In this document: in pieces, positions 1 through 64,000 of the stretch
Layout: each line of letters begins with the position of its first letter
How positions within the stretch are numbered: the stretch's first letter is position 1
Source: Halothermothrix orenii H 168
Lineage (GTDB): Bacteria; Bacillota; Halanaerobiia; Halanaerobiales; Halothermotrichaceae
DNA length: 64,000 bases
Direction: 5' to 3'
Assembly (NCBI RefSeq): GCF_000020485.1
Contig: NC_011899.1
Location: 1,272,501 to 1,336,500 of the forward strand
Position numbers and translations under genes: made by a program
Notes under the pieces: model-generated
Told to the model about the DNA's origin: nothing
The model's input: only the letters and a program-made list of their open reading frames with translations
Databases searched by the model: none

Positions 1-87
1 ATGTATGAGGTGGTTTCTTTGAAAAATGATGATAAAATTACAGGGGTTGAAAAACTACCTTTTGCCCCTGAGGAAGATAATAATTAA
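1..87 (+). CDS. Short plus-strand ORF, possibly the 3' end of a gene
   Basis: A 28-codon open frame starts with ATG at the first base and ends with TAA at 85-87. The frame is open to the window edge, so this may be the C-terminal end of a longer gene. The peptide is acidic at its end (PEEDNN) and shows no recognisable motif. It converges on the minus-strand envelope operon and would share the hairpin at 272-309. I do not recognise it. Confidence 0.3.
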   Translation: MYEVVSLKNDDKITGVEKLPFAPEEDNN

Positions 88-271
88 AGATTAGGGATAA
101 TAATATTCCGGGACTTTCTTTTATCTGGTCGCAAAACCAGGTGATGATAATATAAATTTAATTATTAAGTCTAAATTTAGTAAAAAAATGTGTTAATATA
201 AAAAAGATAACTTAAACCAACAAAACTTACTTTTACAGTACAAAAAGTCTTAAAATAAAAAGGCTTAAAAT

Positions 272-309
272 ACAAAAAGAGGTAGGCCATCTGGTCTACC
301 TCTTTTTGT
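272..309. terminator. Bidirectional terminator between convergent units
   Basis: A perfect 14-bp inverted repeat (arms 272-285 and 296-309) extends through a G-T and two G-C pairs to a four-base loop. It has A-rich sequence on the left and T-rich sequence on the right, so it can stop transcription from both sides. It lies 19 nt past the stop of the minus-strand hydrolase gene. Confidence 0.8.
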
Positions 310-327
310 AATTAATACTAACATAAC

Positions 328-930
328 TTATTTTGCAAAGACATGGTTACCGATTTTAACGGTAACCTTTCTCTGGGAAAGCCACCAGAGGGTTTTAGCT
401 GTTTTGGGATTATAAAAATATAAAGCACCCTGACTTGGATCCCTGCCATTTAATGCCTCCCTGGCAGCACGAAAGGCAATTTTATTTGGAATTAGATAAA
501 TTTGACCATCATCGACAGAAGAAAACTGTCCATCCTGAAAAATTACTTCCTTAACAGTATCCGGAAAATCAGGGCTCTCAACCCTGTTTAAAACAACAGC
601 TCCAACAGCTACCTGCCCTTCATATGGTTCTCCTCTGGCTTCAGCATATATAACCCTGGCCAGTAATTCTATGTCTTCTCCAGATAAATTTATGTCACTG
701 GGGTTGTCCACCGGTTCCGTGTTAGATTCAGCTGCTTTTCCCAATTTAGCAATCAGTACTAAAAGTAGGGCTATGCCTACTCCACGATAGACATCTTTCC
801 TGTCTATTGAACTAGCCCGGGCTTTATAGACAAATATAGAACTGAATAATGCAGGTGTTAAAATATAAATTGTCAGTATTATTATTAAGGATAGTGCTAT
901 AGATTTACTATATTTTTTCAAGATGGTCAA
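328..930 (-). CDS. SleB-type cell wall hydrolase, membrane anchored
   Basis: This 200-residue protein has an N-terminal hydrophobic segment (about residues 12-32) and a C-terminal Hydrolase_2 (SleB-like) domain at about 88-198. The domain shows the family signature around YAEARGEPYEGQ, then AVVLNRV and a C-terminal YFYNP. Family members are lytic enzymes acting on peptidoglycan, including spore cortex. The protein is probably anchored with its domain outside the cytoplasmic membrane. It is the last gene of the exbB-to-hydrolase operon, 6 nt after the SLH gene, so a role in envelope remodelling is as likely as germination. The family assignment is fairly sure and the substrate is not. Confidence 0.82.
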   Translation of the reverse strand: MTILKKYSKSIALSLIIILTIYILTPALFSSIFVYKARASSIDRKDVYRGVGIALLLVLIAKLGKAAESNTEPVDNPSDINLSGEDIELLARVIYAEARGEPYEGQVAVGAVVLNRVESPDFPDTVKEVIFQDGQFSSVDDGQIYLIPNKIAFRAAREALNGRDPSQGALYFYNPKTAKTLWWLSQRKVTVKIGNHVFAK

Positions 931-936
931 CCTCCA

Positions 937-1704
937 TTATCTGGCAAGTAAGGCTAACAAAGCAACTCCAATAAGATATAATCTGTAATTACTATTTTCA
1001 TTCCTAAGTTGTTTTATTTCAGCCTGGCTTTTGGCCAGTTCTTCTTTAAGGTTGTTTACCTCACCCTGTAAACTCTGGATTTTAGTCATATTGATAGACT
1101 GTTGGTCTTTTAAGTTCTGGTAGAGACTTTCTCCAAGATCCTTTTTGATCTGTAACATTTCCTGATCCTGATTATTTAATTCGACTTCAAGTTCTTCAAT
1201 CCTGCTGTTTATTTTTTCTACTTTTTTCTCAAGGGTTGCTATTTTGACTATACTATCAATTATCTGGGTAATATCATTCTGTAAATCACTAATTTTTTCA
1301 TTAACCTTACCGATATCCTCATTCTGAATGAGATCATCTTCTTTTAACCTTTCAATCTGATCAGAAAAGATTTCCTGTTTTTTGGCCAGTTCCACCAGGT
1401 CATCCCTGAATTCAAGGGATAAACGTTTTACCTGGTTAATATCCTCTTCTGACATAGATAATTTACCCTGTTGAATATCTTCAAGAAGTCGCCCGATAAG
1501 GGCTGCTATTTCATAACGGGTAACACTATCCTTACCCCGGAAAGTACCATCTTCGTAAAGGGATAAATACCCCTTATCGATTAACATTTTTATACTCTGA
1601 TATGCCCAGTGGTCTTCTGGAACATCTTTTAAATCTGCAGCAGAAACAGTTAATCCTGAAAATAACATTAAAACAATTAAACAGGGAACAATAATTTTTT
1701 TCAC
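937..1704 (-). CDS. Exported SLH-domain protein with long coiled coil and C-terminal hydrophobic helix
   Basis: I start this gene at GTG 1704, which follows an AAGGGGG ribosome site by 8 nt; an upstream ATG at 1737 would overlap the previous gene. The 255-residue product has a signal peptide (about 1-22), one SLH domain (about 23-75, with DVPEDHWAYQSI and VTRYEIAALIGRLL), a heptad-rich coiled coil (about 80-235) and a C-terminal hydrophobic helix. SLH domains bind cell-wall polymers. SLH plus coiled coil is the layout of OmpM-type tethers that hold the outer membrane to peptidoglycan in diderm Firmicutes, but this protein lacks a beta-barrel and ends in a single helix. Function is inferred. 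Confidence 0.8.
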   Translation of the reverse strand: MKKIIVPCLIVLMLFSGLTVSAADLKDVPEDHWAYQSIKMLIDKGYLSLYEDGTFRGKDSVTRYEIAALIGRLLEDIQQGKLSMSEEDINQVKRLSLEFRDDLVELAKKQEIFSDQIERLKEDDLIQNEDIGKVNEKISDLQNDITQIIDSIVKIATLEKKVEKINSRIEELEVELNNQDQEMLQIKKDLGESLYQNLKDQQSINMTKIQSLQGEVNNLKEELAKSQAEIKQLRNENSNYRLYLIGVALLALLAR

Positions 1705-1723
1705 ACAAAATACCCCCTTAATA

Positions 1724-3706
1724 TTATTCAATCCCACGTAGTTCTACTTTTATCGGGTTATTATTATTTCCATAAAATCTGGATTCACCCCAGGTGAGGT
1801 CAATTTGTTGTAATGATATTACTTTAAAATGGATGCTGGTTATTTTACCCCTGTTTACCTTCCGGGGCAATTCTTCTTTTACTATAATGACCCCTTCTTT
1901 ATTTATATTTGGTTCTTCCCATGGCAATAATTTTCCATCTTTTAAGAAAATGTTTCCACGTGAAACATATATTGGTTTCAGGTGATATGGGTTATACTTT
2001 AACACCATATCCATTTTATTCAAATTTTCCAGATTTTCACCCATCACGTCAATAGTAATTATTTCACCTTCGGTTAACCGGTCTTCATCCCTTATATTAA
2101 GATAAATCAATGGTTTGCGTCCCGGAAGTTTTATATTCTTAATTTCAGTAGAATTATAACCACCAAGACCCCTGACTTCAACGGCAAAGGGTAGTTTCCC
2201 CTCTACATCCAGGGCTTTAACCTGCCACTTTACTTCAACAGATTGATCAGGAGGTATAAAGCCAGTGTATTTTCTATACCTTTCCTTTGGAGCCAGTACC
2301 AAACCGGGTGGTAATACCAGGGTAGTATTAACATCAAACAGGGTTGAATCCCCGGTATTATTAATTGTAGCACTTACTGTAAAGGGGTTTGGTGACAATT
2401 TGCCCAATTTAGTTACTAATTTATCTTTAAGTTTTAATTCAACATTTAAAATTGGTGGACCAACAAATTTTACATTTCGACTGACACTGTTGGAATCGGT
2501 ATTATCAGCTTCAACTTTAACTTCATAACTGATCTCCCGCGGTAGATTTGAATCAGTTGGGGTAACCTTCCACACTATCTGTGATATATCTCCCGGTTCC
2601 ATATTCCCCAGTTCTCTGATGGGTTGTTCCGTTGTTAGTTTGTCGGGTAAACTTAATTTGATTTTAACATTTTTAGCTGCAATTTCAGCTGTATTTTCTA
2701 CATAGGCAATAACCGGGAATGATCTATTGATTTTATTTATAGTCACTTCCGCAGGTGAGGTAACCCCCAGTGAAATAAGACCTGGCACTATAGTAATACC
2801 ACCAAGACCATACTCAGTAATATAGGTTTTTTCCTGGCCTGGTTTAAGTATTTCCGGTACCCAGAACATGGCAATGGCACTATCGGTTTCAAACTCCCCT
2901 TTTCTTATAAATTCTTCATTTGGGTTAAAATCAAAATTCCAGACACCATCAGCCAGACTCCCCCAGTCTGCCAGATAAACCTTATCCGGAGGGGTAACAG
3001 ATGGTCCGTTAAAGGTACCCTGTGATGTAACATTAGGGTTACTCAGAGTATCAAATGCCTGCCAGAAGACGGGCAACTCTTTTTTATAATATAACCTGTC
3101 TGTGGTTACTGCATCCTGACCAAATCTAAAAGGAGCCCCATCATTTTCTCCAAGCATTGTATCGAGCATTATCCTGAGCCCGATTTTATGTGGTCTGGTA
3201 TCATTATTTTTAATTCTATATTTTATCTGCACTGAATTAAATAAACCTGTAGTTGAAGATTTAACAGGTGTCAAGACCTGTTCAACAGATATTTTATTAA
3301 AAACTGTCATGGTATGAATACTATTATTTTTTACATATGGCTCTTTAGTCACTTCACCGTACTTACCATTCTTACCTGCTCTTCTCCCTGTCTTGCCACC
3401 GAAAACATAGTGTTCGCCATCAATCCAGATAGTAGTGTAAGATGTCCAGGGTTTCGGCCTACCATAAACCAGGGGTTTATGGTCATCATTATTCCTCATA
3501 GGAGCTCCCCCTGTTGTTTCTATCGCAAACCGACCCTGGGCATTTTCATCTTTATTAACAACAATTACAATATAATCATTACCCAGACGCAAGTTATTAA
3601 ATTCATCTGTCTGTACAAACACATTGTCTTCAGCAGCAGTACAGGGAAAGGTAAACACTAAAATTGTAAATATCATAAACCTGAGTAATTTTTTTATATT
3701 ATTCAT
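1724..3706 (-). CDS. Large secreted protein with CARDB-like beta domains and a cohesin-like C-terminal domain
   Basis: The chosen start is ATG 3706, 11 nt after a GGAGG site; the longer frame from 3739 would overlap tonB. The 660-residue product begins with a signal peptide (MNNIKK, then a hydrophobic core). About residues 30-310 form an unfamiliar beta-rich region with many aromatic residues. Two CARDB/NEW3-like beta-sandwich repeats follow (about 320-420 and 425-535). About 540-655 resembles a cohesin fold, with the LKYNPYHLKPIYVSRGNIF strand pattern. No catalytic motif was seen. It lies between tonB and the SLH gene in a tight operon, suggesting an extracytoplasmic structural or binding role. 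I do not recognise a characterised homologue. Confidence 0.7.
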   Translation of the reverse strand: MNNIKKLLRFMIFTILVFTFPCTAAEDNVFVQTDEFNNLRLGNDYIVIVVNKDENAQGRFAIETTGGAPMRNNDDHKPLVYGRPKPWTSYTTIWIDGEHYVFGGKTGRRAGKNGKYGEVTKEPYVKNNSIHTMTVFNKISVEQVLTPVKSSTTGLFNSVQIKYRIKNNDTRPHKIGLRIMLDTMLGENDGAPFRFGQDAVTTDRLYYKKELPVFWQAFDTLSNPNVTSQGTFNGPSVTPPDKVYLADWGSLADGVWNFDFNPNEEFIRKGEFETDSAIAMFWVPEILKPGQEKTYITEYGLGGITIVPGLISLGVTSPAEVTINKINRSFPVIAYVENTAEIAAKNVKIKLSLPDKLTTEQPIRELGNMEPGDISQIVWKVTPTDSNLPREISYEVKVEADNTDSNSVSRNVKFVGPPILNVELKLKDKLVTKLGKLSPNPFTVSATINNTGDSTLFDVNTTLVLPPGLVLAPKERYRKYTGFIPPDQSVEVKWQVKALDVEGKLPFAVEVRGLGGYNSTEIKNIKLPGRKPLIYLNIRDEDRLTEGEIITIDVMGENLENLNKMDMVLKYNPYHLKPIYVSRGNIFLKDGKLLPWEEPNINKEGVIIVKEELPRKVNRGKITSIHFKVISLQQIDLTWGESRFYGNNNNPIKVELRGIE

Positions 3707-3738
3707 TATATTAAATACCTCCCCCCTGATTGGCACCA

Positions 3739-4683
3739 CTACTTAAATACTAATTCTCCTAATTTTACATTAACTGAAGAATTACCCTTTTCATCAACTT
3801 TGTATTCAATCATAACCTTAATTGTATAAGGCTTTTTATAGGGGTTAAATTTCCAGCCCCTTTTAATAGTTAATTGAGCATTCCTGTCCATTTGTTCTAT
3901 ACCTGATGATTTTGATAAGACAACATTTTCTATTTCACCATTTGTAGAAATTGATACTTCCAGTTCTACTACACCTGACAGGGCCTGACTGACCAGATCT
4001 TTAGGGTAATAAGGTTGTGGAGAAAAGGCAATTAGATCACCAGCAGTAGGTGGAGGGGGTGGTTCGGGCTTACTTTTTTCAGATTCAGTATTTTCCGATT
4101 CTGCTCTAGAATTTGATTTTTTTCCTGAACTGTTTTCCTCATTAACCTTTACTTCCATATCACTTTTCTCACTGGAGATTATTTCATTATTTTTATTACC
4201 TTTAGAGCTTTTATCATTCCTGGTTTCAGGACTATCTATACTATCTTTTACTTCGTTTTGTTGTTTTACATTATCATCAATATCAGTCTTCTCAGGATTC
4301 TTATTATGATTATCCTTAACAGAGTTCTTATCAGTAATGGAATTTTCTTCACGTGACTTGCTTTCACTGGTTTTATTATTTACGGGTTGTTCTTCAGTTT
4401 CTGTCTCTGCTATTTTTTCATTATTTTCTATATTTTCATCCTTTGCTGGTTTCTCCTGCCTGTTATCTTTTCTCTCTGGCTTAATGGTTGTTTCAGGTTT
4501 TACATGTCTTACTTCATTTTTAAATTCTACAACCTGTACAAATTCAAAATCATGCCTTGTTTCCCCTTTTCCACCAAGAACACTATAATTTCCCATTGTA
4601 AAAAACATAATAATCCCTAAGTGGATTAGGGATGAAATAATAATATAAAACATAAAACGACTGGAATCTTTTCTATAATACAT
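3739..4683 (-). CDS. tonB: TonB-family energy transducer
   Basis: The 314-residue protein has a short cytoplasmic N-terminus, one membrane segment (about 10-30), a very long charged linker (about 50-215) and a TonB C-terminal domain (about 225-300, with GVVELEVSISTNGEI and AQLTIKRGWKFNPY). TonB carries proton-motive energy from ExbB-ExbD to outer-membrane receptors. The linker is unusual: it is rich in Glu, Lys, Asn and Ser, and only a short PEPPPPP stretch near its end is proline-rich. It lies 5 nt after exbD. No TonB-dependent receptor is encoded in this window, so its target is unknown. Confidence 0.85.
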   Translation of the reverse strand: MYYRKDSSRFMFYIIISSLIHLGIIMFFTMGNYSVLGGKGETRHDFEFVQVVEFKNEVRHVKPETTIKPERKDNRQEKPAKDENIENNEKIAETETEEQPVNNKTSESKSREENSITDKNSVKDNHNKNPEKTDIDDNVKQQNEVKDSIDSPETRNDKSSKGNKNNEIISSEKSDMEVKVNEENSSGKKSNSRAESENTESEKSKPEPPPPPTAGDLIAFSPQPYYPKDLVSQALSGVVELEVSISTNGEIENVVLSKSSGIEQMDRNAQLTIKRGWKFNPYKKPYTIKVMIEYKVDEKGNSSVNVKLGELVFK

Positions 4684-4688
4684 TTAGA

Positions 4689-5090
4689 TTACCCCTCTTT
4701 TTCGGCAGCAAGTGCCAGCTTATAAATTCCTACCTGGCGTAAATTATCCATAACCTGTACTATGTAACGGTATTTGGTATCCTTATCGGCATTAATAATA
4801 ACAACTAGATTATCTGTTTGGTTAGTTCTTTTTTTAGCGATATTTTTTAACCTGGACATAGTTACCTTATCTCCACGGTAATATAATTCGCCCTTTTCAT
4901 TTATATTGACAATCATATTATTTTCCTGTTGGCCGGTAACAGTTACCGCTTTTGGTAACTGAAGATCGATACCGTAAGGGGTTGTGCGAAAGGTTGTAAA
5001 CAACATAAAAAAGACGAGTAAAAAGAAGATAACATCAATCATTGGAATTATATTAATAGATGGTTTTTTCTTAAGAGAAGTTTTTAACAT
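4689..5090 (-). CDS. exbD: ExbD/TolR-family proton-channel subunit
   Basis: I start at ATG 5090, placed 6 nt after a GGAGGG site; the longer frame from 5114 lies deeper inside exbB. The 133-residue product has one N-terminal membrane helix containing the family aspartate in PMIDVIFFLLVFFML, and a periplasmic domain with the conserved NADKDTKY turn. With ExbB it forms the proton-driven motor that energises TonB. Its 5' end overlaps the end of exbB by 20 nt, so the two are translationally coupled. Confidence 0.93.
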   Translation of the reverse strand: MLKTSLKKKPSINIIPMIDVIFFLLVFFMLFTTFRTTPYGIDLQLPKAVTVTGQQENNMIVNINEKGELYYRGDKVTMSRLKNIAKKRTNQTDNLVVIINADKDTKYRYIVQVMDNLRQVGIYKLALAAEKEG

Positions 5091-5721
5091 TATCTTCCCT
5101 CCTGTTATTTCCAACCACCTCTAAAATATCGATCATACTTAAATTCATTTCATGGGCCTTATTTTCAACCTTATTGGCAAAGTAAGAATAGAAAACAGCA
5201 GTAGGAATAGCTATTATAAGTCCCAGGGCTGTACTAATTAAGGCTTCAGCAATACCGGCACTGATCTGATGAGGGTTAGCTGCACCGGCAGCAGCTCCCA
5301 TAATATTAAAACTACTGATAATACCCATTACAGTTCCAAGTAGTCCCAGTAAGGGGGAAACTGTAGCTATCACATCAAGTATCGGTAAGTGCTTTTCCAT
5401 TTTTTTAATTTCATCTTCACCTACCGCCTGGAGGACTTCTTTAATACGGCCAGGTTCTTCACTATGGTGGGCAAGGGCGGTTGACAATAATTTGGCATTT
5501 GGCCCCCGTTCTCCTTTCAATTCATTTAAGGCTGTTAAAATGTCACCTTCTTCGACAAGCAATTCAATTTTTTTAATCAGCCTGAAGCTATTATCACGGT
5601 ATCTGGCAAAAAAAATCAATTTTTCTAAAATTACGGCAACCCCGAAAATAGATGCAATAATAAGGGGAATAGTCATCGGTCCTCCAAGAGATATGAAATT
5701 ACTGATCTGGGAAAAATTCAA
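5071..5721 (-). CDS. exbB: ExbB/TolQ-family proton-channel subunit
   Basis: The 216-residue membrane protein carries the MotA/TolQ/ExbB signature: a first helix at about 12-35, then a cytoplasmic region, then two helices at about 110-185 with LLGLLGTVMGIISSF and GIAEALISTALGLIIAIP. Translation appears to begin at TTG 5721, 9 nt after AAGGAG. It is the first gene of the envelope operon. A possible extended -10 (TGCTATATT) lies about 30 nt upstream, but I see no good -35. ExbB, ExbD and TonB together imply an energised outer membrane in a Firmicute. Confidence 0.92.
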   Translation of the reverse strand: MNFSQISNFISLGGPMTIPLIIASIFGVAVILEKLIFFARYRDNSFRLIKKIELLVEEGDILTALNELKGERGPNAKLLSTALAHHSEEPGRIKEVLQAVGEDEIKKMEKHLPILDVIATVSPLLGLLGTVMGIISSFNIMGAAAGAANPHQISAGIAEALISTALGLIIAIPTAVFYSYFANKVENKAHEMNLSMIDILEVVGNNRREDNVKNFS

Positions 5722-5840
5722 GTTAAACCACTCCTTTATATAAATATAGCATGATTCCTATACTTAGAATTCGACGTAAAAAAGGTTTTTCCTGCATTTT
5801 TGACAGTAACCATAATAATAAAGCTTTTGACCCGGTCTCA

Positions 5841-6014
5841 TTAAATATTTCTAATGTTAAGGACCCGGTTTTTAGCATCCTTCAATATTTCCTCCAGTTC
5901 TTCTATACTGAGTTCAATATTGCGTTCTATTATTATTTCTTTAATATTTTCATCATATTGTTTTGTATAGTCATAAAAGATTTCTTCAAACATATCAATC
6001 CATTTATTTAGCAT
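5841..6014 (-). CDS. Small acidic protein, 57 residues, unknown
   Basis: This small ORF starts at ATG 6014, preceded by GGGGGT with about 6 nt spacing, and ends at TAA 5841. The product (MLNKWIDMFEEIFYDYTKQY...) is rich in Glu, Ile and Lys and looks mostly helical, with ELSIEELEEILKDAKNRV near the end. It lies 59 nt downstream of the PHP gene in the same direction, so it may be co-transcribed with it. The good ribosome site and protein-like composition support it. I do not recognise a family. Confidence 0.55.
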   Translation of the reverse strand: MLNKWIDMFEEIFYDYTKQYDENIKEIIIERNIELSIEELEEILKDAKNRVLNIRNI

Positions 6015-6073
6015 TTTATAACCCCCGGGTATAATTATGATATCACTAATATCATTTACATATTTAAGGTAAA

Positions 6074-6886
6074 TTATACCCGTTTTCTCAACTCTTCAAC
6101 TACGGTATAATCCAGTCTTATCTTTCCTAATCTCAACCCATCTTTATTTCCAGGCCCATGATCATCGGAGCCACCAGTAACCACCAAATTGTTCTCTTTA
6201 GCCATATTCAAGTATTTCTGACACTCTTCTTCACTATGTTCATAGTAAAATACTTCTAGTCCTTCTATACCGTGTTTGATAATCCATTTCACCAGGTCAT
6301 CATCACCTACCAGCCCGGGATGAGCAATAACCGGTATCCCGCTACATTCCTTAATAAGCTTTATGGCTTTTAATGGAGTAAGTTTTTTACGTGGTACATA
6401 GGCAGGTGAATTTTTTCCAATATATTTTTCGAAAACTTCTTTCCAGGAATCAGCATAACCTTTATTTATTATAGCCTGACAGATATGGCTTCTTCCAATT
6501 GTTCCCTGTCCGGCAATATTGATTACTTCTTCCCATTCAATGTTGATACCCATGTTACGTAATTTCTGGACCATTTTCCTGGCCCGTTTTTCTCTCATTT
6601 TTTTAAGTGAACTTAACTCTTTAAGCAGATCAGGTTTTGTATAATCTATAAAATAACCCAGGATATGTAACTCCCTATCTTCAATATCTGTGTTTATCTC
6701 AATTCCTGGAATAACCTCCAGAGAAGATTTTCTGGCAACCTGCAGGGCTGGTATGATACCGGCAACGGTATCATGGTCCGTAATAGCAATTGCTTTATAT
6801 CCCAAATCTATTGCCTTTTTAACAACTTCCCCGGGGCTTAGACTTCCATCAGATGCATTTGTGTGAATATGTAAGTCTACTGACAT
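6074..6886 (-). CDS. PHP-domain metal-dependent phosphoesterase
   Basis: The 270-residue protein is a full-length PHP-domain phosphoesterase of the COG0613 type. The metal-binding motifs are all visible: DLHIHTNASDGSLSP at the N-terminus, AITDHDT, GIEINTD, IAHPG and GGSDDHG near the C-terminus. Characterised relatives act on 3',5'-nucleoside bisphosphates or on short RNA 5' ends. The ribosome site before ATG 6886 is weak; a GGGGGG tract lies too far upstream to help. Function is firm at family level only. Confidence 0.88.
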   Translation of the reverse strand: MSVDLHIHTNASDGSLSPGEVVKKAIDLGYKAIAITDHDTVAGIIPALQVARKSSLEVIPGIEINTDIEDRELHILGYFIDYTKPDLLKELSSLKKMREKRARKMVQKLRNMGINIEWEEVINIAGQGTIGRSHICQAIINKGYADSWKEVFEKYIGKNSPAYVPRKKLTPLKAIKLIKECSGIPVIAHPGLVGDDDLVKWIIKHGIEGLEVFYYEHSEEECQKYLNMAKENNLVVTGGSDDHGPGNKDGLRLGKIRLDYTVVEELRKRV

Positions 6887-7021
6887 ATTTGTATACGGTT
6901 AAAACCGATCTTTCCCCCCTTGATTTACAATTTAATGGTGTGTTCAATTAAGATTGTGTTTATTTTATTATACAGAACAATCAATAAAGTTACAACTTAA
7001 GGGACATAATTATTATAAGTT

Positions 7022-7552
7022 TTATAAAAATATATGTTTACATATAAATATAGCAGCAAAAAATCCAGCAACATCAGCAATCAATCCTACGATAATTGAA
7101 TACCTGTAGTGTTTTATTCCAATAGCCCCGAAGTAAACTGCCAGGATATAAAATGTAGTTTCTGTACTTCCCTGAACTGTAGAAGCAAGATTCCCTATAA
7201 ATGAATCAGGGCCAAACTGTTTCATTATTTGACTGGCATAAGATAGAGAAGCGCTGCCTGACAGTGGTCTTAAAAATAATAATGGAATCACCGGTTCTGG
7301 TATTTGAAGATAGCTAAAAAAAGGTTTTAAAATATTAATAAATATTTTCAGGGCTCCTGATTCCTTAAAAATATTAATAGCTACCATCATTGCCAGTAAA
7401 TATGGGGTTATTTTTACAACTGTATTAAAACCTTCAGCCGCACCTTCAATAAATGTTTCATATAAATTAATACCTTTAAAGTAACCATATATAAGAATAA
7501 TAACAAAAAAAAGGGGAATAGCCCAGATGGATACTACGAAAAATAATTCCAT
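7022..7552 (-). CDS. spmB: Spore maturation protein B
   Basis: A 176-residue multi-helix membrane protein of the nucleoside-recognition (Gate) domain family. It starts 3 nt after spmA, and the pair is the standard arrangement in spore formers. Motifs such as LRPLSGSASLSYASQIMKQF and STVQGSTETTFYILAVYFGA are typical of SpmB. In Bacillus, SpmA and SpmB affect spore core dehydration and heat resistance; their molecular activity is not settled. The assignment is confident. Confidence 0.93.
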   Translation of the reverse strand: MELFFVVSIWAIPLFFVIILIYGYFKGINLYETFIEGAAEGFNTVVKITPYLLAMMVAINIFKESGALKIFINILKPFFSYLQIPEPVIPLLFLRPLSGSASLSYASQIMKQFGPDSFIGNLASTVQGSTETTFYILAVYFGAIGIKHYRYSIIVGLIADVAGFFAAIFICKHIFL

Positions 7553-7555
7553 AGA

Positions 7556-8140
7556 CTAATCCCCCCCTGTATAAATTCTAAAAACCTTATCCAGAATTAA
7601 AGCAGTTATGGTTGAAACAGTTGTTGCAAATATTGTTGTAGCTACAATAATTTCAGGATTGGTAGAACCGAGAGCAGTTCTAAGGCTGACAACAGTTGAT
7701 GGAATTAAGGTGATACTGGATGTATTTAAGGCTAGAAGGGTGCACATGGCCGGGCTTGCTTTAGATTTATAATTGTTTAACTCCTGTAATTCCTGCATGG
7801 CTTTTATCCCCAGAGGAGTAGCAGAATTACCCAATCCCAACATATTGGCAGTAATATTTAATATAATGGCACCACTGGCCGGGTGTTCTTCGGGAACACC
7901 AGGAAAAAAATATGAAATAATTGGTTTTAAAAGTTTACCTAACTGTTCAACCAGCCCTGATTTTTTAGCAATATTCATTATACCCAGCCACAGGCTCATA
8001 GGACCGATTAATTTTATTAAAATATCAATACTTTCTGAAGCTCCTTTAAATATTGCATCTGTAAGTTTATCCATATTTCCAGTAAATGCTGCCATCATAA
8101 AGCCAGTAAAAATAAGTAAAGACCAGATAATATTTACCAC
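7556..8140 (-). CDS. spmA: Spore maturation protein A
   Basis: A 194-residue Gate-domain membrane protein. Recognisable parts are LWLGIMNIAKKSGLVEQL, the GNSATPLGIKAMQELQ segment and ALNTSSITLIPSTVVSLR. It starts with GTG at 8140, about 10 nt after GGGGG. It is followed immediately by spmB and together they form a two-gene sporulation unit, normally made in the mother cell under sigma-E. I did not find a convincing sigma-E promoter by eye. Confidence 0.93.
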   Translation of the reverse strand: MVNIIWSLLIFTGFMMAAFTGNMDKLTDAIFKGASESIDILIKLIGPMSLWLGIMNIAKKSGLVEQLGKLLKPIISYFFPGVPEEHPASGAIILNITANMLGLGNSATPLGIKAMQELQELNNYKSKASPAMCTLLALNTSSITLIPSTVVSLRTALGSTNPEIIVATTIFATTVSTITALILDKVFRIYTGGD

Positions 8141-8221
8141 GATGTTTGAACCCCCAACAATTTTATTTACAATAAAATATTATTATCATATATTTTAAAA
8201 AATGAAGAAAAAATAAAAAAA

Positions 8222-8246
8222 CCTGTTTGCCTTAATGGCAAACAGG
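8222..8246 (-). terminator. Terminator downstream of spoVS
   Basis: A 10-bp perfect stem (arms 8222-8231 and 8237-8246, loop TTAAT) is followed on the minus strand by a T-rich run (A-rich at 8204-8221). It lies 25 nt beyond the spoVS stop codon. Confidence 0.85.
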
Positions 8247-8270
8247 AATATTTATTGTAAAGCGTTAAAT

Positions 8271-8531
8271 TTAGCGGGGTTCTACTATTAATTTTATTGC
8301 TGTCCTTTCTTCCCCATCGATTTCAATATCAGTAAAGGCGGGAATACATATTAAATCAATTCCACTGGGAGCAACAAATCCTCTGGCTATAGCAACTGCT
8401 TTTATTCCCTGATTTAAGGCTCCAGCTCCTATTGCCTGGAGTTCCGCACTTCCTCTTTCTCTTAAAACAACTGCTAATGCCCCTGCCACTGAATTTGGAC
8501 TTGATTTGGCTGATACCTTCAATACTTCCAT
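8271..8531 (-). CDS. spoVS: Stage V sporulation protein S
   Basis: The 86-residue product matches SpoVS along its whole length: MEVLKVSAKSSPNSVAGALA, then AVKAIAIARGFVAPSG-like spacing and CIPAFTDIEIDGEERTAI. SpoVS is an Alba-fold-like small protein needed for late sporulation steps in Bacillus. It lies downstream of rny, as in Bacillus (rny-ymdB-spoVS), but ymdB is absent here. It has its own terminator and a 185-nt upstream gap, so it is probably a separate transcript. Confidence 0.96.
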   Translation of the reverse strand: MEVLKVSAKSSPNSVAGALAVVLRERGSAELQAIGAGALNQGIKAVAIARGFVAPSGIDLICIPAFTDIEIDGEERTAIKLIVEPR

Positions 8532-8685
8532 GTTAGTAAAATACCTCCTTGTTTTGTAAAATTTTAACTACTTTTATATAATATATTAGTCACAACTTAA
8601 AAAAATTCCTGCATAAATTTGAAAAAAATATATAAAAAATTTTCTCTATCTTTATTTGATTCAAACATTTTTGTGATTATAAAAA

Positions 8686-8703
8686 GGGCTCCATAAGGAG
8701 CCC
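8686..8703 (-). terminator. Terminator downstream of rny
   Basis: A 7-bp GC-rich stem (8686-8692 with 8697-8703, loop ATAA) has an A-run at 8681-8685 on the plus strand, which reads as a U-run on the minus strand. It lies 13 nt past the rny stop. Confidence 0.8.
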
Positions 8704-8716
8704 GGATTTTCAAATT

Positions 8717-10261
8717 TTATTTGGCGTAATCAATTGCCCTTGTTTCCCTGATAACAACAACTTTAATCTGACCGGGATAATCCAGATTATCTTCAATTTT
8801 CTGAGCCAAATCCCGGGATAGTTTAGCTGCTTTAGAATCATCAACTTTATCAGACTCAACTATAACCCTTATTTCTCTACCGGCCTGAATCGCATAAGCC
8901 TTTTCAACACCATTAAAAGAATTAGCCAGCTTTTCTAATTCTTCCAGACGTTTAATGTAAGCTTCCAGCGTTTCCCTTCTAGCACCTGGTCGAGCAGCTG
9001 ATATTGCATCAGCAGCAGAGACCAGTACTGCTTCGACAGATTTAAATTCAAAATCACCATGATGGGCTTCGATAATATGAAGAACCTTATCAGACTCTCC
9101 GTATTTACGGGCAATATCTACCCCGATTTTAACATGTGGACCCTCTACTTCATGGTCTATGGATTTTCCAATATCATGTAAAAGTCCACCACGTTTAGCC
9201 AGGTTAATATCGGCTCCAAGTTCAGCAGCCATTATTCCAGCTAAATAGGATACTTCAAGGGAGTGCTGTAATACATTCTGGCCATAACTGGTCCGATATT
9301 TAAGTCTTCCTAGTAGTTTTACAAGTTCCGGATGTAAACCATGAACTCCAGCATCAAAAGTAGCCTCTTCTCCTACTTCCCTTATATGGGCATCAAGTTC
9401 TTTTCTGGCCTTTTCTACCATTTCTTCAATTCGTGCCGGATGTATTCTTCCATCTACTATCAGTTTTTCGAGGGCAATTCTGGCTATTTCACGTCTGATG
9501 GGATCAAAGCCTGAAATTACAACTGCTTCAGGTGTGTCATCTATGATAAGATCAATTCCAGTCAGGCTTTCCAGGGTGCGGATATTTCTACCTTCACGAC
9601 CAATTATTCGTCCCTTCATTTCATCATTGGGCAAAGACACAACCGAGACAGTTGTTTCAGCAACATGGTCTGCTGCACATCTCTGTATAGCCAGTGATAA
9701 TATTTCACGTGCCTTTTTATCTGCTTCTTCTTTGGCTTTAGCCTCTTTTTCTTTAATCATTTTAGCGAATTCGTGGTCTAATTCTTCTTCAACTTTTTTA
9801 AATAAATACTCCTTTGCTTCTTCCTGGGTAAATTTAGATATTTCTTCAAGGGTTTTTAGTTCTTTTTCTTTAAGTTCTTTAATTTCAGATTCTAATTTAT
9901 CGAGATTACTTTCTTTATCTCTTAAACTCTGTTCTTTTTTCTCCAGAATTTCGGTTTTCCGGTCCAGGGATTCTTCCTTATTAACCAGTCGATCTTCTAT
10001 TCTCTGGAGTTCATTTCGACGCTTTTGAGTTTCTCTATTAGCCTCTTCTTTAATATTATGGGCAATTTCCTTGGCCTCAATAATTATCTCTCTTTTTTGT
10101 GATTCTGCATTTCGTTCTGCTTCCTGAAGGAGCTTTCTGGCTTCTTCTTCAGCCGTCTGAATCCTGGCTTCAGCAATATATTTTCTAATTAAATAACCTA
10201 ATAATATCCCCAGTGGTAAAGCAATAATTACATAAAGCGCACCTCCATTAATATTATTCAC
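8717..10261 (-). CDS. rny: Ribonuclease Y
   Basis: The 514-residue protein has the full RNase Y layout. An N-terminal membrane anchor (about 5-25) is followed by a long charged coiled coil (about 28-200). A KH domain contains [15 protein letters not shown] (about 216-230). An HD phosphohydrolase domain contains [10 protein letters not shown] and [10 protein letters not shown] (about 330-370). It is the membrane-bound endoribonuclease that starts mRNA decay in many Firmicutes. Length is normal for the family. It has its own consensus promoter at 10327-10355 and a terminator at 8686-8703, so it is a single-gene transcript. Confidence 0.97.
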
Positions 10262-10326
10262 CTCCTAACTTTATTTAGTTGTATTTAGAAATCTCCTTGA
10301 AATCAATTGGGAAAACGCCTGATATT

Positions 10327-10355
10327 ATTTTATATCTTTTCTTTAGACCTGTCAA
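10327..10355 (-). promoter_or_regulatory. Sigma-A promoter of rny
   Basis: On the minus strand a consensus -35 TTGACA (10350-10355) is followed after exactly 17 nt by TAAAAT (10327-10332). The start codon of rny lies about 65 nt further on. Confidence 0.75.
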
Positions 10356-10389
10356 GAAATGAAAAAATAATACCCGAAATAAAGACAAA

Positions 10390-10413
10390 GACCGCCATAG
10401 CTAAAGGGCGGTC
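10390..10413 (-). terminator. Terminator downstream of recX
   Basis: Stem arms 10390-10396 and 10407-10413 (GACCGCC with GGCGGTC) enclose a 10-nt loop. The minus strand continues with a T-rich stretch. It separates the recA-recX transcript from the rny promoter. Confidence 0.75.
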
Positions 10414-10464
10414 CTTTATAAAAAACAACTGTAAAATTATAAGAAGATGTCCTTATACATAATA

Positions 10465-10953
10465 TTAATATGTTTTCTCATTATTGTTTTCAATCTGATT
10501 AATAATTTTATGGATTATATATAAACTAAATCCCTTTCGATTAAGATATCTCTTCAATTTTGATAACTTTTTATTAATATTATGGTTATGATGTAACCAT
10601 TTTGTAGCAAGTTTTATTCCTATATTAATTTCAGTTTCTTCAGGGACCATTTCCTCTAATACATTTCTAATGGTACCCTCGTCCAATCCCTTCTTCCTTA
10701 ATTCATAATACAAAAGCATCTTTCCCCTGGGATTATTCTTTATTTTATGCCTAACATATTTTTCGCAAAATCTATAATCATCTATATATCCCAATGTTTT
10801 GAGATGGTTTACAACCTTATCTGCTACATTTTTAGAATATCCTTTTTTAATCAACCTGCTGGCTAGCTCATACTGGCTCCGCTCCCGATAAGATAGGAGC
10901 CGAAATGCATCATCCTTGGCTTTTTGATATATATCCTCCTCCAAGGTTATCAT
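10465..10953 (-). CDS. recX: Regulatory protein RecX
   Basis: The 162-residue protein shows the RecX three-helix repeats: AFRLLSYRERSQYELASRL, then VVNHLKTLGYIDDYRFCEKYV and a C-terminal KLKRYLNRKGFS repeat. RecX binds RecA filaments and moderates their activity. It starts 22 nt after the recA stop and is expected to be co-transcribed from the LexA-type recA promoter. The length matches short Firmicute and proteobacterial RecX rather than the 260-residue Bacillus form. Confidence 0.92.
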   Translation of the reverse strand: MITLEEDIYQKAKDDAFRLLSYRERSQYELASRLIKKGYSKNVADKVVNHLKTLGYIDDYRFCEKYVRHKIKNNPRGKMLLYYELRKKGLDEGTIRNVLEEMVPEETEINIGIKLATKWLHHNHNINKKLSKLKRYLNRKGFSLYIIHKIINQIENNNEKTY

Positions 10954-10975
10954 CCCTTATTATATATAATTTATA

Positions 10976-12040
10976 TCACTTTTTCTTACCTTTAGCTTTC
11001 GATTTTCCAGTTGATTTATTTTCTTTAGTTGAGGCAACTTCATCCTCCACTTCCAGACCTACCCGTTCTTTAATCTTCATTTCAATTTCTTTCATAATAT
11101 CCGGGTTATCTTCAAGGAAGTTTTTAGCATTTTCACGTCCCTGTCCCAGACGCTCATCACCATAGGAATACCAGGAACCAGCCCTGTCAATAATTCCGGT
11201 ATCAACCCCCATATCGAGGATACATCCTGATGTCGATATACCCGTTCCATACATAATATCAAAAATAGCCCGCCTGAATGGAGGAGCAACTTTGTTTTTA
11301 ACAACTTTCACCCTGGTCTGACTCCCTACTATTTCATCTCCATTTTTCAGGGTCTGAGTTTTTCTGATTTCCATTCTTACTGAAGAATAAAATTTAAGGG
11401 CTCGTCCACCTGGAGTTGTTTCGGGATTACCAAACATTACCCCGACCTTTTCTCTGATCTGGTTAATAAAAATGCAGACAGTCTTTGATTTACTGATAGC
11501 ACCCGATAATTTCCTCATGGCCTGGGACATTAACCGGGCCTGTAAACCAACATGACTATCTCCCATTTCTCCATCCAGTTCAGCCTTGGGAACAAGAGCA
11601 GCAACAGAATCTATAACAATTACATCGATGGCATTACTGCGCACGAGGGCTTCGGCTATTTCCAGGGCTTCTTCACCATTATTTGGCTGTGATATCAATA
11701 AATTATCGATGTTAACCCCCAGATTCTCTGAATATTTGGGATCAAGGGCATGTTCAGCATCAATAAAAGCAGCAACCCCGTTGCGTTTCTGGGCTTCAGC
11801 AATTATGTGTAAAGCCAGAGTAGTCTTACCCGAGGATTCAGGTCCATAGATTTCAATAATTCTACCCCTGGGAACACCCCCTACCCCTAATGCTAAATCA
11901 AGGGGTAAAGCACCTGTTGGAATAACTTCTACATTAAGGGCAGTAGCCTCTCCCAGTTTCATAATAGACCCCTGCCCAAATTGTTTTTCTATACGTTTTA
12001 CAGCCATCTCCAGAGCTTTTTCCTTCTCGTTTTTAGCCAA
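10976..12040 (-). CDS. recA: Recombinase RecA
   Basis: Walker A (GPESSGKTT), Walker B ([12 protein letters not shown]), the loop-2 region and the [11 protein letters not shown] segment are all present. RecA forms filaments on single-stranded DNA, drives strand exchange and triggers LexA cleavage. I start at TTG 12040, giving [13 protein letters not shown] as in most RecA proteins (354 residues). The GTG at 12049 touches the GGAAGG ribosome site and is a poor start. The C-terminus is a Lys-rich tail. It is followed by recX and preceded by a promoter with a LexA-type operator. Confidence 0.97.
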
Positions 12041-12084
12041 AATTACCACACCTTCCCACCAATTTTTGAATTATTACAAAAACC

Positions 12085-12141
12085 GAAAATATGTTCAGTC
12101 CTGTTAGTTAACATTATAGAACATATGTTTTAAAAAAGCAA
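12085..12141 (-). promoter_or_regulatory. recA promoter with two LexA-type (SOS) boxes
   Basis: On the minus strand, -35 TTGCTT (12136-12141) and -10 TATAAT (12113-12118) are separated by 17 nt. The spacer contains GAACATATGTTT on the plus strand (12119-12130), one base from the palindromic Firmicute SOS box GAACATATGTTC. A second copy with one mismatch, GAAAATATGTTC, lies at 12085-12096, just after the expected transcription start. LexA bound at the first site would cover the space between -35 and -10. Confidence 0.75.
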
Positions 12142-12144
12142 GGG

Positions 12145-12714
12145 TTATTCTAAAAAAACTGAAAATATTTCTTTATACACTGGTCCTGTTCTATAAAGCT
12201 CACTTTTCATCAAACTCAGTTTATTTATATTTACTCTGGCTTTAAAATCTTCAAGACTTTCTACTACTTTATTAAGACGTTTAGATAACTGGTTAAGATC
12301 AGTTCTTCGCCTGCTCCGGGCCAGAGTAAGATGTGGAGTAAATTCCCTATCATCGGCTTTAAATCCTCTATCTATTAAGTCTTTTTCTAACAGTTTATAG
12401 ACAGAAGTCAGGTTATCACTACCTTCTTTAATACTTAAATACATTACCCTTGGCCTTGTGATATCTGGAAAAGCCCCAGGGCCATTAATTGTAATAGAAA
12501 ACGGTTTTACTCTCTCTGAAATACTTTCTAAAGAATCCTTTATTTCGGAGACTTTCTCATCCCCCACCTCTCCTATGAATTTCAGGGTTATATGCCAGTT
12601 ATCTTTTTTGACCCATTTTATACCCTGTCTAACCTGCCTTTTAATAGTGATGAGTTTACGTTCTATAAGGTCTTTTGTCCTGTCAGGAATATTAACAGCA
12701 ATAAATAACCTCAT
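12145..12714 (-). CDS. thpR: RNA 2',3'-cyclic phosphodiesterase (LigT/ThpR family)
   Basis: Both catalytic HxTx motifs of the 2H phosphoesterase family are visible: HITLKFIG near residue 41 and HLTLARSR in the C-terminal half. The usual start MRLFIAVN is used here (ATG 12714); an in-frame GTG at 12726 overlaps the TPR gene. The 189-residue length is normal. Family members open 2',3'-cyclic phosphates and can act on tRNA ends. The gene is downstream of the TPR gene and 30 nt before the recA LexA box. Confidence 0.88.
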   Translation of the reverse strand: MRLFIAVNIPDRTKDLIERKLITIKRQVRQGIKWVKKDNWHITLKFIGEVGDEKVSEIKDSLESISERVKPFSITINGPGAFPDITRPRVMYLSIKEGSDNLTSVYKLLEKDLIDRGFKADDREFTPHLTLARSRRRTDLNQLSKRLNKVVESLEDFKARVNINKLSLMKSELYRTGPVYKEIFSVFLE

Positions 12715-12718
12715 AAAA

Positions 12719-13903
12719 TTACTCACCCTCTGTTAATTTCTCTAACAGTTTTTGAGCACCGCGGTGATTTGGATTTAAGTGTAATGTTTTCTTTAATTCA
12801 GCAATGGCTGCATCTTCCATTTCTAGTATATAATAAGTTACCGCAAGGTGGAAATGGCTATCAGGGTAATTCGGGTTTTTTTCAATTGCAGTTGAATAAT
12901 GGGAAATGGCTAAATAGGGTTTATCCTGTCTAATATAAATATCTCCCAGAGCGATATATGCTGAGGCATATTCGGGGTTATATTTGAGGGCCTGTTTATA
13001 ATAATAAATGGCTTTATCCTCATTGTGGTTAATTTCATGAATTTTTCCAAGATAATAATAGGCTTTATAGGATTTATCATTGATTGATACTACTTTTTCA
13101 AATTCCTCTCTGGCCAGTTCATAATTGCCACTTAAATAATAGGCCTCACCAAGTTTAGTACTTATAGCAACAAAATCAGGATTAATCTTTTTACTTTCCT
13201 CAAGAACTTTTATCGCCTTCTCATAATCTTTATCATTCATGTAAAGTTCAGCCAGGTTTGAATAAATTGATATCCTATTCTGAGTGCTTTCAGTCATATC
13301 AAGAGCCTTTTCATAAGTATTAATGGCCAAATTCACCTTACCCAGTTTTTTATAAATAGAAGCCAGATTAATATAATCTTCGGCTTGTCCATTCTGGGCT
13401 ATTATCATTTCATACTCCTCTTCTGCTTTATCTAATTCGTCAAGATTTTTATAGACAAGAGCAAGGCTCCTGTGGAAAAGAGTAGTATTAATACCAAGTA
13501 AATAAGCTTTTTCCAGTTCTTTTTTTGCTTCATTATAAAATGGACTATCAAATTGTTTATGTTTATTTAAGTAAACCTCACCAAGTTTCCAGTGAATAAT
13601 TCCAAATTCATATCCCATTTTTTTTAATTTTAAGATGTTTTCTTTAGCTTTGACAATATCATTTTTCCCAATATAGCACAGGGTTTGATAGTAAAGGGAA
13701 TCAACTATTATTTGTTCATTATTATTATTTTTAATTGCTTTATTTAAATTAACAATAGCTTCATCAAAGTTTTGATTATAATAAGATGTTATTCCCTTGA
13801 TAAATGAAGAATTATCATTAATTTCAATAGCCAGTCCTGTAGTACTAAATGCCATTATAAAAATAAAAATTGATAATATTAATAAATAATACTTTCTTTT
13901 CAT
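12719..13903 (-). CDS. Exported TPR-repeat protein
   Basis: I start at ATG 13903, 7 nt after a GGGGGG tract; the ATG at 13909 sits almost on that tract. The 394-residue product has a signal peptide (about 1-25). After it come roughly nine to ten tetratricopeptide repeats with the usual A-x-Y-Y-G/A-L-x-Y-x-P pattern, for example KAIYYYKQALKYNPEYASAY and AISHYSTAIEKNPNYPDSHF. TPR arrays are protein-binding scaffolds. It sits between cinA and thpR and is likely an extracytoplasmic or membrane-associated scaffold. Partner unknown. Confidence 0.83.
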   Translation of the reverse strand: MKRKYYLLILSIFIFIMAFSTTGLAIEINDNSSFIKGITSYYNQNFDEAIVNLNKAIKNNNNEQIIVDSLYYQTLCYIGKNDIVKAKENILKLKKMGYEFGIIHWKLGEVYLNKHKQFDSPFYNEAKKELEKAYLLGINTTLFHRSLALVYKNLDELDKAEEEYEMIIAQNGQAEDYINLASIYKKLGKVNLAINTYEKALDMTESTQNRISIYSNLAELYMNDKDYEKAIKVLEESKKINPDFVAISTKLGEAYYLSGNYELAREEFEKVVSINDKSYKAYYYLGKIHEINHNEDKAIYYYKQALKYNPEYASAYIALGDIYIRQDKPYLAISHYSTAIEKNPNYPDSHFHLAVTYYILEMEDAAIAELKKTLHLNPNHRGAQKLLEKLTEGE

Positions 13904-13990
13904 CAACATGCCCCCCTGGATATAATCCTCTCAAAAATATATTGTTAAAACATTAATAATAAAAAACTCTTTCAGATGACAACTTCCCTG

Positions 13991-15232
13991 TCATTTAAAA
14001 GAAAATTTAAGATACCGGTATAAATAATAAAAAGCAGACTGAGTAGTTAACCACCTGTTTTTATTACGATCACCTTTAAAATTTAATTTATATGTTTTTA
14101 CCTCACCATCAATCCCGGCCAGACCGACGTACACCAGGCCTACCGGTTTTTCATCTGTACCCCCTTCAGGACCAGCAATACCGGTGACACTAAGTCCAAT
14201 GTCAGCCTCCAATCTCTGGCGAACTCCACTAGCCATTTCAGCTGCAGTTTCCGGACTAACAGCCCCCTCTTTATTAATTGTATTTTTATTAACTCCGAGA
14301 TGATTAATCTTAACTTCATTACTGTAGGCAATGACTCCTCCTTTAAAATATGCTGAACTCCCCGGTATATCTGTAATTCTTGCCCCAATCAGTCCCCCAG
14401 TACATGACTCAGCCAGGGCTATGGTAACCCCTCTTTTTGATAATAATTTACCTATTTCATCCGGTAAACTTGTCTCGTCTTCTCCGTAAATATATTCTCC
14501 CACTCTATTCCTGACAGTTTTGACTATTTCTGATATTTTATTTTCTATTTTTTTCTTCGTTCTTCCTTTACCGGTAATTTTTAATTTTACTTCTCCATCC
14601 CCGGCTAATAATGCCAGGGAAGGGTTCATAGAATCCATAATATCTTCTAGCTTTGTTTCCAGGGTAGACTCCCCTATTCCAATAAAATGTAGTTCCTTAG
14701 ATATAATCATTAAATTATTTTTTTTCTTAATATATGGCAGGACACTTTCTTCAAACATTATCTTCATTTCCCGCGGTACCCCGGGCAAAGATATAATAAT
14801 ATAATTATCTTTCTCAAGTAATATTCCAGGAGCAGTACCAACAGGATTATTTATCGGTATTGCCCCTTCAGGAAGATACGATTGTTTCAGGTTATTGGGA
14901 GTCATTGTCGTTCTTTTATGATTGAAATAACCTTCAATATCAATAACAAGGTCTGGCCTCATTACTAAAGGACAAGTTGTTATTTCTGATATAGCTTCCC
15001 GGGTCAGGTCATCCATCGTTGGACCAAGACCACCAGTGGTAATAATCAAATCTGCTCTCTCGACAGCCTGTTGTAAAGTTTTATATAACCTCTGTTTATT
15101 ATCACCAACTGTGCTAATATAATGAACATCTATACCACAGCCTGTTAATTTTTCAGCCAGGTAAGCCGAATTGGTATCGACAATATCACCATGGAGTAAT
15201 TCTGTTCCTATTGAGATTATTTCAGCTATCAC
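13991..15232 (-). CDS. cinA: CinA: MoaB-like domain plus NMN amidohydrolase domain
   Basis: The 413-residue protein has the two-domain CinA layout. The N-terminal MoCF/MoaB-like domain (about 1-170) contains GTELLHGDIVDTNSAYLAE and TTGGLGPTMDD. The C-terminal CinA/PncC domain (about 255-410) contains ALAESCTGGLIGARITDIPG and VTGIAGPEGGT. Such proteins deamidate nicotinamide mononucleotide in pyridine nucleotide recycling, and the N-terminal domain acts on ADP-ribose. The gene is usually close to recA in Firmicutes, as here. Confidence 0.94.
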   Translation of the reverse strand: MIAEIISIGTELLHGDIVDTNSAYLAEKLTGCGIDVHYISTVGDNKQRLYKTLQQAVERADLIITTGGLGPTMDDLTREAISEITTCPLVMRPDLVIDIEGYFNHKRTTMTPNNLKQSYLPEGAIPINNPVGTAPGILLEKDNYIIISLPGVPREMKIMFEESVLPYIKKKNNLMIISKELHFIGIGESTLETKLEDIMDSMNPSLALLAGDGEVKLKITGKGRTKKKIENKISEIVKTVRNRVGEYIYGEDETSLPDEIGKLLSKRGVTIALAESCTGGLIGARITDIPGSSAYFKGGVIAYSNEVKINHLGVNKNTINKEGAVSPETAAEMASGVRQRLEADIGLSVTGIAGPEGGTDEKPVGLVYVGLAGIDGEVKTYKLNFKGDRNKNRWLTTQSAFYYLYRYLKFSFK

Positions 15233-15571
15233 TTACTGTCCCCTTTCTTTTTCCATAGCTTATAACACTGAAAAAAGTTATTAACAAGTTCTTTAATAAT
15301 TTAGTTATACTAAAAAAATTAAATAACCTCTATCCCACTTACCTTAAAAATTGAAATAAACTAATAATAAAAAATAATAAGTCAAGTTTTGCGACCAGAA
15401 AAATCAATTATAAATAACCCGGTTTAATAAAAAATTTAATTAAAACTAATTTAATTATACCATACCATATACATAATTTAAATTACATGAAATTGGGATT
15501 ATGATTTATAAATTAAATTCTTATATTTTGTAAAGTTAATTTTGTGTATTATTTTGCGCATAATATATGTT

Positions 15572-15601
15572 TTGCGTTTTTATAATTCCTTCTGGTATAA
15601 T
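15572..15601 (+). promoter_or_regulatory. Orphan plus-strand promoter candidate
   Basis: TTGCGT (15572-15577), an 18-nt spacer and an extended -10 TGGTATAAT (15593-15601) form a good sigma-A-type promoter. No plus-strand gene follows; a transcript would run into the 3' end of the FtsH-like gene in antisense. Confidence 0.4.
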
Positions 15602-15684
15602 GTTTAAACTTTTTAAACCTTTTGGATATTATTTAGTAAAATCAACCTAAAAACTTTTCTTCTATTATTTTAATTATGTATTAA

Positions 15685-15715
15685 CCAGAATTACTGATAC
15701 TTATCAGTAATCTGG
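15685..15715 (-). terminator. Hairpin downstream of the FtsH-like gene
   Basis: Inner arms 15690-15698 and 15703-15711 form 9 bp, continued by CCAG with CTGG (15685-15688, 15712-15715) past one bulged A. It lies 22 nt beyond the stop at 15738. The sequence after it on the minus strand is AT-rich but has no clean U-run, so termination is only probable. Confidence 0.5.
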
Positions 15716-15737
15716 CTAGATAAAGTATTAATCCGGT

Positions 15738-17210
15738 CTAATTATTTAATAATCTCCTTAGTTCATCTCCCGAAAACCTTTCTTCTTCAACCAACTTACG
15801 CGTAATCTTTTCCATAATTTCTTTATTATTATTAATGATATTGCGGACTTTTTTCTCTACTTTTTTAAATATTTTGGTTCTTTCCTCATGGAGTAATTGT
15901 TTAGGAACGGTACTTTCCTCAACAACACCGAGATCAGTCATCCCTGAAGCCACCATTTTATTGGCCAGTTTTACGGCTTTTTTAAAATCGTTGGTTGCTC
16001 CGGTACTCCTATCATTTAATAGAATATCTTCTGCAATTGCTCCGGCAATGCTGATACCGATTTGTTTTTCAATATAGTCTCTGGTCTGCAAATACATATC
16101 ATCTCTGGGATTATGGCGGACATAACCCAGGGCCTTTCCTCTTGAAGTAATGGTTATTGCAGAAACAGAGCCAGGACAGAACTTCTCACCAACTAAGGCA
16201 TGACCGGTTTCATGGACAGCAATTCTTTTCAATTCTTCTTTACCGGGGCGACGATCCAACTTTTCACCCATGATTACCTTGTCTATTGCTTCAAGAAAAT
16301 GCTTTTGATGAATCTGATCTTCATTGCCTCGCATGGCCATGATAGCTGCTTCATTCGTAAGATTTTCTAGATGAGCCCCTGAGAATCCAAATGTTTCCCG
16401 GGCTATCTGCTCCAGATTAACTTCTTCTGCCAGGGGTTTATTTGACGTATGGATCTTTAAAATACTTAATCGGCCCTCTTTAGCTGGTAAATCTACCTGA
16501 ACAATTCTATCAAAACGACCTGGTCTTAATAAAGCGGGATCAAGGATATCAATCCTGTTGGTTGTTGCCATAACCAGGATTTGAACTTCATCATCAACAG
16601 ATAAACCATCCATTTCAACAAGTAATTGATTTAAAGTCTGATCATATTCAAGATGGCTGGTCACCTGTCCCCTTTTACCCCCAACAACATCTATTTCATC
16701 AATAAAAACAATGGCACTTGACTTTCCATACTTTTTGGCTGATTGTCTTGCTTCTTTAAAAAGTTGTCTAACCCTTTTGGCTCCTAATCCAGCATACATC
16801 TCAATAAATTCACTTCCTGAAGTTGCCTTGAAAACAGAATCGGTATAACGGGCTGACGCTTTTGCCAGCATTGTCTTACCGGTTCCCGGAGGACCACTCA
16901 ACAGAATACCTTTAATAGGCCTGATCCCCATATATTTAATCCTGTCCAGGTTTTTTACAAAATTTAAGGCTTCAATCAATTCATTCTTGGCCGTTTCCTG
17001 CCCACCAATATCATCAAACTTAACATGAGGTATTTTTTTATTCCCTTCTTTTATACCTGTTTGACTGCTAATGGATAATGAAGGAGAAAGCATCTGCCAT
17101 AGAAAAAACACAAGAAAACCAAAAAAGATTACCGGAAGTATATTAAAACCTTTAAGGGCAAGAATTATTAAAACCCCAATTCCTGCTCCAATTCCTACTT
17201 CTTTAACCAC
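15738..17210 (-). CDS. Short FtsH-like AAA protease (M41), no extracytoplasmic domain
   Basis: Start is taken at GTG 17210, 8 nt after GGAGG; the GTG at 17219 lies inside that site. The 490-residue protein has two hydrophobic stretches split by only KGFN (about 1-43), then an AAA module with Walker A GPPGTGKT, Walker B IVFIDEID and the RPGRFDR second-region-of-homology. The zinc-protease domain has HETGH and STGATNDF, which carries the third ligand. Normal FtsH is 600-650 residues with a roughly 70-residue domain between its two helices; that domain is missing here. All catalytic residues seem intact. It is the downstream partner of the gene at 17203-17754 and overlaps its stop by 8 nt. It is likely a specialised paralogue rather than the main FtsH. 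Confidence 0.88.
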   Translation of the reverse strand: MVKEVGIGAGIGVLIILALKGFNILPVIFFGFLVFFLWQMLSPSLSISSQTGIKEGNKKIPHVKFDDIGGQETAKNELIEALNFVKNLDRIKYMGIRPIKGILLSGPPGTGKTMLAKASARYTDSVFKATSGSEFIEMYAGLGAKRVRQLFKEARQSAKKYGKSSAIVFIDEIDVVGGKRGQVTSHLEYDQTLNQLLVEMDGLSVDDEVQILVMATTNRIDILDPALLRPGRFDRIVQVDLPAKEGRLSILKIHTSNKPLAEEVNLEQIARETFGFSGAHLENLTNEAAIMAMRGNEDQIHQKHFLEAIDKVIMGEKLDRRPGKEELKRIAVHETGHALVGEKFCPGSVSAITITSRGKALGYVRHNPRDDMYLQTRDYIEKQIGISIAGAIAEDILLNDRSTGATNDFKKAVKLANKMVASGMTDLGVVEESTVPKQLLHEERTKIFKKVEKKVRNIINNNKEIMEKITRKLVEEERFSGDELRRLLNN

Positions 17211-17754
17211 TACTATCACCTCCTGCCTTGAAAGATACGGTTATACCCTGACGGGGTATTACTTTATAATAAGAGGTTTTACCCCTGTTTAGCTTTAAAT
17301 ATACAGCCTTTTCATCAACCCATACCCTGTAGTCACTGACGTTATTTTTCTCTGCTATTTCTTTGATTTCATTTTTCATATAACTAAAGCGGTAGGTAGA
17401 AATTCCTTCAAAAATATAGTAATGCATCTGATAATAAATTTCTTCAAGTGAGTTATCTTCATTATTGACAATAATTTTTCCTAGTTCATTCCCCAGTTTT
17501 TCAGAGGCAATCTTTTCAAGCTGATGATACCTTTTATAAAAATCAACATCTGAAGATAGTTTTACACTTACATCTGTTTTGTCGCCACTTTCCAGTAATT
17601 TAACATCCTGAACCCCTTTAACAGACTTAAGCTCATCGGTTAAAGGTTTTTCAATATTATACAATTTAAATAAATGCTGACCGGCAAAGAATGCCAGGAC
17701 AATAATAAGCATACTCAAAACAACAACATTTATTTTAATGCCTTTTATCTCCAC
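17203..17754 (-). CDS. Single-pass membrane protein of unknown function, coupled to the FtsH-like protease
   Basis: The 183-residue protein has one N-terminal membrane helix (about 8-28, VVVLSMLIIVLAFFAGQHLF) and a mixed alpha/beta soluble region of about 150 residues. The helix is followed by Lys-rich sequence. No known motif is visible. Its stop codon overlaps the start of the FtsH-like gene, so the two are translationally coupled. An adaptor, inhibitor or substrate-presenting role is inference from position alone. I do not recognise the family. Confidence 0.7.
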   Translation of the reverse strand: MEIKGIKINVVVLSMLIIVLAFFAGQHLFKLYNIEKPLTDELKSVKGVQDVKLLESGDKTDVSVKLSSDVDFYKRYHQLEKIASEKLGNELGKIIVNNEDNSLEEIYYQMHYYIFEGISTYRFSYMKNEIKEIAEKNNVSDYRVWVDEKAVYLKLNRGKTSYYKVIPRQGITVSFKAGGDSSG

Positions 17755-17845
17755 AGGTAATCACCTTCCTTCTGCGGTTTATTATAACATACAACTAACC
17801 TATGTTTCTACACAATAACAAAAGTAATCTTTACCAGAAAAAAAT

Positions 17846-17880
17846 ATAACCGGACCAATCCATTAGACAAATCCGGTTAT
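17846..17880 (-). terminator. Terminator downstream of pgpA
   Basis: Arms ATAACCGGA (17846-17854) and TCCGGTTAT (17872-17880) form 9 bp around a 17-nt loop, with an A-run at about 17838-17844 that is a U-run on the minus strand. It ends the rimO-pgsA-pgpA unit. Confidence 0.75.
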
Positions 17881-17926
17881 CTAATAAATAAAGTCAAAAA
17901 CTATTTTTAATAGTTATTAAAGGAAG

Positions 17927-18379
17927 CTATATAAAAATAAAGACCAGTTTAATAATAGACATACTTAATAATCCAGCCAGAATATCATCCATCATAATTC
18001 CTAGTCCTGAGGGTAAATTCTGAGACCTATTTATTGGAAATGGCTTGAAAATATCAAAAAACCTGAATAGGATAAACCCTGCTAATAAAACCCACCAGTT
18101 GATTTCAACCCCTGTAAATGTGATAAAAATACCGGTTATTTCATCAATTACAATGCTGGGTTTATCTTTTATTCCTGTAAAATTTTCTTCAAGGGAAGCG
18201 ACTGTTATTCCTGTTACAATGGTCAAAAGGAGCACCGGGATAGTAAGTAATCCCGGAAAAAATATAATTAAAATTAATGCCAGTAATGAACCCCAGGTTC
18301 CAGGGGCCACAGGGAGATATCCTGAGAAAAAACCTGTTGCTATTACTTTATTTAGTATCCTGAACATATCTTTATTCAT
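17927..18379 (-). CDS. pgpA: Phosphatidylglycerophosphatase A family protein
   Basis: The 150-residue membrane protein has the PgpA signatures FFSGYLPVAPGTWGS near the N-terminus, VIDEITG in the middle and MMDDILAGL near the C-terminus. It removes phosphate from phosphatidylglycerol phosphate, the step after PgsA. The start at ATG 18379 overlaps the pgsA stop by 8 nt; the ribosome site is weak and ATG 18367 is an alternative. An upstream ATG at 18412 lies well inside pgsA. Position directly behind pgsA fits the pathway. Confidence 0.88.
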   Translation of the reverse strand: MNKDMFRILNKVIATGFFSGYLPVAPGTWGSLLALILIIFFPGLLTIPVLLLTIVTGITVASLEENFTGIKDKPSIVIDEITGIFITFTGVEINWWVLLAGFILFRFFDIFKPFPINRSQNLPSGLGIMMDDILAGLLSMSIIKLVFIFI

Positions 18380-18929
18380 CCTTTTCTTCTTTAAAAAAGT
18401 CAATGTCGGCATTTTTAAAGTACATAATTCCTGATATAACCGTAATGGTTACAGCAACCCATAAGAGAATACTGGACAGATTAAAAGGAAGTGGAATAAT
18501 CTCAGGATCAAGGATCAAAGCTATTATTGCAATAATCTGTAGGGTAGTTTTCCATTTTCCCCAGTAGCTGGCCGAAATAACAGAACCTTCACTGGCAGCA
18601 ACTACCCTTAAGCCCGTAATGGCCAGTTCCCGGCCTATAATAATAATTGCAGCCCAGGCTGAAATTTCTTTCATAGCCACAAATGAAATTAAGGCTGCTG
18701 ATATTAACAGTTTATCGGCCAGAGGATCAACAATCTTTCCAAATTTGGTTACAATTTTGTGTTTACGGGCCAGGTATCCATCAAGTCCATCGGTAACCGC
18801 TGCAACAACAAATGTTATCAAGGCCAGTACTTCAGCATAACCGGGGTAGTCCTTACGGAGAAATAAAAAACCCATAAAAACAGGTACGAGTATTATACGG
18901 GTCAATGTTAATTTATTAGGCAAATTCAT
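18372..18929 (-). CDS. pgsA: CDP-diacylglycerol-glycerol-3-phosphate 3-phosphatidyltransferase
   Basis: The CDP-alcohol phosphotransferase signature is visible as DGLDGYLARK followed by FGKIVDPLADK, giving the D-x2-DG-x2-AR-x8-G-x3-D-x3-D pattern. Several membrane helices follow. The enzyme makes phosphatidylglycerol phosphate from CDP-diacylglycerol and glycerol-3-phosphate. Start ATG 18929 (MNLPNKLTLTRI) lies 7 nt after GGGAGAG and overlaps rimO by 14 nt; the longer frame from 18959 is less likely. Length 185 residues is normal. Confidence 0.94.
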   Translation of the reverse strand: MNLPNKLTLTRIILVPVFMGFLFLRKDYPGYAEVLALITFVVAAVTDGLDGYLARKHKIVTKFGKIVDPLADKLLISAALISFVAMKEISAWAAIIIIGRELAITGLRVVAASEGSVISASYWGKWKTTLQIIAIIALILDPEIIPLPFNLSSILLWVAVTITVISGIMYFKNADIDFFKEEKDE

Positions 18930-20244
18930 AAATACACTCTCCCAGTAAATCATATTCATAAGCCTCAGTAACCCTGCATAAAATCATGTCACCTTCACTA
19001 ATTTTTCCATTACAGGAGACATAAACCTGGTTATCAATTTCAGGGGCATCATACTGGGTCCTTCCTATAGCCATTTCATCTGTTAGTTCATCTATTAATA
19101 CTTTTACCTTCTCACCTATTCTTTCCTGATTTTTATTTCTTGATATTTTCTGCTGGACCTCCATAATTTTATTATATCTCTCGTCTTTAATTTTTTCACT
19201 AATCTGTCCAGGAAATGAAGCTGCAGGAGTATTTTCTTCCCGGGAGTATTTGAATACACCGAGTCTATCAAATTTAATTTCTTTGACAAAATTAAATAAA
19301 TCATTAAAGTCTTCATCTGTTTCTCCGGGAAAACCTACAATTAATGATGTTCTGATTACTATATCAGGAACCAGTTCCCTTACTCTTTTTATCAAGTTTA
19401 TAAGTTCTTCCCGGCTTCCTTTCCTATTCATTAATCTCCTTATCTTATTTGAAGAATGCTGAATGGGGAGATCCAGATAGTTACATATTTTATTGTTTTC
19501 TGCAATAAAAAACAACAACTCATCGGTTATTCTTTCAGGATAACAGTATAATAACCTGATCCATTTAATACTATCAATCTCAACCAGTTCTTTTAATAGA
19601 GGTAAGAGCATACTTTTACCATAAATATCTTTTCCATACTGAGTTGTATCCTGGGCTACAAGAATGATTTCTTTAATCCCCTGCTGACCCAGTTTTACAA
19701 CCTCATTATAAATATCTTCTATCGGTCGACTTGTTAGTTTTCCTCGTATATAGGGAATACTGCAATAGGTACACCTGTTATCACAACCTTCAGCTATTTT
19801 AACATATGCAAAATGTGAAGTCCTGATTTTCCGGGGAACATCATTATAGTTAAAAGTCGGATTACCTATATTACTAACCCTTTGACCTTTTAAGACCTTT
19901 TTAATTGTAGGAATTATTTTATCAAAATTTCCTGTTCCCAGAATAGCATCAACTTCTGGCATATTCTCCAGTATTTCTTCTCTATACCGTTGTGTTAAAC
20001 AACCGGTAACAATTAAAGCTTTACAATTCCCTACAGATTTGTACTGACCAGCTTCAAGAATCGTTTCTATCGATTCTTCTTTTGCATCCTGAATAAAACC
20101 ACATGTATTAATAACTATAACATCTGCTAACTCAAGGTCGTCAACTTCAGTAAAATTTTTATCATTAGATAAAAAACCTAACATTATTTCACTGTCAACT
20201 TGATTTTTAGGACATCCAAGTGATATAAGCCCTACTTTAATCAT
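18916..20244 (-). CDS. rimO: Ribosomal protein S12 methylthiotransferase RimO
   Basis: The 442-residue radical-SAM methylthiotransferase begins MIKVGLISLGCPKNQVDSE, which is the RimO rather than MiaB version. It has the N-terminal domain for the auxiliary iron-sulfur cluster, the radical-SAM CxxxCxxC motif in GCDNRCTYCSIPYIRG, and a C-terminal TRAM domain. RimO adds a methylthio group to an aspartate of ribosomal protein S12. The chosen ATG 20244 lies 8 nt after AGGAAAG; a GTG at 20253 is too close. rimO-pgsA adjacency is common in Firmicutes. Confidence 0.94.
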   Translation of the reverse strand: MIKVGLISLGCPKNQVDSEIMLGFLSNDKNFTEVDDLELADVIVINTCGFIQDAKEESIETILEAGQYKSVGNCKALIVTGCLTQRYREEILENMPEVDAILGTGNFDKIIPTIKKVLKGQRVSNIGNPTFNYNDVPRKIRTSHFAYVKIAEGCDNRCTYCSIPYIRGKLTSRPIEDIYNEVVKLGQQGIKEIILVAQDTTQYGKDIYGKSMLLPLLKELVEIDSIKWIRLLYCYPERITDELLFFIAENNKICNYLDLPIQHSSNKIRRLMNRKGSREELINLIKRVRELVPDIVIRTSLIVGFPGETDEDFNDLFNFVKEIKFDRLGVFKYSREENTPAASFPGQISEKIKDERYNKIMEVQQKISRNKNQERIGEKVKVLIDELTDEMAIGRTQYDAPEIDNQVYVSCNGKISEGDMILCRVTEAYEYDLLGECIYEFA

Positions 20245-20289
20245 GTTCACCACTTTCCTGAATATTTAAAACAATTCACAAAAAAAATT

Positions 20290-20313
20290 AACTGAGGCAT
20301 TAACACCTCAGTT
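20290..20313 (-). terminator. Terminator downstream of tRNA-Pro
   Basis: AACTGAGG (20290-20297) pairs with CCTCAGTT (20306-20313). The A-run at 20278-20287 gives a U-run on the minus strand. It lies 15 nt beyond the tRNA 3' end. Confidence 0.8.
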
Positions 20314-20327
20314 GTTTTATAAAAAAA

Positions 20328-20404
20328 TGGTCGGGTTGCCGGGATTTGAACCCGGGACCTCACGCCCCCCAGACGTGCGCGCTACCCAGCTGCGCCACAA
20401 CCCG
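20328..20404 (-). tRNA. tRNA-Pro (anticodon GGG)
   Basis: A full 77-nt cloverleaf with encoded CCA. The acceptor stem is CGGGTTG with CAACCCG, the discriminator is A, the D-arm is GTGGCGCAGCTGGGTAGCGC and the T-arm carries GGTTCAAATCC. The seven-base anticodon loop is CTGGGGG with GGG at 20368-20370. It has its own promoter and terminator. Confidence 0.96.
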
Positions 20405-20417
20405 TCAAGCAATATAT

Positions 20418-20446
20418 ATTATATATAAACATGTTTTTATTGTCAA
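20418..20446 (-). promoter_or_regulatory. Consensus promoter of tRNA-Pro
   Basis: TTGACA (20441-20446), a 17-nt spacer and TATAAT (20418-20423) on the minus strand, ending 13 nt before the mature tRNA 5' end. Both hexamers are perfect. Confidence 0.85.
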
Positions 20447-20449
20447 GAC

Positions 20450-20752
20450 CTACTTAACAAAATCTTTTTCTTTCAAAAGTTTTACCGTCTTTTCAGGCTC
20501 ATCGGTAACAACAAATACTTCCTGTAAGGACGAACTTGTTTTTCCTATGATTTTAAGACCACTTGGTGTATTGTACTTAAGTTGAAGATAAGCCTGTATT
20601 CCACTTCCTTTTCTCCTGTTAATCCTACCCGGTATGATACTCTTAACCGGAGTTAATTTAGCAATCTCCTCTAGAAAAGGCATAATCTCATCAAGAACAG
20701 TATGCTCCTGCTTAATCTTATTATCTCTATATTTACCACCCAAGTAAACCAC
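20450..20752 (-). CDS. Small conserved protein, probably DUF2103 (predicted metal-binding)
   Basis: The 100-residue protein contains QEHTVLDEIMPFLEEIAKL, then SIIPGRINRRKGSG and a C-terminal beta-rich half with KIIGKTSSSLQEVFVVTD. The pattern recalls the DUF2103 family, annotated as predicted metal-binding proteins; this is recognition by eye. The start is either GTG 20752 or an in-frame TTG at 20740, about 10 nt after AAGGA. No operon partner: it is followed directly by the tRNA-Pro promoter. Function unknown. Confidence 0.6.
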   Translation of the reverse strand: MVYLGGKYRDNKIKQEHTVLDEIMPFLEEIAKLTPVKSIIPGRINRRKGSGIQAYLQLKYNTPSGLKIIGKTSSSLQEVFVVTDEPEKTVKLLKEKDFVK

Positions 20753-20922
20753 TTCCTTGATGAAAATTATAACACAAAATAAATGGTCATGGCAAGCCTG
20801 GTAAATAAATAAGTCTACTTTTTATAATGAATTAATATACAAGAATTATTAAGAGAGAGAAAGCTATACTGATATTTACTGATATAATTGTGTCTGAACC
20901 AAAATATATAGAATTGTTGGAC

Positions 20923-20951
20923 TTGACCAGCTAAATCCTGTCAGATATAAT
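20923..20951 (+). promoter_or_regulatory. Promoter of the tRNA-Trp/tRNA-Thr unit
   Basis: TTGACC (20923-20928), 17 nt, then a perfect TATAAT (20946-20951) on the plus strand, ending 30 nt before the first tRNA. Confidence 0.85.
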
Positions 20952-20981
20952 AATTCTTGCGTTGAACAACTGAAGAAACAC

Positions 20982-21057
20982 AGGGGAGTAGCTCAACTGG
21001 TAGAGTAGCGGACTCCAAATCCGTTGGTTGCGGGTTCAAGTCCTGCCTCCCCTGCCA
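20982..21057 (+). tRNA. tRNA-Trp (anticodon CCA)
   Basis: A 76-nt cloverleaf with encoded CCA. The acceptor arms are AGGGGAG and CTCCCCT, the anticodon loop is CTCCAAA with CCA at 21015-21017, and the T-loop is GGGTTCAAGTCC. It is the first gene of a two-tRNA plus-strand unit. Confidence 0.96.
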
Positions 21058-21065
21058 TTTATGGT

Positions 21066-21141
21066 GCTGACGTAGCTCAATTGGTAGAGCAGCTGACTTG
21101 TAATCAGCAGGCTACCGGTTCAAGTCCGGTCGTCAGCTCCA
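21066..21141 (+). tRNA. tRNA-Thr (anticodon TGT)
   Basis: A 76-nt cloverleaf with encoded CCA. The acceptor arms are GCTGACG and CGTCAGC with discriminator T, and the anticodon loop CTTGTAA has TGT at 21099-21101. It lies 8 nt after tRNA-Trp. A run of nine or more T residues starts right after the CCA (21142) and may end transcription without a separate hairpin. Confidence 0.96.
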
Positions 21142-21165
21142 TTTTTTTTTATTTAACCCCATTTT

Positions 21166-22122
21166 TTATTTGATGAATTTCTTTAAAGCCTTCCCCTGAA
21201 GGTATTCAAACTTCTTTCCCTGATAAGTTTTTCTCTTCTTCATTTCTTCAATGATGATATTGTATATTTTCCACCAGCTTTTATCCCAGTTTGCAAACAA
21301 TGTCTTTTCTTCAGGTGCTCTCCCGAGTAATCTCTGAATAGCTATTTGAGGGTCAAGGTATTCTAAAAAAGTTATAACCCTCTCAACATATTCTTCAAGA
21401 GGTATTATATCAAACTCACCTTTTTTATATTTTTCAGCAAATTCAGTTCCTTCCCTGATATATAATGCATGTAGCTTTACATTATCCACCTTTAAAGCTG
21501 AAATTATTTTAGCATTTTCAATTACATCTACCATGTTATCACCAGGCAAGTTAAGAATGAGGTGAATCCCTATCTCAAAATTATATTTTTGGGCATTTAA
21601 AATTGCATCAATAACCTCTCCAAGTGTATGTCCCCTGTTTACCCTGGTCAGGGTATGATAATTTACAGTCTGTAATCCCAGTTCAAGCCCCAGATTAATT
21701 TCAGGGACTTTTTTTTCCATTTTCTCTTTTATTTTTTTTAAATAGACATTGTTGATACAATCAGGTCTGGTAGACAAAATTATGGCAGCAATATCATTAA
21801 CTTCTGTAGCTTCTTCAAGGTATTTAAGCAATTTTTCAACAGGTAAATATGTGTTTGAGAAATTCTGAAAATAGGCAATAAACTTCTCAGCACCATATTT
21901 ATTACCAATATATGTTTTATTCTTTTCTAATTGTTCTTTAACTGACATAGAAGCGGGATAATTTTCAAACCCTGCTCCCATTTCACCACAAAATGAACAC
22001 CCACCCTCACTTAAAAAACCATCACGATTGGGACAGCTAACCGGTATATTAACTGGTAATTTATATGTTTTAACTCCATACTTTTCCTTTAAATATTTTG
22101 AGTAACGATAATATATGTCCAT
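21166..22122 (-). CDS. Radical-SAM protein, TIGR01212/YhcC type
   Basis: The 318-residue protein begins with a typical family opening (YRYSKYLKEKYGVKTYKL) followed by the cluster-binding region CPNRDGFLSEGGCSFC. The rest contains RPDCI, LGLELGLQTVN and HLILNLPGD, all features of the TIGR01212 family (E. coli YhcC). It is an iron-sulfur radical-SAM enzyme of unknown substrate. It converges with the plus-strand tRNA unit; the stop is only 25 nt from the tRNA-Thr 3' end. Confidence 0.86.
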   Translation of the reverse strand: MDIYYRYSKYLKEKYGVKTYKLPVNIPVSCPNRDGFLSEGGCSFCGEMGAGFENYPASMSVKEQLEKNKTYIGNKYGAEKFIAYFQNFSNTYLPVEKLLKYLEEATEVNDIAAIILSTRPDCINNVYLKKIKEKMEKKVPEINLGLELGLQTVNYHTLTRVNRGHTLGEVIDAILNAQKYNFEIGIHLILNLPGDNMVDVIENAKIISALKVDNVKLHALYIREGTEFAEKYKKGEFDIIPLEEYVERVITFLEYLDPQIAIQRLLGRAPEEKTLFANWDKSWWKIYNIIIEEMKKRKTYQGKKFEYLQGKALKKFIK

Positions 22123-22261
22123 AAAAAAACCCCCTGAAAAACAAACTTAATAAAAAGTTTCACTTTATAATTTATATTTTATAATAATTGATTTTACTGG
22201 AAGTCATCTCCTCGTATGTGTCCATAAAAAGTGTATCCATATAAATTAATTATGAATGACC

Positions 22262-22852
22262 CTATAGCCTTTTTTTAATGGCCAGAACCTGAGGTGGTGT
22301 TTTTCTCTGATTTATAAAATGATAACGGAGCACATTATATTCAGTATAATTGAGTTTCTCCGCATATTTTATTATCTTTTCTTCTTCATCCTTACCTCCC
22401 TCATGTCCAGTATATATAACTATAACAACTATTCCCCCTGGTTTGATCAGAGGAAGACATTTTTTAAGAGCAGTAATAGTTGTATCAGGTGTGGTTATTA
22501 TTTTTTTATCTCCCCCGGGTAAATATCCCAGATTAAAAATAACACCATCTATAAACTGCCCTTTTATGTAATTATCCAGGTTTTCATGCCCATCATGAAT
22601 AAGATAAACCCTTTCTTCCAGGTTTTGTTCTTTTAAAAGAGCTTTAGTCTTTTCAATAGCTTTCTTTTGAATATCAAAAGAATAAACCTGTCCTTTTTCA
22701 CCGACAAGGCTTGCTAAAAAGCAGGTATCATGTCCATTTCCGGCTGTTGCGTCTATTACTGTTGAACCTTTTTTTACATGAACCCTGAAAAGATCATGGG
22801 AAAACTCAACGGCCTGAATAAAATCATTCCTTATTTGATAACAATTCCTCAC
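22262..22852 (-). CDS. mnmM: tRNA 5-aminomethyl-2-thiouridine methyltransferase MnmM (YtqB family)
   Basis: A 196-residue class I SAM-dependent methyltransferase. The SAM-binding loop is VIDATAGNGHDT, followed by YSFDIQ, and the family-specific NLGYLPGGDK and YTGHEGGKDEE motifs are present. This is the YtqB family, formerly called rRNA methylase and since shown in Bacillus to make mnm5s2U in tRNA. An ISLre2-type element ends about 75 nt upstream and may have displaced or supplied its promoter (see 22931-22936). Confidence 0.85.
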   Translation of the reverse strand: MRNCYQIRNDFIQAVEFSHDLFRVHVKKGSTVIDATAGNGHDTCFLASLVGEKGQVYSFDIQKKAIEKTKALLKEQNLEERVYLIHDGHENLDNYIKGQFIDGVIFNLGYLPGGDKKIITTPDTTITALKKCLPLIKPGGIVVIVIYTGHEGGKDEEEKIIKYAEKLNYTEYNVLRYHFINQRKTPPQVLAIKKRL

Positions 22853-22930
22853 TTGATAACACCCCCGGTCTTATTTATAAATTTTATCTTATTGTTACTA
22901 TCAAAGCAAATTTATATTTAGAAATGTACG

Positions 22931-22936
22931 TGTCAA
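22931..22936 (-). promoter_or_regulatory. Outward-facing -35 box in the left end of the insertion sequence
   Basis: The left terminal repeat contains TTGACA reading outward on the minus strand towards mnmM. Downstream, TAAATT at 16 nt or TATAAA at 14 nt could serve as a -10, forming a hybrid promoter with flanking DNA. Neither spacing is ideal. Confidence 0.35.
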
Positions 22937-22985
22937 GAAAAGGTAGGAAGAATATTTCACCTCAAACAACCCATAAATATTTATT

Positions 22986-24365
22986 CTAAATAGTTGCCAG
23001 TCCTCTTATTGCTTTTACCCAATCTTTACCGCTATCTGGACCATTTATTGCAGGTATTTTTGCCTGTAACCACTTACTCCAATCCCTGTCCACTTTCTTA
23101 AACATATATTTTATTTTCCTTACCGGGTTTTTTATTGTGTAATACTGATCTCCAAGTCTTTCTTTTAATTCCTTGTTATGTTTTAACATTAAAATTCTAG
23201 CCATTGCCTCAGCACCTTTTTTGCTCCAATTCATTCCCTGGTTCTTCATCCTGCGAGCCACATTCTTATCCACATAGCCCTCAGCTGCTCCCATCCCATG
23301 TAATTCTTTATTCCTTAATTCTGTTGGTATTCGATATCTGTAATCTAATAAGTGCTCTTCATACTTTTTAAAATGCTTTATTATTTTCCTCCTCTTTTCT
23401 CGGTTTTCAGCTGTTTCTCCCATACATATTAACGATTCCAATGTGTCCAGAAATACCTGCTTTCTTCCTTCTGCTAATACCCTGCATAAATCATCTGCAA
23501 CTTCTCTTCCAAAGTATAATCCTATATCTCTTTTTATATGATACCTATCCAGTTGTACTATTATATTTTCAAAGTATTCCTTACTGGTCTTTTGTATCCA
23601 GCTGGCACCGTCCCCGTTTAATACTACTAAAGTGTTTTCAAGATTATATTTTTTGCTTATTTGATGGATTAATTCTTCATAAAAGTCATCTGCTTTTCCA
23701 TAGACTCCTGCTACTATTTGTGGCTCCTTCAATCTCTTCCGTTTTTTTGCTGGACTAGTGTATTCCCAGCCCTCATGGATTAATCCCAGTTTGATTTCCA
23801 GCTTCTTTCCTCCTTCTTCCTGACTACCAACCATTATCCCGTCAGCTTCAATGAATAGTAGTGGTATTTCTTTTTCCTCTCCTTTTAAAATCTTACCTCC
23901 AGTGAATACTTCCTCTTTTTCATGTTTGAGTCTCTCTGACTCCCTTTTTCCAAAATCCCTGACTTCATTAAAGATAGTTGTATGGCTTAAATGGGGAAAA
24001 CCGGCTTCAGCCAGTACTTCCTCCACTTGCCTGTAGCTCATCTTACTTGCCAGTATTACCAGCAGTTTTAGGTATTCTCCACTTACTCTTTTTTTCTTTT
24101 TTAACCCCAGTTTTTTGTCCAGTAAAATGACGCTTTTTCCTGTTTTTTGGTCTTTATATAGTCGCCTTCTAAGCTTGATGTTTCCAACTTTAGTCGATAT
24201 CGTTCTTTCTAAAAATCTTACTACTTCTAAATTTTTATCTTTATTTTTAAATAGCTCTTCTTCAAGCTTTTCTATTACCTTCTCCATTATCTGCCTTGCA
24301 AGTTCCAGTGCTGCCTTCTCCAAGGTATTGATATCTGTTATGTTTTGTAGTAAAATATTTACCAT
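22986..24365 (-). CDS. ISLre2 family (UPF0236) transposase
   Basis: The 459-residue protein is a full-length ISLre2/UPF0236 transposase. Typical parts are the N-terminal helix region, VGNIKLRRRLYKD, MSYRQVEEVLAEAGFPHLSH, the acidic EADGIMV, VVLNGDGASWIQKT, QLDRYHIKRDIG and the C-terminal KNQGMNWSKKGAEAMARI. The frame is uninterrupted, so the enzyme may be active. The start codon lies in the arm of a hairpin (24364-24408) that may limit its translation. It is the only transposase in the window. Confidence 0.92.
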   Translation of the reverse strand: MVNILLQNITDINTLEKAALELARQIMEKVIEKLEEELFKNKDKNLEVVRFLERTISTKVGNIKLRRRLYKDQKTGKSVILLDKKLGLKKKKRVSGEYLKLLVILASKMSYRQVEEVLAEAGFPHLSHTTIFNEVRDFGKRESERLKHEKEEVFTGGKILKGEEKEIPLLFIEADGIMVGSQEEGGKKLEIKLGLIHEGWEYTSPAKKRKRLKEPQIVAGVYGKADDFYEELIHQISKKYNLENTLVVLNGDGASWIQKTSKEYFENIIVQLDRYHIKRDIGLYFGREVADDLCRVLAEGRKQVFLDTLESLICMGETAENREKRRKIIKHFKKYEEHLLDYRYRIPTELRNKELHGMGAAEGYVDKNVARRMKNQGMNWSKKGAEAMARILMLKHNKELKERLGDQYYTIKNPVRKIKYMFKKVDRDWSKWLQAKIPAINGPDSGKDWVKAIRGLATI

Positions 24366-24408
24366 AGAGACCTCAACTCCTTTGGTCGGGTTTGTTTGAG
24401 GTCTCTAT
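24364..24408 (-). promoter_or_regulatory. Hairpin over the transposase start codon
   Basis: A 13-bp inverted repeat (24364-24376 with 24396-24408) places AAGGAG in the loop and the start codon at the base of the 3' arm. In other insertion sequences such hairpins block translation from read-through transcripts; that role here is inferred. Confidence 0.5.
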
Positions 24409-24534
24409 TTCTTTATCTATACCTTGTTTTCCTTCTTTTCCTACTTAAATTTTACACGTTCTTCAGCACCAAACATATATAGTATCCCTAAATTTCAATT
24501 ACTGCATGGTCGTTCTGACAGTCTACTGGGCGTA

Positions 24535-25161
24535 CTATATGTACACCTCTCCACTTTTTTTGACTTCAACCCTGTTTCCCGTTAGTTCAATTAATACATC
24601 TTTAAATTTTGTAAAAAAATCCGGGTTGATCCTAAGGGTGACTACAACCCTGTCATTCTCATATTCAGTTGACAGAATCCGGGAGTGAAAAGCCTCTGAC
24701 TGACCCAGAACTGTCCCCAGTTTATCATAATTTGTTAAAACCTTTATTTTATATTGCAGGGTTAATTTCTTTTTTCCTGATTCCTTTATTGCCAATCTGG
24801 CTGTATTACCATAAGCCCTTATTAAACCACCAATTCCTAATTTGGTACCACCAAAATACCTAGTAACTACTATTACAGTATTGGTCAAACCCTCACCTTC
24901 TATTGCCCTTAAAACCGGAGGACCAGACGAACCGGCCGGTTCTCCATCGTCATCAGAATATTTTAAAGCCCTGTCACCTTCTCCTATTTTATAAGCTGAC
25001 ACATTATGGGTAGCATCATGGTATGTAGATTTTATATTATTAATAAATTTCCTGACCTCCTCTTCAGAATCTACCCTGCTAATATTACCGTAAAACTTAC
25101 TATCCTTTACTTTATAAACAACTTCCACTTGCCTGTCAGGAGTGAAAAATACCTTACCCAT
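24535..25161 (-). CDS. YigZ/IMPACT family protein
   Basis: The 208-residue protein has the UPF0029 N-terminal domain with the signature GDDGEPAGSSGPP in a close variant (YSDDDGEPAGSSGPPVL), then VVVTRYFGGTKLGIGGLIRAY, and a C-terminal ferredoxin-like DUF1949 domain. The cellular role of bacterial members is not settled; the eukaryotic relative IMPACT regulates translation. It starts after a GGGGG site, 13 nt downstream of rarA, and is probably co-transcribed with it. Confidence 0.9.
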   Translation of the reverse strand: MGKVFFTPDRQVEVVYKVKDSKFYGNISRVDSEEEVRKFINNIKSTYHDATHNVSAYKIGEGDRALKYSDDDGEPAGSSGPPVLRAIEGEGLTNTVIVVTRYFGGTKLGIGGLIRAYGNTARLAIKESGKKKLTLQYKIKVLTNYDKLGTVLGQSEAFHSRILSTEYENDRVVVTLRINPDFFTKFKDVLIELTGNRVEVKKSGEVYI

Positions 25162-25174
25162 ATTTACTCCCCCT

Positions 25175-26527
25175 CTATTTACCCTCTACATCATCATTAC
25201 TATTAAGATTTTTTAAAAAATCAAGCCTCTGCTTTATCTTTTTCTCCCGGCCCTGCTGACCGGGTTTATAAAACTCTGTTCCAGTTACCTCATCAGGGAC
25301 ATATTGTTGTTTAACATAATGGTAGGGATAATCATGGGGATATTTATATCCTAACCCGTGTTTTAGATTTCTGGCTCCTTTATAATGGGCATCCCTTAAG
25401 TGAAGAGGCACCTCCCCAGTATCATTATTTTTTACATAATTTAAAGCAGCATCAATACCTGTTATGACTGAATTACTTTTAGGGGCTGTAGCAATATATA
25501 TTACAGCCTCAGCCAGGGGAATTCTGGCTTCAGGTAAACCTACATATTCAACAGCATTGGCAGCTGAAGTAGCAACAACAAGAGCCATAGGGTCAGCCAT
25601 ACCCACATCTTCAGCAGCATGTACAATAATTCTTCTGGCTATAAAACGGGGGTCTTCACCTGATTCCAGCATTCTGGCCAACCAGAAAAGGGCAGCATCG
25701 GGATCTGACCCTCTCATACTCTTTATAAAAGCAGAAACTACATCATAATGGTTATCCCCCTGTTTATCGTATTTAAGTAGCTTTTTTTGTAGCGACTCAG
25801 AAATAATATTTTTATTAATATGTATAATTCCCTCTTTATCAGGAGGGGTAGTCAGAACAGCAATTTCCAGTCCATTTAAAGCAGTTCTGGCATCACCACC
25901 GGCAATTGAAGCTAAATACTGGAGGGCATCTTGACTTATATCTATATTATAATTCCCTAGACCCCTCTCTTCATTATTAAGGGCATTTTTTAAAATTTTA
26001 ATTATATCTTCTTTTTTCAGTGGTTTTAAACGAACTATCCGGGAGCGTGATAAAAGTGGTGAGTTTACTTCAAAATAAGGGTTTTCGGTTGTTGCCCCGA
26101 TAAGGGTTATGGTTCCACTTTCAACTGCAGGCAAAAGGGCATCCTGTTGTGATTTATTAAAACGGTGGATTTCATCAATAAATAAAATAGTTTTAATGCC
26201 ATGAAGAGAGCGGTTTTTACTTGCTTTATCTATGACTTCCCTGATTTTGCTTACCCCTGAAGTCACAGCATTAATTCTTATAAATTTACCCTCTGTTTTT
26301 CTGGCAATTACTTGAGCCAGACTCGTCTTACCACAACCGGGCGGACCATATAATATTAAAGACTGGACCCGGTCAGCTTCAATGGCCCGGCGCAGTGGTT
26401 TCCCCGGCCCAATCACATCTTCCTGTCCATAAAATTCATCGAGGTTTCCCGGCCGCATTCGATAAGCCAGTGGTCTATTTTTGTCATTACTCTCAGAATT
26501 TTGTTCAAAAAGATTAATAATTACCAC
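25175..26527 (-). CDS. rarA: Replication-associated recombination protein RarA (MgsA)
   Basis: The 450-residue AAA+ ATPase shows [19 protein letters not shown], Walker [10 protein letters not shown], Walker [21 protein letters not shown], sensor [21 protein letters not shown], and the C-terminal MgsA tetramerisation domain with [10 protein letters not shown]. It acts at stalled replication forks. The frame runs from GTG 26527, which overlaps the cyclo-ligase stop by 14 nt. The conserved part begins a few codons later and the true start is not certain. In Bacillus rarA lies near aspS, as it does loosely here. Confidence 0.95.
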
Positions 26528-27095
26528 CCCCGGTTACCAATGTTTCGCGTTCCGTTATTACCATGTCTACAGGCTGGTCATAACGGTCAATTGGAAGGTT
26601 ATCCAGAAGTAAAGCATGGTAAGTAAAACCAACTGTTAATACATTGTCTGGTAGTTTGACCAGAAACCTGTCATAATAACCTCCCCCATAACCTATTCTA
26701 TAACCATCCCTGGAAAAAACAATCCCGGGGACAATAACAATATCAAGTCCTTTTAAGGGGGTATCAACACGATTTTGCGGTTCCGGAATTCCGTAGGCAC
26801 CTTCAACAAGATCATTTTCAAGGTCTTTAATAGGGCTAATCTTAATTTCCTTTTTATCAGTAATGCAGTAAGGTACAAGGACCTGTTTACCATAACCGAT
26901 TAGTTTAGTTATTAAGTCTCTGGTTTCTACCTCACTACCAGTAGAAACATAACACATAATCTCTTGAGCCACACTCACTTCACGTAAATTCAAAAATTTA
27001 TTATTTATACTAATACTCAACTCATGTCTTCTTTCAGGGTTAATACTACTTCTAAATCCCATAAATAACTTTCTCAATTCAGCCTTGGTCTGCAC
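26514..27095 (-). CDS. 5-formyltetrahydrofolate cyclo-ligase
   Basis: The 193-residue protein has the cyclo-ligase signature RIGYGGGYYDRFL and the N-terminal KAELRKLFMGFR helix. It converts 5-formyl-THF to 5,10-methenyl-THF using ATP. It starts at GTG 27095, 7 nt after AAAGGG. In Gammaproteobacteria the same family (ygfA) is found directly behind the 6S RNA gene, which matters here because a structured RNA lies directly upstream. Confidence 0.92.
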   Translation of the reverse strand: MQTKAELRKLFMGFRSSINPERRHELSISINNKFLNLREVSVAQEIMCYVSTGSEVETRDLITKLIGYGKQVLVPYCITDKKEIKISPIKDLENDLVEGAYGIPEPQNRVDTPLKGLDIVIVPGIVFSRDGYRIGYGGGYYDRFLVKLPDNVLTVGFTYHALLLDNLPIDRYDQPVDMVITERETLVTGGGNY

Positions 27096-27187
27096 ACCTG
27101 ACCACCCTTTATATAATATATTATCTTATATATAATATCAAAAATTTACACCAATATGAAGAAAAAATAAATTAAAACCCGGCATAA

Positions 27188-27217
27188 AAAAAACTAACCC
27201 TGTATGGTTAGTTTTTT
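27188..27217. terminator. Terminator of the structured RNA / mrp region
   Basis: A 12-bp stem (27188-27199 with 27206-27217, loop CTGTAT) is flanked by A-rich and T-rich runs, so it can work in both directions. On the minus strand it lies 37 nt after the structured RNA at 27254-27426. Confidence 0.85.
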
Positions 27218-27253
27218 AAAAATGAAATCTTTTTTATATCACTTTATTTAACG

Positions 27254-27426
27254 GTTCCGCCATGCCGTGTGGTCATTTATTTTGGTCCCTGTCTTCCAGG
27301 TGGGTGCCCTCCTACCTGGTTTGTATGTCCCTCTGTTAAAGGCATATACGCCGCAGGCAGAGTCCAGGCTCCCTTTCTATTTGGTGTTGGCCAAAACTAA
27401 ATTAACCATCACGGACATGGCAGAAC
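27254..27426 (-). ncRNA. Structured noncoding RNA, candidate 6S RNA
   Basis: About 173 nt closed by a long stem. GTTCCGCCATGCCGTGTGGT (27254-27273) pairs with 27405-27426 with only single-base bulges and mismatches. Inside are TTTTGG with CCAAAA, a hairpin of CCAGGT with ACCTGG, and CTCTG with CAGAG around a GGCG-TATA-TGCC loop. CCTGG and CCAGG offer an alternative pairing. It is GC-richer than its surroundings. On the minus strand a strong terminator follows after 37 nt, which sets the strand. Size, long rod-like closure and position between the aspS side and the cyclo-ligase/rarA genes fit 6S RNA. I could not align it to a known 6S sequence, and the promoter is unclear. Confidence 0.5.
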
Positions 27427-27464
27427 TTACTGTTCATACATATCTCAAGTTCAAATATATATTA

Positions 27465-28985
27465 TCACAAAACATTGGCCGTTGCAAGGCTGAGATATAC
27501 CAGTAAAAGTAAGAATATAACAGGAATCCACAGTAATTGAAATTGAAAAGAAACATAAACTGCCCTGTAAATAATAGCAGCCAGGTTCCTTATAAAATTA
27601 TAAAAATACCCCTCAAATACTTTTTCTGTATCCAGGGTCCGGTACAGTTTGCGGGATAACTTAATAACCCTCACAAACAGAGCCCTGAATATTTTTTTGA
27701 AATCAGGCCAGGGTTTTAAATACTTTTTTATTCCTTTAAAAATCACAAGGATAATAATTGCTGTGGTAGCATCGGCAAAAAGAATAATGACATTATGAAA
27801 GGTAAAAAGAGTGGGTTTGCCATGCACAAGCCGGGTATAAACTAAATCAGGCTTTAACATAACAATTAACATAATTAAAATTCCGGTAATCTGTGGCCAG
27901 CTGGACCTTAATACCGTTAAGTCACCAATCTTGACCTTATTTAACCTGAAATTACTACCTAAATCCTTAAAAAAAGCAAACCAGAGGAGCCTGAATCCGT
28001 ATAAAAATGTTACTATTCCGGTCAAGTGAATTAAAAACTCTCCTGCAAAACCACCTGGCAAGCTATATTTTAAATAATATTTGCTAAGATAACCGGGGAA
28101 AAATATAATCCCCATTAAAGACAATAAGGCCATTACTGAACTTATATAATTACCTGGTTGCTTTAAAAAAGGTTTTTTAAAATTAAATATAACCCGACCA
28201 CGGTATTCCTGTTCCCAGTAGCCACTACCTATAAATAACACTGTTTTGGCCAGACCATGACTTAATATATGAATTAAAGCCCCTGCCTTCCCATAACTGG
28301 ATCCAATTCCCAACCCCAGGGCAATATAACCCAGTTGACTTATAGTACTATAGGCAAGTATTAGTTTATAGTCACCGGAAGCAAGAGCCCTCAACCCACC
28401 ATAAATTATCATTAAAACCCCAAGAAAAAAGAGTAAGCGGTTATCACCGGGGAGAGTTCTGGCCAGAAGTATATAGCCAAGATTAACAACCCAACCCGAG
28501 AGAAGGGCACTTATGGGAGAAGGAGCTTTACTATGAACTACTGGCAACCAGAAATGGAGGCCAAACAGAGCACTTTTAGTTCCGACCCCAATAATTAAAA
28601 GAGTCTGTAAACTGACTTCATTTAAATACCCTATCTTATCATACCCATGATTTATAATTATGGCAACAGCCAGTAGTAACAGGGAAGTCCCTGCAAGCTG
28701 GACTAAAAAATATTGAACCCCCAGGTTGAAATCTTTTCTAAAGATCATTATAGCAGTAAATAAAGTTACAAGTTCCCAGGCCACTAAAAATATAACCCAG
28801 TCAGAAGTTAAAATAACGATCAGAGAAGCTATTAATGTACCCAGGTTCAGGAATATATATATATATTTCCCTTCTTTAAAGTAATAACACCCGGCTACAA
28901 TTGTTAGCATATTAATAATAAAAGCGGTCAATGCGAGGTACATATTTATATTAGTAATATCAATTAAATCCATTAATGGAATCAT
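27465..28985 (-). CDS. Proton-antiporter (MrpD/NuoL-N type) membrane subunit with long C-terminal extension
   Basis: The 506-residue membrane protein belongs to the Proton_antipo_M family. Conserved charged residues in helices are visible in VAWELVTLF, GTKSALFGLHFWLP and HGLAKTVLF. It differs from the MrpD next door by an extended C-terminal part (about 380-506) with extra helices and basic stretches. It is the last gene of the operon, 3 nt after mnhD, and probably takes the place of the antiporter-like N-terminal half of MrpA, which is missing as a single protein here. That equivalence is inferred. Confidence 0.82.
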   Translation of the reverse strand: MIPLMDLIDITNINMYLALTAFIINMLTIVAGCYYFKEGKYIYIFLNLGTLIASLIVILTSDWVIFLVAWELVTLFTAIMIFRKDFNLGVQYFLVQLAGTSLLLLAVAIIINHGYDKIGYLNEVSLQTLLIIGVGTKSALFGLHFWLPVVHSKAPSPISALLSGWVVNLGYILLARTLPGDNRLLFFLGVLMIIYGGLRALASGDYKLILAYSTISQLGYIALGLGIGSSYGKAGALIHILSHGLAKTVLFIGSGYWEQEYRGRVIFNFKKPFLKQPGNYISSVMALLSLMGIIFFPGYLSKYYLKYSLPGGFAGEFLIHLTGIVTFLYGFRLLWFAFFKDLGSNFRLNKVKIGDLTVLRSSWPQITGILIMLIVMLKPDLVYTRLVHGKPTLFTFHNVIILFADATTAIIILVIFKGIKKYLKPWPDFKKIFRALFVRVIKLSRKLYRTLDTEKVFEGYFYNFIRNLAAIIYRAVYVSFQFQLLWIPVIFLLLLVYLSLATANVL

Positions 28986-28988
28986 GAT

Positions 28989-30509
28989 TTATCTCCCCAG
29001 CAGCTGGCTAATGTATTTGCCATTATCAAGTAATGCTTCAGCAGCACCCAGCAATGGGCCATCAAATCTGTAATAAAAAAAACCAGATAAAACTACTAAT
29101 CCAAAAAATATTAGCACAACCATTACAACAGCTTGCTCCCGGTGAAATCCTGGAAACAGAACACTGGTTTCAAAAATATTATTTTCATTATAATCTACGT
29201 TTACTCTGGTAATCATGTATTTATAAATCCTGAGATAATAGATAACTGACAGAAAGCTTCCAAAAAGAACAACAAAAGCCCCAAAGTAATGGCCTTTTTC
29301 CAGAAAAGCTTTTAAGATAAACCATTTACCATAAAACCCATTCAGTGGAGGTATACCAATCATAGCCAGTCCGGCTGTAAAAATACTTAAGGTAACAGGG
29401 GGGTTAATATAAGCTATCCCCTTTAACTTTTTTATCCTGTGTTCTGAGGTAAACTTTAATAAATATCCAACCCCCAGGAAAAGTGTTATTTTCATAGTTA
29501 AATGGCTTATTACATGTATTAACCCTCCGTAGACACCTGAAATACTCCCCAGAAACAGGGAACCAATAATAATACCTGTATGGGCTATACTTGAAAAGGC
29601 AAGTACTCTCTTTATATCCTCTTCCTGCAAGGCAAAAATATGACCCAGCAGGGATGATACCAGAGCCATATAAATTATAACCGGTAAAAGTTTATCACCC
29701 TGGTTTATTCCAAAAACCGTCCAGAACAACCTGATGAAAACATAGATATAAACCTTCAATAGTAAACCTGATAGGAGAGCACTTATAGAACTGGGACAGG
29801 CACTGTGGGCTTTGGCCAGCCAGAAATGAAATGGGAATACCCCCAATTTTATCAATAAACTTGTAAGGAAAATAACTTTAATAAAATTTCTGGTGGTTAA
29901 AGGTATATGCTTAAATCTATCAGCCACTATAGCCATGTTCAAAGCCCCGGTAGTCTGGTATATTATAACTATTCCAATGAAAAATAACAGACCACTGATA
30001 ATACCATATATTAAGTATTTTATTCCTGCCTCTGTCCCCTTTTCGGTCCTGGTAAACGCCACCAGAGGAGCCGATGCTACCGTTATTAATTCTATAAATA
30101 CATACTGATTAAATATATCACCAGTTAAAACTACACCCTGCATAGCAGCAAAGAGTAAAAAGAGCAGCACATAATATTTGCCCTCATGGTGACCTATAAA
30201 ACCAATCGAATATAAAATAATTAAAAACATGGCTATATTAATCAGGATGGTGAAAAATAATCCCAGTCCATCAACGGCAATATTAATTCCTATTTCAGGA
30301 CCCCATCCTCCCAGTAAATAATAACTAAAATAATCCTTATAGCCTTCAACCCTGTAATCAATAATAATTCTTCCAATCAATATTACTTCCAGAAACGAGA
30401 CACCGACTACGAGGTATTTTCTCAGACGCTTATTTATGATATCAATTAATGGAATTAAAAAGGCAGTAGACAGGGGTATTATGATTAACATTAATATTGA
30501 CAAAGACAT
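28989..30509 (-). CDS. mnhD: Na+/H+ antiporter subunit MnhD/MrpD
   Basis: A 506-residue proton-channel-like membrane protein. Diagnostic helices carry FIELITVASAPLVAF (glutamate), IKLGVFPFHFWLAKAHSACP (lysine) and HLTMKITLFLGVGYLL. It is the MrpD-type subunit, related to NuoM/NuoN of complex I, and forms an ion path in the Mrp complex. Its start overlaps the mnhC stop by one base. Confidence 0.92.
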   Translation of the reverse strand: MSLSILMLIIIPLSTAFLIPLIDIINKRLRKYLVVGVSFLEVILIGRIIIDYRVEGYKDYFSYYLLGGWGPEIGINIAVDGLGLFFTILINIAMFLIILYSIGFIGHHEGKYYVLLFLLFAAMQGVVLTGDIFNQYVFIELITVASAPLVAFTRTEKGTEAGIKYLIYGIISGLLFFIGIVIIYQTTGALNMAIVADRFKHIPLTTRNFIKVIFLTSLLIKLGVFPFHFWLAKAHSACPSSISALLSGLLLKVYIYVFIRLFWTVFGINQGDKLLPVIIYMALVSSLLGHIFALQEEDIKRVLAFSSIAHTGIIIGSLFLGSISGVYGGLIHVISHLTMKITLFLGVGYLLKFTSEHRIKKLKGIAYINPPVTLSIFTAGLAMIGIPPLNGFYGKWFILKAFLEKGHYFGAFVVLFGSFLSVIYYLRIYKYMITRVNVDYNENNIFETSVLFPGFHREQAVVMVVLIFFGLVVLSGFFYYRFDGPLLGAAEALLDNGKYISQLLGR

Positions 30510-30841
30510 TAGTCATCCAGCCCCTTTAATTCATCAATGTTAACTGTATCCCGATGTTTACTTAATTCAATAATTAAGGTCAATAATAAAGCAGTCGTAC
30601 TGGCCCCGATAACAATTGCTGTCAGGGCTAAAGCCTGAGGCAAGGGATCACTTACCTTTTCGACCATATCTTCCATATTCATAATTGGCGCTTTTCCACG
30701 GTCAGAAATAGCTATTAACCAGAAGAGGACCGAAGCTTCCATGATATTTAATCCGATAACTATCTTTATTAAATTCTTTTTAGTTAGTAATGTATAAAAG
30801 CCCAACATGAATAGCAGGATAAACACCAGGTGATATAACAC
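30509..30841 (-). CDS. mnhC: Na+/H+ antiporter subunit MnhC/MrpC
   Basis: A NuoK-like subunit with three membrane helices; the motif IVIGLNIMEASVLFWLIA is typical of MrpC. I start it at GTG 30841, six bases after GAGGAGG, giving 110 residues. The longer frame from TTG 30856 overlaps that ribosome site. The conserved glutamate in NIMEASV matches the NuoK/MrpC glutamate. Confidence 0.91.
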   Translation of the reverse strand: MLYHLVFILLFMLGFYTLLTKKNLIKIVIGLNIMEASVLFWLIAISDRGKAPIMNMEDMVEKVSDPLPQALALTAIVIGASTTALLLTLIIELSKHRDTVNIDELKGLDD

Positions 30842-30842
30842 T

Positions 30843-31568
30843 TTAATCCTCCTCAAAGGTTTTCTGGATCATACTATAAAACATAATAGCAAGTCCGGCC
30901 CCGACTTTAAAACCTATACTTATATTAATCAGGGGAATACTACCGGCACTGATAATTTTACCTATCCTGGCTTTAAAGATGGGTAAGTTGCTCAAAAATA
31001 TTCCATCTATTAAAATACCTAAAATGGCTACAATAATAAAAACCAGGGCTCCTCCGGTCTCAATAATGGTTTTACTGTCAGGACTATATTTATTATAATC
31101 AAAGGCACTACCGTAAACAACACTAAAAATAATGGAAATAACTGCCAGAATTACCCCTCCCTGAAATCCACCACCCGGAGAAAGATGGCCATGGAGCATG
31201 AGGTAAATACTAAATAAAAAGATAAAAGGAGTTAAAAGCCCGAAGGTCCTTTTAACAATAAAGGTTAAACCCCTGGATGATACCGGCAACCTTTTCCTTG
31301 ATAGAATTAAAACTATACCACTTACAGCGGCAAATATAACCGTACTTTCTCCCAGGGAGTCAAAAGCACGATAATCATATAAAATTGAAGTCACCAGATT
31401 TAAGGAACCACTCTCCCTTACCCCTTCTTTAATATAATGATCAGATGCTGAGTTAAAAGTTGAATTCAGAGGAAGTTTATTAAAGTAACCTGCCAGAATT
31501 AATCCCAGTGTTAAAAGTATAATGCCAACAAAGATATTTTTTAATTTTTTCCTTTGAATATTAATCAT
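30843..31568 (-). CDS. mnhB: Fused MrpA-C-terminal (MbhE-like) and MnhB subunit
   Basis: The 241-residue protein joins two parts. The N-terminal part (about 1-95) resembles the far C-terminus of MrpA, or MbhE in archaeal membrane-bound hydrogenases (NLVTSILYDYRAFDSLGE). The C-terminal part (about 100-240) is MnhB/MbhF, with YLMLHGHLSPGGGFQGGVILA. In MrpABCDEFG systems these lie in separate proteins. It overlaps the DUF4040 gene by 8 nt and shares its AGGAGGG ribosome site. Confidence 0.9.
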   Translation of the reverse strand: MINIQRKKLKNIFVGIILLTLGLILAGYFNKLPLNSTFNSASDHYIKEGVRESGSLNLVTSILYDYRAFDSLGESTVIFAAVSGIVLILSRKRLPVSSRGLTFIVKRTFGLLTPFIFLFSIYLMLHGHLSPGGGFQGGVILAVISIIFSVVYGSAFDYNKYSPDSKTIIETGGALVFIIVAILGILIDGIFLSNLPIFKARIGKIISAGSIPLINISIGFKVGAGLAIMFYSMIQKTFEED

Positions 31569-31803
31569 TATCCCTCCTCACCTGGCTAATAGCTGTAATA
31601 AATATTGCGGTATTTATTCCTGCACCTATAACCGCTTCAGCCAGTGAGACATCCGGAGCCTGGTAGACCAGGTACAAAATAGAGAGAACAATAGAAAAGA
31701 TAGAAAAGGCCAGTACGGAGTTTAAAATATTTCTAAAACATACCGTTATTGTTGCTGTCACTACCAGGAAAACCAGTAAAATACCTTCAAGAATTATCAT
31801 CAA
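31561..31803 (-). CDS. DUF4040/MbhD-like subunit (detached MrpA domain)
   Basis: An 80-residue, three-helix protein with the motif YQAPDVSLAEAVIGAGINTAIF. This is the DUF4040 domain, which in group 1 Mrp systems is part of the large MrpA chain and in archaeal Mbh/Mbx is the separate MbhD subunit. Here it is separate and overlaps mnhG by 4 nt (ATGA). Confidence 0.9.
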   Translation of the reverse strand: MMIILEGILLVFLVVTATITVCFRNILNSVLAFSIFSIVLSILYLVYQAPDVSLAEAVIGAGINTAIFITAISQVRRDND

Positions 31804-32144
31804 TCATCATTCCCGAGATATAATGAGTATTCATCCTTTTTATATTTATCCGGTTTTGCTATTTTTTTACGGTAGGAAGCCCGGGCAATGGCATGGGTAG
31901 CCATGGGATTGGAAATAAGAAAGAAAAAACCAATTAAAAGAATTTTCAAGCTCAGGTAAAATTCCCAGACATATATAGAAGCACCAACTGATATCAAAAC
32001 CGCACTTATGGTAAGGGCAACTGCCCCGGCATGCATCCTGGTATATAAGTCAGGAAATCTCAATAATCCCAGGACTGTTACTACCCCAAAAAAGCCACCC
32101 AATCCAAATAATATATAGGAAATAATAACCCTTAAATAATTCAT
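31800..32144 (-). CDS. mnhG: Na+/H+ antiporter subunit MnhG/MrpG
   Basis: A 114-residue membrane protein with the MnhG signature LGLLRFPDLYTRMHAGA and SNPMATHAIARASYR. It is a small accessory subunit of the Mrp complex. It overlaps mnhF by 4 nt, so translation is coupled. Confidence 0.94.
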   Translation of the reverse strand: MNYLRVIISYILFGLGGFFGVVTVLGLLRFPDLYTRMHAGAVALTISAVLISVGASIYVWEFYLSLKILLIGFFFLISNPMATHAIARASYRKKIAKPDKYKKDEYSLYLGNDD

Positions 32145-32398
32145 TTAAATAACTCCTTATGCTCAAAATATTTAGCAAAAATAAGGACATCTACAAATAA
32201 CAAAACCGCATAAGCCAGGACTACATCTATTAATATTTCTATATTAAAATATAATCCCACCATCAGGATAACCATAGACAGGAGAACACCGATAGAATCG
32301 GCTGCAATCAACCTATCAGGAATAGTGGGGCCGACTATAACACGATATAGACACATAATTGCCAGTAATGATAAAAAAATACTCATAAATATTATCAT
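32141..32398 (-). CDS. mnhF: Na+/H+ antiporter subunit MnhF/MrpF
   Basis: An 85-residue protein with three helices and the MnhF signature RVIVGPTIPDRLIAADSIGV, which includes the conserved aspartates. It overlaps mnhE by 4 nt. Essential small subunit of the Mrp cation/proton antiporter. Confidence 0.94.
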   Translation of the reverse strand: MIIFMSIFLSLLAIMCLYRVIVGPTIPDRLIAADSIGVLLSMVILMVGLYFNIEILIDVVLAYAVLLFVDVLIFAKYFEHKELFK

Positions 32399-32913
32399 CT
32401 AAAAATCACTCCAAGCCACCTTTCAAACCTCTCAATTAAGGCCTTTCTGGTTTCAGCTTCTTCTTCAGTGTGTACATCTATCCAGTGTATATAAAAGGAC
32501 CTTTCACTGGTATCAAAATCAAGGGTTAAAGTACCGGGGGTCAGTGTAATCAAATTGGCCAGAATTGTAATGGCTGATACATTGGTTAAACTGGTCTTTA
32601 CTTTGACAATCCCCGGTGAAAAACTGGGAGTCTTTTCAAAAGCATGTCGGGCTACTTTAATAGCGGCAACAAAGGCTTCATAAAAAAATACAAATATAAA
32701 TAATATCATTAATAATATTTTCCGGACATATACTTTAAAGGAATAAGTCCTTGAAGAAAATCTGAATAACATATCACTGAAAAGAAAGCTGGATACCAGG
32801 GAAACAATTATCCCCAGTAAAAGAGTATCCTTACCCGGGCTGGCTGTTAATAACATCCAGACAAGAAAAACAAATATAAAAGTAAAGACCCTTCCTTTTT
32901 TATTTTTCTTCAT
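32395..32913 (-). CDS. mnhE: Na+/H+ antiporter subunit MnhE/MrpE
   Basis: A 172-residue membrane protein of the MnhE family. Visible family features are VWMLLTASP near the N-terminus, PGIVKVKTSLTN, ANLITLTPGTLTLDF and the C-terminal HWIDVHTEEEAE. It is the first gene of the operon E-F-G-DUF4040-B-C-D-D2, all overlapping or within 3 nt. The complex exports Na+ in exchange for protons and supports growth in salt or alkali. Confidence 0.93.
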   Translation of the reverse strand: MKKNKKGRVFTFIFVFLVWMLLTASPGKDTLLLGIIVSLVSSFLFSDMLFRFSSRTYSFKVYVRKILLMILFIFVFFYEAFVAAIKVARHAFEKTPSFSPGIVKVKTSLTNVSAITILANLITLTPGTLTLDFDTSERSFYIHWIDVHTEEEAETRKALIERFERWLGVIFR

Positions 32914-32976
32914 AATTTAACCCCTCATTTTAAAATCTGGATGTAACTTTATTACAATCATTTAATTCCTATCATA

Positions 32977-33031
32977 AGTCTATCATAACCTGATGTAGCT
33001 TGACAATGGTTTTATTGTTTTTCTTTATAAA
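32977..33031. promoter_or_regulatory. Back-to-back promoter candidates for mnhE and the small plus-strand gene
   Basis: The sequence CTTGACAATGG at 32999-33009 gives a -35 on both strands: TTGACA on plus (33000-33005) and TTGTCA on minus (33001-33006). Plus -10 candidates lie around TTTATA (33024-33029, 18 nt). The minus -10 candidate is TAGACT (32977-32982, 18 nt). If both are used, RNA polymerase could not bind both at once. Confidence 0.4.
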
Positions 33032-33122
33032 TCATAATTACCGGATAATTGCGTATGGAAGTCTACATAAAAAAAGACTCTGTTACATAATCTGTAGTAA
33101 TAGAGATTCAAGGAGTGGTCCC

Positions 33123-33419
33123 ATGATAGCTGAATCTTTAACCACTATCTTTATTCTGGCCATCATCGTAGAAGTTGTTGTTAATGGAATAAAGGCTGCT
33201 TTTCCCGTTTTAAAAGGAAACAGCAGCCGTGTCGTGGCTGCTGTTGTTGGTATTGCCCTGTGTATAACTACCAGTATTGGTATTCTTGAAAAACTAAATA
33301 TAGGGGTCCGTAACCCATTAATAGACCAGATAATAACAGGGATTATTATATCACGGGGTTCAAGTGCCATACATGATATAACATCCCTTTTTAATAAACA
33401 GAAACCTAAAATAATATAA
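33123..33419 (+). CDS. Small membrane protein, holin-like, unknown
   Basis: A 98-residue plus-strand protein starting at ATG 33123, 7 nt after AAGGAG. It has two or three membrane helices (about 5-22, 33-52 and possibly 66-82) with VVNGIKAAFP, SSRVVAAVVGIALCITTSIGIL and IIISRGSSAIHDI, and a basic C-terminal tail. The layout recalls small phage-holin-like proteins found in Firmicute genomes, but I cannot name the family. It is the only plus-strand protein gene after the window start, and it is divergent from the mrp operon. The minus-strand frame over the same bases has no good ribosome site. Confidence 0.65.
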   Translation: MIAESLTTIFILAIIVEVVVNGIKAAFPVLKGNSSRVVAAVVGIALCITTSIGILEKLNIGVRNPLIDQIITGIIISRGSSAIHDITSLFNKQKPKII

Positions 33420-33471
33420 AGAACAGGCAAAAGAAAAAAAGTTAAGTAAGAAATCAGAAGGTGTTAGTTTT

Positions 33472-35244
33472 CTAATCTATTTTTATATGGAGTTCTCGAA
33501 GCTGTTTCTCGGCAACTGTTGATGGAGCCTCTGTTAATGGTGATGATGCCTTCTGGGTTTTGGGGAAGGCAATAACATCTCTCATGGATTCTGAACCACT
33601 TAATACCATTAATAAACGATCCAGTCCAAAGGCTATACCGCCATGGGGTGGAGCCCCATAATTAAAGGCTTCCAATAAAAACCCAAATTTGTCACTGGCT
33701 TTTTCTTCACTTATATTTAAGGCATTAAAAACTTTCATCTGGAGATCTTTATTATTAATACGGATACTTCCCCCACCCAGTTCTTCACCATTTAATACAA
33801 AATCATAGGCCTTGGATCTAATTTTTTCAGGATTACTATCAAGTAATGGAATATCTTCATCTAGAGGAGCAGTGAAAGGGTGGTGTTTGGCTACATAACG
33901 ACCTTCATCCTCATCATACTCCATCAAGGGAAAATCAACTACCCAGACAAATTTATAAACACCATCAGGAATTAAACCCTCTTCCCTGGCAATCTTAAGT
34001 CTGAGGTTCCCCAGAGCATCAGCGACAATCGAGGGCTTATCGGCTACAAACAGGAGTAAGTCTCCAGTTTGGGCACCCATTTTTTCTTTTATGCCTTCAA
34101 GCTCTTTTTCAGATAAAAACTTGGCAATCGGTGACTTAAGACCATTTTCCTTTAAAGCAATCCAGGCAAGGCCTTTAGCTCCAAATATTTTTACATAATC
34201 TGTATAACCATCAATCTTACTCCTGGGTGAGATGGCACCACCTTTAAAGTTAATGCCCTTCACCTGACCTCCATCCTTTACAACCCCGCTAAAAACCCTG
34301 AATTCACTATCTTTGACTACATCAGAAACATCCTTTAGTTCCATACCAAACCTTAAATCAGGTTTATCTGAACCAAACCTATCTATTGCTTCCTGGTAAG
34401 GCATAACAGGAATTTTTTCCGGAATCTCAATATCAACAAGGGCAAATAATCTTTTCATAAGACCATTTACCAGTGAGAAAACATCCTCTTTATCTATAAA
34501 TGACATTTCAATATCAATCTGGGTAAACTCCGGTTGTCTATTTGCCCTTAAATCTTCATCCCGGAAACAACGGGCTATCTGAAAATATCTTTCAACCCCA
34601 CCTACCATTAGCAGCTGTTTAAAAAGCTGGGGAGACTGGGGCAGGGCATAAAAATGACCGGGGTGAATTCTACTGGGCACCAGATAATCCCTGGCTCCTT
34701 CCGGAGTACTACGGGTTAAAATCGGCGTCTCAACTTCCCAGAATCCATTGTCATCAAGGTAATCCCGGGTAGTCTTCATGACCCTGTGTCGGAGTTCTAA
34801 ATTCTTTTTCATGCGGGGTCTCCTCAGGTCAAGATATCTATACTTTAACCGCAAATCCTCCCCTACATTTATATCATCATCTATTTCAAAGGGAGGGGTC
34901 TCAGATTCATCCAGTATTCTTAATCTATTTCCCCTGATTTCTATTTCACCGGTGGGAATGTCTGGATTAATGTTACCTTCCGGCCTCTTTTCAACCTCTC
35001 CTTCTACAGCAATTACGTACTCAGACCTCAATTCAGTAGCCTTTTTAAAAGCCCGCTCATTATTATCAGGATTAAAAACCACCTGGACAATACCAGATCT
35101 ATCCCTGAGGTCAATAAAAATTACTCCCCCATGATCTCTTCTCTTCTGTACCCAACCCATTACAGTTACCTTTTTACCTATTTGTTGGGTAGAAATCTTT
35201 CCGGCATAGTGTGTTCTCTTAAGTCCATTTATACTCTCAGCCAT
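33472..35244 (-). CDS. aspS: Aspartyl-tRNA synthetase
   Basis: The 590-residue class II synthetase has the OB-fold anticodon domain (VMGWVQKRRDHGGVIFIDLRD), motif 2 with CFRDEDLRANRQPEFTQID, the bacterial GAD insertion and motif 3 GGIAFGLDRLLMVL. It charges tRNA-Asp. ATG 35244 lies 10 nt after GGAGG; the TTG just before it is also in frame. It follows hisS by 13 nt, the usual hisS-aspS pair of Firmicutes. Confidence 0.97.
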   Translation of the reverse strand: MAESINGLKRTHYAGKISTQQIGKKVTVMGWVQKRRDHGGVIFIDLRDRSGIVQVVFNPDNNERAFKKATELRSEYVIAVEGEVEKRPEGNINPDIPTGEIEIRGNRLRILDESETPPFEIDDDINVGEDLRLKYRYLDLRRPRMKKNLELRHRVMKTTRDYLDDNGFWEVETPILTRSTPEGARDYLVPSRIHPGHFYALPQSPQLFKQLLMVGGVERYFQIARCFRDEDLRANRQPEFTQIDIEMSFIDKEDVFSLVNGLMKRLFALVDIEIPEKIPVMPYQEAIDRFGSDKPDLRFGMELKDVSDVVKDSEFRVFSGVVKDGGQVKGINFKGGAISPRSKIDGYTDYVKIFGAKGLAWIALKENGLKSPIAKFLSEKELEGIKEKMGAQTGDLLLFVADKPSIVADALGNLRLKIAREEGLIPDGVYKFVWVVDFPLMEYDEDEGRYVAKHHPFTAPLDEDIPLLDSNPEKIRSKAYDFVLNGEELGGGSIRINNKDLQMKVFNALNISEEKASDKFGFLLEAFNYGAPPHGGIAFGLDRLLMVLSGSESMRDVIAFPKTQKASSPLTEAPSTVAEKQLRELHIKID

Positions 35245-35260
35245 CAATTAACTTCCTCCT

Positions 35261-36520
35261 TCATACTAGCTTTTGCATTTCCTCTATAAGATTGGCAAGC
35301 ATAATTTCAACCTGTTCACCGGTCCTCATATTCTTTACAGTTGCTTTACCTGAATCCAGTTCACTATCACCGATTATAATAGTATAACTGGCACCTGTCC
35401 TGTCAGCAGACTTCATCTGGCTTTTAATACTTCTGCCCAGATAATCTATCTCTGCTGTAATACCTGATTCTCTTAATAAATATGTATAGTTAAAAGCCGC
35501 CCGCTTGGCTCGTTCACCAATTGTAACCAGGTATACATCAATACTGTCATTAACAGGTAACTTTATCCCCTTTTTATCAAGAGCAAGAATAAGCCTTTCA
35601 ATTCCCACAGCAAAACCAATTCCCGGAATAGACTTATTACCTATTTCTTCTGTTAACCCATTATAACGACCGCCACCAAAAATAGCATCCTGAGCACCCA
35701 GTTCTTTAAATTTAATTTCAAAGGCAGTGTTGGTATAGTAATCCAGTCCCCTGACCAGGGTTGGATCAACCCTGTATTTAATACCCAGTAAGTCCAGATA
35801 TTCCTGAACATCCTCAAAGTGAACCCTGCAATTATCACATAAATAATCCAGTATTTTAGGGGCATTTTTAATCACCAGTGAACATTCTTCATTTTTACAA
35901 TCCAGGATACGCAGGGGATTTTTATTGAGTCTTGCTTTACAATCTTTACAGAGCCTGTCCTGATGTGACTCTAAATATTGCTTTAGTTCATCTGAATATC
36001 TTGCCCGACACTCTGGACAACCAATACTATTGATAAAGACTTCTACATCTGTTAAGCCTAACCGTTTTAAAATATCGAGTCCCAGGGCAATAACTTCAGC
36101 ATCAAGGGCAGGATCATTGGAACCAAAGGCTTCAACCCCCAGTTGGTGAAACTGCCTAAATCTACCGGCCTGTGGTCTCTCATACCTGAACATGGGACCT
36201 ATATAAAAGTACTTAGTAGGCTGAACCTGTCCATAAATTTTATGTTCTAAAAAAGCCCTGACCACTGAAGCTGTTCCTTCGGGCCTTAAAGTAATACTCC
36301 GTCCACCTTTATCTTCAAAGGTATACATCTCTTTTTCAACAATATCTGTTGTTTCACCAATTCCCCGCTGAAATAACTCTGTATACTCAAATATAGGAGT
36401 CCTAATTTCTTTATAGTTATACATTTGAAAAATACGTCTTGCTGTATCTTCAATATACTGCCATTTTAAAGAAACGGGGGGCAAAATATCATTTGTCCCC
36501 CGTGGTGCCTTTACATCCAT
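35261..36520 (-). CDS. hisS: Histidyl-tRNA synthetase
   Basis: The 419-residue class II synthetase has APRGTNDILP at the N-terminus, motif 2 (YIGPMFRYERPQAGRFRQFHQ), the histidine-binding motif LVRGLDYYTNTAFEI and motif 3 with PGIGFAVGIERL, plus the C-terminal anticodon-binding domain. A Cys-rich insertion (CPECRARY, CKDCKARL, CDNCR) is present, as in many Firmicute HisRS. There is only a 55-nt gap to the upstream gene and no T-box leader is visible. Confidence 0.97.
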   Translation of the reverse strand: MDVKAPRGTNDILPPVSLKWQYIEDTARRIFQMYNYKEIRTPIFEYTELFQRGIGETTDIVEKEMYTFEDKGGRSITLRPEGTASVVRAFLEHKIYGQVQPTKYFYIGPMFRYERPQAGRFRQFHQLGVEAFGSNDPALDAEVIALGLDILKRLGLTDVEVFINSIGCPECRARYSDELKQYLESHQDRLCKDCKARLNKNPLRILDCKNEECSLVIKNAPKILDYLCDNCRVHFEDVQEYLDLLGIKYRVDPTLVRGLDYYTNTAFEIKFKELGAQDAIFGGGRYNGLTEEIGNKSIPGIGFAVGIERLILALDKKGIKLPVNDSIDVYLVTIGERAKRAAFNYTYLLRESGITAEIDYLGRSIKSQMKSADRTGASYTIIIGDSELDSGKATVKNMRTGEQVEIMLANLIEEMQKLV

Positions 36521-36575
36521 ATTATCACCCTTTTATTACAATTTTCATTGATGTGTTAAAAGCCTGGGAAATTAA

Positions 36576-38063
36576 TTATTTATTTTCAGTTCTGCCATTA
36601 TTAGTCTGGGCTTTTTCAACGGAATCTGATTTCAATTCATTATTATCCCTTGATTCATTTACCTGCTCCTGAAGTTCCTTTCTGGCCTCTTCAATCTCTT
36701 TTTGTAGTTTTTTAACTATGTCAGATTCATGTTCGGCCTCTTCTTTAGCCCCGAGTCCAGCCAGAGCAAGATAGAGCCTGTAATGGGCCTGAATATCTTT
36801 ACCGGCCAGTTCAGAAGCCTTTTTAAATTCTTTAATAGCCAGGTCTTTTTTATCAATATCAGCATATAAATTACCGAAATTGTAATGAAGATACCAGCTC
36901 TCCGAATTATCTTTAAGGGCCTCCTCAAAAACCTTAATGGCCTCCTGGTCATCTCCTTTACCATGATAAGCACGGGCCAGGTATACATAAACAATGGGGG
37001 CAGCATTATAATCTAAAGCTATCTTGAAATCATTAATAGCTTCAGTATAATTTTGTTCCTGTAAGGCTTTATAGCCATTCAATACGGGGTCATATATCTC
37101 AATATCGGCCTGCTTTTTGGTATCTCTGAGCCAGTTCTGATAGGTTCTATTCTGTTTTTGCTTTAAGAGCTGGTCTTTCAATTCTTCTCTTGACTTTTCA
37201 AATTCTTCTCCCCTGGCCAGTTTTTTATCAATGACTTTTACAATATAATAACCTTTTTCTCCTTCAATAATATCACTGGTTTTGCCCTTTTCGAGTTCAA
37301 AGGCTTTATCAAGTACTTCCTGGGGTAAAAATCCATTGTTCCTGCCAATAAATCCTAAATCTCCGTCTTTAAGTTTAAGATCAGAGTATTTTGCTGCTAC
37401 TTCACCAAAGGCCTTCCCTTCTTCTAATTCCTTTAAGGCCTTTTCAATTTTTGCTCTGGCCTCTTTTTTCTTTTCACCTTCTATATTTACAGCTATTAAA
37501 GCTGGACGAACTTTTTCGTAGGCTTCCCTGATTTCATCCTCGGAAACCTCAACCCCTTTATAAGTGTGTTCTATTGTTTTTCTGATTATATTGCTGGTTT
37601 TGATATTATGTCTAATATCTTCTTTAAAATCTTCATATTTAATACCCCTTGAATCCAGTAATTCCTTTAGCTTTTCTTCGGTTATATTATAAGCCTCCAG
37701 CATCTTATTAATCTGTTCTTTTACCTCTTTATCAGTAGGGTTTGACTCAATACCCAGTTTTTCTGCTTCCTGTAAAAGCAATTCCCGTTCAATTAATTGA
37801 TTTAATAAATTTAATCGATAGGGAACCTGTTGTTCTCTGCTTAACTGGGCAAACTGGGCATTATTCTGTAAATATTGATAATAGGTTTCCCGGGGTATAC
37901 TGGTATCATTTACCCTGGCAATATAATTAGGGTCTATAACAGATGAAGCAGCCGGGCTACTATTCCTGTAAGCTCCAAAACCTAAAAAGGCTCCTGTTAA
38001 AACCAGTGCAGCTACCACAAAATAGATAATGTATTTACTATAATTCCTTAATTTTTTAAACAT
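36576..38063 (-). CDS. Membrane-anchored parvulin peptidyl-prolyl isomerase with C-terminal TPR repeats
   Basis: The 495-residue protein has an N-terminal membrane helix (about 13-32). A SurA_N-like chaperone region (about 45-190) is followed by a PPIC rotamase domain (about 190-290, with AAKYSDLKLKDGDLGFIGR and EGEKGYYIVKVIDKK). TPR repeats (about 340-450) and a charged tail complete it. It likely folds exported proteins outside the cytoplasmic membrane. There is no lipobox Cys, so it is not a PrsA-type lipoprotein. The TPR fusion is uncommon. It is the first gene of the hisS-aspS unit and has its own promoter. Confidence 0.85.
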   Translation of the reverse strand: MFKKLRNYSKYIIYFVVAALVLTGAFLGFGAYRNSSPAASSVIDPNYIARVNDTSIPRETYYQYLQNNAQFAQLSREQQVPYRLNLLNQLIERELLLQEAEKLGIESNPTDKEVKEQINKMLEAYNITEEKLKELLDSRGIKYEDFKEDIRHNIKTSNIIRKTIEHTYKGVEVSEDEIREAYEKVRPALIAVNIEGEKKKEARAKIEKALKELEEGKAFGEVAAKYSDLKLKDGDLGFIGRNNGFLPQEVLDKAFELEKGKTSDIIEGEKGYYIVKVIDKKLARGEEFEKSREELKDQLLKQKQNRTYQNWLRDTKKQADIEIYDPVLNGYKALQEQNYTEAINDFKIALDYNAAPIVYVYLARAYHGKGDDQEAIKVFEEALKDNSESWYLHYNFGNLYADIDKKDLAIKEFKKASELAGKDIQAHYRLYLALAGLGAKEEAEHESDIVKKLQKEIEEARKELQEQVNESRDNNELKSDSVEKAQTNNGRTENK

Positions 38064-38145
38064 CCTTACACTCCTTTCAGAAATAAAAAGTGAAAACTAT
38101 ATCATTACATAATTTACTACTACAAGAAAAGTTTAACCTTTAATC

Positions 38146-38174
38146 ATTTTAACCTATTAAAACGGCAATGTCAA
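38146..38174 (-). promoter_or_regulatory. Sigma-A promoter of the parvulin-hisS-aspS unit
   Basis: Minus-strand TTGACA (38169-38174), 17-nt spacer, TAAAAT (38146-38151). The -35 lies directly after the stop codon of the upstream hydrolase gene, and the start codon lies about 80 nt downstream. Confidence 0.75.
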
Positions 38175-38175
38175 C

Positions 38176-38808
38176 TTATCCCCTTGCTGTCTCCCAGTAA
38201 TTATTTTTAAAATCACCAATAGTCGTGCTGGCACCATGACCCGGGTAAACAACTGTATCTTCAGGGAGAATCAGGATTTTATTTTCAATTGACTGTATGA
38301 GTTTTTTTTCATTTCCAAATTGAAAATCAGTTCTCCCTACTCCCCTGAAAAAAATAGTATCACCACTCAGTAAATAGTTATCTTCCTTATTATAGAGACA
38401 GATACCACCGGGACTATGTCCAGGAGTAAAAATTACTTCAAATGACAGCCCATTACTTACCCCGATAACATCACCATCACCCAGTAAAGTATCTGCTCCC
38501 TGGCAAACAATTTCCTTTCCGATAAGAAAGGAAAGATTTTTATCAGGATCCTTCAAAAATTCATTTTCCTTTTCATGTATCAAAACCTCAGCCCCGGTCT
38601 CTTCCCTCAAATACTCTACCGCTCCTATATGGTCAAAATGGGCATGTGTAATGATTATTTTTGTCAAATTAATCTTCAAATCCTCAACTGAAGAAAGTAA
38701 TTTCCGTGCTTCATCACCGGGGTCTACTATTATTCCATTACCATCTTCCTGTCCTATTATATAGGAGTTAGTATAATTGACCCCGACCGGTACTCTCTTA
38801 AAAATCAA
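38176..38808 (-). CDS. Metallo-beta-lactamase-fold hydrolase (glyoxalase II-like)
   Basis: The 210-residue protein has the metal motif THAHFDHIGAV, then TPGHSPGGICLY, LSGDTIFFRGVGRTDF and VYPGHGASTTIG, the hallmarks of small glyoxalase II-like hydrolases (YqgX type). Substrate is uncertain. It follows dtd by 14 nt at the end of the recJ-apt-relA-dtd unit. Confidence 0.88.
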   Translation of the reverse strand: MIFKRVPVGVNYTNSYIIGQEDGNGIIVDPGDEARKLLSSVEDLKINLTKIIITHAHFDHIGAVEYLREETGAEVLIHEKENEFLKDPDKNLSFLIGKEIVCQGADTLLGDGDVIGVSNGLSFEVIFTPGHSPGGICLYNKEDNYLLSGDTIFFRGVGRTDFQFGNEKKLIQSIENKILILPEDTVVYPGHGASTTIGDFKNNYWETARG

Positions 38809-38822
38809 ATAAGGTCACCACC

Positions 38823-39272
38823 TTAAAATTGTTTATTACTATCAAGTAAAATGGTTACAGGTCCATCATTTATTAGATTTACTTCCATCATTGCCTGAAA
38901 TACGCCTTCTTCTACCTTGAGACCGGTATTTTTCAGGAATTTCACAAAAGTATCATACATTTTTTCAGCATACCGGGGTTTAGCAGCTCCAGTAAAATTA
39001 GGTCTCCTTCCTTTCCGACAATCACCATACAGGGTAAACTGGGACACAGCCAGTATTTCCCTGTTAAGGTCCAGGGCAGAAAGATTCATTTTATGAGTAT
39101 CATCTTCAAAAATTCTCAGATTTACTATTTTATCTACCAGATATCTGACATCTTCTTCAGTATCACCTTCTCCAATTCCCACAAAGACAAGTAAACCCTT
39201 ATCTATTTTTCCTTTTATATCACCTGCAACAGTAACACTGGCTTCTTTTACCCGTTGAACAACAGCCCTCAT
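38823..39272 (-). CDS. dtd: D-aminoacyl-tRNA deacylase
   Basis: The 149-residue protein matches Dtd over its full length: [15 protein letters not shown], then [21 protein letters not shown] and [15 protein letters not shown] with the cross-subunit GP motif. It removes D-amino acids mischarged on tRNA. It lies 11 nt after relA, as in Bacillus. Confidence 0.96.
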
Positions 39273-39283
39273 AACATCACTCC

Positions 39284-41434
39284 TTAGGTTGGTTTTGCCC
39301 GTTTAACAGAAAGAACACCAGTTATTTTTTCAAGTTTATTTATAATATCCCTCATATGCTCCAGACTGCTTAACTCCAGTGATAATTCAATTTTGGCCCG
39401 GTTATAACGGTCAGTCCTGGCCATGACCGATAACAGATTAACATCCTCTTCTTTAATAAGAGAAGTAATATCATTTAACAGAGCCTTTTTGTTAAATGCA
39501 TCTATAACCAGGTTAACTTCATAAGAATCAGTCCTGTAGTTATTCCAGTAAACATTTATTAACCTGTTTTTATCCCGTTTTGATAATTGTAGAAGATTGG
39601 GACAATCAGTACGATGAACGGAAACCCCCCTTCCCCTGGTAATATACCCGATTATTTTATCACCAGGAACGGGATTACAGCATTTAGCAATTCTAACAAG
39701 TAGATCATCCATTCCTTCAACCTTTACACCTTTACTGGTAGACTTTCTCCTCCTGGGAGTTTTCTTCAGTTTCTCAAGCTGGCTCTCTTCTTTAATCTGG
39801 ACTGAAGGCAGTTTATTTATAATAGTTTTGGGGCTAACCTGATTATAACCAATGACCTCAAAAAGCTCATCGGCATTATTTTTCCCCATTTTTCGGGCTA
39901 TTTCAACCAGTTCTTTTTCTTTTGCATCCTCTTTAAGTTCCACATTAAGTCTTTTTAACTCCCGATCAAATAATTCCTTACCTCTCTGTATTATCTGGTC
40001 CCTTTCCTGCTGTTTAAACCACCTTTTTATCTTACTTCTTGCCCTTGATGTTTTTACAAACTTTAACCAGTCACGACTGGGACCTGTACTATTTTTCGAA
40101 GTCAATATTTCTACAATATCACCATTGCTCATACGGTATTCAAGGGGGACAATTTTCCCGTTAACTTTGGCTCCAACACAGCTATGACCCACTTCTGTAT
40201 GAATATTGTAGGCAAAATCAACGGGGGTACTCCCTGTAGGAAGAGAAATGACATCACCCTTTGGTGTAAAAACAAAAACTTCATCTTCAAAGAGGTCAAT
40301 CTTTAAGTTTTCAATAAATTCCTGGGGTTCTTTGAGGTCTTTCTGCCACTCCAGTATCTGCCTCAACCAGGAGAGTTTTTCTTCAAAATCATCTTTACCG
40401 GTTTTCCCCTCTTTATATTTCCAGTGGGCAGCAATACCATATTCAGCCGTCCTGTGCATTTCCGGTGTCCTGATCTGAACCTCCAGGGGATCCCCTTTGG
40501 GACCGATTACTGTTGTATGAAGGGATTGATACATATTTGATTTAGGCATGGCAATATAATCTTTAAAGCGACCGGGAATAGGTTTCCAGATTTCATGAAC
40601 TATTCCCAGGACTTCATAACATTCTTTAACAGAATTTACAATAATTCTAATTGCTGTCAGGTCGTATATCTCATTAAAATCAACTTCTTTTCTTTTCATT
40701 TTTTGATATATACTATAAAGATGTTTAGGCCGACCATATATCTCTGCCAGTATTCCCTGGTTACCCAGTTTATCATTAAGAATTTTTATAGCTTCCTTTA
40801 TATCTCTAATTCTCTGTTTACGGTTGGCAGCAACTTTTTCTGCAATTTCATAATACATTTTGGAATCAATAAATCTAAAACTCAAATCTTCAAGCTCCCA
40901 TTTTAATCTGGACATTCCAAGGCGGTGAGCCAGAGGAGCATATATTTCCAGGGTTTCTTTAGCCTTCTCTACCTGTTTTTCCTTCGCAAGAAAGCGTAAG
41001 GTCCTCATATTATGAAGCCTGTCAGCCAGTTTTATTAAAACCACCCTTATATCCTCAGACATGGCCAGAAACATTTTCCGTAAATTTTCGGCCTGATGTT
41101 CTTCTTTTGATTTAAACTCAAGCCTGGTCAGTTTGGTCACACCATCCACTAACAGGGCTATTTCATCTCCAAACTCTTCTTCTATATTTTTACTGGTAAC
41201 TGAAGTATCCTCAACAACATCGTGTAATAAAGCAGCCGAGATAGAAATAATATCAAGTTCTAACTCGGCCAGAATACAGGCAACCCCGAGGGGATGCTCT
41301 ATAAAGGGTTCTCCTGAAACCCGGAACTGTCCCTCATGAGCATCTTTAGCAAAATTGTAAGCCCTTTTTACCAGTTCCAGATCAGGATTTGTAGTATATT
41401 CTTTTATTTTCAATAATAAATTCTTAAGCTGCAT
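39284..41434 (-). CDS. relA: Bifunctional (p)ppGpp synthetase/hydrolase, RelA/SpoT family
   Basis: The 716-residue protein has every Rel domain in order. The HD hydrolase contains [10 protein letters not shown] and is probably active since HD and ED are intact. The synthetase region contains [10 protein letters not shown] and [10 protein letters not shown]-like [14 protein letters not shown] ([14 protein letters not shown]), a zinc-finger region ([19 protein letters not shown]) and a C-terminal ACT domain follow. It makes and degrades (p)ppGpp in the stringent response. It lies 11 nt after apt. Confidence 0.96.
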
Positions 41435-41445
41435 ATTTTATCCCT

Positions 41446-41958
41446 TCATTCCTGGAGTAATGTAAAAACATCATAACCTTCCAGTTTCTCTCTCCCTTTC
41501 AGATCAACTAGTTCAATTAAAAACCCTAAACTTACAATCTCTCCCTGTAATTTATTGATTAATTCTATAGCAGCCTTTACTGTTCCTCCGGTAGCCAGGA
41601 GATCATCTACCAGTAATATTTTATCACCAGGCTGAATAGCATCACGATGAATTTCTATTTCATTGGTACCATACTCCAGTTCATAACTGGTTGAAATCCT
41701 TTCAGCAGGTAATTTACCGGGTTTTCTAATGGGGATAAACCCTTTATTTAATGCTAAAGCGAGGGGAGTCCCTATTATAAATCCCCTGGCTTCAATTCCC
41801 ACAATATAATCAATATCAAAATCCTTATAATAGTCCTTCATCTTTTCAATAGCCAGGTTAAAAGCCTCTTTATCTTTTAAAAGTGGGGTTATATCCTTAA
41901 AAATGATTCCTTTTTTAGGGAAGTCCGGGATATCTCTGATAAACTTTTTTAATTCCAT
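41446..41958 (-). CDS. apt: Adenine phosphoribosyltransferase
   Basis: A 170-residue type I phosphoribosyltransferase with the Apt opening IRDIPDFPKKGIIFKDITPLL, the IEARGFIIG segment and the PRPP-binding loop ILLVDDLLATGGT. It salvages adenine to AMP. It sits between recJ and relA, a conserved Firmicute arrangement. Confidence 0.97.
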   Translation of the reverse strand: MELKKFIRDIPDFPKKGIIFKDITPLLKDKEAFNLAIEKMKDYYKDFDIDYIVGIEARGFIIGTPLALALNKGFIPIRKPGKLPAERISTSYELEYGTNEIEIHRDAIQPGDKILLVDDLLATGGTVKAAIELINKLQGEIVSLGFLIELVDLKGREKLEGYDVFTLLQE

Positions 41959-41975
41959 TGCTCTTCCTCCTCCTG

Positions 41976-44420
41976 TTAATCTTCATTCAATTTATTAATT
42001 AATTTAAATAAATTATCCTCAAAAGCAAGTGTGGAAAAACTACCAAATTCCCTTGTTGCAGTAATAGTTTCATTATAACCCATTGACCGGGATAAGTCCA
42101 GTTTTTCTGCAGGACGAGGTAATATACTAACCCTCTTTCCATTAAATTTAATTAACTCAATCTCCTTTAATATGGAGAGGCTTTTTTCTATTAATTTTTT
42201 ATTATAATTACGGTAATGCCGTTCTATCAGTTCATTTACCCGGAATTCTTTTTGGTAATAATGCTGTAAAACAGTATAAAACTTACGCAGAAACTCTTTA
42301 TCTGGTAACATTGTTTTAAGTATTTTAACATTCAGATCATGTTCTTTTTTGCCATAGATCAAATGAACCCTGAGTTTATCTTCTCGGGATACCCTGTTAA
42401 TTATGCCCTTCATCTGTTTAATTGAAAAAGGTAGAGACCAGAAAACCAGGTCTTTAACACTTAAATTTCCAGGTAATCTATTACCGGTAAATAAGAAAAT
42501 TCCTTTTTTAAGTCTATTAAACTCTTCTAATATGTCACTTCCCCCAGTATAAACTTGACCCGTTTCGGATAATTTTTGCTCGAGAGTCTTTAACAAAGCC
42601 GTATTATTTAAATATACTGCTATTTTAGAATTGTTTTCCCTTAAAGAATTTATATATTCAATTCTATTCTGGCAACCCCTTTTATCAGCAAACTCAAGAC
42701 CATCTGACTTAAAATAGATGGGATAATAATTAATACTCTCCTTTACATTAACGTCAAGTAATTGTAATTCCACTTCTTCTGCACCGTTCCAGGTGTTCAA
42801 GGTTAAATAAAAAGCCAGGTCCACCTTTTTATTTTTAAATTCTATAAGCTTATCTCCAAAATCAAAACCAATACCCTTCAAACCCTTATCAAGGGTAAAT
42901 TTTAAATGTTTTCCATCCCTGCCCACCGTCCTCAGTTTATTAAATTGCATATTACTCAGAAAAAATCTGGGTTTAGGATTACCTACCCCATAGGGCTCAA
43001 GTTGTTTAAGGGTTTTATAAAAATTTAAGTTAATTTGCCCGGGTTTTAAAATACTATCAAGTTTCAGTACTGGGATTAAATCCTCTGGTGATAAAACACT
43101 GTCCACATAATCAAGAAAAGTATCCCGGAACTGTTCTATATCCTCTTTATTTATAGCTAAACCAGCTGCCTGCTCGTGCCCCCCATAGGAAAGTAGATAA
43201 CTAGAGCAAAAATCCAGGGCTTTATAAATATTCAGCCCTTCGATACTACGACAGGACCCTTTGCCAATACCGTCTTCAAGGGAAATCATAATAACAGGAC
43301 GATAATACTTTTCAACCAGCCGTGAAGCAACTATCCCTATTACCCCGTGATGCCAGTCAGGAGAGGCCAGAACTATCCCCTTATCTTTATTTAAATCAAC
43401 AGTTTTTTCGATCATTTTTACTGCATCTTCAAAGATTTCTTCTTCTTCAGCCTGTCTGCTCTTGTTTAAATTTATTAACCTGTTAGCTATCTCTTTTGCT
43501 TTATCAATGGAGTCAGTGGTCAATAACTCAATCCCCAGAGAAGGGTCTTCCATCCTTCCCGCCGCATTTAAGGGTGGGGCCATAATATAACCGATATGGC
43601 CTGCATTTAAATCTTTACCATCCAGGCTTAACTTATCCATTAACACCCTTAACCCTTTATTAGAAGTATCATTAAGTTCACTTAACCCCCGTTTCACGAT
43701 AATTCTGTTTTCACCAAGTAAGGGGACTATATCAGCGATACTACCCAGGGAAACAATATCTATTAACCGTAATAAAAAATCAGAAATCTCATGTCCTTTA
43801 ATCTCTTTTTCAAGAGCCTGACACAACTTAAAGGCAACACCTACTCCCGCCAGGTATTTAAAAGGGTATTTGTCATCTTTACGGTGAGGATCCAGTACAG
43901 CTATAGCTGGGGGAAGCTTTTTTGCGGGCTGATGGTGATCAGTAACTATTACCTCCAGACCCTTCCGCGTAGCATACTCCACTTCTTCCAGGCCACTTAT
44001 CCCACAATCAACAGTTAACATCAGATCATAGTTTTTATTTATTATTTTATCGAGGGCTTCTTTATTTAAACCATAACCTTCTTTTAAACGATTGGGAAGA
44101 TAATAATCTACTTCATAACCAAGCCTTTTTTTAAAATATAAAAAAAGAAGGGCAGTTGAGGTTATCCCATCAACATCATAATCCCCATATACTATTATCT
44201 TCTCACCACTTTCAATGGCCGTTAAAATCCGGTCCACTGCTTTTCCCATATCTTTCATTAAAAAGGGGGAATGAAGATCCTGAATACGGCAGGATAAAAA
44301 CCGGTTTATTTCGTCCCTGTCAGTAATCCCCCGGCTATAAAGGATGGATTGTAAAACTGGTTCCAGATCATTTAAAGAACCATCCAGTTTCTGTTTAATA
44401 AACTGCCATTTTTTCTTCAT
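41976..44420 (-). CDS. recJ: Single-strand-specific exonuclease RecJ
   Basis: The 814-residue protein has the DHH phosphoesterase motifs VYGDYDVDGITSTALL, LTVDCGISG and VIVTDHHQP, the DHHA1 motif YGGHEQAAGLAI, and an OB-like domain. A long C-terminal region (about 590-814) follows. RecJ degrades 5' single-stranded ends in repair. The length is in line with other Firmicute RecJ proteins, which are longer than the E. coli form. Confidence 0.95.
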   Translation of the reverse strand: MKKKWQFIKQKLDGSLNDLEPVLQSILYSRGITDRDEINRFLSCRIQDLHSPFLMKDMGKAVDRILTAIESGEKIIVYGDYDVDGITSTALLFLYFKKRLGYEVDYYLPNRLKEGYGLNKEALDKIINKNYDLMLTVDCGISGLEEVEYATRKGLEVIVTDHHQPAKKLPPAIAVLDPHRKDDKYPFKYLAGVGVAFKLCQALEKEIKGHEISDFLLRLIDIVSLGSIADIVPLLGENRIIVKRGLSELNDTSNKGLRVLMDKLSLDGKDLNAGHIGYIMAPPLNAAGRMEDPSLGIELLTTDSIDKAKEIANRLINLNKSRQAEEEEIFEDAVKMIEKTVDLNKDKGIVLASPDWHHGVIGIVASRLVEKYYRPVIMISLEDGIGKGSCRSIEGLNIYKALDFCSSYLLSYGGHEQAAGLAINKEDIEQFRDTFLDYVDSVLSPEDLIPVLKLDSILKPGQINLNFYKTLKQLEPYGVGNPKPRFFLSNMQFNKLRTVGRDGKHLKFTLDKGLKGIGFDFGDKLIEFKNKKVDLAFYLTLNTWNGAEEVELQLLDVNVKESINYYPIYFKSDGLEFADKRGCQNRIEYINSLRENNSKIAVYLNNTALLKTLEQKLSETGQVYTGGSDILEEFNRLKKGIFLFTGNRLPGNLSVKDLVFWSLPFSIKQMKGIINRVSREDKLRVHLIYGKKEHDLNVKILKTMLPDKEFLRKFYTVLQHYYQKEFRVNELIERHYRNYNKKLIEKSLSILKEIELIKFNGKRVSILPRPAEKLDLSRSMGYNETITATREFGSFSTLAFEDNLFKLINKLNED

Positions 44421-44552
44421 TAACTATCACCTTTTAATTATTTTCCCGATTTTTTCCGAAAATCCTCCTTAAATTTTGGTTATCATTGTCCAGAGAAAAA
44501 ATACTCTGAGAACATGACATGCTTTAAAGTCAACGATCATTAAAACAAAAAA

Positions 44553-44582
44553 CCCTGGTAAGCTTCTTTCCAGCTTCCAGGA
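44553..44582 (-). terminator. Terminator between lapA-like gene and recJ
   Basis: CCTGG-T-AAGCT (44554-44564) pairs with AGCTT-CCAGG (44572-44581) with one bulge. An A-rich run on its left gives the U-run on the minus strand. It separates the secDF-ubiB unit from the recJ unit. Confidence 0.7.
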
Positions 44583-44627
44583 ATTTATAATAACTCCCCA
44601 ATAATAGCTCTTAACTATACAGTGTCC

Positions 44628-44975
44628 TTATACTTCTTGATTATCAATATTATTCTCCCCTTCCGGGGTTTGTTCCATCACTTTCTTTTCCTTTCTCAGG
44701 TCCTCAAATTCATTTGTTAATACTCCAAGCCTTTCTTCAAGGTCTTTATTCTCTTTTTCTATACTCTTTAATCTTCTCCTTAACTTCAACTGTTTGATAT
44801 AGGCAGGTATCCCCATCAATAAAGCCCCCAGGGCCATACTCCCCAGTGTAATAACCACTAAAGAAATTTCAAACCTCCAGCTAAAAAGAAACAGGGATAC
44901 CGACTGAGCATTCTGTATAGAAAAGATAGCAATCAACAGGGCAAAAATCAACCCAAGGATAAGATTAGCCTGCAT
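44628..44975 (-). CDS. LapA-domain (DUF1049) membrane protein
   Basis: A 115-residue protein starting at ATG 44975 (7 nt after GGGGGC). Two membrane helices (about 3-20 and 36-58) with SIQNAQSVSLFLFSW are typical of the LapA/DUF1049 family. A coiled coil follows (about 65-100). E. coli LapA takes part in control of LPS synthesis; members in Firmicutes are uncharacterised. It follows ubiB closely and lies in the secDF-ubiB unit. Confidence 0.82.
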   Translation of the reverse strand: MQANLILGLIFALLIAIFSIQNAQSVSLFLFSWRFEISLVVITLGSMALGALLMGIPAYIKQLKLRRRLKSIEKENKDLEERLGVLTNEFEDLRKEKKVMEQTPEGENNIDNQEV

Positions 44976-44993
44976 TTTATCAGCCCCCATTTA

Positions 44994-46673
44994 TTAAAAT
45001 CTACCAGATCTGAAAATAGCTATAATTAACCAGATACCCATAATTCCTGCTATAGAATACCCGGCAAAGCCAAGAAATGGTATTCCAAAAACCAGTGGTT
45101 TCATCTCAGTCTGAATTATCATAGAAGAACCAATAACCAGAGCTGAAATTATCAGGCTTACAGAAAGCCGGTTAGAAATAATGTCAATTTTATTAATCAA
45201 TCCTTCCAGGTTAATATGTTTAAACCTTATAGTAACCTCATCATCTATAATCTTTTCAATTATATTACTAAACTTTTGCGGTAAACCACTGGTGGATTTC
45301 CTGAAAGTCCAGAGCCTGTCCACAATCCTACCAGCAATATTATCTAACTTAAATTGACTTAACATAAGCTCTCTCAGAAAACTATTCCCAACTTCAGCTA
45401 AATTAAGTGAAGGGTCCAGCATAAAACCAACCCCTTCACTGACACTAATAGCCCTGATTAGAAGAAAAAATTCCTGGGGTAAACTAATACTATAATTATA
45501 AAGTATTTTCTGTAAATCTTCAATAACCACCGAGAATTCAATATCTTTCAGATCAATGCCATAATACCTATTTATTAAATCCTGTATATCAAGTTTGAGT
45601 TTTCTAATATTTACTGATTTAGTGGTAATTCCAAGTTCTATCAAAATGTCAACTATCATATCAATATTTTTTTTAAGAACAGCAACAAATAACAGACTCA
45701 ATTTGTCCCGGTCACTCTGGGTTAACTGACCCATCATCCCAAAATCAATATAGGCCAGTTTATCTGATCCAACTACAATAATATTACCTGGATGAGGATC
45801 AGCATGAAAAAAGCCATCCAGCAGGACCTGTTTCATCAACGATTTAGCTCCGAGCCTGGCCAGAAATCCCCTGTTAACCTGCCCAAGGCCTTCACCTTTG
45901 ACCACCTGACTTAATTTTTTCCCTTTTATCCTCTCCATAGTTATTAGCCTTTTTGTAGATAACCTTTCATAAACATCAGGGGCCAGTATATATTTATGAT
46001 CTTTAAAATTATTCTTAAATCTTGTCACATTAGCAACTTCAATTTGAAAGTTCAGTTCTTTTTTGAGGGTATTACTGAATTCTTCTACCAGGGATGTAGC
46101 CTTAATAAATTGTAAAATCAATCCCCTTTCATCTATAATAGAAGCAAGATTATGTAAAATTTCAAGGTCAACCTTTATTGTCTTTTCAATACCCGGCCTT
46201 CTAATCTTTAAAATAACATCAGAGCCATCATGTAATGTGGCCCGGTGGGTCTGGGCAATGGAAGCAGCAGCTTCGGGAGTTTCTTCCAGATCTTTAAATA
46301 ATTCTCTGTAACTCTCACCCAATTCCTGGATCAGGACCTTTTCAATATCTTCAAAAGGTAATGGAGTGACCTTATCCTGTAGTTTTCTCAACTCCTGTAT
46401 ATAGACCGGAGGTAGAATATCAGGTCTGGTACTCATTAATTGCCCGAATTTAATAAAAGTAGGACCAAGCTCCTGTAATACCGCCCTTAACCGCCGGGCC
46501 AGGCTAAACCTGTCAGCTTTAATCTCTTCTTTATTGACCCTGTGCTTAACCGGTAAATATTTGGTCAAGTCAAGATGTTCTAATAAAAAACCGAGGCCAT
46601 TTTTTACCAGCACCTGTGCTATTTGACGGTACCTCTTTAGATGGCGGTATTGTCTGGAAATATTAAGCTTCAT
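44994..46673 (-). CDS. UbiB/AarF/ABC1 atypical kinase family protein
   Basis: The 559-residue protein has the ABC1 family features: TFIKFGQLMSTRPDILP (KxGQ motif), an Ala-rich AAASIAQTHRA loop, the ExD-type EVANVTRFKNNF, FHADPHPGNIIV and YIDFGMMGQL, and two C-terminal membrane helices (about 500-555). Proteobacterial UbiB is needed for ubiquinone synthesis and the family has ATPase activity. No other quinone gene is nearby, so the role here is open. Tight spacing (3 nt) to the phasin-like gene suggests coupling. Confidence 0.9.
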   Translation of the reverse strand: MKLNISRQYRHLKRYRQIAQVLVKNGLGFLLEHLDLTKYLPVKHRVNKEEIKADRFSLARRLRAVLQELGPTFIKFGQLMSTRPDILPPVYIQELRKLQDKVTPLPFEDIEKVLIQELGESYRELFKDLEETPEAAASIAQTHRATLHDGSDVILKIRRPGIEKTIKVDLEILHNLASIIDERGLILQFIKATSLVEEFSNTLKKELNFQIEVANVTRFKNNFKDHKYILAPDVYERLSTKRLITMERIKGKKLSQVVKGEGLGQVNRGFLARLGAKSLMKQVLLDGFFHADPHPGNIIVVGSDKLAYIDFGMMGQLTQSDRDKLSLLFVAVLKKNIDMIVDILIELGITTKSVNIRKLKLDIQDLINRYYGIDLKDIEFSVVIEDLQKILYNYSISLPQEFFLLIRAISVSEGVGFMLDPSLNLAEVGNSFLRELMLSQFKLDNIAGRIVDRLWTFRKSTSGLPQKFSNIIEKIIDDEVTIRFKHINLEGLINKIDIISNRLSVSLIISALVIGSSMIIQTEMKPLVFGIPFLGFAGYSIAGIMGIWLIIAIFRSGRF

Positions 46674-46676
46674 ACT

Positions 46677-46991
46677 TTAATCTCCCTTGTTTTTCAGTTC
46701 TTTAAGCTCCTGTTTAAGTTTTAAGATTTCATTTTCCAGTTCTTTTAATTCACTCCGGGTCACGAAGCCGGCTCTGCTCAATTTATTCTCCACTTCTTCA
46801 GAGATTAGATTTTTTAGATTTCTGGTTCTTTCCCTGGTTTTATCAATAAATTCATCCAGTAACTCCCGGCCTTCCTCCCGGGATAAATCCCCCTGTTCAA
46901 TTAATTTATTTATCATCTTTTCAGCCTTCTCTTTGGTAATTACCAGTATACCCAGTCCCGATAACAGGATTTCTTTCAAAATAGAAGTCAT
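46677..46991 (-). CDS. Phasin-like coiled-coil protein
   Basis: The 104-residue protein starts at ATG 46991, 9 nt after GGGGAGG. It begins with a short hydrophobic stretch (ILKEILLSGLGILVIT). After that it is helical and charged, with KAEKMINKLIEQGDLSREEGRELLDEF and a C-terminal leucine-zipper-like ELKELENEILKLKQELKEL. This is the pattern of small phasin-like proteins seen beside UbiB-type kinases. No polyhydroxyalkanoate genes are in the window, so a granule role should not be assumed. Confidence 0.7.
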   Translation of the reverse strand: MTSILKEILLSGLGILVITKEKAEKMINKLIEQGDLSREEGRELLDEFIDKTRERTRNLKNLISEEVENKLSRAGFVTRSELKELENEILKLKQELKELKNKGD

Positions 46992-47067
46992 AACACCATG
47001 CCTCCCCATATTATATATTTTAAAAATAATCCCCCCACATATACAGGGGGGGATATTTTTTCGTTAA

Positions 47068-47928
47068 TTATTTTTTAGAAATTAATTTTTTATCCCAGCT
47101 GACAAGGAGAGGACTGGCCACAAAAATTGAAGAATAAGTTCCAGCCAGAATACCAATAAATAAGGCCAGCATAAAAGTCTTTATGGAAGCCCCTCCAAAC
47201 AGGTATATAGCCAGAACAGCAACAAGAGTAGTCAATGAAGTATTTATTGAACGTGGTAAGGTGTCAATAACTGCCTGATTTGCCTGCTCTATAAATGGTT
47301 TACCCCTCATTAATTTCATATTCTCCCTAATACGATCAAATATAACAATGGTATCATTAATAGAATACCCAACTATAGTCAGTAACGCAGCAACAAAGGG
47401 TGTATTAATCTCCCGGCCAATTATAGCAAAGAGTCCTATAGTTATAATAACATCATGTAACAGGGCTATAATAGCCACAATTGCAAACCTGAATTCAAAC
47501 CTTAAACTTATATATAAAACAATGGCTATAGAAGCTATCAGTAAAGCCCAGAAGGCTTTGATTCTTAACTCTTTACCGATGAGGGGGCCTACCATATCTG
47601 TTCTTAATACCTCAGTCGATGGGTACTTTTCTTTAAAGGCCTGTTTAATCTCCGAAATCTGTTCAGAGGATAAGTTATGGGTTCTTATAATAACTCCATT
47701 AACTTCTTCAGTCTGTTGAATTTTACTTGACTTGGCCAGATTAAGTGTTGCCAGAACCTCCCTGGCATCTTCTTTACTTACATATTTATCAAACTTGAGT
47801 TCCATCAGGGTTCCACCCTGAAAGTCGATCCCGAAATTTAACCCCTTAACCATTAAAAAGATTAATCCCAGGACAATAATAGTCAGGGAAATAGTATACC
47901 ATATTTTTCTTTTTCCCATTAAATCCAT
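47068..47928 (-). CDS. secF: Protein translocase subunit SecF
   Basis: The 286-residue membrane protein has the SecF features GLNFGIDFQGGTLMELKF in the first loop, and TIVGYSINDTIVIFDRIREN with six predicted helices. With SecD it uses the proton or sodium gradient to aid protein export. ATG 47928 is chosen as start; frames from 47952 overlap secD. Separate secD and secF genes contrast with the fused secDF of Bacillus. Confidence 0.96.
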   Translation of the reverse strand: MDLMGKRKIWYTISLTIIVLGLIFLMVKGLNFGIDFQGGTLMELKFDKYVSKEDAREVLATLNLAKSSKIQQTEEVNGVIIRTHNLSSEQISEIKQAFKEKYPSTEVLRTDMVGPLIGKELRIKAFWALLIASIAIVLYISLRFEFRFAIVAIIALLHDVIITIGLFAIIGREINTPFVAALLTIVGYSINDTIVIFDRIRENMKLMRGKPFIEQANQAVIDTLPRSINTSLTTLVAVLAIYLFGGASIKTFMLALFIGILAGTYSSIFVASPLLVSWDKKLISKK

Positions 47929-47932
47929 TTCC

Positions 47933-49144
47933 TTACAACCCCCTCTTAACACTAAAGGCAGCTGAACTCTTCAGTAGTTTTGTATTTGTAAACAGATTTA
48001 TAATATTCCTTGTAACATAAAAAGCGGTAAACATACTGGTTAAAACACCGATAACCAGAGTAACTGCAAATCCTCGTACCGTACCACTGGTATAATATGC
48101 CAGGATCAGAGCAGTAATTAAAGTAGTTATATTAGCATCAATAACTGTAGTAAAAGCCCTTTTAAAACCGGCATCAATTGAAGACTTGATACCTTTACCA
48201 CTTCTGCGTTCCTCTTTAATTCTCTCAAATATGATGATATTGGCATCAACCGCCATCCCTATCGAGAGAATGAAACCGGCTATACCCGGAAGAGTCAGGG
48301 TTGCCTGAAGACCAGCTAGAACCCCGATAAAAATAATTCCATAGATAATCAGGGCTACTGCTGCCAAAAGGCCCGGGAAGCGATAATAAAATATCATATA
48401 TATTGCTACTAAAGCCAGTCCAATCAAGCCGGCCATAATACTTCTATTTTTAGATATTTTCCCGAGGGTAGGCCCTACCATTCTGGTTTCAATCACTTTA
48501 ACCGGAACTGGTAAAGAACCTTCCCTGATCAGAATAGCATCCTTCTGGGCTTCTTCAATAGTTTTATAACCGGTTATCTGTCCTTCTCCCCTGATAACGT
48601 TGCTAACACGGGGATTGTTAAGCAACTCATCATCAAGATAGATACCTATTCTCCTGTTTAAATATTGAGTGGTTATAGCTTCAAACTTCCTGGCCCCTTC
48701 ATCATTGAGCTTAAAGGTTACAACAGGCCTGTGATAAAGGTCATAATCTGGCCTGGCATCTACTACATAATCACCGGTCATTAAAACTTCACCATCACTG
48801 TTACGAAAAGTCAGTACAGCTGTCCTTTCGATAGTATTAATGGCTTCAGTCGAATTATCAACTGCAGGTAATTCAACTATAATTCTATCCTTACCCTGCC
48901 TTTGAATCACAGGCTCTGTTAAACCCAGCTGGTTTACCCTTCTTTCAATAATATTTTCAATATCTTTCATTATCTCATTATTTATTTCCCGGTTTTCAGT
49001 AGGCTCAGCCCTCAATACTATATGAGAGCCTCCCTCCAGATCTAAACCGAGATTTAGCTGATACTGGTAATAAAGATAATAAGAGAATAATATAATTGCC
49101 AGTATAATGATGGCATTTAAAATCCTCTTCTGTTTATATCTCAT
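47933..49144 (-). CDS. secD: Protein translocase subunit SecD
   Basis: The 403-residue membrane protein has LNLGLDLEGGSHIVLRAEP, a P1 domain shorter than in Proteobacteria, and the helix motif GMAVDANIIIFERIKEE. It works with SecF and YajC. The gene order yajC-lepB-secD-secF makes a compact secretion operon. Confidence 0.97.
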   Translation of the reverse strand: MRYKQKRILNAIIILAIILFSYYLYYQYQLNLGLDLEGGSHIVLRAEPTENREINNEIMKDIENIIERRVNQLGLTEPVIQRQGKDRIIVELPAVDNSTEAINTIERTAVLTFRNSDGEVLMTGDYVVDARPDYDLYHRPVVTFKLNDEGARKFEAITTQYLNRRIGIYLDDELLNNPRVSNVIRGEGQITGYKTIEEAQKDAILIREGSLPVPVKVIETRMVGPTLGKISKNRSIMAGLIGLALVAIYMIFYYRFPGLLAAVALIIYGIIFIGVLAGLQATLTLPGIAGFILSIGMAVDANIIIFERIKEERRSGKGIKSSIDAGFKRAFTTVIDANITTLITALILAYYTSGTVRGFAVTLVIGVLTSMFTAFYVTRNIINLFTNTKLLKSSAAFSVKRGL

Positions 49145-49208
49145 ACCTGACCTCCTGCCTTTCCTTCAAAATATTTGAACATCAATAACAACATAATTAT
49201 CAGAAAGT

Positions 49209-49730
49209 CTATTCCACCTTGTGACCAATGAGCCTCATTTTGGTAACTGGCCAGTAAACCCAGAAAGCCCTGCCTTCTATTGATTCAAATGGCACACAGC
49301 CAAAGTGCCGGCTGTCCATACTGTTATTACGGTTATCCCCCATCACAAAAACACTGTTTTCAGGCACGTAAAAAGGGCCAAATTTTCTCCTCATGGGCCC
49401 ATTAATAAAATCTTCTTTTAGAGGCTCACCATTTATATAGGTAACACCATCCCTTATAAATATAGTCTCACCTGGCAAACCTATAACCCTTTTAATAAAG
49501 CGTTTACTCTGCCCCTGATAGGGACGAAAAACAACTATATCATAGCGTTCCGGGGGATGAAATCTGTAAATGAATTTATTTACAAAAAGCCTCTCCCCAT
49601 CATGCAGGGTAGGCTCCATAGACTCTCCATCAACAACAAAAGACTGGGCTATAAAGGTAATTATAAAAAAAGCCAGTATGGCTGCAATGACAAATGATTG
49701 GAAAAACTCTTTTATATCTGTACTATCCAC
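49209..49730 (-). CDS. lepB: Signal peptidase I
   Basis: The 173-residue protein starts at GTG 49730, 6 nt after GGGGGG; the ATG at 49763 lies near the yajC stop and has no good site. An N-terminal helix anchors it. The catalytic serine is in VDGESMEPTL and the lysine in KRFIKRVIGLPGE; the GDNRNNSMDSRHFG box is also present. It removes signal peptides from exported proteins. Its place between yajC and secD is unusual but functionally sensible. Confidence 0.95.
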   Translation of the reverse strand: MDSTDIKEFFQSFVIAAILAFFIITFIAQSFVVDGESMEPTLHDGERLFVNKFIYRFHPPERYDIVVFRPYQGQSKRFIKRVIGLPGETIFIRDGVTYINGEPLKEDFINGPMRRKFGPFYVPENSVFVMGDNRNNSMDSRHFGCVPFESIEGRAFWVYWPVTKMRLIGHKVE

Positions 49731-49769
49731 CTTTTTCCCCCCTACAACCACAGGTAAATACAATAAAGA

Positions 49770-50045
49770 TTATTCTTCATCTTCTGTATTATCCAGGCGG
49801 GCAATTGCATTTTTGACAAAATCAATATCCACATTGGAACTAACCCTTAACCTGATAATATCATCTTTTATTTTAATAACTTTACCTTTGATACCACCAA
49901 TGGTAACAACCTTATCTCCAGTTTCCAGGTTGGCCAGCATCTCCTGATGCTCTTTCTGCTGTTTCTTTTGTGGCCTGATTAAAAACAACCAGAAAACCCC
50001 AAACAATATAACAAGTGGTAATACATAACCTACTAATACTTCCAT
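49770..50045 (-). CDS. yajC: Preprotein translocase subunit YajC
   Basis: A 91-residue protein with one N-terminal membrane helix (PLVILFGVFWLFLIRPQKKQQ) and the conserved LETGDKVVTIGGIKGKV region. It associates with SecDF. It follows tgt, the usual tgt-yajC order. Confidence 0.95.
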   Translation of the reverse strand: MEVLVGYVLPLVILFGVFWLFLIRPQKKQQKEHQEMLANLETGDKVVTIGGIKGKVIKIKDDIIRLRVSSNVDIDFVKNAIARLDNTEDEE

Positions 50046-50161
50046 TCTTAATTCCTCCCATTTATTTTTTTAATCTCTTACCCGGTTATAGTAGTGAATG
50101 GGCCCTTACCCAAAAAAGAGAACCTCTTGTTTACTATTCAACACATAGCTTTAAATTCCTG

Positions 50162-51370
<1,209 letters not shown>

Positions 51371-51376
51371 TTAGAT

Positions 51377-52402
51377 TCATAATATTAACATGGCATCACC
51401 AAAACTAAAAAATCTATATTTATTTTTGATGGCTAACTTATAGGCAGACATAACCATATCTTTGCCGGCAAAGGCACTGACCAGCATCAATAAAGTTGAT
51501 TTAGGTAAATGGAAATTGGTAATAAGCCCATCTATGACCTTAAAATTATAACCAGGGTATATAAAAATATCAGTCCAGCCCCTCATGGCTTTTAGGTGTC
51601 TTTTTTCTACAGCAGCAGATTCAAGGGCCCTGGTCACTGTAGTACCGACAGCAATAACTTTTTTCCCTTTTTCTTTTGTCTCTTTAATCCTGTTGACCAC
51701 ATCTGTTGAAACCTCAAAATACTCACTATGCATCTTATGGTCCTCAACATTTTCCGCACGTACTGGTCTAAAAGTGCCCAGCCCCACATGAAGGGTCAAA
51801 TAGATGATTCCAATTCCCTGTTCCTTTATTTTCTTTAGAAGTCGGTCAGTAAAGTGCAAACCTGCTGTAGGGGCAGCTACAGATCCCTTTTTCCGGGCAT
51901 AAACCGTCTGATACCGGCCTTTGTCTTCAACTTTCCTGGTTATATACGGTGGTAGTGGCATTTCCCCTAATTCTTCAATAACCTTATCAAAATCACCGTC
52001 ATATTCAAATTGCATAATCCTACCACCAAAATCGGTATAATCTTTAACAATACCAACCAGTTTTCCATCACCAAAAGAAACCCGGTTACCTTTCTTCATC
52101 CTTCTACCAGGTCTTACCAGAACTTCCCAGAGGCCTTCTGTTATACTTTTTAGTAATAAGACTTCTATCCTGGTCCCACTCGGTATTTTTTCACCAAACA
52201 ACCGGGCAGGTATTACTTTAGTATCATTTAAAACAAGTAAATCTCCTGGCTCCAGAAACTTAATAATATTTTTGAAGACTGTTTCTTCAATTTCTCCAGT
52301 TTTCCGGTGTAAAACCATTAACCGGGAATCATCTCTGTTAGGTAAAGGCTTCTGGGCTATTAATTCTTCTGGTAGTTCATAATCAAATTCCTCAACCTTC
52401 AT
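51377..52402 (-). CDS. queA: S-adenosylmethionine:tRNA ribosyltransferase-isomerase
   Basis: The 341-residue protein has the QueA signatures [46 protein letters not shown] and [19 protein letters not shown]. It builds epoxyqueuosine on tRNA from the Tgt product. It lies 39 nt after ruvB, in the conserved ruvAB-queA-tgt order. Confidence 0.97.
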
Positions 52403-52441
52403 TTTCAGACCTCCATAATTAGTTCAATATTAACTCATGTA

Positions 52442-53470
52442 TTAATTATTAAAAAGAGATTGCGACTTATTCTTATAGTCTACATCAAGGTGTTCGTAAG
52501 CAGCCAGGGTTGCAACCCGACCCCGCGGGGTTCGTTCAATAAAACCAAGCTGTAACAGATAGGGCTCATAAACATCTTCAATTGTCTCTGTTTCCTCACT
52601 TATAGAGGCAGCAAGGGTATTTAAACCCACCGGACCCCCGTTAAATTTTTTAATAATTGTTTTTAGTAGTTTATGATCAATATGGTCTAACCCCAGTTCA
52701 TCTATTTCAAGCAGCTTCAGGGCCTTATCAACCACCTCAGTATCTATAATACCATCTGCTTTAACTTCAGCATAATCCCTGACCCTCTTCAATAACCTGT
52801 TGGCAATTCTGGGGGTTCCCCGGGATCTTTTAGAGATTTCAACAGCCCCATCTTCATTTACTTCTATCCCCAGAACCCTGGCCGAACGTTTTATTATTTC
52901 AGCCAGTTCATCAGTACCATAAAATTCCAGTCTGTTAATTACCCCGAACCTGTCCCTGAGCGGCGAACTTAATAACCCGGCTCTGGTTGTAGCCCCAACC
53001 AGAGTAAATGGAGGTAGATCTAACCTTATTGAACGGGCAGAAGGTCCCTTACCTATTATTATATCCAGGGAATAATCTTCCATAGCCGGATATAATACCT
53101 CTTCTACAACTTTATTTAAGCGGTGAATCTCATCAATAAATAAAACATCTTTGGGTTGTAAATTTGTTAAGATAGCGGCCAGGTCACCAGGTCGTTCAAT
53201 AGCAGGTCCTGAAGTAGTATGAATGCTAACATTAAGTTCATTGGCTATTATATTGGCCAGGGTGGTTTTACCCAGACCGGGGGGGCCATAAAGCAAAACA
53301 TGATCAAGGGGTTCCTGCCTGGTAATTGCGGCTTCTATGAAAATACTGAGTTTTTCCTTAACCTTCTCCTGACCAATAAAGTTATTAAGCCTTTCAGGCC
53401 TTAAACTCCTGTCAAGAGCCATATCATCTTCTTTTTTTTCTGGTGAAATAATTCTATTTTCTAAATCCAT
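52442..53470 (-). CDS. ruvB: Holliday junction helicase RuvB
   Basis: The 342-residue AAA+ motor has Walker [10 protein letters not shown], Walker [11 protein letters not shown], sensor [17 protein letters not shown] and the C-terminal winged helix with [13 protein letters not shown]. With RuvA it drives branch migration of Holliday junctions. It begins 2 nt after ruvA. Confidence 0.97.
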
Positions 53471-53472
53471 GA

Positions 53473-54057
53473 CTAACTCCCCTTACTACCAAGGTACCCT
53501 AATGCCTTTTTGATATTTTCTTCAAGGCTGCCATTATTTTTTATATCAGCGTTACTTAAGGCTTCTTCAATTTCAAGCTCTGAATAACCCAGGGAAGCCA
53601 GGGCATCAGATAATTCTGTATTTCTATTATCAGGAAGGGGTTCTTCAAAATCCCCACTCATATCTTTTAATTTACCCTTGAGCTCAAGTATTAATCTTTT
53701 TGCCGTCTTGGGGCCAATCCCTGAAACCTGCTTTAATATACTAACTTTTTCAGTTAAAATAGCCTCTATAAATTTTTTATAGGAAAGGGATGATAAAATA
53801 TTTATAGCAGCCCGGGGTCCAATCCCCGATACAGATAACAATGTTTCAAATAGTTCTCGTTCTTCCATGGTTTTAAATCCATACAGGTCAAGACTATCTT
53901 CTCTAACATAGGTATATACAAAAAGTTCTAATTTTTCTCCTACCGGTTTTAGCCTGACAGTAGATGGTACTAAAACCCGATAACCTACCCCTCCTGTCTC
54001 CAGAATTACTTTATTTTCAGCCTTCCAGATAACATTCCCTTTTAGATAACCTATCAC
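53473..54057 (-). CDS. ruvA: Holliday junction binding protein RuvA
   Basis: The start at GTG 54057 gives the standard opening [11 protein letters not shown] and a 194-residue protein. It overlaps the ruvC stop by four bases (GTGA) and follows GGGGGA by 7 nt; longer frames run into ruvC. Helix-hairpin-helix motifs [16 protein letters not shown] and [16 protein letters not shown] bind the junction. The C-terminal three-helix domain contacts RuvB. Confidence 0.95.
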
Positions 54058-54551
54058 CCTTTTGTCCCCCATTTCCGATTTAAGCGGTAACTGTTTCCAT
54101 GGCAAATAGAAATAGCCAGGGCATCAGCTACATCATCAGGTTTTGGTATTTCGTTTAAATTTAACAGGGCTTTTACCATTCGCTGAACCTGGCTTTTATG
54201 GGCCCGACCATAACCGGCAACAGCCTGCTTTACCTGAAGCGGGGTATATTCATAAATTTTAAGACGGGCCTGGGATCCTGCCAGCAAAATAACTCCCCGT
54301 GCCTGACCTACTTCAATGGCTGTTTTCACGTTTTTATTAAAAAAAAGTTTCTCTACAGCCATCTGATCAGGATTATATTTATTTATTATATTAACCATAT
54401 CTGTATGTATTATCTTGAGCCTGTCAACACTTTCTAGCTTTGATGGAGTATTAATAGAACCATAATCTATTACTCTATATTTATTGCCCTGCTTTTCGAT
54501 CAGAGCATACCCGACTATTGCCAGGCCCGGGTCAACTCCTAAAATAACCAA
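54054..54551 (-). CDS. ruvC: Holliday junction resolvase RuvC
   Basis: The 165-residue nuclease has the acidic active-site residues in ILGVDPGLAIVGYA, MAVEKLFF and, near the end, DDVADALAISICH. It starts at TTG 54551 after GGGGTGG. ruvC-ruvA-ruvB are contiguous. A weak match to an SOS box lies upstream but I did not accept it. Confidence 0.96.
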   Translation of the reverse strand: MVILGVDPGLAIVGYALIEKQGNKYRVIDYGSINTPSKLESVDRLKIIHTDMVNIINKYNPDQMAVEKLFFNKNVKTAIEVGQARGVILLAGSQARLKIYEYTPLQVKQAVAGYGRAHKSQVQRMVKALLNLNEIPKPDDVADALAISICHGNSYRLNRKWGTKG

Positions 54552-54663
54552 CGTACCACCCCATTAATACTAATATATGTTTGTTTATATATTTCTGTAA
54601 AGTGTTAATTAATTCCTTCTGGATTTATAAACAGATTTACTGGTATTACCTGCTATATTAAGT

Positions 54664-55341
54664 TTAATCCCTGCTGTTTATACTTTTTAATCCCTCAAGG
54701 ATTGATAATAACTCTTCCTGGCTATTAACTGTAATACCCTGTTTTAAAGCTATTTTGTCCTTTTGTGGTAAATCCTCAACATTTATATCTGTTTTCTGCT
54801 TTAACACCCTGCTCTCAGGGGTACCATAAAAAATTGCCACTTTATTTCCCTTAATACCGATAAAAACCTTATTCCTATCTTCTGGAGCCAGGTCATTGAC
54901 CTCTCTATAAAGAATCAAACCCCTTTCAGGAATATATTTTTTTACCTCCCAAACACCAGAAACTGATTCCAGTTGTGTCGGGGTTAACCCTACAAAGGAT
55001 TCAGGCATAGAGGTTATATTTTGAACAGTTTTTTTGCTTTTCTTATAATATGTACTTAAAATAAGGGTTTCCCCCGACTTGATTTTCCTGGTTCCGATTT
55101 TAAATACATCAAAAGTAAAATAATTAGAGTTATTGTTATTTTTATATTTAGAAGTAACCTGCTGTTCTAACAGGGATAATGAATGGTATACATCATCAGG
55201 TAAACTGGATATTTTAACTTTATTACCTGTAAAATTTAAATCCCGGGAAGTATTATTTTCACCTGTTAACAGAAGGTATACTGATATAATGGTAATAAAA
55301 AATAATGTTAAAATAACAACACGGCGCCTAAATAACAACAT
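54664..55341 (-). CDS. BofC-like exported protein
   Basis: The 225-residue protein has an N-terminal membrane segment or signal (about 7-27) and a C-terminal region with LTPTQLESVSGVWEVKKYIPE, then LILYREVNDLAPEDRNKVFIGIKGNKVAIFYG. That part resembles the BofC C-terminal domain. In Bacillus BofC works between forespore and mother cell to restrain SpoIVB signalling, and bofC lies directly before ruvAB, as here. Similarity plus position make the call reasonable. The N-terminal half is less typical. Confidence 0.68.
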   Translation of the reverse strand: MLLFRRRVVILTLFFITIISVYLLLTGENNTSRDLNFTGNKVKISSLPDDVYHSLSLLEQQVTSKYKNNNNSNYFTFDVFKIGTRKIKSGETLILSTYYKKSKKTVQNITSMPESFVGLTPTQLESVSGVWEVKKYIPERGLILYREVNDLAPEDRNKVFIGIKGNKVAIFYGTPESRVLKQKTDINVEDLPQKDKIALKQGITVNSQEELLSILEGLKSINSRD

Positions 55342-55404
55342 TTAACCCCATCTCCTGTATATTTTTTGGCTTATTATACCCAGTAAACCAAAAAATATAC
55401 AAAA

Positions 55405-55426
55405 GACACTGAGTTAAATCAGTGTC
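55405..55426 (-). terminator. Terminator downstream of yebC
   Basis: GACACTGA (55405-55412) pairs with TCAGTGTC (55419-55426), loop of 6 nt, with an A-rich run on the left giving U on the minus strand. It starts 2 nt after the yebC stop. Confidence 0.8.
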
Positions 55427-55427
55427 T

Positions 55428-56189
55428 CTATTCTTCAGTAATCTCTTCCATTATTTCATCAGGTATATCAAAATTAGAATACACTTCCTGAACATCGTCA
55501 TGGTCTTCCAGGGCATCCATTAACTTCAGGACTTTTTTTGCCGTTGATTTATCATCTACATTTACGTTGTTTTCAGGCACCATAGCTATATCTGCTGAAG
55601 AAAATTTAATTCCCTGTTCCTCAAGTTGTTTCCTGACTTCTTCAAAATCAGAAGGATCAGTATAGATAGTTAACAGGTTATCTTCTGTAACAACATCTTC
55701 AGCACCGGCTTCAAGGGCTTCAAGCATTAACTCATCTTCATCAAAATCACTCTCATTTAAGTCAACAATCAGCTGCCCTCTTCTCTTAAACATCCAGGAA
55801 ACACAACCTGATTCTCCTAGATTACCACCATTTTTTGATAAAACATGTCTTATTTCAGCAGCAGTTCTATTTCTGTTATCACTCATAAGTTCTAAATAGA
55901 GAGCAACACCCCCGGGACCATAGCCTTCATAAACAAATTTTTCATATTTTACTCCTTCTAATTCCCCGGTTCCCCTTTTTATTGCTCTCTCTATATTATC
56001 ATTGGGCATATTATTATCTTTTGCCTTTTGAATCGCTAACCGGAGGTCAGGATTCATTTCAGGGTCTCCCCCACCCTCGCGGGCGGCCACTGTTATCATC
56101 TTACTCAATTTCGAAAATAATTTACCACGTTTTCGGTCTTCTTTTGCCTTTTTATGCTTAATATTGGCCCATTTAGAATGTCCTGCCAT
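55428..56189 (-). CDS. YebC/PmpR family regulatory protein (TACO1-like)
   Basis: The 253-residue protein begins MAGHSKWANIKHKKAKED, the family hallmark, at ATG 56189 preceded by AAGGAGGGG; the frame from 56216 is an extension. Other matches are GPGGVALYLELMSDNRNRTAAEIRHVLSKNGG-type sequence and the acidic C-terminal part. Members have been described as transcription regulators and as translation factors that help ribosomes through proline stretches. Confidence 0.94.
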   Translation of the reverse strand: MAGHSKWANIKHKKAKEDRKRGKLFSKLSKMITVAAREGGGDPEMNPDLRLAIQKAKDNNMPNDNIERAIKRGTGELEGVKYEKFVYEGYGPGGVALYLELMSDNRNRTAAEIRHVLSKNGGNLGESGCVSWMFKRRGQLIVDLNESDFDEDELMLEALEAGAEDVVTEDNLLTIYTDPSDFEEVRKQLEEQGIKFSSADIAMVPENNVNVDDKSTAKKVLKLMDALEDHDDVQEVYSNFDIPDEIMEEITEE

Positions 56190-56338
56190 AAAACCCCTCC
56201 TTAAAATAATGTGCAATTTATTTTAACATACTTTCTCTAACTTTTCAATGTTACTGTAATCTAACGGGGAAATTAATTTTATAAAAAGGGTCTACATAAG
56301 ATATATATTCTTCCCATTCAATTTTTATAAAAATAAAA

Positions 56339-56366
56339 TGTCAAGGAAAATAAATTTTCCTTGACA
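56339..56366 (-). terminator. Terminator downstream of the small-gene pair
   Basis: A 12-bp perfect stem (56339-56350 with 56355-56366, loop TAAA) with an A-rich run on the left. It lies 25 nt after the stop at 56391. Confidence 0.85.
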
Positions 56367-56390
56367 CATGATTTCTTGCTAATTATAAAC

Positions 56391-56606
56391 CTACTGAATC
56401 TGTCTTAACCTTTTAATCAAATTCTTTAATTCCTTTCTTCCACTATTCTCCCAGTTTTCAATAAAATCTTCTATAGTTTCGATTTCAGCAGAGGTCAATT
56501 CTTCAATATCCTTGTCGCCAAATGGGACTTCAGGGTCTACTTCTTTAATAATATTAATAGCTTTCTTAATAGGATACTGGACTTTATAATAGATCTGATC
56601 AGTCAT
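56391..56606 (-). CDS. Small acidic protein, 71 residues, unknown
   Basis: Starts at ATG 56606 after an AAGGTGG site and overlaps the preceding small gene by 8 nt. The product is helical and acidic in the middle (DKDIEELTSAEIETIEDFIENW) with a basic tail (KELKNLIKRLRQIQ). It has no membrane segment and no motif I recognise. Its own strong terminator follows, so the pair forms a small separate transcript. Confidence 0.6.
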   Translation of the reverse strand: MTDQIYYKVQYPIKKAINIIKEVDPEVPFGDKDIEELTSAEIETIEDFIENWENSGRKELKNLIKRLRQIQ

Positions 56607-56832
56607 TTAAACCACCTTCCGTTACTACCATGTTGTTATTTATTTTCTCATATATTGACCTGATTTTTGGAATCCCCTCATTTTCCAAAAATCGCAAATA
56701 ACCCTCGAGTGTAATTATCCGGTTATCCAGAACTCTATCGCTAAGGTCTACAGTAGAAACATCAAAATCTTTTACCTTACTTAAAGCAGAATTCAAACGG
56801 TTAATTGCTTCTAGAATATTTGCTTTCTTCAT
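56599..56832 (-). CDS. Small protein, 77 residues, unknown
   Basis: Starts at ATG 56832, 7 nt after GAGGTG; a longer frame to 56847 lacks this support. The product (MKKANILEAINRLNSALSKV...) is mostly helical and neutral to basic, and a coiled-coil tendency is visible at both ends. It is translationally coupled to the 71-residue gene. No family recognised. Confidence 0.6.
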   Translation of the reverse strand: MKKANILEAINRLNSALSKVKDFDVSTVDLSDRVLDNRIITLEGYLRFLENEGIPKIRSIYEKINNNMVVTEGGLND

Positions 56833-56958
56833 CTTTATACACCTCATTTTATTTGTTATTTATATTATAATAATTTTTCCTGAAAATAATACAACGATTT
56901 TTGTTACTAAGTTTTAACGGCAATTAGTTATCCAACACAATTACCCCATAAATTATTT

Positions 56959-58458
56959 TTAAGCAAGTGTAACCCTGTTTTTACCGGCTTCCTTTGCTTT
57001 ATAAAGAGCCTGATCCGCTTTATCAATAAATTCTTCCTGACTCCATTTTTTATTATATTGAGCCACACCTATACTTACTGTTATATATAGTGATCTATTA
57101 TTATCAAGTACAATTTCATTATCTGATATCAATTTTCTTAATCTTTTAGCTATAAATTCTCCCTGTTTCAGTTCAGTTTCCGGCAAAATTATAGCAAATT
57201 CTTCTCCACCGTATCTTGCTATTAAATCACCCTCCCTCAAATTATGTTTTAACAGGTGAGCAAGTTCTTTCAAAACTTTATCACCAACAAGATGTCCAAA
57301 TCTATCGTTAACCTGTTTGAAATTATCAATATCCATAATTATGAGGGTTAATGGATGTTTATTTTCCTGTTTTAATAAAAGATGTAACCTGTTCTGGAAA
57401 TAAGCATGGTTATATAACCCGGTTAAACCATCCCTGTTGGCCATTTCTTCCTGTTTTTTATATAATAAAGCATTTTGTAAAGCCACACTGAACTGGTTGG
57501 CAAAAGATTCGAGAAAACTGTGTTGTAAAATAGGTAAATGACCCTTATCCATTGAAAAAATATTTATAGACCCTATCAGTTCCTTACCTCTGGTTACCGG
57601 GACAATTATATATTCAATTTCTTTACCCTCTTCAATATTATCAAGGGGTATAATTTTACTTAAATCATCATCAAAAGATACTTTACCGGCAATAACTTTC
57701 TTTTTTCTGGATAACTCTTTATAAATCCCGGATGATAGGTCCAAAACAATTTCTTTACTCATATCCAGGGAAGCTATCAGGGTATTTTGTTTCCTGGTAT
57801 AGATGTCATCAAAAAGCTTATCTGTAAATAACACTATTGAACAGGTTCTCAGCCCAATAAGGCCTACCAGAGCATCCAGGGAAACATCCAGTAATTTTTC
57901 AAAATCAAGGGTTGCATTAACAAAATTACTGACATTTTGAAGGGTTATAAGTTCGGCAACCCTCTGCTCCATTTCCCGGTAAAGTTTCTTTTCTCCTATT
58001 GTAAGGGATAATACTTTGGTAAGCAATTTTAAAACTTTCACAGAAAAGTCATTAAAGGTCTGTGGATCCGTTCCATAAAAAAACAAAAATCCGAAGTGTT
58101 TATTCTTGTTAGTTAAAGGAATAACTAACAAATACTTTAATCTGTTTTCTGCTTCAAACTGCGGAATCAGGGTAAAATCTTTACTTATTTCCCCCCCGTA
58201 AATTCTATTATCTCTTTTAATTTTATCTGTCAACTCTGAATTGAACTCCATCCTGGTTATATCCTGCTTCAAACTTATTACTTCATTTCTACCTTCATCA
58301 TCTATATATAGACCGGTATATTTCACATTCAACATTTTATAACAGAAATCATTGACATCTTTTATAATTTTATGGTTTGATGCCTCATGATCAAATGATA
58401 GAAAAAAATCAAATACTGATTTAATAATCTTATATCTGCTTACCTTCTTGATGGCCAT
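56959..58458 (-). CDS. GAF-GGDEF diguanylate cyclase
   Basis: The 499-residue cytoplasmic protein starts at ATG 58458 after GGGGGA. It carries two GAF-like sensor regions (about 20-150 and 165-320) and a C-terminal GGDEF domain (about 335-495) with RDGLTGLYNHAYFQ, the catalytic ARYGGEEFAI and VSIGVAQY. GGEEF is an active-type signature, and an inhibitory RxxD site (REGD) lies five residues before it. It should make cyclic di-GMP under feedback control. The signal sensed is unknown. Confidence 0.92.
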   Translation of the reverse strand: MAIKKVSRYKIIKSVFDFFLSFDHEASNHKIIKDVNDFCYKMLNVKYTGLYIDDEGRNEVISLKQDITRMEFNSELTDKIKRDNRIYGGEISKDFTLIPQFEAENRLKYLLVIPLTNKNKHFGFLFFYGTDPQTFNDFSVKVLKLLTKVLSLTIGEKKLYREMEQRVAELITLQNVSNFVNATLDFEKLLDVSLDALVGLIGLRTCSIVLFTDKLFDDIYTRKQNTLIASLDMSKEIVLDLSSGIYKELSRKKKVIAGKVSFDDDLSKIIPLDNIEEGKEIEYIIVPVTRGKELIGSINIFSMDKGHLPILQHSFLESFANQFSVALQNALLYKKQEEMANRDGLTGLYNHAYFQNRLHLLLKQENKHPLTLIIMDIDNFKQVNDRFGHLVGDKVLKELAHLLKHNLREGDLIARYGGEEFAIILPETELKQGEFIAKRLRKLISDNEIVLDNNRSLYITVSIGVAQYNKKWSQEEFIDKADQALYKAKEAGKNRVTLA

Positions 58459-58755
58459 TTTATTTCCCCCAGCCCACACTAATCTAATCTAGTCCTATTC
58501 TTCTCACTATTAAAAACAAATTTGAATAAGCGCCTTTTTTAATTGATTACCATAGCTGCAAACTCTACACAGGCTTCTGCTTATTTCAGATTATGGATTT
58601 TAAACTCCCTTTTCGGTCAGATAGACTTTTTCATAATTTGAAATGATTCCCGTTGTTCCATTTAAGAAGCCACATACTTCAATCATTATAAAATTTATTA
58701 TAAGAATCAAAAATAAATGACTTATGTAAATATTATAAATAAAAATTAAATATTT

Positions 58756-59108
<353 letters not shown>

Positions 59109-59138
59109 AATATTATGCCTCATATAATTCCATAAGAT

Positions 59139-59167
59139 AGTATAACATTGCATTATATAAGTGTCAA
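59139..59167 (-). promoter_or_regulatory. Promoter of rnpB
   Basis: Minus-strand TTGACA (59162-59167), 17 nt, TATACT (59139-59144). The expected start lies about 25 nt before the P1 stem, so a short leader would be trimmed, or P1 is longer than drawn. Confidence 0.8.
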
Positions 59168-59179
59168 GAAGAAACCAGT

Positions 59180-59371
59180 TCAACTTCTGACTGCTCCCAA
59201 TAAATCCTTGTAGGTGTCAGGATCCATTCCAACCTTTGTTTCCGGAACTATCATATCACTACCCATTTTTTCAGAACAATTCTTACATAACCTGGTTTCA
59301 GGGAGGATCTCAAGCCTTTCAGGAATTATTCTTTTCCCACAGTTAATACAGGTATGAAATATAAATACCAT
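59180..59371 (-). CDS. Small C4 zinc-ribbon protein
   Basis: A 63-residue protein with two CxxC pairs, TCINCGKRI and LCKNCSEKM, separated by 18 residues. The spacing suits a C4 zinc finger of the DksA/TraR kind, but the coiled-coil part of DksA is absent. It follows nif3 by 36 nt in the same direction and ends close to the rnpB promoter. Function unknown. Confidence 0.75.
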   Translation of the reverse strand: MVFIFHTCINCGKRIIPERLEILPETRLCKNCSEKMGSDMIVPETKVGMDPDTYKDLLGAVRS

Positions 59372-59407
59372 AGTATATCCCTCCCCTGCCTACTTCTTCC
59401 TGCTTAC

Positions 59408-60526
59408 TTATTTATAAAGCCACGGGTTAGTATTAATACGGGACTTGCAGACACCAACTTTAAACCCATTCTCTTTAAATTTATCTGTTAATAAACCTAC
59501 CAGTAAGCTTTTAACATGTTTTTCAGTACCATAATGACCAGCATCAACTACAGCCAGCCCCAGTTCACTGGCCAGCTGGGCATCATGATATTTAATATCA
59601 CCTGTTATATATAAGTCTGCCCTTTTATTTCTGGCTTCTCTAATGAGATCCCCTCCACTCCCACTACAAACAGCGATCCTCTTAACAATATTATCATAAT
59701 TACCAGTATAACGAATATGTCTGATACCAAGTTTTTCTTTTACAATATCAACAAAATCAACAAGTTTAATACCCTTTTCCAAAAGGCCTATCCTGCCCAG
59801 TCCATATTTCTCTCCGGTATTATTCAGGGGATATAGATCATAGGCAACCTCTTCATAGGGATGAACTTTTTTTATAATATCAATAACTTTACTAATATTG
59901 TTAGCCGGTATAATAGTTTCTAGCCTCAATTCCTCGACCCTGGCCAGGTGCCCTTTTTGACCTGTAAAAGGATTACTCCCTTCCAGGGGTTTAAAAGTTC
60001 CCTCTCCCTTCACCGAAAACGAGGTATGGCTATAGTTACCAATAAATCCTGCTAAACCACTATCAAGTATTTCCTTCCTGACAACATCAAAATGACTTTC
60101 CGGAATAAATACTACTAATTTTATATAGGGTTTTTCACCGGTTACTTTAAGTGGTTGAATATCAGATAAACCTAGTAGATGAGACAGGTAATCATTAATA
60201 CCTGAACCTACTATATCGAAATTAGTATGGGCGGAAAGAACAGCTATATTATTTTTTATTGCCTTCAAAACTACTCTCCCATTATAACTTTTGTCGTGAA
60301 TTGATTTTAATCCTTTAAATAACAGGGGATGATGGGAAATAATCAACTGACAGTTTTCCTCTATGGCTTCCTCTACCACTTCCTCAGTAACATCTAATGT
60401 AACTAATACTCTATTAATCTCCTGACTAAAATACCCAATCTGTAGTCCAGGATTATCCCAGTCCATGGCCAGGAAACGGGGAGCAATTTCATTCATTACT
60501 CCTACAATATTTGATAACCTTACCAT
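59408..60526 (-). CDS. Nif3-like dinuclear metal-centre protein (YqfO type)
   Basis: The 372-residue protein starts at ATG 60526, 6 nt after AAAGGGG. It has the NIF3 halves with ISHHPLLFKGLKSI (metal ligands) and a C-terminal GDIKYHDAQLASELGLAVVDAGHYGTE. Between them is the inserted domain typical of long YqfO proteins (about 130-230). The family is often called a GTP cyclohydrolase I type 2 homologue; its activity is not firmly known. It is near rpoD, as in Bacillus, but trmK is missing between them. Confidence 0.92.
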   Translation of the reverse strand: MVRLSNIVGVMNEIAPRFLAMDWDNPGLQIGYFSQEINRVLVTLDVTEEVVEEAIEENCQLIISHHPLLFKGLKSIHDKSYNGRVVLKAIKNNIAVLSAHTNFDIVGSGINDYLSHLLGLSDIQPLKVTGEKPYIKLVVFIPESHFDVVRKEILDSGLAGFIGNYSHTSFSVKGEGTFKPLEGSNPFTGQKGHLARVEELRLETIIPANNISKVIDIIKKVHPYEEVAYDLYPLNNTGEKYGLGRIGLLEKGIKLVDFVDIVKEKLGIRHIRYTGNYDNIVKRIAVCSGSGGDLIREARNKRADLYITGDIKYHDAQLASELGLAVVDAGHYGTEKHVKSLLVGLLTDKFKENGFKVGVCKSRINTNPWLYK

Positions 60527-60651
60527 AAAAAACCCCTTTCCTCTCATTATATTCTCTTTTGAAAAATAAAGTTCATATTATTTTCCTATCACTTAATTTT
60601 ATTGCCTGATTTCTTTTTTGTCAAATCTTCCATATATTAAATAAATTAAAA

Positions 60652-60673
60652 ACCGGGGTATTTATACCCCGGT
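60652..60673 (-). terminator. Second terminator after the CAT tRNA
   Basis: ACCGGGGTA (60652-60660) pairs with TACCCCGGT (60665-60673), loop TTTA, with A-rich sequence on its left. It is a strong stem in tandem with the one at 60741-60766, insulating nif3 from the rpoD side. Confidence 0.75.
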
Positions 60674-60740
60674 GTAAATTGCCATGTACTATAATTTATA
60701 TTATACCCATTCTTGCATTAAAAATCTTTAAATTAAAAAT

Positions 60741-60766
60741 ACCTTGTTCTCATTAAAGAACAAGGT
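60741..60766 (-). terminator. Terminator of the CAT tRNA
   Basis: ACCTTGTTCT (60741-60750) pairs with AGAACAAGGT (60757-60766), loop CATTAA, with AAAAAT on the left. It lies 20 nt after the tRNA 3' end. Confidence 0.8.
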
Positions 60767-60785
60767 TTATTTACAGAAAAATAAC

Positions 60786-60862
60786 TGGTGGGCCCACCAG
60801 GATTCGAACCTGGGACCAACCGGTTATGAGCCGGTTGCTCTGACCAGCTGAGCTATGGGCCC
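60786..60862 (-). tRNA. tRNA with CAT anticodon (Met elongator or Ile2)
   Basis: A 77-nt cloverleaf with encoded CCA. The acceptor arms are GGGCCCA and TGGGCCC, the discriminator is A, and the anticodon loop CTCATAA has CAT at 60826-60828. It lacks initiator features because pair 1-72 is G-C. The GGCTCATAACC arm resembles Firmicute tRNA-Ile2, in which the C is changed to lysidine, as much as elongator tRNA-Met; I cannot decide by eye. Confidence 0.93.
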
Positions 60863-60893
60863 GATTGACTGCTGTGTTCCTGACGCAAGACTT

Positions 60894-60922
60894 ATTATAC
60901 GATATAAGCTCCCTGAGGTCAA
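60894..60922 (-). promoter_or_regulatory. Promoter of the CAT tRNA
   Basis: Minus-strand TTGACC (60917-60922), 17 nt, perfect TATAAT (60894-60899), 31 nt before the tRNA 5' end. Confidence 0.85.
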
Positions 60923-61022
60923 TTATAGTGAAGTTTATTCTGATTTATTTATGCAAACATATCTCATTATATCTTGCTATATCTCGTCAATACTCTATTT
61001 TTTATATTGTATAAGTTTTATA

Positions 61023-62099
61023 TTACTCAAGGTAATCTTTGAGTTTTTTACTACGGCTTGGATGCCGGAGTTTCCTTAAAGCCTTGGCCTCAATCTGCCT
61101 GATTCTTTCTCTGGTAACCCCAAATTCTTTTCCAACTTCCTCTAGAGTCCGGGGACGGCCATCCTCCAGACCAAAACGTAGTTCAAGAACCCTTTTTTCT
61201 CTATCTGTTAGTGTATCCAGCACATCATCGAGCTGTTCCCTTAAAAGAGTAAATGAAGCAGCTGAGGCAGGTGCTGGGGCATCTTCATCCTCAATAAAAT
61301 CACCAAGATGACTATCCTCTTCTTCACCAATAGGTGTTTCCAGGGAGACCGGTTCCTGGGCAATCTTTAAAATTTCCCGGACTTTTTCGGCCGGCATTCC
61401 CATTTCTTCACCAATCTCCTCAGGAGTAGGCTCACGCCCCTTTTCCTGGAGTAATTGTCTTGATACCCTGATCAATTTATTAATTGTTTCTACCATATGC
61501 ACCGGGATACGTATAGTACGGGCCTGGTCAGCAATAGCACGGGTTATAGCCTGGCGAATCCACCAGGTAGCATAAGTGCTAAATTTATATCCTTTACGAT
61601 AATCAAATTTTTCAACAGCCTTAATAAGACCCATATTTCCTTCCTGAATCAAATCAAGGAAAGACATACCTCTTCCCACATACTTTTTAGCAATACTAAC
61701 AACCAGTCTTAGATTAGCTTCAACCAATTCCCTTTTAGCCTGTTCGTCGCCCTGTTCAATTCTTTTTGCCAGATCAACCTCTTCTTCAGCAGTAAGAAGT
61801 GGTACTTTTCCAATTTCTTTTAAATACATCCTTACTGGGTCATCAATTCCAACCCCTTCCGGTATAGATAACTCCAGGTCATCATCTCCTTTATCATCAT
61901 CAACTTCATCCACATCATCAACTACATCTATATTCATCTCGTTAAAGAGTTCATATATCTTCTCAATATCTTCAGAGGAGAGTTCTATCTCTTCCAGAGA
62001 ATCCATAATTTCTTCATAGGTCAAATAGCCTTCTTCTTTACCTTTTTTAATTAATTCCTTAACTTCTTTAACTTTGTCTGGATTGAAATTTTTACCCAT
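61023..62099 (-). CDS. rpoD: Primary sigma factor RpoD/SigA
   Basis: The 358-residue protein has a short region 1.1, an acidic stretch ([15 protein letters not shown]), region 1.2 ([19 protein letters not shown]), region 2 ([21 protein letters not shown]), region 3 and the region 4 helix-turn-helix ([20 protein letters not shown]). It recognises the TTGACA/TATAAT promoters seen across this window. Its start overlaps the dnaG stop by one base, the usual dnaG-rpoD macro-operon. Confidence 0.98.
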
Positions 62100-63898
62100 T
62101 ACAATCCCTCCTTTCTGTGATTCCCTGACAACTTCTGAAAATTAATCAGTAATTTATTTAATCTATTGACATTAAGGTTATTTTCCTGAAGTTTTTTATA
62201 TAAACCAACCTTTATATTATATACATTTTCCTCTTTGAAGTTAACTATTAACCTCTCAACCCCTTCAGGTTGGACAGTTTTATTATTAATCATAAGTTCC
62301 ATAACTTTATTTCTTAAAACTTTACTTTCAATATTATTAATAATATCTCCTTTTAATGAATCCTTATTTTCCCATAAAAACTCTGCCACCTCTTGATACT
62401 CTTTAGAAAACATATCAGTATTAATTTCATTAACAATAGTATTCCTTAATTCAGGGAAATCTATAAAAGCGTGTAAAAGTTTCTCTTCTATAAAATGTAT
62501 ACTCCTAAAGGAATTTGTCTTATTATTCTTGTTAGTGAAATATCTTCTATTACTTTTTTTAGTATATCTTCTTGATGAATTTTTATCCTTATTTTTATTA
62601 ATTTTAATCAATTTCTCGACTTCACTCTTTAATATTTCTGGATCCAGATTGAATTTATCGGAAACATTTTGTATATATATCTCTCTTTCAATCCGGTCCT
62701 CTAATGTAGCAAGAATTTTTACCAGCTTTCTGGTACCTTCTATTTTACCCTGAACATTGTTAAGATCAATATTTTCAAGGCCCTGCTTGATTTTAAACTC
62801 TACTAAATCAACCGCTTCTTCTAACAGGGTATAAAATTCATCTACACCCTTTTTTCTTAAATATTCATCAGGGTCACTATCCTGTGGCAAATCAACCACT
62901 TTTACGTTAAGACCAGCATTTTTAAGAATATCAAGCCCTCTCAAAGTTGCTTTAGTGCCTGCAGTATCAGCATCATATGAAATATAAGCAAGATTGGAAT
63001 ACCTTGCTATCAACCGGGCCTGTTCAGAAGTAAGGGCTGTCCCCAGAGAAGCAACCACATTATTGATACCCATCTGATGGGCACGCAAAACATCAGTATA
63101 ACCTTCCATAATTATTACTTCGCTACTTTTTCTCATTTCATGTTTGGCCCAGTTTAAACCATAAAGGTTTTTACCTTTATTGAAAACAGGTGTTTCAGGA
63201 GAATTTAAATACTTGGGTTGAGATTCATCACTATCAATTAATCTACCCCCAAAAGCCAGAACTTCTCCCCGGCTATTAAATATGGGAAAAATAAGCCTGT
63301 CCCTGAACCTATCATAATAATTATTGTTATTACTTAACAGGACAAGGCCAGCCTTCACCAATTCTCCCTCCTCAAATCCTTTACCGGTTAAAAACTTTAA
63401 AAGCCCATCCCACCGGTCCGGGGCATAACCGAGTCCAAATTTCTTAATATCTTTTTTAGTAAAACCCCTTTTTTTGAGATAATTTATTGCTTTCAAGCCC
63501 TGGTCAGTTTCTAACAACAGGTAATGGTAAAATTTTGCAGTAAGATGGTTAATTTTAAAAAGCTTTTCTCTCTCTCTTAATTGTTGTCTGTGGCGGGGAT
63601 CATCTCCAGGGACCTCCATCCCGGACCTCCTGGCCAGCATTTTAACACTTTCTTTAAAAGTTATATTTTCTATCTCCATCAAGAAACTAATTACATCCCC
63701 ACCGACACCACAACCAAAACAGTAAAAAAACTGCCTCTCGGGGTTTACAGTAAAGGAAGGTGTTTTTTCCTGGTGAAATGGACACAGGCCAACATAATTT
63801 TTACCAACCTTCTTTAAATCCACATAGTCTGAAACTAGATCTACAATATCAAGTGAGCCTTTTAGTTCATCTAAAAATTTTTCAAAAGAACTCCCCAC
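62099..63898 (-). CDS. dnaG: DNA primase DnaG
   Basis: The 599-residue primase has the N-terminal zinc-binding domain ([18 protein letters not shown] followed by CFGCG) and the Toprim catalytic core with [12 protein letters not shown] and [16 protein letters not shown]. The C-terminal helicase-interaction domain lies at about 450-599, after an Asn/Lys-rich linker. It makes RNA primers for replication. The 102 bases upstream to the window edge hold no visible gene. Confidence 0.97.
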
Positions 63899-64000
63899 CT
63901 GTCTTCACCCTAACAATTCTACCCTATTTTTAATACTTCGTTAAAACTATCCTAATTCCTTCCCTGTGTCCCACTAGACACCCTTATCAATTATTCATCA

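Follow-up and report, generated by a model that had tools for sequence, protein, structure and literature searches.

6S RNA is a well-established regulator that occupies RNA polymerase by mimicking an open promoter. According to passages in PMC8876501, the mechanism of 6S RNA (SsrS, Rfam family RF00013) comprises capture of RNA polymerase, synthesis of a short product RNA (pRNA) and release, and the 6S-1 RNA (BsrA) of Bacillus subtilis is known to carry a small hairpin within its central bubble. Rules for the pRNA, namely GG at positions 4/5 or 5/6, AA at positions 9/10 and an adjoining A, are given in sections of PMC8414754, which also place rarA beside the 6S gene in lactic acid bacteria and B. 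subtilis. A cyclo-ligase gene is the neighbor of 6S in some Firmicutes as well as in alpha- and gamma-Proteobacteria, as stated in part of PMC9130861.

We analyzed a 64,000-nucleotide stretch of the Halothermothrix orenii H 168 genome (the window) and compared a structured RNA encoded on its minus strand with these systems. The RNA resembles 6S RNA in its full-length sequence and structure, with the closing stem, central bubble and apical stem, and also in its size, its occurrence as a single gene and its gene neighborhood. It differs in local details only: one base inserted in the 5′ bubble in an alignment of 30 loci from the same order, a G-C pair in helix P2, and a 3′ trailer longer than in most relatives. 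Small RNAs are named at the B. subtilis site in passages of the literature, and these we take to be 6S-1. Like 6S-1, the window RNA has a small hairpin on the 3′ side of its bubble, and a 6S position downstream of aspS is general in the order; at the window locus, by contrast with B. subtilis, an mrp operon lies between aspS and 6S.

A single 6S RNA match and its structure

The minus strand from 27429 to 27250 matched the Rfam 6S RNA model over its full length (model positions 1 to 187 of 187, not truncated) with 98.0 bits and an E value of 1.9e-18. This is roughly twice the gathering score of 46.4 bits that serves as the cut-off for 6S membership. The whole genome, a single contig of 2,578,146 bases, contained no other RF00013 match even at E ≤ 10, and thus no second 6S copy at that threshold. 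At 180 nt, the RNA falls within the range expected for 6S (~160 to 200 nt), and it has the corresponding rod shape.

Folding of the minus strand yielded −75.3 kcal/mol, compared with −47.95 ± 3.79 kcal/mol in 200 dinucleotide shuffles (z = −7.22), none of which folded as well. A long palindromic stem is common to both strands, and the plus strand also folded, though more weakly (z = −4.71). We placed the RNA on the minus strand because the model match falls there, and rejected a plus-strand RNA on account of its weaker fold and the lack of any Rfam match on that strand of the locus at E ≤ 1. In the predicted fold, nt 4-39 pair with nt 145-176, interrupted by a few bulges, to form the closing stem.

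A single 6S match was present in each of 35 of the 38 genomes of the same order (Halanaerobiales), and 145 of 149 genomes in a sample of the phylum had a match, some of them two or three; this left three genomes in the order and four in the phylum sample without one. Thirty of the 35 order loci, all set on one strand, were aligned with a mean column identity of 79%. Their consensus fold (RNAalifold) is a canonical rod with a central bubble and 46 pairs. Across these loci, 98.7% of the 1380 cells were paired, compared with 91.1% in shuffles, and sliding the pair partners by 1 to 3 columns lowered pairing to 35 to 47%. Both sides had changed in 18 of the 46 consensus pairs, including 6 of the terminal 15 pairs of the closing stem. 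The covariation score was 0.277 versus 0.128 in shuffles and was reached by none of 500 shuffles, a control that disregards sequence relatedness, which the slid-partner control retains. Within the otherwise invariant helix P2, the window genome alone has a G-C pair in place of the A-U found at the other 29 loci, which is a compensatory change. The small 3′ bubble hairpin showed almost no covariation, although 94.1% of its cells were paired in the 30 relatives; from the predicted fold, it is plausible as a conserved branch.

The structured element that a sequence-only reading of this DNA had placed at 27254-27426 is present, with somewhat wider best bounds (Table 1) and the RNA on the minus strand, and the long closing stem that it described is borne out by both the fold and the relatives. 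Its guess of a 6S RNA was supported by the Infernal search with the Rfam 6S model that it had suggested, and the compensatory changes for which it had recommended looking in relatives proved plentiful. A clear 6S gene elsewhere in the genome, which it had named, together with no expression here, as counting against the guess, did not turn up.

Table 1. Positions of the 6S RNA, its predicted signals and other features in the window
Feature	Position	Strand	Basis
6S RNA (ssrS), ~180 nt	27250..27429	−	RF00013 98.0 bits, fold z −7.22, covariation in 30 relatives
Predicted housekeeping promoter, extended −10: TTGCAA - 14 nt - TGA - TAATAT (window letters TTGCAA...TGATAATAT, 27487-27459)	27459..27487	−	Pattern in relatives
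Predicted pRNA, 5′-GUUGGCCAAAACUA	27386..27399	+	Alignment with published rules; start opposite C44
Small hairpin, 3′ half of central bubble (nt 130-142), 4 bp	27288..27300	−	Predicted fold; pairing in 30 relatives
Intrinsic terminator, 12-bp stem (27217-27206 / 27199-27188), 6-nt loop, U tract	27188..27217	−	Stem in run of 8 U
Multi-gene mrp-type cation/proton antiporter operon	27465-32913		
aspS	33472-35247		
ISLre2-family transposase gene, intact-looking	22986-24365	−	NF033529, 349 bits
RNase P RNA, bacterial class A	58757-59103	−	323.6 bits

Predicted promoter and terminator

The predicted promoter of the window 6S RNA has its −35 element inside the final codons of an mrp gene ending at 27465 and its −10 element right past the stop codon of that gene. 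The promoter overlaps the end of this last mrp gene, which is 35 bases from 6S. The pattern TTGNNN-N14-TGn-TANNNT occurred within 100 nt upstream of 6S in all 30 aligned order loci; when the same upstream regions were shuffled (300 dinucleotide rounds), it turned up in 0.17 of 30 on average and in at most 2. It was also found at the five further order loci, giving 35/35, and at 21 of the 29 best-scoring phylum loci. The spacer of this extended −10 promoter is fixed at 17 nt in all 35 order loci. A simple promoter scan listed no promoter upstream of the window 6S because it requires 9 matching consensus bases, and the −35 and −10 elements together have 8 of 12; it was the relatives that revealed the promoter. 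Placed 7 nt after the −10 element, the transcription start would lie near 27452, implying a leader of ~23 nt. Since the −10 element lies anywhere between 11 and 48 nt from the 6S start in the 30 order loci, we infer that 5′ trimming, and with it 5′ processing of a 6S precursor, is likely in the order.

The strong terminator claimed for the minus side was also found, as a U-tailed stem of 12 bp. It begins 32 nt past the 6S 3′ end in the window and within a few nt of it in most relatives, and the mature 3′ end of the RNA is uncertain because the terminator sits that far beyond the 3′ end of the model. By loose criteria, and in T-rich DNA, a terminator-like hairpin followed by a U run was observed in 26 of the 30 order loci, whereas 20 rounds of shuffling averaged 11.2 and never exceeded 15/30. 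A simple terminator scan of the window did not list the 27217-27188 stem, we suppose because the stem runs into its own U tract. As judged from sequence evidence, the predicted promoter and terminator would give 6S a transcription unit of its own across the order.

Gene neighborhood and alternative explanations

The gene order across the order is aspS - 6S - cyclo-ligase - rarA. Counting same-strand neighbors within ~1.5 kb at the 35 order loci, we found rarA downstream at 32, the cyclo-ligase gene downstream at 29 and aspS upstream at 28, some contigs being short. Among the 29 best-scoring phylum loci, aspS was upstream at 28, rarA downstream at five and the cyclo-ligase gene downstream at none. 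A scan of genome contigs yielded 80 further loci with cyclo-ligase relatives, none of which enters these counts. In the window, genes for a 5-formyltetrahydrofolate cyclo-ligase (TIGR02727) and a RarA-type ATPase lie downstream of 6S, and the mrp-type antiporter operon stands between aspS and 6S. The neighbors are thus as the sequence-only reading had them, with the mrp operon upstream, the cyclo-ligase gene and rarA downstream and aspS further upstream. Both of the locus analogies that it drew hold as well, the order keeping aspS and rarA near 6S together with the cyclo-ligase gene as in Proteobacteria. Further downstream, a YigZ-family gene follows rarA, and the ISLre2 transposase gene is located ~0.2 kb beyond it.

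Only in the window, one of the 35 order loci, was the last mrp gene found directly upstream of 6S (within 1.5 kb). H. orenii belongs to a salt- and heat-loving lineage. One could imagine that 6S expression depends in part on the mrp sodium/proton antiporter operon and that transcripts reading through under ion stress might increase the amount of 6S, an idea we consider a long shot.

The three order genomes without an RF00013 match were G024, G032 and G036, and we used aspS to locate the site in each. The aspS match in G036 reaches only residue 551 of 591, probably breaking off at a contig end, and G032 had no aspS match; the missing 6S in these two genomes may reflect draft gaps. G024 is an estimated 98% complete and had no RF00013 match at E ≤ 10. 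Its 381-nt gap between aspS and rarA holds a 211-nt palindromic rod (L141:1196-1406) with a fold z of −6.76. We rejected this rod as a divergent 6S RNA, since it is a multicopy repeat: G024 carries 21 near-full copies plus a fragment, and the other 37 order genomes carry none. In G024, a MITE-like repeat thus sits where relatives have 6S and the cyclo-ligase gene, and loss of 6S is possible.

Two other explanations of the window RNA were considered. The sequence-only reading had noted branching richer than that of a simple 6S rod and had suggested that the RNA might be an undescribed one, merely resembling 6S. The single-sequence fold does contain an extra hairpin; this branch, however, is the 4-bp bubble hairpin, and the consensus of the 30 relatives is the canonical rod. 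The full-length RF00013 match stands well above the cut-off, the gene context is that of 6S loci throughout the order, and a structured RNA of another kind here would leave the genome without any 6S. We regard this explanation as extremely improbable, the model match and covariation having already refuted it. A cis-acting leader, either a riboswitch or an attenuator of the cyclo-ligase - rarA genes, would fit the location of the RNA upstream of the cyclo-ligase gene on the same strand, an arrangement found at 29 of 35 order loci. Against it, the terminator stands between the RNA and the cyclo-ligase gene, no Rfam riboswitch overlaps the RNA, and 6 of the 35 order loci, including one whose contig is short, had no cyclo-ligase gene that we could find beside 6S. 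A promoter-like TTGATA - 17 - TATTAT lies past the terminator (27141-27113, minus strand) and also argues against a leader, although the scan finds about as many such matches in shuffles. We give this explanation as little credence as the previous one. A search of a phage collection gave no match for the locus. We conclude that the minus-strand RNA is the only 6S RNA that the genome encodes, with its own predicted extended −10 promoter and intrinsic terminator, and put the probability of this at about 0.98.

Predicted pRNA and implications for the order

The predicted pRNA would be copied from helix P2 and the 5′ side of the central bubble in the minus-strand RNA. From the alignment, the pRNA is predicted to start opposite C44 and to begin GUUGGCCAAAACU. 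It fits the published rules, with an upstream A, GG at 4/5 and AA at 9/10; in B. subtilis 6S-1, according to part of PMC8414754, the GG is at 5/6. The template core TTTTG[AG]CCAACA was present in all 30 aligned order loci and in three of the five further ones (33/35), and the remaining two read TTTTGACCAACT, in which T replaces the last A of the core. A template in the 5′ central bubble with a C start, an adjoining A and GG in the predicted pRNA, as expected of 6S RNA, is conserved in the order.

By its predicted signals, transcription of the RNA would start on the minus strand at its own extended −10 promoter, where the mrp operon ends, and stop at the intrinsic terminator, and the RNA would fold into a rod whose central bubble imitates an open promoter. 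By analogy with the family, it would then capture RNA polymerase carrying the housekeeping sigma factor, restraining the polymerase during slowed growth. Once nucleotides are available again, the polymerase would copy the 5′ side of the bubble into the short pRNA, which would open helix P2 and free the polymerase. In the predicted fold, blocking nt 31-44 to mimic a 14-nt pRNA left the whole of P2 (nt 29-39 with 145-154) unpaired, and the closing and apical stems stayed in place. No new helix of the kind that collapses the central bubble appeared in the predicted polymerase-free fold with either nt 31-44 or nt 29-44 blocked. In this the predicted fold differs from B. subtilis 6S-1, and it lends no support to the collapse-helix part of a B. 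subtilis-type release, although a prediction without polymerase is compatible with such a helix.

The 6S RNA of the window is real but ordinary. Its class, structure, mechanism and neighborhood have all been described, a public model finds the RNA at once, and the RNA adds nothing to what is understood of the 6S class. A search of a paper library found no paper joining 6S RNA with Halothermothrix or Halanaerobi-. The value of the finding is as annotation for the order, for which it supplies the identity of the RNA, its strand and ends, a predicted promoter and a predicted pRNA site.
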